Shown piece by piece: positions 1 to 33,545 of a stretch of 33,545 nucleotides of DNA (positions are counted from its first letter, which is position 1; each line of letters begins with the position of its first letter). The stretch is from IMG/VR virus record IMGVR_UViG_3300027917_000110, positions 1 through 33,545 of that record. The stretch is one strand, 5' to 3'. The DNA is from a virus. The position numbers were made by a program, and so were the translations under genes. The notes under the pieces were generated by a model. That model saw nothing but the letters and a program-made list of their open reading frames with translations. It did no database searches and was not told the DNA's origin.

Positions 1-112
1 TAGAGCTACTATGTTTATTGCTTACTACTTACTCTCCTTACAAAATAAGACTCTTTGTTTTCTGCTGTTTCTTGTTATTATCTACTCATATCAGAGATCG
101 TATTTTAAATGT

Positions 113-151
113 GGCGGCTAGGGTAGAGAACGATGATACATCCTAGCCGCC
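113..151. other. 10-bp perfect stem-loop
   Basis: GGCGGCTAGG (113-122) pairs perfectly with CCTAGCCGCC (142-151) around a 19-nt loop. On the plus strand it is followed by a T-rich run near 157-165, and on the minus strand by A/T-rich sequence. It could act as a terminator or as part of a structured element with the two hairpins that follow. Confidence 0.6.
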
Positions 152-170
152 GAGATTTCTTTTTACAGTT

Positions 171-193
171 ACCAAAAAAGGGATTATTTTGGT
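171..193. other. 7-bp stem-loop
   Basis: ACCAAAA (171-177) pairs with TTTTGGT (187-193) around a 9-nt loop. It sits between two stronger hairpins, so 113-228 is nearly continuous secondary structure. Confidence 0.45.
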
Positions 194-196
194 GAT

Positions 197-228
197 AGCG
201 CTTGCTGGTCAAGACGAACTCAAGCGCT
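197..228 (+). other. Hairpin with conserved loop, copy 1
   Basis: AGCGCTTG (197-204) pairs with CAAGCGCT (221-228). The 16-nt loop is exactly CTGGTCAAGACGAACT. Nearly the same loop, with three extra bases after CTGGTC, sits on an unrelated stem on the opposite strand at 1318-1348. A kept loop on different stems suggests an RNA- or protein-recognised element. The two copies flank the gene at 282-890 in inverted orientation. Confidence 0.55.
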
Positions 229-281
229 TTATGGCCGAAGAATAAAAGAAATCAAATATATACAGCTTTATTGATAGATTT

Positions 282-890
282 TTATTTGGGGCGGGGCTTT
301 TTGTTGCGTTTTTTGTTGGGCTTTTTGATAATGTTTTTAAGTTCTTTATAGTCTTCTAGAAGCTCGTCATCGTATGCTGTTAGATAATCTGGGTCTTCTT
401 GCCACCATTCATCGGCGTGAGGATCATCTCGAAGCCAAAAGCGAGTATACTCTGGATCAAGCGTAAGCATATAATATAACAGCTTATCTAGTTCATTTGG
501 CTCATATTGTATCTTTTCTCTTAGCTCGCATATTTCTACATTTTCATTATGACCGCGTTTTTGTTTAGAGAACAAGCCCTTTTTCCAGTATTTTTGATAA
601 CAGGCATTACACAACCCTCTGCAACGTATCTCTTTACTTTTACAACCTTCGTTTATACAATAATTGGATCTTCGTTTGTTTGGTTTAACATTTTCTAAGC
701 CCTTATGTCTTCTATAAAGATGTCTTTGATAACAAGACGGACACAGCCCTAATGCTTTTACTTTATTTACGCAACCTCTGGTTTTGCAATAAGCCATTTT
801 CTCTTTTCTGGCTTCATAGTAGCACTTACTACATAGTTTTTTTGCAAATACTGGTTTTTCACAACCTTCGGTTTTACATTTTGGCTTCAT
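282..890 (-). CDS. Protein with three Cys4 zinc-finger repeats
   Basis: A 202-residue protein with three copies of a C-x4-C-x(6-10)-C-x2-C-Y finger: Cys5/10/20/23, Cys35/40/50/53 and Cys78/83/94/97 (with an extra Cys90). Each ends in a Leu-Cys-x2-Cys-Tyr pattern. Such small zinc-binding units are common in phage proteins, often next to DNA-binding or HNH domains, but no nuclease motif follows here. The middle (about 115-180) is acidic with many Trp and Tyr, and the tail is very basic (Lys/Asn/Arg/Pro). The start is supported by AAAGGAAAC upstream. It is the only minus-strand gene at this end, is flanked by structured non-coding DNA, and two direct repeats precede it. Nucleic-acid binding is an inference and the function is unknown. 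Confidence 0.75.
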   Translation of the reverse strand: MKPKCKTEGCEKPVFAKKLCSKCYYEARKEKMAYCKTRGCVNKVKALGLCPSCYQRHLYRRHKGLENVKPNKRRSNYCINEGCKSKEIRCRGLCNACYQKYWKKGLFSKQKRGHNENVEICELREKIQYEPNELDKLLYYMLTLDPEYTRFWLRDDPHADEWWQEDPDYLTAYDDELLEDYKELKNIIKKPNKKRNKKPRPK

Positions 891-907
891 TTGTTTCCTT
901 TAATTAT

Positions 908-956
908 TGTATAAATTGTATTATTGACTAAAACGATTACTGTATAAATTGTATTA
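908..956 (-). repeat. Two 16-bp direct repeats upstream of the zinc-finger gene
   Basis: TGTATAAATTGTATTA occurs exactly at 908-923 and 941-956, a spacing of 33 bp or about three helical turns. The first copy is 18 bp upstream of the start codon at 890. The position and the near three-turn phasing suggest a regulator-binding site or part of a promoter. Confidence 0.5.
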
Positions 957-1018
957 CACATTAATAAGATGTTGATATTATTGGGTAGGTCGTTTTGAGG
1001 TAGGATTTTAAAACGCAA

Positions 1019-1031
1019 CCGATTTTATCGG
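1019..1031 (-). terminator. Weak terminator-like hairpin
   Basis: On the minus strand, CCGAT-AAA-ATCGG is followed by TTGCGTTTT. It is a plausible but weak intrinsic terminator at the far end of the candidate structured RNA. Confidence 0.3.
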
Positions 1032-1317
1032 TGTTTGAATGTTTAGCAGCCAAGGCTGCATATGGAAGAGTTAATTAATTATTTCCTGTGTTTACCCACA
1101 ATCCCCAATGCAGAGATTGCATTCGCAATCAAAGAAGATTTTTTATTAGATTGAAACCTTATGTTAACAAACAGTTCGTCCGCTCAAATCCCCAAGCCAC
1201 ATTTCAGCAGCTCGTCTCGGGTCCTTTGCTTGCGCTCACCGAGCGTGATTGATGCGTTATTAAGGAAGGCCACCCCTTGGCTTCTAGAGGCAATATTGCC
1301 GTCGCCGACAAGTTGCC

Positions 1318-1348
1318 CTGGGCAGTTCGTCTTGATGACCAGACCCAG
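1318..1348 (-). other. Hairpin with conserved loop, copy 2
   Basis: On the minus strand CTGGGT pairs with GCCCAG (five Watson-Crick pairs plus one wobble). The 19-nt loop is CTGGTCATCAAGACGAACT. This is the loop of the 197-228 hairpin with ATC inserted. The stem sequences are unrelated, so the loop is the conserved part. Confidence 0.5.
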
Positions 1349-1419
1349 CGGTCCTTCCCTTTCACACTTGTTTGTGTTCAAACTATTTGTTGGTCGTTGC
1401 ATCATATCTCTCTACTTAC

Positions 1420-1447
1420 GTTATAGCAGAATATTAGCAAGAGTCAA
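1420..1447 (-). promoter_or_regulatory. Sigma70-like promoter, minus strand
   Basis: TTGACT (1447-1442) and TATAAC (1425-1420) are separated by 16 bp. Each differs from consensus at one position. The predicted start is near 1413, directly upstream of the structured region and pointing toward the gene at 282-890. Confidence 0.6.
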
Positions 1448-1476
1448 GGCACTTTTTTCATTTTTTTCAACTTTTT

Positions 1477-1538
1477 TTGGCCGATGAACATCTTGTACTC
1501 TTATATATTATATAATATTAGTAGTTCTGTGCGGCCAA
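1477..1538. promoter_or_regulatory. Divergent control region with 7-bp inverted repeat
   Basis: TTGGCCG (1477-1483) and CGGCCAA (1532-1538) are perfect inverted repeats around 48 bp of very A+T-rich DNA. That DNA contains TATAAT at 1511-1516, a possible plus-strand -10 box with no clear -35. The region lies between the minus-strand promoter and the plus-strand cluster that begins with a ribbon-helix-helix protein, so it could be that regulator's operator. The remaining bases to 1678 are A+T-rich with no other clear signal. Confidence 0.35.
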
Positions 1539-1678
1539 TCAACAATTATTTTGTTCGTGGCAAAAAACAACCGCTACATAATTATTTAAACATAAGTGTC
1601 GTATATTATGTGGTTTCTATCAATAAATTATTATTATTATGAATTTTAATAATCTATTTTCATGCAAGGAGGATACAC

Positions 1679-1918
1679 ATGGGAAAGAAAAAAACTAACA
1701 ACGTTAATGTGCTTATAAGACTCAACAAAGATGTGCTGTCGTATTTGAAAGAAGTCGCGTCAGATTACGACATTACCGTAAACAAATTCATCAGCGAGCT
1801 TGTATGTCAAGAAGTTGCGCTAAGAAAAGCTGCTGACAGAAGCTATGACAAATTCGTCAAAGATGTTAAGAAGGCAGATGAAAGCTGCCTCAAAAACATA
1901 GAAAAAAGCAATGGATGA
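1679..1918 (+). CDS. Ribbon-helix-helix (Arc/CopG-like) regulator
   Basis: A 79-residue basic protein. The first half fits a ribbon-helix-helix fold: a beta strand at about residues 8-14 (VNVLIRL), helix A at about 16-29, and helix B starting at the turn residues 32-35. Proteins of this fold dimerise and bind operator DNA through the paired strands. The C-terminal half is a Lys/Asp-rich helix. AAGGAGG lies 6-12 bases before the ATG, the best Shine-Dalgarno of the cluster. It is the first gene of the plus-strand cluster, downstream of an A+T-rich region with an inverted repeat, which suits a local repressor. An antitoxin role is possible, but the next gene does not look like a known toxin. Confidence 0.7.
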   Translation: MGKKKTNNVNVLIRLNKDVLSYLKEVASDYDITVNKFISELVCQEVALRKAADRSYDKFVKDVKKADESCLKNIEKSNG

Positions 1919-2117
1919 GCGAGACCTATTAATTGAAAAGCAGAAAAAATTAGTAGAAAAAATCGAAAAGCTTATTAAAGAGATTTCTGAACGTGAGAAA
2001 GAATTCGCAAAGCCAATTGATATTTATAAGCTACTCGGAGATGATAATGGCAAATCTGCACCCGTTCGCAAAGGTCGTTCTAAAGGCACTCGTAAGAAAA
2101 GGAAAAAGCATAGATAG
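1911..2117 (+). CDS. Small coiled-coil protein with basic tail
   Basis: A 68-residue protein whose start overlaps the end of the ribbon-helix-helix gene by 8 bases, so the two are probably translationally coupled. Residues 1-35 form a strongly heptad-like charged helix. The last 20 residues are almost all Lys, Arg, Gly and Ser, which suggests nucleic-acid contact. Its 3' end overlaps the next gene in another frame by about 70 bases, which lowers confidence in one of the two. No family is recognised. Confidence 0.5.
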   Translation: MDERDLLIEKQKKLVEKIEKLIKEISEREKEFAKPIDIYKLLGDDNGKSAPVRKGRSKGTRKKRKKHR

Positions 2118-2235
2118 TTGGCTCGACTCTATGGGGATTACCGATCCGGATGAGATTGAACAAATAAAGAAAATGTTTAGGCCAAGAAGGGTTGTAAATT
2201 CGAACACATTTGGGAGGGCCGATGGATACAAATAA
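2047..2235 (+). CDS. Small protein of unknown function
   Basis: A 62-residue frame. ATG at 2047 is preferred because GGAG lies 6 bases upstream. An earlier in-frame ATG at 1993 lies deep inside the previous gene with no such site. The product starts MANLHPFAKVV, contains an acidic turn (GITDPDEIEQIKKMF) and ends in DGYK. It overlaps the basic 3' end of the previous gene and the start of the next one. The acidic helix resembles a short protein-interaction motif, but no family is recognised. Confidence 0.45.
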   Translation: MANLHPFAKVVLKALVRKGKSIDSWLDSMGITDPDEIEQIKKMFRPRRVVNSNTFGRADGYK

Positions 2236-2392
2236 TAGCACGCCAATAAGATGCTGCAATACCTGCAAAAAATACAAAGTCTTAAGTGCCGAGAATTTCT
2301 ATCGTCGTGGCGACGGATTACAGCATGCATGTAAGCTTTGCCAAAAAGAAAAAAAGAAAAGCTTATCATCGCCTAAACAGAGAAAGTTGTAG
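2222..2392 (+). CDS. Zinc-finger N-terminal fragment of a frameshifted HNH-type gene
   Basis: A 56-residue product with the layout found at the N-terminus of many phage HNH endonucleases: Cys-x2-Cys, a spacer with a FYRRxDG-like segment, then Cys-x2-Cys (CKLC). The ATG at 2222 follows GGGAGGG. The frame stops at 2392 just after a lysine-rich stretch encoded by an A7 run. The natural continuation (KKRKAYHRLNRE) lies in another frame at about 2340-2960. Joining the two needs a +1 shift, as a single extra A in the run would cause. This is either a broken gene, a sequencing error in a homopolymer, or a separate small zinc protein. Confidence 0.5.
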   Translation: MDTNNSTPIRCCNTCKKYKVLSAENFYRRGDGLQHACKLCQKEKKKSLSSPKQRKL

Positions 2393-2960
2393 ATTTAAAG
2401 CTAGAGAGCGCTACCATGACAACCAAGAACGTCGTAAGGCTTACGCTAGAGAATATTATAGGAATAACAAACAAAAATGCAGAGAAAAATGTGATAGTTG
2501 GCAATCGGAGAACATGGACGTAGTAAGGCGCATACAGAAAGAATTCATGTCGGCCAATTACAACAACAACGAAAACTTCCGCAAAGCTCACCTTATTAGA
2601 ACCAGAATTAATCACGCATATAAAATTCTAGTAAATAAAGGATATTGCCAGATAGCCAAGAACAGAGATATAGATTATTATGCCATTCTAAAACATCTTG
2701 GCACATGTCCTGGAGAACATGGTAGAACTAATGGTAAGTATGTGATTTGTTATAACATTAATTTGAGACTGTTAGACCTATCCGACCCCACAGATTTTGC
2801 TATTGGAGTACACCCAGAAAACGTGAAGTGGGCGTTATTTGAAGATTATTGTAAAATGGATTGTGGCTGGAATGACAAATCGTTAGAGCTGTACAGCAAG
2901 TTATTAAATGAGGTGCGAGGTACCAAACACGTTGCAACAAAAAACTTGCCCAAAGTGTAA
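2286..2960 (+). CDS. Remainder of the frameshifted HNH-like protein, degenerate active site
   Basis: The open frame begins at a GTG at 2286, but real homology probably starts after the A-run near 2340. It has a basic helical region rich in Arg/Lys/Tyr (about residues 20-75), then a C-terminal part shaped like the phage HNH core: a strand, a DLSDPTDF segment, and HPENVKWALFEDYCK, which matches the usual H-x-x-N-x-R/Q-W plus N/K pattern. At the position where family members carry an Asp-His pair, this protein reads ICYN, so the catalytic histidine appears lost. It has no convincing ribosome site of its own. Together with the upstream fragment this is probably a decaying homing endonuclease gene. 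The overlap with the next gene (2908) is 53 bases. Confidence 0.5.
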   Translation: MPRISIVVATDYSMHVSFAKKKKRKAYHRLNRESCRFKARERYHDNQERRKAYAREYYRNNKQKCREKCDSWQSENMDVVRRIQKEFMSANYNNNENFRKAHLIRTRINHAYKILVNKGYCQIAKNRDIDYYAILKHLGTCPGEHGRTNGKYVICYNINLRLLDLSDPTDFAIGVHPENVKWALFEDYCKMDCGWNDKSLELYSKLLNEVRGTKHVATKNLPKV

Positions 2961-3387
2961 AGAGACAAAAGATTTAATACGAGATAATTTCCATTTATAC
3001 AAAAGAGGATGGTGTTCCTATTGTATAATCTGTGAGCGCGAGATAAAAAGAGCATACTATAACAACAACACCAACAAAGAAAAAGAACGGCAAAGAGCAA
3101 AGAACAAACAGTATCGTACGGAAAATACAAGGAAGTTATTTGAGCTTATACAGAGGCGAGGAGGGTGTCAAGATTGCGGTGTCTTGGGGCCACTAGCAAT
3201 TTATGATTTCCATCACGTACGCGGAATCAAACGATTTAACGTATCTGATAGGGTAGGTAACAGGCCGTGGGCGACGATCAAGAAAGAAATAGATAAGTGT
3301 GTCCTGATATGCTGCAACTGCCACAGGGTTAGAACAGCAGTTGAGAAAGGTTACTATAAATGTTTGGACGGCTATGAGGGTATATAA
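2908..3387 (+). CDS. HNH endonuclease with N-terminal zinc finger
   Basis: A 159-residue protein. The N-terminal finger uses Cys14/17 and Cys39/42. A basic linker (about 45-80) follows, then an HNH core with CQDC (87-90), the FHH pair at 101-103, and CCNCHR at 135-140. The structural cysteines and the catalytic histidine are in place, so it is probably active as a DNA-nicking or cutting enzyme, most likely a free-standing homing endonuclease. The ATG at 2908 has a poor Shine-Dalgarno. An in-frame TTG at 2932, downstream of GCGAGG, is an alternative start and keeps every motif. The stop codon abuts the start of the next gene. Confidence 0.85.
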   Translation: MRCEVPNTLQQKTCPKCKETKDLIRDNFHLYKRGWCSYCIICEREIKRAYYNNNTNKEKERQRAKNKQYRTENTRKLFELIQRRGGCQDCGVLGPLAIYDFHHVRGIKRFNVSDRVGNRPWATIKKEIDKCVLICCNCHRVRTAVEKGYYKCLDGYEGI

Positions 3388-3939
3388 ATGGCAAGTTTAA
3401 ATTCAGCAATGTTGTACGGCTCCTCAATGGAAGAGCAAATCAAACAAGTTGTGAATACTATTGGGCAAAGAAACGGATTCCCAAGCAATTCAATAAATGT
3501 AGATGTGTTAAGATCAGCGAGTTATGACGGGTATGAAATTAGATTATCGTATGGTAGGTGTTACAGTGTTGTAGAGCTGTCTGGGCATACGCTGTTGGCA
3601 TCTGCAGTTGGCGAGTTGCCAATGATATGCGAAATGTTAGAAAGAAGCATTGTGGGGCTGAGAGATGAAACAATAAGATCTGCTGGCAATGTGCAAGAAA
3701 ATTACAGGTTTGTATATAATCCGTTCTGTGCAGGAAGATTAGAAGATTGGATACCAAAAAGCATTCCGGAAGAAGAGCCGTTCAATAAAGATGATATTGT
3801 TAATGAGTTGAAAGAATCTCTAAATGATATGAGGTCTTGGATAGAAAGCCTTGAGGACCAAGATATTCTATCAGAGTGGGATGGTAGAGTTGAAGAGTTA
3901 TTTATTTCTTTTTTGGGATCTTATGACCAGCAGCCCTAG
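3388..3939 (+). CDS. Conserved-looking protein of unknown function
   Basis: A 183-residue acidic protein. The start is directly after the HNH stop codon, with GAGGG as Shine-Dalgarno. The N-terminal half looks like a small alpha/beta domain: a helix at 15-30, then strands with YDGYEIRLSYG and CYSVVELSG, then a helix. The C-terminal third (about 125-180) is an acidic helix rich in Glu/Asp/Ser/Leu. There are no cysteine clusters, membrane segments or catalytic motifs I can name. It is the last plus-strand gene, and its 3' end overlaps the convergent minus-strand gene at 3902-4072 by 38 bases. Confidence 0.65.
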   Translation: MASLNSAMLYGSSMEEQIKQVVNTIGQRNGFPSNSINVDVLRSASYDGYEIRLSYGRCYSVVELSGHTLLASAVGELPMICEMLERSIVGLRDETIRSAGNVQENYRFVYNPFCAGRLEDWIPKSIPEEEPFNKDDIVNELKESLNDMRSWIESLEDQDILSEWDGRVEELFISFLGSYDQQP

Positions 3940-4072
3940 CTTTGCTGATTCTAACCGCATAATCTTGTTTGATAGCTGCAGCTTTACTCGGATGTACCCC
4001 CAACAATTTAGACCCGTCTTTTGAATACAACACCCAAACATCTTTGCCATTGCGTTTCTCTTTTTTGATCAT
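3902..4072 (-). CDS. Small basic protein, last gene of the late operon
   Basis: A 56-residue lysine-rich product, beginning MIKKEKRNGKDVWVLYSKDG. The middle (VWVLYSKDGSKLLGVHPSK) reads as a short beta hairpin followed by a helix of repeated basic and Ala residues. This resembles the small single-domain proteins often found at the ends of phage operons. Its ATG overlaps the TGA of the upstream holin-like gene (ATGA), a coupling also seen between other genes here, which argues that it is real. It overlaps the convergent gene at 3388-3939 by 38 bases. The function is unknown. Confidence 0.6.
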   Translation of the reverse strand: MIKKEKRNGKDVWVLYSKDGSKLLGVHPSKAAAIKQDYAVRISKARAAGHKIPKKK

Positions 4073-4335
4073 GCCTCACCTTCCTCATTGGGTTGAATTT
4101 CTTCCTTTACAATGTTTACATTAATATTATCACCGGCATCTCTTTCTACTCGATGTTGCCAAACATTCGTCCCACAATAAACGCCAACAACCAGGCCAAC
4201 CACAGATACCCACATTGCCCCGGTTAATATTGTTGGCAGCCCGAAAAGTGGCAGAATCACAAGCGCCGTTGCAATTCCCAATATTACACAGCTGAGCCAA
4301 AACTTACGTGACTGTAATTTCTGTCCTATTCTCAT
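4069..4335 (-). CDS. Holin-like protein with two membrane segments
   Basis: An 88-residue protein with a basic N-terminus (RIGQKLQSRKFWL) and two hydrophobic segments at about 12-31 and 36-55, then a charged tail ending in Glu-rich sequence. The RKFWL start with two membrane passes is typical of small phage membrane proteins annotated as holins, which open the inner membrane at lysis. It overlaps both neighbours by ATGA. The pair with the next upstream single-span gene suggests a holin plus partner, but no endolysin or spanin is recognisable in the window, so the role is inferred. Confidence 0.6.
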   Translation of the reverse strand: MRIGQKLQSRKFWLSCVILGIATALVILPLFGLPTILTGAMWVSVVGLVVGVYCGTNVWQHRVERDAGDNINVNIVKEEIQPNEEGEA

Positions 4336-4538
4336 TCCAGTTTGCCGATCAGTATATTAATTTTTTCGCTGTTATCGTCGATCTTTTTTTCAAGGCGATC
4401 AAACCTGTGCATCATATGATTCTCAAGAGTAACCTCTACATTTCTGACCATAGACCACAATTTAAAAAATATACCCACAACCGCCCCCAATATTGTAACA
4501 AGACCGACTATAGTAATACCAAGTTCCATATTAGCCAT
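4332..4538 (-). CDS. Single-span membrane protein with coiled coil
   Basis: A 68-residue protein with one hydrophobic span (about residues 5-27) followed by a charged coiled-coil helix (about 32-66, HRFDRLEKKIDDNSEKINILI). This layout is common for phage lysis accessory or holin-class proteins (XhlA-like), and the downstream gene encodes a two-span holin-like protein. Its start overlaps the end of the long fibre gene by 8 bases and its stop overlaps the next gene by ATGA. A lysis role is likely but not proven by sequence. Confidence 0.55.
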   Translation of the reverse strand: MANMELGITIVGLVTILGAVVGIFFKLWSMVRNVEVTLENHMMHRFDRLEKKIDDNSEKINILIGKLE

Positions 4539-7500
4539 CTCCTATTCTAATAATAACAACACCAAGATATCCTACATTTATAACGTCGCCAGCATTAGAT
4601 CCCTGAACGACGAGATATCCAGTATCGCTAGCACTTACGCTATTAACATAACAAACGCTGCTAACCAACATTGGGTGCATCGTATCAAACAATCTTGGCG
4701 AACTAGGGAAATATGTAGTAGTACCGTTTCTTCTAAAGTTAACCAGGAAGCGATGTCCAGCGGACGGCGATGTAACAGATCCAAACTGATAGTGCACAAG
4801 ATAGTCACCAGCTATATTAAACGTGAATTGGCTTGTAGTTGTGTTAATGCTCACATTGTCTGAGTTGGTTGCAAAGCCAGAGCCGGTTACGTCATACCAA
4901 GTGCTGGCTGCCGTTAGTGTAATGTTTCTGGCCGTATTCCAGCGCAATGTGGCATTACCCTGTTGGATCGCGTTGCCAATGCCAGCCAGATGGGCAGTCA
5001 AATTGTCTACACTGTCAACTTCAGATGGAGAGGTGGTGGGGACATATTGTTTATTTCCAGGAGTCCAATCTATGTCTACTTTGTCTCCGTCAATTTCATC
5101 AGAACCACTAGTAATATGTGTAGATGCGTGGGAAGTGGTAGCATAAGAATCTAACAGATCCTTAGTAGCATATCCATCTATATCGTCCCATGTTAAGCCG
5201 CCGCCACCAAGATCTAAGTTCGCTATTTCATTCCCAAGATCCAACAAGTATCCATCAATGCCAGCAAGATGAGCGGTTAAATTATCTACGCTATCTACCT
5301 CGTCTGGATCGGTGCTTGGCACATAATTGCTAGGATCCCAATCTATATCTAACTTGTCTCCATCAATCTCATCGCTCTGCCCTGTGATATGTGTGGAAGC
5401 GTGAGAGGTTGTAGCATAAGAATCTAATAAGGTTTTCTCTGCATAGCCATCTATATCTGTAAAAGTTAAATATGGTCCAACAGGTTGATAACCATCTAAC
5501 AGAGTCTTCTCTGCATAGCCATCTATATCTGTAAAAGTTAAATATGGTCCAACAGGTTGATACCCGTCTAGTTCGCTTCTATCAAACAGTGTAGCATCTG
5601 TAACGATAGAGTTTAATTCTGCTAGTGTGCCAGACCCAAGATTACCAATATCTGTAGCATGAGGGTTAGCTGTATCATCCTCGTGATTTCTTATCTTTGT
5701 GTTTATAGCGGTTAATTCGCCATCCTGATATGCATCATCATTTGCTATGCTTTGGAATGTATCTGGTAAATCATAGCCATCAACGGTCCCGACATTCGTT
5801 ACATTATTACCACCAACGTCTAAATCTCCGGTCATGGCATTTGAGCCATCCAGGGCTAGATAGCCGTCCAGCTCGCTTCTGTCAAACAGTGTGGCATCTG
5901 TAATGGCAGCATTTAACTCTGCCAGAGTGCCCGAGCCAAGATTGCCAACATCGGTGGCGTGTGGATTAGCTGTGTCATCCTCGTGGCTCCTCAGAGCAGA
6001 GTTAATGGCGGTTAGCTCGCCGTCTTGATACGCATCATCATTTGCTATGCCCTGAAACGTATCTGGTAAATCATAACCATCAACGGTTCCAACACTTATA
6101 ATATTATTCTCGCCAACGTCTAGATCTCCAGACATTGCGTTGCTTCCGTTAAGAGCAAGATATCCGTCAGAGACCCACTCTTGAGAAGCATAGCCATCTA
6201 GAACCACAGACGACAAATATCCATCTAATAGCTCTTTTTTAGCATAACCGTCTATGTCGGAAAATGTTAGATATGGCCCAGTTACCTGATAAGCATCTAG
6301 CAGATATTTTTCAGCGTAGCCGTCTATGTCTGTAAATGTAATATATGGGCCGACTGGCTGATAGCCATCTAGTTCGCTTCTATCAAACAGAGTAGCATCG
6401 GTTACTTTACTATTAAGCTCAGATAACGTACCAGAACCGAGATTTCCTATATCTGTTTCGTGAGGATTGGCCGTATCGTCTTCATGGCTTCTTATCTTGG
6501 CATTTATTGCTATTAGCTCTGTGTCCTGATAAGCGTCGTCATTTGCTATACCTTGGAATGTATCGGGAAGATCATACCCGTCTACAAGGTTAACATTCGT
6601 TACATTATTGCCACCGACATCTAAGTCTCCAGTCATAGAGTCGCTACCATCAAGAGCCAGATATCCATCCAGCTGACTTATGTCAAACAAAGTAGCGTCT
6701 GTAACTTTGCTATTAAGTTCAGCCAAAGTCCCAGAACCAAGATTCCCTATATCTGTGGCATGGGGGTTAGCAGTATCATCTTCATGGTTTCTTATTTTAG
6801 TATTTATAGAAACCAGCTCAGCATCTTGGTAAGCGTCGTCATTTGCTATGTTTTGGAACTCATATGGAAGATTATATCCATCTACAAGCAACACGTTGAC
6901 TATGTTGCCGGTTCCCATGTCCAAATCGCCAGACATAGCGTTGCTGCCGTTCAGGGCCAGGTAACCATCGGAAACCCATTCTTGAGAGGCATAACCATCT
7001 AGAACAACGGTTGATAGGTATCCATCCAACAACTCTTTCTTGGCATATCCATCAATATCAGAGTACGTTATATATGGTCCAGTTACTTGGTATGCGTCTA
7101 AAAGTTCTTTCTTAGCATATGCGTCTATATCAGAATAGGTTATGTATGGGCCGGTTTCCTGATATGCGTCTAATAGATATTTCTCTGCATAGCCGTCTAT
7201 ATCTGTAAATGTAATATACGGCCCCGCCACCTGGTATGAATCTAACAAAAATTTCTCGGCATAACCGTCTATGTCTGTAAACGTTATGTATGCGCCAACT
7301 TCTTGGTAAGCGTCTAAAAGTTCTTTCTTAGCATATGCGTCTATATCGGAATAAGTTATATATGGCCCAGCTTCTTGGTATGAGTCCAGAAGCGTTAAGT
7401 CTGCTTTTAAATCAAGTTCAGCAGTAGTGGCATATGCATCTAAATCTATAGATATTTGTAGTTCTTCATCGCCGCTGGCATTTAGTATTGTATAATCCAG

Positions 7501-7776
7501 AAGGCCGGCAGCAGTAAGTTTAGAAACAAGATAGTCTGGAGTTGAATCTGTACCAGATACTTTTACATTATAACCGTCAAAGCCTGAGCCCGTGGCGCTG
7601 ATGCTTAAGCTTTCGTCTCCACCTTCGTTGAGCACAACAATCTCAACGTTCGGGCCAGCAACAATTTTTGACTCAAGAAAATCTGGGACGGCATCATTTG
7701 AAGAAATTTTTGCTTGGTATGAATCTTCAGTACCTCCAACAGCTGCTGCAGCGGTTGTCCAGCGGTCTCCAACCAT
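4531..7776 (-). CDS. Long repetitive tail fibre with C1q-like tip
   Basis: A 1081-residue fibre. Residues 20-110 hold two copies of a module of the form K-x-S-x-D-x3-D-x-L-x2-K (...) VLN-x-GGDE. Residues 129-248 are five tandem 24-residue units (LLDxYQxxGPYITFxDIDxYAxK), and the motif returns twice in two later places. Between about 271 and 820 there are four copies of a 100-residue unit starting LALxGSxxMxGDLD and containing HEDDTANPHxTDIGNLGSG. The last 150 residues form a beta-rich globular end resembling C1q/TNF-like trimer heads and matching the end of the fibre at 17496-19850. It is likely a trimeric host-binding fibre. Asp-Gly-Tyr occurs about 25 times. Its position after the ejection and small fibre-associated genes and before the lysis genes is usual for receptor-binding genes. 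Confidence 0.85.
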   Translation of the reverse strand: MVGDRWTTAAAAVGGTEDSYQAKISSNDAVPDFLESKIVAGPNVEIVVLNEGGDESLSISATGSGFDGYNVKVSGTDSTPDYLVSKLTAAGLLDYTILNASGDEELQISIDLDAYATTAELDLKADLTLLDSYQEAGPYITYSDIDAYAKKELLDAYQEVGAYITFTDIDGYAEKFLLDSYQVAGPYITFTDIDGYAEKYLLDAYQETGPYITYSDIDAYAKKELLDAYQVTGPYITYSDIDGYAKKELLDGYLSTVVLDGYASQEWVSDGYLALNGSNAMSGDLDMGTGNIVNVLLVDGYNLPYEFQNIANDDAYQDAELVSINTKIRNHEDDTANPHATDIGNLGSGTLAELNSKVTDATLFDISQLDGYLALDGSDSMTGDLDVGGNNVTNVNLVDGYDLPDTFQGIANDDAYQDTELIAINAKIRSHEDDTANPHETDIGNLGSGTLSELNSKVTDATLFDRSELDGYQPVGPYITFTDIDGYAEKYLLDAYQVTGPYLTFSDIDGYAKKELLDGYLSSVVLDGYASQEWVSDGYLALNGSNAMSGDLDVGENNIISVGTVDGYDLPDTFQGIANDDAYQDGELTAINSALRSHEDDTANPHATDVGNLGSGTLAELNAAITDATLFDRSELDGYLALDGSNAMTGDLDVGGNNVTNVGTVDGYDLPDTFQSIANDDAYQDGELTAINTKIRNHEDDTANPHATDIGNLGSGTLAELNSIVTDATLFDRSELDGYQPVGPYLTFTDIDGYAEKTLLDGYQPVGPYLTFTDIDGYAEKTLLDSYATTSHASTHITGQSDEIDGDKLDIDWDPSNYVPSTDPDEVDSVDNLTAHLAGIDGYLLDLGNEIANLDLGGGGLTWDDIDGYATKDLLDSYATTSHASTHITSGSDEIDGDKVDIDWTPGNKQYVPTTSPSEVDSVDNLTAHLAGIGNAIQQGNATLRWNTARNITLTAASTWYDVTGSGFATNSDNVSINTTTSQFTFNIAGDYLVHYQFGSVTSPSAGHRFLVNFRRNGTTTYFPSSPRLFDTMHPMLVSSVCYVNSVSASDTGYLVVQGSNAGDVINVGYLGVVIIRIGDG
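5435..5562. repeat. Recent 72-bp duplication in the fibre gene
   Basis: A 56-base stretch (5435-5490) recurs identically at 5507-5562, exactly 72 bp or one 24-residue unit away. Other units in this gene have diverged at the DNA level, so this pair is a recent expansion, probably by slippage or unequal recombination. Confidence 0.85.
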
Positions 7777-7779
7777 ATT

Positions 7780-8154
7780 TTAACCCCTTTGTTTCTTGGC
7801 ACAAAAAGCAAAGCTAAGGCCACCAGTACCACTGGTTCTTTGCCAAGAGATTCTCATATATTTTGCAGCAACGTCAGAAGCATCTAACATCCAATTAACA
7901 TTATTACCGGCGGTTACTTCATATCCATCCTGTTTTGTGTCAGTCGAATCATATGAGTAAACCGGCACCCAATAAGCAGCATCATCATTAACAATGTTGC
8001 TTACTTGAACCTGTATCTTTCCTGCGGCCGCAGAATCATTATTCACAACTATATGCACAGATATGTTAGCGGCGTGGCTAATGATATATGGCTTTGACGC
8101 AGTGCTGGTCTCTAAAGACAGATATCCATCAGGCTCTTTAAGGTAATTTGTCAT
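7780..8154 (-). CDS. Small beta-rich virion protein, paralogue A
   Basis: A 124-residue protein paralogous to its upstream neighbour (8163-8519). Both begin MTNY, have DGYLxL near the start, a VVNxD strand pair, KQDGY in the middle and SGxGGLxxxxCAKK at the end. The pattern of alternating polar and hydrophobic residues indicates a compact beta sandwich. Proteins of this kind sit beside fibre genes and are probably fibre- or baseplate-attached decoration units. That role is inferred from position only. The start is 3 bases before the fibre gene's upstream boundary, so translation is probably coupled. Confidence 0.6.
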   Translation of the reverse strand: MTNYLKEPDGYLSLETSTASKPYIISHAANISVHIVVNNDSAAAGKIQVQVSNIVNDDAAYWVPVYSYDSTDTKQDGYEVTAGNNVNWMLDASDVAAKYMRISWQRTSGTGGLSFAFCAKKQRG

Positions 8155-8162
8155 ATTTCACC

Positions 8163-8519
8163 TTAAACTTTTTTTGCGCAAATGTGGTACTCTAGGCCGC
8201 CACTGCCTCCGCTTGATTTCGTCCAACTAACGCGCGTGAATTTAGCTGGAGCATTTTCAGAAAGATTCCACATTACATTGAATGGGCCGCCAAGGCAATC
8301 GTAGCCGTCTTGTTTGGTGCCATCCGCGTCCCAATAAAAAGCATCGTACCAATTGGCCGCATCGTTTGAAATCTGTACTTTACACGTACCCTCGGCATCA
8401 TTGTCCGAGTTTACAACAACCTGCATAGATACTTTGGAAGATTGCGACATATTATATGGATCGCTATTTACGCTGGCTCCAAGTACCAAATATCCATCGG
8501 CGTTTGAATAATTTGTCAT
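8163..8519 (-). CDS. Small beta-rich virion protein, paralogue B
   Basis: A 118-residue paralogue of the 7780-8154 product, adjacent in tandem. Shared positions include MTNY, ADGYLVLG, SMQVVVNSD, a CKVQISND-like strand, TKQDGYD and the C-terminal CAKK. The DGY codons differ between the two genes although the tripeptide is kept. It probably arose by gene duplication, with the pair serving as related structural subunits near the fibre. The function is unknown. Confidence 0.6.
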   Translation of the reverse strand: MTNYSNADGYLVLGASVNSDPYNMSQSSKVSMQVVVNSDNDAEGTCKVQISNDAANWYDAFYWDADGTKQDGYDCLGGPFNVMWNLSENAPAKFTRVSWTKSSGGSGGLEYHICAKKV

Positions 8520-8537
8520 TTTCTAAATGACCTCCTA

Positions 8538-10610
8538 TTATTGTCCGGGCTTGCTTCCAAGCCCACTTTGTTGAATTCTTTGTTGTTCTGTCTGTTGTGG
8601 CGGCACCTCTGCTTTCGAAAGAGATGGCTCTTTCTTTTGAAAACCAAATGCCGTACTTTGTATTGTTTCATTAAATTGCACTCTTCTTAGTTGATATTGG
8701 CCACCAGCCAACATCTCATACATTCTCTTTTGTTTGTCCGTTAATCCGCTTACATTTTGCAATATCCATTTTGCCTGCCTTTGAAAAGATTCATAAACAG
8801 CCGGCTCAAGAGTTTTTAAAACTTCAATGTCAGTAGGCCACAGGCTAAAAGTAGCCATTCTTTGCAAAATGCCTTGAGGGTTAATCACAGCTTCTTGCAA
8901 CTTTCTATATCTTGCGCTTTGATCAGTGTTATTTGTGTTTTCTGGATAGTTATCATCTAATAGTTGCTGGCCCCTCATAATCTTATCAGCCATATAGGAA
9001 GCGTCTTGACGACTTAAACCACCTTGAGTAAAGCCAACTTCTAATGCGCTTCTAATTCCTGCGATTTCTGTCTCGTCTTTAATTGGTCCTTCTTCTGTGC
9101 TCGCAAGCATTGGTGTAATTGCTCTAATTGCTAAATATTCTGTAACAGGTTTTCCAAGTATCTTTGCCGTTTTTAACATGTTTACAACTTTTGAAGACGG
9201 TAAACCAATTGTCTTTAAGATGCTTTGTCTCATTAGGAGACTTGAGCCTGCGGCTCCGAGCAACACGCTTTTAGCGTCTCCACCATAATATGCACCAAAG
9301 GTACCACCAACAGCTCCTCTTAAAATAAGCCGTTCTGCTGTCGTCTTGGCCATGTCTTTAAGCGCCGCTCTTTTGCCTGTAATAGCATCAGCAATTTTTA
9401 TATTAAGGTCATCTATTTTTTTAACAAGTGCCTCTGCCTGTTGTTGTCTTGGTACATTTATTTTTACTGCAACTTCCCACTCTGCTCTGGCTTTTGCTGC
9501 TTCGGACATTTTGACGCCAAACATAACATCATCTGTGGCATTATCGGCTTCTCTCATAAGCTTTTGAAACTTATTATGTTTTGAGGCAATCTCTTTACTA
9601 GACAACAACGGAGAAGATTCTTCTAAAGCTTTTAGTTCTAATTGAGCGGCTTTCTTTTGAGCGCCGAGGCTCCATAGTTTTTTAATTTCCGGCGCAGCTT
9701 TTTTCGCTATCCACTCAGCTGCTTTTCCTGCAACGGACAACCCTGCGGTTGTTGCAGCACCAAAAACACCAGCTTTAACAAGTGCGGTGGCATCAATAGG
9801 TTCCTCACTTTCTTTTACCTGTCGGCCAAGCTCTGTGCCAACGCCAAGGTGCACACCAAGAGGTACATCTACTCTTTGTAATGCTTTTCCAAATCTAACA
9901 ACCCTTGAATTGTTCAAACTATTAGCGGCGAGCTTAGCAGCCCTTCTAGAAATTTTCTCGGCATTTCGCAACATGAACTTATCTGTAAGGTTTGCAGCAA
10001 CTCTTGCTGCGCCCTCTTCGCCCCAAACACCCACATTTCTTGCAAAGATTCTGCTAAAGTGTCTTTGTGCTATGGTTTCGGCAGCGGCAGTGGCAGCTCT
10101 TTTACTAGCCACCTTTGCTGCGGCAGCGGTCGCACCCTTGCCAATAGCACCAGGAACTCCTCCTACAAGAAACCAGGGGACAGTGCCAGTAATTTCTCCA
10201 GCAAGCCCGGGAACAAACTGTTCCTCTTCGGCTCTTGCTGCAGCTTTTCTATAAAGCTCAGGAGATGGAGCTATTTCTTTATATGCCATTTCAGCCAAAC
10301 CAGGAGCGATTCCCCTGCCAACACCCATACCAAACGCAACGACAGGGCTTGGCTCTCCCAGCGTTTCGCCCATTCTTTTTACATATTCCTCTTTGCTCTC
10401 TGGTATATATCCTTCTCCTGCGGCTTCACCTATCTCTTCTTCTGGAACCCAAACAAATTCTTTGGTTGTGGGGTTATAGAAAGAAGCGCCTTCTTTAGGA
10501 TCAACATATACATCGAACATTCCTGCCGCTTCTCTTGTTGGTCCAAGCTGCGGCTGAACGGGAGCAAGAATCTCTTCTTCAGCCGGGTTCATTGTTTCAT
10601 TAGGTGGCAT
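8538..10610 (-). CDS. Putative ejection (internal virion) protein, 690 aa
   Basis: A 690-residue protein, mostly helical. The N-terminal 60 residues are Pro/Glu-rich and include FYNPTTKEFVWVPEEE. At about 90-170 is a Gly/Ala-rich segment (VPWFLVGGVPGAIGKGATAAAAK) that could insert in membranes. Long Ala/Lys helices follow to about residue 420. The end is Gln/Pro-rich. Podoviruses of the P22 and T7 types eject several such helical proteins to form the DNA conduit. This gene lies with two other helical proteins in the same place relative to the nozzle gene. I infer the role from composition and position, with no enzymatic motif seen. Confidence 0.6.
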   Translation of the reverse strand: MPPNETMNPAEEEILAPVQPQLGPTREAAGMFDVYVDPKEGASFYNPTTKEFVWVPEEEIGEAAGEGYIPESKEEYVKRMGETLGEPSPVVAFGMGVGRGIAPGLAEMAYKEIAPSPELYRKAAARAEEEQFVPGLAGEITGTVPWFLVGGVPGAIGKGATAAAAKVASKRAATAAAETIAQRHFSRIFARNVGVWGEEGAARVAANLTDKFMLRNAEKISRRAAKLAANSLNNSRVVRFGKALQRVDVPLGVHLGVGTELGRQVKESEEPIDATALVKAGVFGAATTAGLSVAGKAAEWIAKKAAPEIKKLWSLGAQKKAAQLELKALEESSPLLSSKEIASKHNKFQKLMREADNATDDVMFGVKMSEAAKARAEWEVAVKINVPRQQQAEALVKKIDDLNIKIADAITGKRAALKDMAKTTAERLILRGAVGGTFGAYYGGDAKSVLLGAAGSSLLMRQSILKTIGLPSSKVVNMLKTAKILGKPVTEYLAIRAITPMLASTEEGPIKDETEIAGIRSALEVGFTQGGLSRQDASYMADKIMRGQQLLDDNYPENTNNTDQSARYRKLQEAVINPQGILQRMATFSLWPTDIEVLKTLEPAVYESFQRQAKWILQNVSGLTDKQKRMYEMLAGGQYQLRRVQFNETIQSTAFGFQKKEPSLSKAEVPPQQTEQQRIQQSGLGSKPGQ

Positions 10611-10625
10611 ATTTGTTCCATCCCA

Positions 10626-12473
10626 TTATTTTTGTTTCTTATATTTCTTTCCTACAGGGCCCGGTGGCAACATCTCAAGAAGCTGTTTTCTCCACGGCTC
10701 TGTGTTGCTGTAATCTCTATAACTTCTAATAGTAGAGGCCGCACCCTTATACGAATCTATTTCAAGCTTTGCTATTCTTCTTAGAAGCTCCGCTTTCGAA
10801 ACAAACCACGGATCAACAATATTTTTATATCTTTGAAAATCTTGTTCCGTCATTACGCCAGTTTCTCCCCTTGCCTTTCTCAAAGACACAGCAAGAGGGC
10901 GAAGATATAGATCTTTCACTCTTTTGGCCTCTGTGTTTGGCCAAAACCTTTCTGCTTGACCATAATCCTTTAACTTTTCTATTTCTCTCTTCGTGGTTTG
11001 AAGGCCAGTCATTGCAGCAATCTTTTCTCTCCAATCTTTCAGAGCTTCGTTTGGGGGTGGCTTTTTGCCGGCCGCTTCTTTATCTTTCTTGGCAACAATT
11101 GGCTTAATCCACTGTATGCCCTTGGTAACCGCAGTTACTGAGGAAACTTTTGGCCTTGCTTTCTCTTTTGCCTCGAACATTATGTTGGAAATACCTGCAT
11201 CTAATTTTAATATCTGCTTTGCTGTTTCGCTTTTTATTTCAGCTACTTCTGATGCTAAACCAACTTTGGCCAAACCCATTTGAGAAGCTCTAAGAGCTGC
11301 TACCCTTTTATCTCTCTCAAGATCTCGCCATTTACTATATACAAAAGTTCTTTCAGATGCTGTATAGTTTCTTTGTGCCATTAATTTTTCAAGATTGGCT
11401 TTTTGTGCAGCCATGTCTCTATCTATAGCTCCATTAAGCAAGTCAAACGATCTGTTTTTAATTCTGCCCATCGAAAGCCCTTCCGCTCCGCCGCCAAGTG
11501 CAGAACTAACGATAAACAGCACTTTTGCAAATGTTGGCATATTTTTGATATATCTTCTTGGATCAATTTTGGCTTCAGCAATCTTTTTATCAATATCTCC
11601 AAGCTGTTTGCTATAAGATGCAAGCCTTTCTTTTTCTCCCTTAGACGCGGCAGTCAGTTCAGCAACTTCTTTTCCAAGAAGAGCAATTTCATCTTCATAT
11701 TTCCACTCTTTTTTCTTAACGGCAGCGAGCTGTTGGCCCATAGTGCCCTTTTCGTGCAGACTTTTAAGCTCTTGTTCTCTGCGAATATTTTTGGCCTTCT
11801 GCCTTAAATCTGATACTTTTTCCCTAAGCTTTTCTTCTTTACCAGACCAAAACGCATCGCCAGCTTGACCCTCTAACACGTTTGCTCTACGCTCTAATGC
11901 GTCTGCCTTTTCCTCTTCTGTTTCTTTTCCAAGGGATGCCCTTACTGCTCTAGGAACTCCTGTTGGCCCAAGGGCTTCAAGAAGAGCGTCTCCAATACTT
12001 TCTTCTCTTGGAGTTACTGGTTCGCCAACCAACGCTCGTTTACGTTTTTCAGCTATTGCAGCTTGTTCTGCTCCCCATTGCAAAGCATGTGGTGAACCAG
12101 GAGTGTATGACGTGGCCGTACGCGTTGTGGAAGATGGCACAGGAATGGGGTATAAGGCTGCCGGCCCTTGTTGCTGCGGAGGAGGCGGAGCTGCAAGTTG
12201 TGCTCTTAATCCAGACGGAACTGCCGTGCCGGCCATTTCTCTTCCCTCTATCTGGGCTTCTAGCTGCGCTATCTCTCTGTCTATCCCGGCCACATGCGCC
12301 CAGGTTTCTGCTCCTATCCTCTCCCCAACTCCTACTGGAGTTGCCATTGGTACGCCCTGCAGCGCTGCTTTTCTAGCTCTCAGCTCTTCTAGCCTCTCCT
12401 CTGGCGTTCCTTTTTCGCCAGCACCAAGCCATTCCATTACGCCTTGTCCTGCTGGACCAAAAAATCTAACCAT
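10626..12473 (-). CDS. Putative ejection (internal virion) protein with coiled coils, 615 aa
   Basis: A 615-residue protein that is Ala/Glu/Lys-rich and helical almost throughout. A low-complexity Pro-rich linker spans about residues 95-135, then come coiled-coil-prone segments at about 190-310 and 340-440. A less charged segment (FAKVLFIVSSALGGGAEGLSMG) near 325 could be a membrane-active helix. The C-terminus is basic. It overlaps the upstream gene by TAATG and is followed 15 bases later by the third ejection-type gene, so the three are probably co-translated and packaged together. The assignment rests on context and composition. Confidence 0.6.
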   Translation of the reverse strand: MVRFFGPAGQGVMEWLGAGEKGTPEERLEELRARKAALQGVPMATPVGVGERIGAETWAHVAGIDREIAQLEAQIEGREMAGTAVPSGLRAQLAAPPPPQQQGPAALYPIPVPSSTTRTATSYTPGSPHALQWGAEQAAIAEKRKRALVGEPVTPREESIGDALLEALGPTGVPRAVRASLGKETEEEKADALERRANVLEGQAGDAFWSGKEEKLREKVSDLRQKAKNIRREQELKSLHEKGTMGQQLAAVKKKEWKYEDEIALLGKEVAELTAASKGEKERLASYSKQLGDIDKKIAEAKIDPRRYIKNMPTFAKVLFIVSSALGGGAEGLSMGRIKNRSFDLLNGAIDRDMAAQKANLEKLMAQRNYTASERTFVYSKWRDLERDKRVAALRASQMGLAKVGLASEVAEIKSETAKQILKLDAGISNIMFEAKEKARPKVSSVTAVTKGIQWIKPIVAKKDKEAAGKKPPPNEALKDWREKIAAMTGLQTTKREIEKLKDYGQAERFWPNTEAKRVKDLYLRPLAVSLRKARGETGVMTEQDFQRYKNIVDPWFVSKAELLRRIAKLEIDSYKGAASTIRSYRDYSNTEPWRKQLLEMLPPGPVGKKYKKQK

Positions 12474-13954
12474 TATGCTCTACCTCCCATTTGTGAAAGC
12501 ATTTCGACCATAGTGCTAAGGTCTGGTCTCTCTTCCATCGGTGTGCCACCACCCAAGACTCCCTGTTGTGGAGCAACAGGCGCTGGTCTTTCTAAAGTTG
12601 TGCCACCCGCAAGCATCGCGCTTCTTAATGAACCAGGCTCTTGAATATTCACATCAGGGCGCGGCCCAGTATCCGCCTCAACACTTCTTAACCTATCATT
12701 CATATTTGCCAAAGACGCCATTACAACAGGATTAAATCTTTCTGGAGAATAATCTACAGCTTTTAAATCTCCCATTCCTGACGGCACCACCATTTGAGAC
12801 CCCAAGCGACTTTTCTCTAAATCTTGAGCCATCACGCCAACTTGTGGCCCAGGGGGGCCAAAGCCAGGCATATATTCAAAATTATATGCCTGAATTTGAT
12901 CGAGCATGTTTTCTACCTCTTCTTCTTTTGTCATTGCTTGCGGCCTATATTTTTCAGCAACAATGGGCGCAGCAGTCGGAGGAACAATTCCTGTTGGCTC
13001 TCTCATTGCAGCCAGCGATGGCTGCGAAGTGCTAGTAACAGGGGCAAGCATTGGCATTTGCTGCCCGGCCTGGGCTGGCGTTGGAGACATTGATAGCGGC
13101 GCTATCATCGGAGAGATATTTGTTTTAACCCTGCTATCTGAAAACATTAGCGCAGCCGTGGCGCCAGCAACTGCCAGGCCAGTAGAAACTGTTGAAGCAA
13201 TTGCAGCATTTTGTTGCGCGCTCATCTCAGACTTGTGCTGTAAATGTTTATTATGAATTTGCGCTATGAGTGTTTGTAAATCTACTCTTGCTTTTCGCTC
13301 TGCTTCCTTGTCTTGGAGACCCAGAGACATATATTTAGCGTGAATATCTTTTTTTATTCTTTCCCAATCGGCCTTTAGTCTCCACCAATCTTGTTCCGCC
13401 TGCTGTTGAGCAATGTCCTGTTGCCTCATACCAGTAGCAGCAGCGTAATACGCCTTTTCTGCAGCCAATCTTTCTTGCATCTCTGCTTCTGCAATTTTAC
13501 CAGAGATCTCTTGACTAACCTCAGAAGTTTGCATTAGCGCGGCCCTTGCAGACGCCGGAGTTCTTCGGCCGCTGCGCATGGCAGACACTATAGCTCTTTG
13601 AGACGCTTCTCTTTCTCTTTCGCCAGCCATACGAGCCACAGATTCTTCGCCGGCTGCTCTGCGACGAAGCATTTCTAAAGCGCCGTATTGTTCTCCTCTG
13701 GCCTGAGCACCAAGCCCCCTGGCCCACTGGATCGGCTGTTCTGTTGGCGTTTCCACTTTCGCTCGCTCTTCATATATGCTGGGCACCCCCCAGATCTCAG
13801 AAAATTTTTCTTGTCCGATTATCGGAGACATCCACGCATAGCCTTCTGGTACCCACGGACCTTCTTTGCCGGGGCCAAGGTCAACCCCAACCGCTTCTTG
13901 TGCTTCTGGTGAGCTTAAAAGAACGTCGCCAGCTCCTACTGCTCCTACTGCCAT
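12473..13954 (-). CDS. Ejection-type protein with C-terminal S74 self-cleaving chaperone
   Basis: A 493-residue protein. Residues 1-80 are variable, 95-245 are helical with many Gln/Glu/Ala, and 249-270 form a hydrophobic Ala/Gly/Val helix. From residue 271 it matches the S74 intramolecular chaperone/peptidase family: FSDSRVKTNI, then after a Pro/Ala/Met-rich insert of about 70 residues, AYNFEYMPG, VGVMAQDLE and LKAVDYSPE with a C-terminal coiled coil. The Ser272-x4-Lys277 pair has the spacing of the catalytic dyad known from endosialidase tailspikes. Cleavage before Ser272 would release a 271-residue helical protein. S74 domains normally end beta-helical fibres, so one on a helical ejection-type protein is notable. 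It heads the three-gene block below the inserted HNH gene. Confidence 0.75.
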   Translation of the reverse strand: MAVGAVGAGDVLLSSPEAQEAVGVDLGPGKEGPWVPEGYAWMSPIIGQEKFSEIWGVPSIYEERAKVETPTEQPIQWARGLGAQARGEQYGALEMLRRRAAGEESVARMAGEREREASQRAIVSAMRSGRRTPASARAALMQTSEVSQEISGKIAEAEMQERLAAEKAYYAAATGMRQQDIAQQQAEQDWWRLKADWERIKKDIHAKYMSLGLQDKEAERKARVDLQTLIAQIHNKHLQHKSEMSAQQNAAIASTVSTGLAVAGATAALMFSDSRVKTNISPMIAPLSMSPTPAQAGQQMPMLAPVTSTSQPSLAAMREPTGIVPPTAAPIVAEKYRPQAMTKEEEVENMLDQIQAYNFEYMPGFGPPGPQVGVMAQDLEKSRLGSQMVVPSGMGDLKAVDYSPERFNPVVMASLANMNDRLRSVEADTGPRPDVNIQEPGSLRSAMLAGGTTLERPAPVAPQQGVLGGGTPMEERPDLSTMVEMLSQMGGRA

Positions 13955-13969
13955 ATCATTAAACCTCCG

Positions 13970-14473
13970 TTAACTATTAACGATTCCTTTATGTGTTAAA
14001 ACTTTAAGCATTTCTTCGTAAAATTGTTTTTCGTCCAATTCCATTTTCATATAGTTGTGTGTGGCACAACATGGCACACAATTTTCCAACGAGTACCCAA
14101 CGTTATTATTAAGCCTATCTATGCCGACATAATCTATGTGTGCGCCACAATAGTAACATGGCTGCTTCCAAAAAGTCATAAATTCATCGAACGAAAGCAC
14201 GAAACTTATGTTTCTTTTTTTGGCATTACTTTTATATGATTTATATTTTCCAACAGGACTTTTATAATATTCTTTCTGATAGTGTTTATTTTTTTCGGCC
14301 CTTTTGGCTCTTGCGGCCTTAACTTTTTCTTTGTTTTTAGCCCTGTACTTTCTGTTATATCTGTTTTTACACTCTTTGCAGTGAGCCCTTGTTCTACACG
14401 CACTGTCTTTGCGCTTCCCAAACTCTGATATGTCTTTTTCTTTTCTGCATTTTCTACACAGTTTTGTTCGCAT
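13970..14473 (-). CDS. Free-standing HNH homing endonuclease
   Basis: A 167-residue protein with an N-terminal zinc finger (Cys6/9 and Cys32/35), a basic linker (40-90), and an HNH core: CYYCG at 106-110, GIDRLNNN at 117-124, ENCVPCCATHN at 130-140. The Asp, Asn and His positions of the motif are present, so it should be active. It sits between two structural genes, and its ATG overlaps the stop of the nozzle gene by TAATG, so it uses the late operon's translation without disrupting it. It probably invaded as a homing gene. An uninvaded relative would have nozzle and ejection genes adjacent. Confidence 0.88.
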   Translation of the reverse strand: MRTKLCRKCRKEKDISEFGKRKDSACRTRAHCKECKNRYNRKYRAKNKEKVKAARAKRAEKNKHYQKEYYKSPVGKYKSYKSNAKKRNISFVLSFDEFMTFWKQPCYYCGAHIDYVGIDRLNNNVGYSLENCVPCCATHNYMKMELDEKQFYEEMLKVLTHKGIVNS

Positions 14474-17400
14474 TATTCGGTTTTTTTATCATCGCCAAGA
14501 CGGTAAGGCCCGACTTTCGTCCCAACTTCGAATGCTATTCCTGCTATTTCAAAAGATGCGCCAGTGCTTGTTCTTGTAGATTCACTCACATGCACTCTAA
14601 CACTGGTGATCTTTTGTTTAGATGTTGGAACTTCTAAAACATATGCTTGATTTTCATACGATGCATCTAACCCTTCTGTATAATATTCCGAAGCGTCAAA
14701 CTCTTTCAAAGTTGTTGCATCATATGTATAAGTATCTGTCCACACAGGATCGAAATTGTATCCTATTTTTACTACGAGTTCATGATCGCTAATGTTTTGG
14801 GCAACGATCATTATTCTTTTAAGTCTTGTAAAACCAGCTATTCCAGAGAAAGAATACCAGCCGGTCTCTATTTTAAGCTCTGGAGCATAACCATCATCTG
14901 GATTGTCAACATAACTAGCAGTATTTTGTTTCCAAATGCTACCGTCGTTTTTCTTGAACATTAGAACGTCTGTATCATCGTAGAATATAATATCCGTTCC
15001 TTGATATTGACTCCAAGTGCTCCACATTCCAAAGTGCCAGTTAAACACAAGAGCATAGCCATCTGCATCGCTATTCATCCAAATTACTTCATTCTGCTCA
15101 TGCATTACAGCACCAGCCGTAACAGTCGAGTGATCATGCCAATGCTGCACAGGGTCTCCAAAAGGCGCTATTTGTAACTGCCTATTAATCAGATAGAAAT
15201 TATCATCTGAGGCAGGAAATACAATTCCTTGAGGAGTTTGTAATATGGCCTTTTGATTGTTACAGCCCACAGTGTTTGATAATAGGCTCGGGTCATAGTA
15301 GTTGTTGCCAGTGCCAAGATTATCATACCCGGCCCCATAAGTCATATAGATTCTATTCTCTTTAAATATTAACAGTCTATCTTGGAATTCGGTTAGCGCC
15401 GTTATGGGGCCGCCTTCAGCGTTACACTCTACAGTTAAATAATCGCTATGCTCGATTCCAAAACCCTTATCGATTGGTTTTGAATATCTGATTAAAACTT
15501 CTGGCCTATCTGCGTCTACAACAAAATGTCTGTTCTGATACAGACACTGCACAGAAAATGGAGGCGGCTGAATATTGTCTAGAATGCCTCCGGTAGTATA
15601 TAGCGTCTCTTGAGATGTCAAGTCGTCGTCTGCAAGATTATCTGCGATACCAACAGACCTCTCGCTTCTGTCGCTGTTGCCAGTTGCACACCTATAATAG
15701 ATTACTCCGTTTCCTGCCGTTCTATACAGAACAACCGTTATGTCGGCACGCTTTGTAAATGTAAGCGTTGGCACGGTTACAATTGTCTGCGTGTTACCAG
15801 TAGATGTCTCTATGGTTGCTGCAGGAGAAGGAGCAGACTGATACCTGTTTCCTTTCCTGTCTGTAAACTCATATACTGCTTTATAAGAATATGTTTTATC
15901 TACATCAAGATTTCCAGAACCATTTAATACTGGCGAAACTTTGTGCGGGTAACAAATAAATGGTTGTTCATATGTTTCTTGGCCATCAAACTCAAACGGC
16001 ATAGAGCCAGGAATAATCAAAACGTCTTCGGTTTCACAAGTTTTTGCATTCCCAGCAATCATAGAAATCCATATCCTAGCCTGTCCAACATATTCTGGTT
16101 GATTATCATATATGGCTTCCGCCTGCAATGCGCCTAACAAGAACCATTCTTGTATTGTCTGTACATTTGTAGGGAAATTTGTATAATAGGCCCTGTTAAT
16201 GAGGAATTTCCCATACATCATGTCGCTGTCTTCAAATATCACGTATGTCCACTGAGATGACACATCTACGCCAGTATGTCCGTTATGCGGAATGAGCAAC
16301 ATATGCATATTTGGGCTGTCATACCAAGGCTTTGAGGCTAATTGGGCTCCCATAAGCAAACTAGAGGCGGTCCCTGCGTCTCCTGTACCACCAGAATCTT
16401 CAAAAGTATTTTGATATACTTCTCTATCCCATGCTGGCGAGCCGACGCCCTGATCTTCAAGCGTCCAGAACTGTTTACTTAGAACAGAATCGATTGCGCA
16501 GCCGGCCATATTTACAACAACCATATCAGTATCAGAAGTGCTATATACAGTATCTTGAGTAATGACGACATTTGCCTCTTCGTCAAAACCAAGAGCATAT
16601 ATTCTATGCAATGGACCAGATTCTTCAGCATATGCCATCATGATGCCAGTATCTGTGGTCTGTTGGTAAATGGCCACTGCATGAGCGTCTACAGTTGTAA
16701 ATGGCTCGTCTACCCACGCACTTTTTGTTGTGGTTGTTTTAAAACATATTAATTGTGGATATCCTGTTTGGTCAATACATGCAATTGCAATCGTTTGTGC
16801 CGTACCACCAAGATGACATATATCTATATCTGCAAGATATGCGGCTGGGACACCCTTAATTGAACCATTTAAAGTTTTAAGCTTTACGGCGCTTCCAATC
16901 GCTCCCGTAGAGGTGTTAACCTCTCTATATACCAAATCTCCGCCACCAGTTGTGCTATCAACATGAATGATATATAATCCGCTGGTCGTCGCGATACATC
17001 TTGGTGGAGAATTAGAATATCCATCAAGATCAGTATAATCTAGCTCTCTATCTGTATTAGAATCCCAAGTTTTTGCATATGCGCCAGAACCAGAAGCATT
17101 GCTGTTCCAAACTGACAGAAAAATGCTGCCTTGAAGAGCAACCTCAACTCCGCTGACCACGGTGTCTGACCTTGAATATATTTGCTCGATTTGCACCGTA
17201 GCATTTCCGATATAATCAATAACATCGAAATCGCTGCCATCGTATACTTTTACTTGGCCGGTGTTTCCATATGCAATGGCAATATCATCATATTGAGTTA
17301 GCCACTCTTCGCTATGAGCACCTATCTCTGTAGTTCCAAATCTTTTAGATATAACGCCAGCATGTTTATATACACCGTCCTCAACTCTTGTAAGGCCCTT

Positions 17401-17478
17401 CGGGCCAAGTTTTGGATCTGTATCTGTATCTAAGCCGCTTGCCAAAGATGCCGGAACTAGAGATTTGTTAATAGGCAT
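14473..17478 (-). CDS. Putative tail nozzle (tubular) protein
   Basis: A 1001-residue protein, beta-rich throughout. The N-terminus reads as usual for this podovirus nozzle/stabilisation family: PINKSLVPASLASGLDTDTDPKLGPKGL followed within 45 residues by KRFGTTEIG. In the middle an Ig-like stretch (KTYSYKAVYEFTDRKGNRYQS) is followed by the family's hallmark segment: QNRHFVVDADRPEV, RYSKPIDKG, ALTEFQDRLLIFKENRIY, TVGCNNQKAILQTPQGIVF. It probably forms the hexameric end of the short tail below the adaptor. Three DGY tripeptides occur. The Shine-Dalgarno GAGAGG is followed by TATAAT before the ATG. The homing gene follows directly. Confidence 0.7.
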   Translation of the reverse strand: MPINKSLVPASLASGLDTDTDPKLGPKGLTRVEDGVYKHAGVISKRFGTTEIGAHSEEWLTQYDDIAIAYGNTGQVKVYDGSDFDVIDYIGNATVQIEQIYSRSDTVVSGVEVALQGSIFLSVWNSNASGSGAYAKTWDSNTDRELDYTDLDGYSNSPPRCIATTSGLYIIHVDSTTGGGDLVYREVNTSTGAIGSAVKLKTLNGSIKGVPAAYLADIDICHLGGTAQTIAIACIDQTGYPQLICFKTTTTKSAWVDEPFTTVDAHAVAIYQQTTDTGIMMAYAEESGPLHRIYALGFDEEANVVITQDTVYSTSDTDMVVVNMAGCAIDSVLSKQFWTLEDQGVGSPAWDREVYQNTFEDSGGTGDAGTASSLLMGAQLASKPWYDSPNMHMLLIPHNGHTGVDVSSQWTYVIFEDSDMMYGKFLINRAYYTNFPTNVQTIQEWFLLGALQAEAIYDNQPEYVGQARIWISMIAGNAKTCETEDVLIIPGSMPFEFDGQETYEQPFICYPHKVSPVLNGSGNLDVDKTYSYKAVYEFTDRKGNRYQSAPSPAATIETSTGNTQTIVTVPTLTFTKRADITVVLYRTAGNGVIYYRCATGNSDRSERSVGIADNLADDDLTSQETLYTTGGILDNIQPPPFSVQCLYQNRHFVVDADRPEVLIRYSKPIDKGFGIEHSDYLTVECNAEGGPITALTEFQDRLLIFKENRIYMTYGAGYDNLGTGNNYYDPSLLSNTVGCNNQKAILQTPQGIVFPASDDNFYLINRQLQIAPFGDPVQHWHDHSTVTAGAVMHEQNEVIWMNSDADGYALVFNWHFGMWSTWSQYQGTDIIFYDDTDVLMFKKNDGSIWKQNTASYVDNPDDGYAPELKIETGWYSFSGIAGFTRLKRIMIVAQNISDHELVVKIGYNFDPVWTDTYTYDATTLKEFDASEYYTEGLDASYENQAYVLEVPTSKQKITSVRVHVSESTRTSTGASFEIAGIAFEVGTKVGPYRLGDDKKTE

Positions 17479-17495
17479 ATATTATACCTCTCCTT

Positions 17496-19850
17496 TTAAT
17501 CTTTGTATTTGGTAATAACCATACCAAGATATCCAACATTAAATGTTGCGCCTGCTCCACCAGCACGCTGTACAACCAAATATCCATCATCACCTGAGGT
17601 TATGTTGTTTAAATAAATTGGGCCTCCTGAAGATGTTCCCTTGAATAGATCGTTAGTGATTCTTGCGTTTGGATAATATACTGTTGAGCCGTTTACCTGG
17701 AAACTAACCAAATAATAACCAGCACTGGGAATGGTGTCGCTAACAAATTGCCAATTTACTATATAATCTCCGTCTTCTTCAAAATGTACATATGTGCTCG
17801 CGGAATCAATATCCATGTTGTATAAATTAGATGGATAACATCCATAAGTTATAGGATACCAAACCCCTTCTGTAGTAAGCGTAAAATCAACAGAGGTGTT
17901 CCATCTTACAACACCATTAGCAGCTGCAGAAAGAGGAACTCCAGGAATTGTCCAATTTCCTGTGCCATCTAGATAATAATACCCATCATTATTTAGTTTT
18001 GGTAGAAGTCCGTGGCGCGACGATGTTGCATCCAAATCTGTATTATCATCTGGAGTTGCTAAATCATCTAACTTGATGGCATCCGATCCTCCAGATTGAT
18101 GAGATGTGTTATGTGCCAGAGGAGTTTGGCTATCTGCAAGTAGCCCGCTTAATCCTGTTACATCTATTTCATCTGCTCCACCATTTTCATGAGTGGAAGC
18201 GTGTGACAATGGCGTTTGGGCGTCTGCAAGCAGGCCGCTCAGCCCAGAAACACTAATCTCGTCTGAACCGCCATCTTGATGTGTTGAGGCGTGTGCCAGA
18301 GGAGTTTGGCTATCTGCAAGTAACCCACTCAATCCTGTGACATCTATCTCGTCAGCATAGCCGTCTTGGTGAGTAACGGCATGAGACAGTGGGGTTTGAG
18401 CATCTGCCAACAGACCACTCAGACCAGAAACATTTATCTCGTCTGAGCCACCGTTTTGATGAGATGTTTTATGAGATTGTAAATTAATCTCTAACTGCTC
18501 GTCGCCGCCAGGGTTTAGAACGGTTACAATAATGCTGTCTCCAGCAACGATTTTTTGTTCCAGGAAACCCCTAGAAGTATCGTCGTCTGAAACATATGTT
18601 TTATAGTCACTTGCCACTACTGGATCCTCCGCTTTAATATGATGCATACTCATATTTAAATTATATATTTCTATATATTTGCTTGAATCTGCGGTTTTGC
18701 CCCAAACCTCAAAATAATCGCCGGACTCACAATCAAAAAAGAATACCTCTGGCAAAAGAGCCGTTGGGTTTGATAGAAACCTATATCTAAGGGTTTCAGT
18801 TAATAGCGTGCCGTTTTTATATATCCCAACTCTATCTGAGGCTCCACCATACATTTGTACGTCTACATTAAAATCCATTTTATATGTGCCGGCAACATTT
18901 ACAGTAATAGAAAAATCATTTGCGTCAACAGACACGTTGCCTGCGCCGTCACTATAGCCGTCCCACGTAGCGCTTACTAGGCTGTTGTTTATCTGTTCCC
19001 ACGTGTCTACAGCAGCAAACGTTCCAGATTTGGGAGTCTGATTTCTGTTAAACTCAACTCTTCCCCATGCAGCGTATCCATCTTGTATGTCTATTTCTGA
19101 AGATACAAAAAGTTCAGACCAGTTACCATAACCATCTAAGAACCTGTCGGCCTCTCCGCTTAATCTTGGCAATAAACCATGTTTAGACGTAGAGGCGTTC
19201 AAATCTGTATTATCGTCGGGCTCAGCCAGATCATCTAGCTTTATTTCATCTGATCCGCCTTCTTGGTGCGTTGATGCGTGTGCATCAAGATTAATTTCTA
19301 TTTCTTCATCTCCACCAGAATTTAAAACATTTAAAAAGATGCCAGTACCTGCCGCAGTTTTTTCTTGTAAATAATCAGCCGTGGTATCGTCAGATGACAC
19401 CTTTACAACGGGATTTCCGCTTTCAGATTGAATAACAAATGGAAATGCGATCCAATTTCTATCTGGTCTTGCCATAAACAGCGAACAGCTTTGCGGCTCA
19501 AGCCTTACTATACCCTCTCCACTTATTGTTGCGTTTGTGTCTGAGGGAACAACAGATACAAGAGATCCTGCACCATATGCATCATCATTTCTGATGATAA
19601 CAACTCTGCCCTGATCTTCTGGAGTTATACGCTGTAACGTTAATATAATTTCTTCGTCTGGGCCTGGCAAACACGTATAGACGCCGCCGGTTTTGGCCAT
19701 TGTGTTTTCTGAGATATTGGTCGTAGGCAAACCAAACGGAATGTCTGCATATTTAGATATTAAGTCGATAGACTTGGAGATACCATCACTAAGATCGACA
19801 AGCTCCTCTCTATCTGATATGACTTTTTTTGTTCTAATTTTACGTGACAT
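17496..19850 (-). CDS. Modular tail fibre with C1q-like tip
   Basis: A 784-residue fibre. Residues 1-140 are paralogous to the N-terminus of the next upstream gene (RKIRTKKVISD, PFG, NDDAYGAGS, VVPSD), and are likely the virion-attachment domain. Next come the VSSDDTTADYL (...) LNSGGDE module, HASTHQEGGSDE and HGLLPRLSG, then a C1q-like domain (about 260-400). A second copy of the module and five HxxxHQ/ExGxxDEI repeats separated by SGLLADxQTPL follow. The second C1q-like head at the C-terminus resembles the end of the 4531-7776 fibre. It is probably a trimeric receptor-binding or spacer fibre. Its ATG overlaps the upstream stop by TAATG. Confidence 0.82.
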   Translation of the reverse strand: MSRKIRTKKVISDREELVDLSDGISKSIDLISKYADIPFGLPTTNISENTMAKTGGVYTCLPGPDEEIILTLQRITPEDQGRVVIIRNDDAYGAGSLVSVVPSDTNATISGEGIVRLEPQSCSLFMARPDRNWIAFPFVIQSESGNPVVKVSSDDTTADYLQEKTAAGTGIFLNVLNSGGDEEIEINLDAHASTHQEGGSDEIKLDDLAEPDDNTDLNASTSKHGLLPRLSGEADRFLDGYGNWSELFVSSEIDIQDGYAAWGRVEFNRNQTPKSGTFAAVDTWEQINNSLVSATWDGYSDGAGNVSVDANDFSITVNVAGTYKMDFNVDVQMYGGASDRVGIYKNGTLLTETLRYRFLSNPTALLPEVFFFDCESGDYFEVWGKTADSSKYIEIYNLNMSMHHIKAEDPVVASDYKTYVSDDDTSRGFLEQKIVAGDSIIVTVLNPGGDEQLEINLQSHKTSHQNGGSDEINVSGLSGLLADAQTPLSHAVTHQDGYADEIDVTGLSGLLADSQTPLAHASTHQDGGSDEISVSGLSGLLADAQTPLSHASTHENGGADEIDVTGLSGLLADSQTPLAHNTSHQSGGSDAIKLDDLATPDDNTDLDATSSRHGLLPKLNNDGYYYLDGTGNWTIPGVPLSAAANGVVRWNTSVDFTLTTEGVWYPITYGCYPSNLYNMDIDSASTYVHFEEDGDYIVNWQFVSDTIPSAGYYLVSFQVNGSTVYYPNARITNDLFKGTSSGGPIYLNNITSGDDGYLVVQRAGGAGATFNVGYLGMVITKYKD

Positions 19851-21079
19851 TAATTTTCCTTTGGGCCGATACGATGTGCTGCAAAACAGATGTAATCAAA
19901 TGCCATCGCTCTTGACCAACAGTTGCCGCAATAAGGCCAATATCCATATGCTTCAAAATAATCTCCAGGGTCGCACTCTTCATAATGACGAATAACAATG
20001 CGGTGTTTGCCTGGATATAGACACGGTATTTTATATTTTGTTTCAGGAATTCGTGTGCCATTTTTATATATTATAATATGTCCAAGCTCTGAACAACTAG
20101 CACCTATCGCACTTATCGTGATGTGCGTGCTTAGTATTGTGTAATATGTTCCATAAGTCTTTGCTGTTATTGTATAGCCGTCTGAGTCCATGTAATATCC
20201 GTCAGAATAATAATCCCACGGCGGAACTTCATAATAAGAATTTGATTCGTCTAGCCTAAACGCAACAGGATCTTCAAGCTCTGTCTCAATAAATGTGTTT
20301 TCTCCAGCTTTTATAAAAGCCCACCCAGTTGTGCTTTGCCACACCGGAGATGACCAATCTCCCAGACCGTCTAAATATTCGTACCCATCATTGCTTAATT
20401 TTGGTAACAAGCCGTGTCTTAATGTTGAAGAATCTAAATCTGTATTGTCGTCTGGCTCCCCAACGTCATCTAGCTTAAAACTGTCAGCACCGCCACTTAC
20501 ATGAGTATATGCATGAGCGCCAAGTGATATTTCTAACTCCTCAGCACGAGATGGATATTTCACACTAACATTTATATTGTCTCCAGCAACAATCTTATTA
20601 ACAAGAAAATCTTCTGTCGTGTCATCAGATGATACCTTAACAAGCGCCGGCAAAAACTTTGAAAACTTCGCGGCAATCCAGTTTCCATCTTCTTTTAATA
20701 TAAACCACGACGACTCTCCTTCTGCCAGGGTCAAATAACCATCGTAATTAATGGTTTTACTATCATCTGCCGGGACAACTTTGACAAATGATCCAGAACC
20801 ATATGCATCATCGTTCTGAACTAATATGTTTTGCCCCACCTTTCCTATATTTGCTTTTTCAAGAGTGATGACAACAGTATTGGCATCCCCCGGCCTACAA
20901 ACATATGTATTTCCTAATAGTGCTGATATATTGTTTGTTACATCAACCACGGCATAACCAAACGGCTTGTCTATCTTATTAGACAAAAAATCTACGGCTT
21001 GTCTTACGCCATCGTTGAAATCTATTATCTCTTCGTTGTCAGATATAACCTTCTTGATCCGAACTTTGCGATCAGCCAT
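19850..21079 (-). CDS. Short tail fibre sharing the attachment domain
   Basis: A 409-residue fibre. The N-terminal 135 residues are paralogous to the 17496-19850 product, then come KVSSDDTTEDFLVNKIVAGD, a GGADSFKLDD repeat and HGLLPKLSNDGYEYLDG. The C-terminal 150 residues form a beta-rich C1q-like head with several Cys and many Tyr (YYSDGYYMDSDGY). With the downstream fibre it forms a pair anchored by the same domain, so they may branch from the same site or compete for it. Four DGY tripeptides occur. It follows the adaptor gene by 6 bases. Confidence 0.8.
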   Translation of the reverse strand: MADRKVRIKKVISDNEEIIDFNDGVRQAVDFLSNKIDKPFGYAVVDVTNNISALLGNTYVCRPGDANTVVITLEKANIGKVGQNILVQNDDAYGSGSFVKVVPADDSKTINYDGYLTLAEGESSWFILKEDGNWIAAKFSKFLPALVKVSSDDTTEDFLVNKIVAGDNINVSVKYPSRAEELEISLGAHAYTHVSGGADSFKLDDVGEPDDNTDLDSSTLRHGLLPKLSNDGYEYLDGLGDWSSPVWQSTTGWAFIKAGENTFIETELEDPVAFRLDESNSYYEVPPWDYYSDGYYMDSDGYTITAKTYGTYYTILSTHITISAIGASCSELGHIIIYKNGTRIPETKYKIPCLYPGKHRIVIRHYEECDPGDYFEAYGYWPYCGNCWSRAMAFDYICFAAHRIGPKEN

Positions 21080-21085
21080 TGTTTA

Positions 21086-24000
21086 TTACCACCAGTGATA
21101 TTTGGATGCTCTGTACATATCCACAACGGTTTTTGGTTTTCCTACATCTTGCTCTGCCGAACGTATGATTCTTTGTTCCACCTCTCTTAGCTGTGCTATA
21201 AATGTTGAAGGATCTTCTCGTTTAACGGCACAGGCTTTAATTGCCGTAGAAAGAATAACATGTTCCTGCCAATGATTTATAAATCTAAATGTATCTGCTG
21301 GGTCATCTAATGCCGTTGGCAGAGGAATATACGTTAAACGAACCGTACCGCTCCACGTAGGCGTTGGATGAAACTCTATTTGCTGCCCAACAATCAAATA
21401 TCTCGTGGTCCACTTATGCTGAGAAGAACAAGCATAATCATATCTTTCATCAAAATCAAACCTATCCAATACCGCATATCCGTCTTGGTTTGATGGATCT
21501 TCAACCGCCACTTGCTTCAGTTTGTAGAAATCGCTAGGAAGATCATAACCCTTTGTCCCAGAAACTACAGATATGTCACCATTGTTAAGGAAATAACTAT
21601 CCTCATGTCTGGTTACAAGATCGTAGAAAGCCGCTATTGAAGAGTTAAGCCATTCTGTTAGCTGTGAGTCGTCAAAATCGTCTTTGCTCCAACCACCACG
21701 TCCTCTGACTGCTAATTGTAGGTTTTGAAGCGTCTCAGATGTAGACGGCTTTGTTTGCTCCGCCAGATTTCTCTTGGCAAAGCTGGTTATTCTTTGCTCT
21801 GCCTTCTGTAGCTGAGCCATATAGAGCTGAGGATCTGTACCAACGGCCCCTGCACACTTCATGGCGCAATCAAGTATCACATACTCTTGCCAGTTGTTAT
21901 ATAGAGATACGGAATCAGAAGGATCAACAAGGTTTGTATAAACTGGTAGATATTCTAGGCGAACTGTGCCGCTCCAGGTAGGAGTTGGGTGTAAATGTAG
22001 AGTGTTTCCTCTGATATGATACCTTGTATTAGCTTTTGTGCCAACATATGAGCTATCATAGCGTTCTGTCCAGTTGAAATGATTCATGGTGCTATATTCG
22101 TCTGCTAATGAAGAATCATATGCGTCTACTCCAACTACTTTAAAGAAATCGCTTGGCAAATCGTATTCTCTGGTGCCAGAACTAACTGCCACATCCTCAT
22201 ATGTAAGGAAATATGAATTATCTACTTCGCAAATAGTATCTCTTAATGCTGAGATGCTGCTATTAATCCAGCCCGTTAGCTGACTATCATTTATTTGCTC
22301 TTTTGTCCAACCGCCCCTTGCTCTAATTGCTAATTGTAAGTTTCTTAATGTACCTTCGGTACTTGGAGTGGTTTTATCAACAAGATTCTGTAACGCAAAA
22401 GCTTTTATTCTTTCTTCACACTTTTGCATCTGCGCCATATATACTTGAGGATCTTTGCCCGTTGCGGCGCAAGCTTTAACACAAGCGTTTAGAACGACAT
22501 GTTCCTGCCAATTATTATATAGAGATACCGTGTCCGTTGGGTTAACAACGTTTGTATATACAGGAATATATTCAACTCTTACAACCCCAGACCACGTTGG
22601 TGTTGGGTGCAGATATAAATTATCACCTCTTACATGATATCTGGTAGTTGCTTTTTCGCTGGTAAATACATCATATCGTTCTTCCCAGTTAAAATGATTT
22701 AGTGCATAGTAACCATCTGCCAACGCGGCATCATATGCGTCTACTCCAACTACTTTGAAAAAATCTGCCGGCAGTGCATATTCTCTGGTTCCAGAGCTAA
22801 CGGCAACATCGTCGTATTCAACAAAATATGAAGGATCAATAGCACAGATTATATCTCTAAGCTCCGAGACAGATGAGTTAATCCAATCGGTTAGCTGACT
22901 ATCTCTTATGTCTGTACGCAGCCAGTTGCCACGATTTCTAACCGCAAGCTGCAGATCTTGAAGAGTTCCAGATGTGGAAGAAGCTTTCTGCTCATGGATA
23001 TCTTGCACTGCAAAACTAGTGATTCTTTGCTCTGCTCTTTGCAGTTGTGTCAAATAGTTAGCTGGGTCAAGGCCCGTAGCAATACTAGCTTTAACACACA
23101 CATCTAGCATAATCCATTCATGCCAGTGATTGAAGAGGTCAAAGGTATCTGTTGGGGACGAGAGAGCAGTGTATCTTGGGATATATTCTAAGCGTACGAT
23201 TGCCGACCAATTTGGGGTAGGATGAAAATGAATCTGGCTGCCTCGGATATGATATCTTGTGTTGCTTTGCGTAGCGGTATAAGTATCATCGTATCTTTCT
23301 GTCCAGTTAAATTGCTTCATTGTGGCGTAGCCGTCTGTCGCTCCAGAATCTTTTACATCTACACCTATTAATTTATAGAAATCAGATGGAAGGTTGTATG
23401 CTCTTGTACCTGAAGCAACCGAGATGTCTTCATATTGAACAAAATAGGAAGGGTCGCTTTGACAGACTAGATCTCTAAGAGCTGCTATGCTCCCATTAAT
23501 CCACTCAGTAAGCTGATTGTCAGAAAGATCTTCTCTTTTCCATGGGCCTCGGTTTCTTACGGCAAACTGCAAATCTCTTAGAGTTTCTGCAATTGGAGAG
23601 GTTTTTGGTTTTACAATATTATGAACGCCAGTTGCTACCAAAAGCTTTTCGGCTTCTGCTTTTTGAGAAACATAAACGGCAGGGTCTGTCTCTTCTTTTG
23701 CACAACATTTAATGGCTACATCACAGATAATCCATTCTTCGCCAATGCCATTTATAGTATCGAAACTATCCGAATTGCTTGAAAGATCTTCAAACACCGG
23801 AACATATTCAACTCTGACCGTACCGGTCCATGCCGGTTCCGGCTGGAACTCTATGACATAGTTGCCTTCCCTAGAATATTCGGCTGCAGACGTAACTCCA
23901 TGAACCATATAGCGAGTAGACTCTTTCGCTGATGTGAAAAAGTCATCATATCTTTCCTCCCAATTAAATGATTCTAATACGCTATATCCGTCTGCCGTAG

Positions 24001-24253
24001 TATCTGCCACGGCCACGCCGCTTAGCCTATAAAAATCTGTTGGAAGGTCATATTCCTTGGTTCCAGAAGAAACAGAAATATCTTTACGTTTTAAATATCT
24101 CCACGGATCTACTTCGGACATTAGCGAATAGAACTTGAAACATGCATCATTGATGAAATTCGTTAATTGAGCATCTGTGATGTAAGCCGAATTCCATTCG
24201 CCTCGTTCCCTAATCAAATCGCGCAAAGTTGAAAGAGTAACCAATCTGGCCAT
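21086..24253 (-). CDS. Five-domain fused head-tail adaptor-like protein
   Basis: A 1055-residue chain made of five homologous domains: residues 1-223, 224-429, 430-634, 635-840 and 841-1055. Each has TLxxLxxxxRxRGxW, DxQLTxWIN, YF or WRY, SGTxxYxLPxDFYKL, FNWxERYD, TRYxIRG, HPTPxWSGxVRxEYIP and NxWQEHVxL (...) DPxxYxxQ. One such unit of about 205 residues resembles the phage adaptor (gp4/SU10-adaptor-like), a protein that normally forms a ring of single-domain subunits under the portal. Genome position between capsid and tail genes agrees. Five units in one chain are unusual, and the linkers between units are short. Four of five domains carry DGY at the same place with different codons. A structured element precedes the gene, and its Shine-Dalgarno is GAGG. 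Confidence 0.8.
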   Translation of the reverse strand: MARLVTLSTLRDLIRERGEWNSAYITDAQLTNFINDACFKFYSLMSEVDPWRYLKRKDISVSSGTKEYDLPTDFYRLSGVAVADTTADGYSVLESFNWEERYDDFFTSAKESTRYMVHGVTSAAEYSREGNYVIEFQPEPAWTGTVRVEYVPVFEDLSSNSDSFDTINGIGEEWIICDVAIKCCAKEETDPAVYVSQKAEAEKLLVATGVHNIVKPKTSPIAETLRDLQFAVRNRGPWKREDLSDNQLTEWINGSIAALRDLVCQSDPSYFVQYEDISVASGTRAYNLPSDFYKLIGVDVKDSGATDGYATMKQFNWTERYDDTYTATQSNTRYHIRGSQIHFHPTPNWSAIVRLEYIPRYTALSSPTDTFDLFNHWHEWIMLDVCVKASIATGLDPANYLTQLQRAEQRITSFAVQDIHEQKASSTSGTLQDLQLAVRNRGNWLRTDIRDSQLTDWINSSVSELRDIICAIDPSYFVEYDDVAVSSGTREYALPADFFKVVGVDAYDAALADGYYALNHFNWEERYDVFTSEKATTRYHVRGDNLYLHPTPTWSGVVRVEYIPVYTNVVNPTDTVSLYNNWQEHVVLNACVKACAATGKDPQVYMAQMQKCEERIKAFALQNLVDKTTPSTEGTLRNLQLAIRARGGWTKEQINDSQLTGWINSSISALRDTICEVDNSYFLTYEDVAVSSGTREYDLPSDFFKVVGVDAYDSSLADEYSTMNHFNWTERYDSSYVGTKANTRYHIRGNTLHLHPTPTWSGTVRLEYLPVYTNLVDPSDSVSLYNNWQEYVILDCAMKCAGAVGTDPQLYMAQLQKAEQRITSFAKRNLAEQTKPSTSETLQNLQLAVRGRGGWSKDDFDDSQLTEWLNSSIAAFYDLVTRHEDSYFLNNGDISVVSGTKGYDLPSDFYKLKQVAVEDPSNQDGYAVLDRFDFDERYDYACSSQHKWTTRYLIVGQQIEFHPTPTWSGTVRLTYIPLPTALDDPADTFRFINHWQEHVILSTAIKACAVKREDPSTFIAQLREVEQRIIRSAEQDVGKPKTVVDMYRASKYHWW

Positions 24254-24284
24254 TAATTATACCTCAAGTGATTTTTTTAATAAA

Positions 24285-24384
24285 AACCGTCCACCACGAC
24301 TTAATCAATGCTAACTCGAAGGCCGTGATAGCACCGCTCCTCAGGGCCTCTACCCTTGCGGAGGATTAATCCATGGGGACGGTT
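24285..24384 (-). promoter_or_regulatory. 100-nt branched hairpin element upstream of the adaptor gene
   Basis: On the minus strand AACCGTCC (24384-24377) pairs with GGACGGTT (24292-24285). The stem continues as CATG/CGTG, a GA/GT internal loop and TTAATC/GATTAA. It encloses two hairpins, one closed by CTCC/GGAG with AGGG/CCCT and one closed by TGCTA/TAGCA. The whole forms a three-way junction and is followed by TTTATT. The outer stem resembles the simple hairpin at 25076-25109. It could be an elaborated terminator, a processing site or a regulatory leader controlling the adaptor gene. Confidence 0.5.
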
Positions 24385-24390
24385 GTTTTA

Positions 24391-24609
24391 TTAATCGTAT
24401 TCCTTTTCGTTCTTCAGCATACAAGCTTTGACGAAGTTCTTCAGGTGCATACCAAGTCCTTCGGCATCTTCATCCTCTATAGCCTTTAGGATTTCGCTGG
24501 CCATCTCGGCATACATGTTTTCTTTCTTTTTCTCTTTCTTTTTGCCTTTCTTTTTCTCCGCTTCAAGGGCGATTAACAAACCAATGGAAGGCTTTTCTCC
24601 TTTTTTCAT
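24391..24609 (-). CDS. Small Lys/Glu-rich protein of unknown function
   Basis: A 72-residue protein. The N-terminus (KKGEKPSIGLLIALEAEKK) is followed by a lysine-rich run at about 20-30, then an amphipathic helical half (EMASEILKAIEDEDAEGLGMHLKNFVKACML). A short basic helix followed by an acidic helix is seen in several small proteins next to phage capsid genes, but I cannot name a family. GGAGAA precedes the ATG by about 8 bases. It sits between the head-surface gene and the branched hairpin element and may be a minor capsid or assembly factor. Confidence 0.55.
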   Translation of the reverse strand: MKKGEKPSIGLLIALEAEKKKGKKKEKKKENMYAEMASEILKAIEDEDAEGLGMHLKNFVKACMLKNEKEYD

Positions 24610-24621
24610 TTGTTATTCTCC

Positions 24622-25008
24622 TTATGCGTCTGCCGTAGAAGTTTTTACCTTAAAGCTGACAAATACAGTACCAGTAAGATCAGCGGCCGCATTATTACGA
24701 CCAACTTCCATCTTAACATAGCCGTCTCCAGAACTTACACCGCTAATGCCTTCTGTCTGGTCTTCAACTAGCCATGAATGATATGCATCGATTCCCTCAT
24801 GGAGAACCAAAGCGGAAGCAGATACAAGACCGAGATATGGCTGGTCAAAAAGAACAGTATAGGCTCCAGCGCCTGTACGAGTTACAGAGGTAACACCCTT
24901 GATGTCTGTGGTGCCAACGGCACCTGCTACTACAGTAAAATTTCCACAAATGTCTAGCAATCCTGGCCTGAAAGAATACAGGAATTGCTGCCTTAATTTA
25001 CGAACCAT
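24622..25008 (-). CDS. Putative head decoration protein
   Basis: A 128-residue beta-rich protein. After a basic start (VRKLRQQFLYSFRPGLLD) the body alternates hydrophobic and small residues (GVTSVTRTGAGAYTVLFDQPYLG), typical of a small beta barrel or trimeric surface protein. It ends in VSFKVKTSTADA. The gene follows the major capsid gene after 110 bases of structured DNA, the usual place for a decoration or head-fibre gene. The Shine-Dalgarno GGGAGG lies next to an arm of a switch-like pair of stems. One DGY tripeptide is present. The role is inferred from position and composition. Confidence 0.6.
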   Translation of the reverse strand: MVRKLRQQFLYSFRPGLLDICGNFTVVAGAVGTTDIKGVTSVTRTGAGAYTVLFDQPYLGLVSASALVLHEGIDAYHSWLVEDQTEGISGVSSGDGYVKMEVGRNNAAADLTGTVFVSFKVKTSTADA

Positions 25009-25021
25009 TGAGTTCCTCCCT

Positions 25022-25059
25022 CCCCGTTATGTACGGGATGCACACAGGTTTTTACGGGG
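25022..25059 (-). promoter_or_regulatory. Mutually exclusive stems next to a ribosome site
   Basis: The arm at 25022-25027 (minus ACGGGG) can pair either with minus CCCGT at 25037-25033 or with minus CCCCGT at 25059-25054. It begins one base from the Shine-Dalgarno GGGAGG (25015-25020) of the decoration gene. The two stems cannot form together, so the arrangement could tune ribosome access. Confidence 0.35.
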
Positions 25060-25075
25060 GCATAAATTTAAATTT

Positions 25076-25109
25076 AACCCTCCACCACGATTTATCATGA
25101 TGGAGGGTT
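25076..25109 (-). terminator. Strong hairpin after the major capsid gene
   Basis: AACCCTCCA (25076-25084) pairs with TGGAGGGTT (25101-25109), and the stem continues inward through six more pairs around a 2-nt loop. On the minus strand the tail is AAATTT-rich rather than a pure U run, so it may be a partial terminator or an mRNA-stabilising end that leaves capsid mRNA more abundant than downstream genes. Confidence 0.6.
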
Positions 25110-25118
25110 TTCTATATG

Positions 25119-26345
25119 TTAGCTGATGCTAATCCTTGCATTATGGCCCGGTGCTAAGCAGGCGAGCTGAGAGTAGCTACCGATTCTTACTTCTAGAGCG
25201 TCTTGATTGTATACTCTAGAAACCCTCAGACCATCGTCATCGATGATGCGCACAGGCTCTTCCATCGAAAGCAATTCCCAAGAATCAAGCTCTAGCAACC
25301 AGATTACTCCGGTTGGGCACTTGGTTGCGGGGACGCACTCGATAGGACCACCCGGTCCATACATCTGAATGGTGTCGAAACCAGCCTTGGCCAATCCGCC
25401 AGCATCTCGCTGTACCTTAGAACCTAGCTCGTTAACTAGCTGACGCCAGGTGCTGAAAGCCATGAGAGCGACGTCTGGACGACCAGAACCTTGTTCACCA
25501 ACGTCTGCAGCGGCATTGATGATTGCCTCTTCATACGTGCTGCCAGTACCGTCGAAACGAACACCAGCAAGACGAACTACGTCAACAGTTCTGTCAACGT
25601 TGAAGAATGCAGTCGCGCCAGGAGCAGTGGCCGGAACCCAAGCCTCTAGACCAGAAAGCTTAACATTGGTGCTACCATTTGCAGCATCTCCCTCGCGGTA
25701 GATGTAGTCTCCAGCGGTAACACCGGCACCGCTAGCGATTGCCGTAAGAGCGTCAACCGTCATGGAACCCGCATCCCTATCGATGTCGGTTACCGTGACA
25801 GATCCGGTCCTAAGAGCACCACCGTCGGTAGCGGAGAACACCAGCTCCATGCCAGCGGAAAAGTTATTTACGTCTTTTACGGTAGCGAGCTGGAGGGTTG
25901 TACCAGTTGCGTTGGCATTACAGGTACCGATAGATCCGGTGCCACCACGGAAAAGGTGGGTTTCCAGATCGTTAGCGAGACCGTTGATTGCCCTATCAAC
26001 ACAGTACTGAACGTTCTTGATAAACGCACCCTTGTCATTCTTTGCAGCAAGAGCTGCCTCGGTGTCAATAACACCAACCGAGTAAGATTTTACGGTTGAT
26101 ACCTGAAACGAAGCAAGCTCAGACGAGCTAACGTTACCCTGAGCGGTCGAGAAGTCAGCGCTGATACCCTGAGAATCTTCTACGATTACGGGGTATGGCG
26201 TGTACTTACCTTGAATGTCTTGCGATTTCTTAAGCATGGACAGGAACGGACGAGCGCTTTTGTTAAAAGCAAGTTCCTGAATTTTTTGACCTTTGTACAG
26301 CTCTTTTAGAGCCGCATCAAGAGCGGTCCTTGACATATTAGCCAT
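25119..26345 (-). CDS. Major capsid protein
   Basis: A 408-residue protein in the HK97-fold coat class, judged by position after a scaffold gene and by layout. An N-terminal helical arm (about 1-45, ALDAALKELYKGQKIQELAF) precedes PYPVIVEDSQG and a spine-like helix with CVDRAINGLANDLETHLFRGG. A beta-rich insertion spans about 145-215 (GMELVFSATDGG, GSVTVTDIDRDAGSMTV). The C-terminal axial domain contains VALMAFSTWRQLVNEL and VRIIDDDGLRVSRVYNQDALEVRIGSYSQLACLAP. Codon use is visibly more G+C-rich than in the fibre genes, as expected for very high expression. AGGAGG precedes the ATG but lies inside a hairpin. A hairpin follows the gene. Confidence 0.85.
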   Translation of the reverse strand: MANMSRTALDAALKELYKGQKIQELAFNKSARPFLSMLKKSQDIQGKYTPYPVIVEDSQGISADFSTAQGNVSSSELASFQVSTVKSYSVGVIDTEAALAAKNDKGAFIKNVQYCVDRAINGLANDLETHLFRGGTGSIGTCNANATGTTLQLATVKDVNNFSAGMELVFSATDGGALRTGSVTVTDIDRDAGSMTVDALTAIASGAGVTAGDYIYREGDAANGSTNVKLSGLEAWVPATAPGATAFFNVDRTVDVVRLAGVRFDGTGSTYEEAIINAAADVGEQGSGRPDVALMAFSTWRQLVNELGSKVQRDAGGLAKAGFDTIQMYGPGGPIECVPATKCPTGVIWLLELDSWELLSMEEPVRIIDDDGLRVSRVYNQDALEVRIGSYSQLACLAPGHNARISIS

Positions 26346-26350
26346 TATAG

Positions 26351-26383
26351 CCTCCTAAAAGTTTTATTTTAAACGCTTAGGAG
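26351..26383 (-). promoter_or_regulatory. Hairpin covering the major capsid ribosome site
   Basis: On the minus strand CTCCTAA (26383-26377) pairs perfectly with TTAGGAG (26358-26352). The second arm contains most of the AGGAGG Shine-Dalgarno (26356-26351) of the major capsid gene, so folding would hide the ribosome site. No other clear signal is seen in 26384-26459 apart from A+T-rich sequence. Confidence 0.5.
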
Positions 26384-26459
26384 AACGTGTTTTCTGCTCG
26401 GTTAAATTCTACTCTTTTAGTTCTCTGAATAATAACTATACCGCGTTTTTGTATAATTA

Positions 26460-27446
26460 TTATTCTTTCTGTTGTGCTGCCATTGCTGCTTCTAGAGCTG
26501 CTATGGCATTTCGTTTTCTTTCTTCATCACTAGGATTCTGTGATGATGCTGCGGTATCATTCATTGCTGAGGTAACCGTAGCTGTCTTTTTCGGTTTCTG
26601 CTCATTCGCTGTCTGCTTAGGTTGCGATGCTTCCATATTTGTTGTATTAAAATAGTGCTTGAACTTATCTATTTGTGCTGCCCCTTTAAGTGTCTGCTCG
26701 ATATTATTCTCATAGTATTCTTCCACCATGTCAAGCACTGTAGCGTATTGTGGCAACGCCTCTTGTTCTGGAACTCCATCGGCTACATTCTGTTGAAATA
26801 TAACCTTTGCTGTCTCTAGAACATGCTCATAACTTCCGCTTCGTGCGAGAGATGTCACGATTGGCCATTTCTCTGGCGCGCTAGAAACTACTTCTCCGAT
26901 TCTTTTATATTCGTTTTGAACTTGAACCTCTAGCTCTTTTCGCGCTTGAGCGTTTTCCAAAGCCGCCAGCTTTTCTTTAAGGGCCTTAAGCTCGGCGTTT
27001 TCTTGCGGTTCTTCATGCCGCTCTTCCGTTTGGCCCGTATCCCCATTAACAATAAGATCTAATATTTGGTCTGGACCAACTCCGAGCTGCTGTAGCGCTT
27101 CTGAAGGATTTTCATCAAACTGTTGTTTAAACTGGCTAAATGTATCCTCTTGCTTTCCCGCTTGTTTCAGCTGTTTCTTCAATCGCTGCAGCTCATAATC
27201 TTGCTCTGCGATCCTACTATATAGAGACGTCTTGCTTTCTTCTTGTTCTTGCGGCTTTTCTTGTGTCTCTTGGGCTATGGCCTCTTTCTCTTCCACATTT
27301 GGTTCTGCTTCTTCTTCGCTAAGGGCTCGTATTGCTGATTCTACTCGGTTTTTTTCTTCTAGTGCCTTAGCTTTTGCTGCATCTTGATAAATTTTCTGTC
27401 CGTCTTGAATTTCTGCCGTCGCAACTATCTCTTCGTTTCTGCTCAT
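26460..27446 (-). CDS. Capsid scaffolding protein
   Basis: A 328-residue, highly charged helical protein with little aromatic content, placed between portal and major capsid genes. Long Glu/Gln/Lys coiled-coil segments occupy about 20-130 and 140-195. A C-terminal Lys/Arg-rich helix (DEERKRNAIAALEAAMAAQQKE) would be the coat-binding end, as in P22-type scaffolds. It should nucleate procapsid assembly and leave before DNA packaging. No protease motif is visible, so it probably exits intact or is degraded by other means. Confidence 0.8.
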   Translation of the reverse strand: MSRNEEIVATAEIQDGQKIYQDAAKAKALEEKNRVESAIRALSEEEAEPNVEEKEAIAQETQEKPQEQEESKTSLYSRIAEQDYELQRLKKQLKQAGKQEDTFSQFKQQFDENPSEALQQLGVGPDQILDLIVNGDTGQTEERHEEPQENAELKALKEKLAALENAQARKELEVQVQNEYKRIGEVVSSAPEKWPIVTSLARSGSYEHVLETAKVIFQQNVADGVPEQEALPQYATVLDMVEEYYENNIEQTLKGAAQIDKFKHYFNTTNMEASQPKQTANEQKPKKTATVTSAMNDTAASSQNPSDEERKRNAIAALEAAMAAQQKE

Positions 27447-27471
27447 AGTCTTGTTTCTCCTGTTTATGCAA

Positions 27472-27511
27472 ACATCATTATTAATTCCGTCGAATTAATA
27501 GATGATGATGT
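27472..27511 (-). other. Hairpin between portal and scaffold genes
   Basis: ATTAATTC (27480-27487) pairs with GAATTAAT (27492-27499) around a 4-nt loop. The stem resumes as ACATCAT (27472-27478) with ATGATGT (27505-27511) after a short asymmetric bulge. There is no U run after it on the minus strand, so an mRNA processing or stability role is more likely than termination. Confidence 0.5.
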
Positions 27512-27513
27512 CT

Positions 27514-29460
27514 TTATCTTGGCAAACCTCCTGCTCCTCCCATAAGCTCAGATGGCACTGGTGGAGGTCCAGTCGGACCGGCTTCTCCTGGAGCCATTGG
27601 GGTCTCCATTGGGGCCTCCATTGGAGCTTCGCCGCCTATGCCAGGAACTCCAGCTAATGGAGATGGAACTTCTCTGCCAGGTAGCGTTGGCCCAAGGGCC
27701 TCGGCCCCACCTGGCATCGTCATCTCTGTCTCTGGAGGCGGAGGATTCAATAAATCATTTGCTTCAGACAGCCATCTTAGAACAAGGTCCAATCTCTCTG
27801 CAGACTCTCCTCTAAGCTTGGCTCTTAAATAGTAATGTGTTCCTAATTTAATTCCTAATGCTAAATTCTGATATGGAAGCGGTTCTACATATTCTCCTTT
27901 AGCCAACATATGTTCCATCGTAGCTTCTATATCGTCCATTGCAGAATTCATTAAAGAATTATACTTTTCCAAGTCTGGGAAATCTAATAGGTTCCCAGCG
28001 ATGTCTGGGCCAATTAAACCGGCCTTCATCATATCTATAACGGTTTCAAGCTTTCCTGCTGGGGTATTGGGTAGAGATGAAGCGGGATATACTTTAAGAA
28101 TGAATTGTTCTTCATCCATCTTTACATCCGACCATTTAATCCTTTCAACAAAGCTTTTGCCATCATATTTAATGCTAAGCTCTTCTCCGCTTTCTTCTAG
28201 TCGCCTTGCGCATCCCATTATTTTCTTGGCGAGACCAACAAACATATCTTCAAATGCTCTTGAAACTGTAGAGAATCTTTGGGACTCTACATCCTGTAGC
28301 GTTCTAAGTGCTACGCCAGATTCGATTCCCGCTGGCTTTGTAGATGTGGCAGATAGCTGAGAAACTCCGGCGACTTCAAAAGCTCTACGATATAGAGTTT
28401 CAAGCTGTTGAAATATCTGTGGGTTAACGGCAGGCGGAACCTCTATTCTTGGGGGAATGTTGCCGCTATATTCTATCATTCTAGCCATCTCGTTTGACAA
28501 CAGCTGGTCATCAGATATATCTGAACCTCTTGGTTTCAAAATATATGGAACAGATAAAAGATGCATGTTGTCTCTTACCTTGCTCAACAGATTGTTAATC
28601 TCTCTTTGAATGCCCTCAAGCTCTTCTGCTAGCCCAACGCCATGCCACCCCATGACATCTTTGGACCATCTAATCACTACAAATGGGAACGCTTCTTCGT
28701 CCCACTCTTCATCTAGAAGTATACCACTTTCTATACAAATAACATGCCTACCTTTTGTTTCTCCACACGAAAGGTGCCAAGCCTCATATACTTCTATCAT
28801 ATCCCTAGAGGCTGAGAAATGATTGCCAGTGAAAAGCTTTGCTCCTCTGATAATCTGCTCATGCTCTGGAAACATCGAGATTAGCGCTTCTCTTGAGACA
28901 AACTCTTTCTGAAACATTGATCTTGGTTCGCCATTAAGAGCCGAGTTGTCGTCAACCACGATCCTAGACGGGTGAACCTTCTCGATCTTAATGACTCCAT
29001 CAATTTCAAACACCTTCAAAATACCAATACCATATATACACGCATCTCTTAATGCATCTGTAGCTCTTGCATGAGCGTCAGTGTTGTAGAGGATTCCATC
29101 TACAAACTTCTCTAGGTCCCGGGCCCTCTGTTGCTGCTGCTCGCTTCCTTCTTCTGTAAGGAATCTTGGTTTTGGTTTATTCATTGTAATCTTGCTTACT
29201 ACAGTATCTGTAGCAGATTTAATTACATTATATGTAATGGGCCAGAACATTTCTCCGGTTTCTATATTTATATGCGATACGAACCAATCTCCTGGCTCGA
29301 ATCCCTTCACTTTCTTGGCTTTATAAAGGCTAGCAAATCTAATGTTATCTGTAGTTCTGCCCTCTTGCTCCGTGATGATGCTGTCAACGGTAGAGATTAG
29401 GTCATTGCAAACGCTACCCTCTTCCGCTTTGTGCCAGTATCTAGCCGAGTATTTTGCCAT
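27514..29460 (-). CDS. Portal protein
   Basis: A 648-residue podovirus-type portal, the ring at the special capsid vertex through which DNA is pumped. Supporting features are the position directly after the large terminase, an N-terminal helical clip/wing region with ITYNVIKSATDTVVSKI, and DALRDACIYGIGILKV followed by VHPSRIVVDD, a conserved portal pattern. It also has EEAFPFVVIRWSKDVMGWHGVGLAEELEGIQREINNLLSK and the GVSQLSA (...) AGIESGVALRTLQDVES segment that lines the tunnel. The last 80 residues are Pro/Gly/Met-rich, a low-complexity tail absent from many relatives. AGGGAG lies 10 bases before the ATG. Confidence 0.9.
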   Translation of the reverse strand: MAKYSARYWHKAEEGSVCNDLISTVDSIITEQEGRTTDNIRFASLYKAKKVKGFEPGDWFVSHINIETGEMFWPITYNVIKSATDTVVSKITMNKPKPRFLTEEGSEQQQQRARDLEKFVDGILYNTDAHARATDALRDACIYGIGILKVFEIDGVIKIEKVHPSRIVVDDNSALNGEPRSMFQKEFVSREALISMFPEHEQIIRGAKLFTGNHFSASRDMIEVYEAWHLSCGETKGRHVICIESGILLDEEWDEEAFPFVVIRWSKDVMGWHGVGLAEELEGIQREINNLLSKVRDNMHLLSVPYILKPRGSDISDDQLLSNEMARMIEYSGNIPPRIEVPPAVNPQIFQQLETLYRRAFEVAGVSQLSATSTKPAGIESGVALRTLQDVESQRFSTVSRAFEDMFVGLAKKIMGCARRLEESGEELSIKYDGKSFVERIKWSDVKMDEEQFILKVYPASSLPNTPAGKLETVIDMMKAGLIGPDIAGNLLDFPDLEKYNSLMNSAMDDIEATMEHMLAKGEYVEPLPYQNLALGIKLGTHYYLRAKLRGESAERLDLVLRWLSEANDLLNPPPPETEMTMPGGAEALGPTLPGREVPSPLAGVPGIGGEAPMEAPMETPMAPGEAGPTGPPPVPSELMGGAGGLPR

Positions 29461-29475
29461 TTATAAAGCTCCCTG

Positions 29476-30918
29476 TTAAAATCCCTCTCTTTCTTGTTTT
29501 CTTTTTCTTAATACTCTCTGCCATGTTTGATTGTATAATCTTTCTTCTTCGGCTTTCCAGTATTCTTTAGAGCCAACTTCTGGCTTTTCTTTTGGTTTGT
29601 TTTGTATATAATGATACGCTTGTCTATAAGCATAAAGCATTGCGTCACACAAATGGTTTGCCAATGCTGGGTTTTCTTCCCTATCGCCGTTTGGCTTTTC
29701 TTTCCATGTAAGCTCAAATAGTTCTGTTATTAACGGACGACAAGCTTTATCGATAATCTTTATCTTGCCAGACACGAAATCGCTATTTATTATCTCTATC
29801 CAATCCGCTTTCGATGTCTTTTCTGCAGCGTTGATCTGTATGTTGTATCTATATGTAAGCTCTTGGGTTATGGTTTTTGAGCCTCCGCCACCGGTATCGG
29901 CAACGATATAAATATATTCTCCGTATTCTTTAGTATAATGCTGCAGCTGGGAAGCTATAGCGTCTGGAAGCATTTGGGGCTTTTTGAAACAATCTATAAT
30001 ATAAAAATTAGGATCATTCTTTATGTAACAGCCAACAACAAAAGCACAATCGTCGTTCCAGCCGATATCTACCCCTGCTATATAAGCATAATTATTAATA
30101 GAAATTTGCTTCGGTAACTCATTTATTACATTGATATTTGGATTAAATCTATATACTAGCTCCGTTTCTTCTACCGCCCACTGACCAAGATACTCTCGCT
30201 TAAACCAAGGGTCCTCTTCAACATGAGGATTAATAGCTTTAAGCTCTTGTATTTCCTCGAGATATTGCCTAGAAGTATATGGGTTTCTGCTCGTGTTCCA
30301 TGCAAATCTACTCCATCCAGGGATATCTTTTGTAGTGGCATCATAAAAGATGCCCTTCATAACGCTTCTGGGCGTTCCTGTGAGGTATAGTTTGCCTTGG
30401 GGACGAGCATCGATCAGCGTCGGTATCAACACGCTATCTATTAAATATTTAAGGAGCGGAAAAGAGAAAGAACCAGCCTCATCTATAGCAACTATATTGA
30501 ATGCTGCACCCAAATATCGTTCTGCCTCTTCTTGAGTCCCCTTAGCCCCGCCACATTCTATAGAGCTTCCGTTTGAAAACACAGCGGTTAGAGAAACCTT
30601 ATTAAACGTGATGTTTAGCTCATATTCCTTGTCTAGCTTCTGCAATATTTCCCAAGCTATACGTTTTATGTTTTCTCTGGTTAGGGCCAGATATAGACAA
30701 CGGCTGTTTGGGAATATTAGGCATTGCATCACCATTATACAACAAATGGTCCATGATTTCCCAGCCCTTCTGGACGTTAATATAGCTACTTTACGTTCTT
30801 CACACTCTGCAACATCTTTCTGCTCTTCAAATAAAGAGCTATATATTTGTCTGGCTTTGCGTCTTGGAGCAATGCGTCGTTCAAGCTCAGCTATAACAGA
30901 ATATAGATCATCCCTCAT
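29476..30918 (-). CDS. terL: Terminase large subunit
   Basis: A 480-residue packaging motor. The ATPase half has Walker A SRRAGKS (49-55), Walker B VAIDEAG (143-149, with Asp146-Glu147), and TGTPR (180-184) as the coupling motif. The nuclease half has the RNase-H-type acids: Asp284 in AGVDIGW, Asp341 in VADTGGGGS and Asp425 in HLCDAMLYAYR. All expected catalytic residues are present, so it should both translocate and cut DNA. Its start overlaps the end of the small AT-hook-like gene by 11 bases, and the portal gene follows after 15 bases. No conventional small terminase is obvious upstream. Confidence 0.95.
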   Translation of the reverse strand: MRDDLYSVIAELERRIAPRRKARQIYSSLFEEQKDVAECEERKVAILTSRRAGKSWTICCIMVMQCLIFPNSRCLYLALTRENIKRIAWEILQKLDKEYELNITFNKVSLTAVFSNGSSIECGGAKGTQEEAERYLGAAFNIVAIDEAGSFSFPLLKYLIDSVLIPTLIDARPQGKLYLTGTPRSVMKGIFYDATTKDIPGWSRFAWNTSRNPYTSRQYLEEIQELKAINPHVEEDPWFKREYLGQWAVEETELVYRFNPNINVINELPKQISINNYAYIAGVDIGWNDDCAFVVGCYIKNDPNFYIIDCFKKPQMLPDAIASQLQHYTKEYGEYIYIVADTGGGGSKTITQELTYRYNIQINAAEKTSKADWIEIINSDFVSGKIKIIDKACRPLITELFELTWKEKPNGDREENPALANHLCDAMLYAYRQAYHYIQNKPKEKPEVGSKEYWKAEEERLYNQTWQRVLRKRKQEREGF

Positions 30919-31135
30919 CTTTCTTCGGCCTTCCAGGCCTCTTTGGCTCTATCTCATCATACACTATCCATAGAATATTGTGCATTGGCACGAAAACATT
31001 TAGCTTCCTGACAGCATTATGCATTAGAACGCCATTCTTAGATTCTTTAAGAGTTATGTTTCCCTTATTATAAATGTGGTTGTTTCCTTCATGGCTAAAC
31101 ACCACGTCCCTTACCCTCATGCTTTTTATTTTCAA
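30908..31135 (-). CDS. Small protein with AT-hook-like tail, before terminase
   Basis: Probably 75 residues from a TTG start at 31135. GGAG lies 8 bases upstream, and TTG overlaps the previous gene's TGA (TTGA), the same kind of overlap used elsewhere in this operon. ATG at 31120 is the next in-frame choice. An ATG at 31192 would lie deep in the acetyltransferase gene. The body reads as beta strands (MRVRDVVFSHEG, LNVFVPMHNILWIVYDE) and the tail is EPKRPGRPKKDEG. The GRP core with flanking basic residues resembles an AT-hook, which binds the minor groove of A+T-rich DNA. Its place directly before the large terminase makes a role in DNA recognition for packaging possible, but this is inference. 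Confidence 0.6.
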   Translation of the reverse strand: MKIKSMRVRDVVFSHEGNNHIYNKGNITLKESKNGVLMHNAVRKLNVFVPMHNILWIVYDEIEPKRPGRPKKDEG

Positions 31136-31578
31136 TGTTCCTGCTCCTTCGTCATTTCTCCTAATAAATGAGGTCCATATTCTAGATTCCACCGCTTTTC
31201 ATAATGGACAATAGCGGTAGTTTTCGTGGTATACAATATAGGCTCGTCAAAGTTCTCAAATGCCGCTTCCATTAGCCTCGTGGCTATCTTAGCCCTGCGA
31301 AAATTCTTCTTTACATATATGAAATGTAAAGCTCTATTATCTCTATTGAAAACGACATAGCCGAATATCTGATCGCTGTTGGAGGGGTTCGACCCCACCA
31401 GCATTTGGCTATCAAATAATATACGGGACAACAGCGCGGTCCCTGCAGCGAAATACCAATACTTCTCTAATGAATTAAATGGCTTATTAAACCTAAGAGA
31501 TGTGAGCCAAGAGTTGAAGAGATATTGTCTATCGCTTGGCTGTGGGCTTCTAATCTCTATCTCTAGGTCATATGACAT
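31132..31578 (-). CDS. GNAT-type acetyltransferase
   Basis: A 148-residue protein with the order of a GNAT fold: IEIRSPQPSDRQYLFNSW (first strand and helix), IFGYVVFNRDNRALHFIYVKKNFRRAKIATRLMEAAF (strands 4-5 and the acetyl-CoA helix with an R-x2-x-I-A-x-R-L variant of motif A), then VHYEKRWNLEYGP. The strand-4 VKKNFRR segment precedes the cofactor loop as usual. Such enzymes are often found just upstream of terminases in podovirus-like phages. The substrate is unknown. Its ATG overlaps the previous stop by TAATG. Confidence 0.75.
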   Translation of the reverse strand: MSYDLEIEIRSPQPSDRQYLFNSWLTSLRFNKPFNSLEKYWYFAAGTALLSRILFDSQMLVGSNPSNSDQIFGYVVFNRDNRALHFIYVKKNFRRAKIATRLMEAAFENFDEPILYTTKTTAIVHYEKRWNLEYGPHLLGEMTKEQEH

Positions 31579-31880
31579 TATTCCTCTTCATCTGGTTTAA
31601 ATATCTCATGAGAGCTTTCATCTACTAGCTCTGGGATTTCTGCGGCATCTGTTGTATCTGGCTCTAACATTCGGACTTTTAACCAATTAGGAAATCCTAT
31701 ATCAATCCTGCCGCCTTGTAGCCAGAAGCCCTCATCAACAAAATCCTTAATATTATCATAGCGATCTTTGCCGTAGCGCTCATATATTGGTCTTAATAGT
31801 TCAATGATAGCGTGGCTCATGTCTATCTTGCCATCATCCGTCTCTACATTGGTCTCAATCTTGATATCCGTATTGGTCAT
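31578..31880 (-). CDS. Acidic protein of unknown function
   Basis: A 100-residue acidic protein. The middle (IIELLRPIYERYGKDRYDNIKDF) is helical, followed by EGFWLQGGRIDIGFPNWLKVRM, which looks like a short strand pair. Both ends are disordered and acidic (ending in KPDEEE). It overlaps the previous gene by 26 bases and the next by TAATG, so it is firmly part of the operon. There is no recognisable family. Confidence 0.6.
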   Translation of the reverse strand: MTNTDIKIETNVETDDGKIDMSHAIIELLRPIYERYGKDRYDNIKDFVDEGFWLQGGRIDIGFPNWLKVRMLEPDTTDAAEIPELVDESSHEIFKPDEEE

Positions 31881-32205
31881 AATCTATTTCCTCATAAAAG
31901 TCTTCCTTATACTCCATCTCTCTCAATAAATCTTCATCTATAAATGTTTCTGCTATATATGCTTCCCTTGGCAACCTTAAGAGTAGCTCATCTACAGTAT
32001 CAAGCTCTACAGGCCAATTGTATATCGTAATCATGGGATGATAGCCATCGGAAAACTCAAACATTTCAATGCCTACCTCTTCATAATATACTTTAAGCTT
32101 TTCCGTTAGCTTCTGTAGATATAGAGTTTCTAATAAATTTTCCAGCTCCCACATGTCAGAGAAACATATGGACATCGTGCCATCTGGATCTCTAAATTCG
32201 TTCAT
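31855..32205 (-). CDS. Acidic protein of unknown function
   Basis: A 116-residue, strongly acidic protein. It has a helix at about 17-40 (MWELENLLETLYLQKLTEKLK), then YYEEVGIEMFEFSDGYHPMITIYNWPVE, which reads as a beta sheet, and an acidic Tyr-rich tail (EEIDYDQYGYQD). Such negatively charged small phage proteins sometimes mimic DNA or block host enzymes. That is only a possibility here. The start overlaps the cold-shock gene's stop by ATGA. Confidence 0.6.
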   Translation of the reverse strand: MNEFRDPDGTMSICFSDMWELENLLETLYLQKLTEKLKVYYEEVGIEMFEFSDGYHPMITIYNWPVELDTVDELLLRLPREAYIAETFIDEDLLREMEYKEDFYEEIDYDQYGYQD

Positions 32206-32438
32206 TGCTGTATAGCCTTTTCTAGCACTTTAATATCACAAGCTATCCTGCCATTATCATTTTGTCCGATAGTAAAAGATACCTTGTCATCTTTTTGTAG
32301 AGTCTTAAAGCCTTCTGCCACTATATGCTTCCAATGGCAAAATACATCTTTATCAAAATCTGGGCAATCTATAAATCCCCAGCCTCTCTTGTCGTTAAAG
32401 AATACTACAACTCCTTCATGTCTTGTCTCTTGTTCCAT
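32202..32438 (-). CDS. Cold-shock domain protein
   Basis: A 78-residue single-domain protein. It has G-V-V-V-F-F-N-D-K-R-G-W-G-F-I with RNP1 at 17-23 (KRGWGFI) and RNP2-like DVFCHWKHI at 31-39, then a KTLQKDDKVSFTIGQNDNGRIACDIKVL end, matching the five-stranded CSD barrel. Bacterial members bind single-stranded RNA or DNA and melt secondary structure. In RNP2 the usual His after Val-Phe-Val is kept (CHW). An RNA-melting protein fits an operon with several strong leader and gap hairpins, although a direct link is inference. Confidence 0.88.
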   Translation of the reverse strand: MEQETRHEGVVVFFNDKRGWGFIDCPDFDKDVFCHWKHIVAEGFKTLQKDDKVSFTIGQNDNGRIACDIKVLEKAIQQ

Positions 32439-32462
32439 TATTTCTCCTTCGTTCTATCATTC

Positions 32463-32783
32463 CTATAAGAACAGCTTGCGGCTTTGTTGTCGCCTCTTAT
32501 TTTGATACTTATTTAAAATAGCGGCCTGTCGTTTTTTGTCCTCTTTCCTCGTAACACCACGAAAACTTTTTATTTCTTCAATGCGCACTACTTCTTGATC
32601 ATATAGCAGCTCATCATATGTGACTCCAATGATTTCCTTTGCAATTCGCCAGCAACCACCCTGCAGCGCCTTGTCCTTAAAAATTCCAACGATTTTTATT
32701 TTAATAGCAATTATGGGTACTCTTAAAAAATGTCTGCCAGCCCATAGTTTTACATACCAAGGATGGATGTATTTTCGTTCCAT
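32463..32783 (-). CDS. Basic protein of unknown function
   Basis: A 106-residue, strongly basic protein. The N-terminal 60 residues are hydrophobic and Trp/Ile-rich (YIHPWYVKLWAGRHFLRVPIIAIKIKIVGIF) and look like beta strands rather than a membrane span. The C-terminal 40 residues are a charged basic helix (RKEDKKRQAAILNKYQNKRRQQSRK) likely to touch nucleic acid. No family is recognised. It is spaced normally between two small operon genes. Confidence 0.6.
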   Translation of the reverse strand: MERKYIHPWYVKLWAGRHFLRVPIIAIKIKIVGIFKDKALQGGCWRIAKEIIGVTYDELLYDQEVVRIEEIKSFRGVTRKEDKKRQAAILNKYQNKRRQQSRKLFL

Positions 32784-32793
32784 TATTTCTCTT

Positions 32794-33003
32794 TTAATCT
32801 CCTGCCATTGCGTTCAGGACGTCTTGGTTTGTGGCGCTAATGACAAACCCTTTCTTTGTAGATACGCTCTCAGCGAAATCTATTATATCTTGCCTATCAT
32901 ATCCTGCCGCAACGGCATCGGTTATAAACTTTTCCAAAGCAGCATTAAACATTGTATATCTCAGGGCCGCTTCCCAACAATCACAAATTGGCGCTTTTGG
33001 CAT
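32794..33003 (-). CDS. Small helical protein of unknown function
   Basis: A 69-residue, mainly helical protein with two Cys near the start (CDCWEAALRY) and a repeated Ala/Asp pattern (AVAAGYDRQDIIDFAESVS). The segment AAGYDRQDIIDF resembles a short helix-turn-helix-like or capped helix pair, but no signature is clear. It lies second in the operon, 10 bases below the first gene. Confidence 0.55.
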   Translation of the reverse strand: MPKAPICDCWEAALRYTMFNAALEKFITDAVAAGYDRQDIIDFAESVSTKKGFVISATNQDVLNAMAGD

Positions 33004-33013
33004 GGCTCCTCCT

Positions 33014-33334
33014 TTAATTTGTAAGACTTGTTATAAGCCTTTCTGCATATTGCTTGATTTCCCGATCATCCATCTTGGTAAGGTCCATGTCCCTCAACTC
33101 ATTAAGCTTTTCTAAAGATACAATATTGCTAAGACTTCTCGTCAAGTGTCCCACTATAATAGCGAGATCCTTGGCTTTTATGCTAGAATCCCTAGCCTTT
33201 ATCAAGGAATATGACATTAAGTTCTTTAATTCATTGAGTAATTGCTCCGTGGTAGGTGGGGTAATGTAGCCCACAGAGTTTTCTGGAGTGATTATTGTAC
33301 GTTTTACATGTCCTTTAGGACTTTTACTTCCCAT
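33014..33334 (-). CDS. First gene of the late operon; helical protein
   Basis: A 106-residue protein. The first 25 residues are flexible and basic (GSKSPKGHVKRTIITPENS). The rest is helical (TEQLLNELKNLMSYSLIKARDSSIKAKDLAIIVGHLTRSLSNIVSLEKLNELRD) with heptad spacing, giving an oligomer-forming look. As the first gene upstream of the packaging genes, a small-terminase role is conceivable, though it is short and has no clear DNA-binding domain, so I leave it unnamed. AAGGAG lies 11 bases before the ATG, after a structured leader. Confidence 0.6.
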   Translation of the reverse strand: MGSKSPKGHVKRTIITPENSVGYITPPTTEQLLNELKNLMSYSLIKARDSSIKAKDLAIIVGHLTRSLSNIVSLEKLNELRDMDLTKMDDREIKQYAERLITSLTN

Positions 33335-33364
33335 ATATAGTTTGCTCCTTAGGGACCGCAGATG

Positions 33365-33423
33365 CTCTACACCATTATCACAAAAAAACCGCCAACTTGG
33401 CCTTGATTTGGTGTAGAGGGCGG
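33365..33423 (-). promoter_or_regulatory. Leader with terminator-like hairpin and competing 10-bp stem
   Basis: On the minus strand CCGCC (33423-33419) can pair with GGCGG (33393-33389). An inner GCCAA/TTGGC hairpin is also available, followed at once by T7 (33388-33382). This is an intrinsic terminator layout placed before the operon's first gene. A second, perfect 10-bp stem, CTCTACACCA (33418-33409) with TGGTGTAGAG (33374-33365), has one arm inside and one beyond the terminator, so both together would form a pseudoknot. An attenuator or antitermination site is possible. Confidence 0.5.
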
Positions 33424-33431
33424 ATAATAAT

Positions 33432-33476
33432 AAGAAATATTATATTGTTAGGTTATAGAGCTTTAGAGCTATTATA
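33432..33476 (-). promoter_or_regulatory. Possible promoter -10 boxes for the late operon
   Basis: TATAAT occurs on the minus strand at 33444-33439 and 33476-33471, just upstream of the leader hairpin. No good -35 box is found at the usual spacing, so phage-specific activation or a false match remain possible. Confidence 0.3.
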
Positions 33477-33545
33477 CTGTAGAGCTTTAGTGTATAGAGC
33501 TGTTATACTGTAGAGCTGTTGAGTTATAATGCTGTAGAGCTTTAG
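33448..33545. repeat. Period-8 degenerate repeat array, TAGAGCTN
   Basis: From 33448 the sequence divides into consecutive octamers (one unit has 7 bases): TTAGGTTA, then TAGAGCTT, TAGAGCTA, TTATACTG and so on to 33542. Exact TAGAGCT occurs at 33456, 33464, 33480, 33495, 33511 and 33535, and the window also begins with TAGAGCTA at 1. No gene is present. The array may be an origin, recombination or packaging-related site, or a protein-binding array. Confidence 0.75.

Follow-up and report, generated by a model that had tools for sequence, protein, structure and literature searches.

A tandem SU10-type adaptor with five units in one chain, and a proposed multi-ring neck in an uncultured short-tailed phage

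The adaptor gene and its neighbourhood

The DNA analysed here—the window, meaning the whole stretch of 33,545 bases—is a virus record from an uncultured short-tailed phage. Its gene order is that of such phages, with terminase, a P22/SU10-type portal protein (27514..29460, minus strand; the head-end partner of the adaptor), a probable scaffold, an SU10-type capsid protein, a small virion protein, the adaptor, fibre-like genes and a probable nozzle protein of about 1000 residues. Both the capsid and the portal proteins match SU10/P22-type Pfam models. The adaptor gene (21086..24253, minus strand) encodes 1055 amino acids in a reading frame, 24253-21086, that is free of internal stops. Pfam model PF24175 (SU10_adaptor) matched five stretches of this protein (E = 2.8e-72 over its whole length), and each of the five placements individually exceeded the family cut-off of 27 bits, at 47-63 bits. 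An earlier note on this DNA had read five adaptor units in one polypeptide without an internal stop, and our analysis confirms that reading; the unit limits given there lie near those reported here, and the adaptor identity and intactness of all five units are upheld by Pfam, by the fold and by the uninterrupted frame. The usual architecture of the family is one domain per chain and one dodecameric ring, whereas here a single chain holds five units. The protein is thus a variant architecture of the SU10_adaptor family, in which a single domain is no condition of membership.

All five units lie on the minus strand. Unit 1 (residues 1-218; 23600..24253) is of a 'first' type according to identities, phylogeny and the residue test described below. 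Units 2 (residues 219-424; 22982..23599) and 3 (residues 425-629; 22367..22981) were assigned to a 'middle' type from Pfam, identities and phylogeny, as was unit 4 (residues 630-835; 21749..22366), to which unit 3 is nearest at 65% identity. Unit 5 (residues 836-1055; 21089..21748) is of a 'last' type, as judged from its AlphaFold2 model, the tree and the residue test. In pairwise comparison the units share 39-65% identity at the protein level and 48-63% at the DNA level, and the longest exact DNA run common to them is at most 27 bases, so that neither a recent duplication nor an assembly error accounts for them. A search for internal translation starts found no methionine within 20 residues of any unit boundary.

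Structure prediction, proposed in the earlier note as a check, returned an adaptor-like fold. The AlphaFold2 model of unit 5, built from 74 aligned sequences, had a pLDDT of 92.1 and a pTM of 0.85, and showed the helix bundle and beta domain of the adaptor fold with a Z score of about 14 against SU10 adaptor chains. Its best matches in the PDB were adaptor chains of short-tailed phages, including that of SU10 (7z4b; Foldseek E = 5.8e-8; Z = 13.6-13.7), and it also matched the ring proteins of phage phiCrAss001 (7qog, 7qoi and 7qoj; E = 2e-6 to 8e-5; Z about 10). The adaptors T7 gp11 and KP32 TTPA (6r21 and 5mu4) share the general fold, with Z scores of about 9-10, but are single-domain, single-ring proteins and more remote. 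Moreover, the model of the full chain (18 sequences) comprised five repeats of one fold series, with pLDDT values mostly of 70-90 within units and below 50 in the linkers of about 12-16 residues between them. Units 2, 3, 4 and 5 were each the top-matching stretch for some adaptor structure; the assignment of unit 1 draws on its Pfam match, the same series of secondary structures and weaker matches to neck proteins. The pTM of this monomer model was 0.30, so that the positions of the units relative to one another are not predicted by it.

Directly downstream of the adaptor lies a gene for a fibre-like protein of 409 residues (19850..21079, minus strand), the N-terminal domain of which is common to the next gene and to the eight-unit relative introduced below. 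That next gene (17496..19850, minus strand) encodes a 784-residue fibre-like protein that sequence comparison identifies as a paralogue. Beyond both, at 14473..17478 on the minus strand, is the conserved protein of about 1000 residues; its place in the gene order, its size and its conservation lead us to propose it as the nozzle or muzzle. Pfam gave no match for this candidate and PHROGs none that was informative, with a weak virion-protein match obtained solely for its version in the relative L094, and a search of the PDB with the nozzle profile gave a single, irrelevant match (E = 0.58). As a separate observation, the tripeptide DGY occurs 47 times, against about 2 expected, in the minus-strand virion genes scanned (window positions 4531-25008). 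It is written with many different codons, which points to a signal at the protein level, and is enriched in the probable outer tail and fibre proteins while being absent from the portal, capsid, scaffold, terminase and probable internal proteins.

Relatives with one to eight units

The search for other phages with tandem adaptors that the earlier note had suggested did return such proteins, with three and with eight units. A scan of IMG/VR recovered an eight-unit relative of 1707 residues (L002), two three-unit relatives of 638 residues from two metagenomes (L003 and L004) and an identical copy of the five-unit gene of the window (L001). A scan with the capsid protein added a divergent three-unit protein (L094; 652 residues from the start methionine) and a single-unit relative (L095), both from phages whose capsid proteins share about 49% identity with that of the window. 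Across relatives with the same gene order, the number of units is therefore one (L095), three (L003, L004 and L094), five (the window and L001) or eight (L002). After additional searches with profiles for the adaptor, the portal and the nozzle, the collection comprised 185 distinct adaptor ORFs. Of these, 175 had a single unit, and the remainder consisted of the tandem proteins, fragments of the window and partial ORFs; the tandem form is hence rare within the reach of sequence searches. At none of the loci examined did we find a second adaptor ORF. Likewise, tblastn searches of annotated phages with the window protein and with one single-unit relative gave no match, nor did sequence searches of the PDB with the whole chain and the unit profile. 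Genome contigs yielded nothing in a search with the adaptor profile, and one remote locus, devoid of an adaptor, with the portal profile.

Structural searches reached further. In a Foldseek search with the five-unit model, three BFVD entries—A0A516M5L4 (1139 residues), A0A516L4P3 (583 residues) and A0A6J5LSM0 (512 residues)—aligned over most of the chain with E values from 1e-26 to 1e-13, the first of them across 1102 columns (E = 1e-26). They are uncharacterised viral proteins with about 15% identity to the window protein, and the modelled similarity makes it probable that these, too, are tandem adaptors, from other lineages. Fusion of another kind was observed in a 1222-residue ORF (L151:1837-5502), where one C-terminal adaptor domain follows about 990 residues of repetitive, fibre-like sequence. 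Some single-unit adaptors were also extended at the N-terminus by about 100 residues (L034:4734-5747, L065, L221, L223, L228, L229, L232 and L234).

Our maximum-likelihood tree placed the tandem units together with L095 in one clade (support 100/100). Within it, the last units of the window, L002 and L003 cluster (98/88), as do the middle units (100/97), with first units lying outside these groups; the units of L094 partly cluster among themselves. A topology with all first units, or all last units, in a single clade that includes those of L094 gave AU p values of 0.21-0.29, so that the data are compatible with a single origin of the tandem array as well as with several. The window and L002 share 73% identity in their first units and 71% in their last, and the added copies are of the middle type, comprising units 2-4 of the window and most of units 2-7 of L002, of which unit 7 sits on a long branch and is placed with uncertainty. 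Judging from these sequence relationships, copies were inserted in the middle of the chain between the window and L002. For orthologous units of these two proteins dN was 0.21-0.26 with dS saturated.

The genes flanking the adaptor differ as well among these phages. The gene after it encodes about 135-140 residues in phages with one or three units (L095:8283-8687 and L003:9525-9947), 409 and 784 residues in the two genes of the window (17496-21079), and 1190 residues in the eight-unit phage (L002:13115-16687), with weak N-terminal similarity. Fibre length may track neck length. The small protein encoded between capsid and adaptor is present in two paralogous copies in L003 (6464-7395) and in one copy in the window, L002, L094 and L095.

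Residues set apart in the first and last units

We scored, for each tandem unit, the retention of 86 alignment columns that are conserved in single-unit adaptors; the test covers 19 units of four distinct tandem proteins, two of which (those of the window and L002) are close to each other. The majority of the core columns were retained throughout, in every unit. Two sets of columns, however, departed from this pattern. Six (columns 19, 24 and 175-178 in the numbering of unit 5, corresponding to D/E, an aromatic residue and K-E-E-S/T) persisted in each of the four first units, while most other units had lost them; in the window, unit 1 alone retains E19, Y24 and K186-E187-E188-T189. Four further columns (203, 208, 210 and 220) showed the corresponding pattern for the last units, being retained in each of the four and lost from most of the remaining units. 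They form the C-terminal tail, which in the window spans residues 1035-1055 (QDVGKPKTVVDMYRASKYHWW; 21089..21151, minus strand) and is confined to the last unit. A simple tail motif was found in every last unit (4/4) and in none of the others (0/15), and none of the 19 units carried both residue sets. When one unit per protein was chosen in all 360 possible ways, the choice of all first units ranked first (six columns) and that of all last units second (four columns), with the next best choice reaching two. The first and last units thus conserve different residues and are specialised by position, like the end rings of crassviruses, and the earlier note is incorrect in assigning the full motif set to every domain.

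Relatedness enters into this comparison, since the first units partly share descent and the residue test is to that extent not independent of it. In the case of L094, the first and second units cluster in the tree, yet they differ in the residue test. Additionally, most of the first-unit residues are missing from L095, the nearest of the single-unit relatives, in which the D at position 19 alone agrees; single-unit adaptors therefore do not all share the first-unit set.

Known structures suggest what the two sets may do. In phage SU10, the adaptor grips the portal through a C-terminal embracing loop, and its helix bundle is the part to which the nozzle protein binds (PMC9509320). The C-terminal tail of the last unit is, on sequence grounds, the counterpart of this portal-binding loop. 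According to the helix assignment in the unit 5 model, the first-unit columns fall within or adjoin two inter-helix loops of the bundle, and E19 and Y24 lie in the stretch of the chain matching residues 15-26 of the distal, muzzle-end ring protein of phiCrAss001, which contact the muzzle (PMC10172136). Because the helix bundle meets the nozzle in SU10 and residues 15-26 meet the muzzle in phiCrAss001, we read the first-unit residues as nozzle-facing. The first unit would then have kept the nozzle-facing residues, the last unit the portal-facing tail, and the middle units neither.

A proposed stack of rings and its alternatives

We consider it highly probable that the tandem protein builds a tail barrel in which single chains contribute to several coaxial rings, with the first unit at the nozzle and the last at the portal. 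Since the portal is 12-fold, twelve would be the natural number of chains beneath it, each oriented with its N-terminus (unit 1) towards the nozzle and its C-terminus (unit 5) towards the portal, and the five units of each chain would feed five coaxially stacked rings. A split of residue sets between end units is what would be expected if each unit occupied its own ring of the stack: the portal-gripping tail would be needed by the last unit only and the nozzle-binding tip by the first only, which could account for the loss of those residues in the other units. Middle units would act as spacer rings, their duplication lengthening the neck, and the unit count of the chain probably determines the number of stacked rings and, hence, neck length. 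In the crassvirus barrel, five rings occupy about 23 nm (PMC10172136), that is, about 4.6 nm per ring; on this scale, three, five and eight units would correspond to necks of about 14, 23 and 37 nm, and the linkers, at roughly 13-16 residues, could in principle bridge the distance of one ring if extended. The stacked rings proposed in the earlier note gain support from the position-specific residues and from the three- and eight-unit relatives, while the twelve copies and the stacking itself are what we infer.

Fused ring subunits occur elsewhere in biology, and one chain could instead replace several subunits of a single pseudo-symmetric ring, with fewer chains and an unchanged ring count. 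Twelve is divisible by three units, as this arrangement would require, but 5 and 8 also occur and are not divisors of 12; moreover, each unit would contact the portal as well as the nozzle and need both residue sets, a combination that no unit keeps, leaving this arrangement a very slim chance. A chain could also contribute one unit to a ring and string the others outward as docking sites for fibres or receptors. SU10 adaptors do bear a fibre-dock domain (PMC9509320), the fibre-like proteins are longer in phages with five or eight units than in those with one or three, and the linkers of the full-chain model are flexible. The ring unit would, however, need both portal tail and nozzle tip, which are carried by separate units in each of the four proteins, and the core motifs of the middle units persist under constraint (dN is 0.24-0.26 with dS saturated for units 2 and 3 of the window and L002), so that outward docking seems unlikely to us.

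Cleavage of a polyprotein at the linkers would release separate ring proteins that then stack, a design known from crassviruses, and linkers of this length and low pLDDT could offer sites for it. In the part of the window gene set that was scanned, though, we noticed no candidate protease, and adaptors are encoded singly elsewhere in the family, which would leave cleavage with no evident advantage; we regard it as very unlikely. Finally, metagenome assembly can misjoin tandem repeats, and the window and L001 possibly stem from one sample. The divergence of the units at the DNA level, the lack of long exact runs and the different arrays in other metagenomes—the three-unit form in two of them—led us to reject an assembly artefact for the window, which the earlier note had named as a finding that would overturn its reading. 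A decaying duplication conflicts with the absence of stops and with dN well below saturated dS, and the probability of either origin is negligible.

The stack that we favour has a close precedent. In phiCrAss001, five dodecameric rings specialised by position (R1-R5, formed by gp43, gp40, gp35 and gp34) are stacked between portal and muzzle and are encoded by four separate ring genes; in other podoviruses a single such ring had been seen, according to the same study (PMC10172136). The "new way to make a tail" envisaged in the earlier note was therefore partly anticipated. The window protein resembles that barrel in having several adaptor-fold units that match its ring proteins in structure, yet the phiCrAss001 rings are products of separate paralogous genes and 15-31% identical, whereas a single gene of the window places all units in one chain, with three, five or eight units in the lineage. 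Stacking has been seen in the virion of phiCrAss001, while the window phage is known from its genes. A further difference is the capsid protein of the window, which Pfam assigns to the SU10 type. With the SU10 adaptor gp11 (PF24175; PDB 7z47 and 7z4b) the window protein shares Pfam family, fold, C-terminal tail and position in the gene order, but gp11 has one domain and forms one dodecameric ring, against five domains here. A survey of the open-access literature on tandem or fused adaptors found no covalently fused version with a variable number of units. Stacked adaptor rings being already known, the novelty lies in covalent fusion within one chain and in the variable unit number.

Crassviruses provide a case in which the neck of a short-tailed phage is lengthened by stacking rings, and a different lineage seems to arrive at a longer neck by fusing the rings and changing the number of units. 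We think it reasonably likely that neck length is governed here by the count of fused domains, with twelve chains running from portal to nozzle and duplication of middle units altering the length, and with no need for a tape-measure protein or for additional ring genes. If true, this would be a simple and countable form of length control in a phage tail, and the natural versions with one, three, five and eight units allow a direct comparison. The tandem proteins also show the two faces of one adaptor divided between the end units of a chain.
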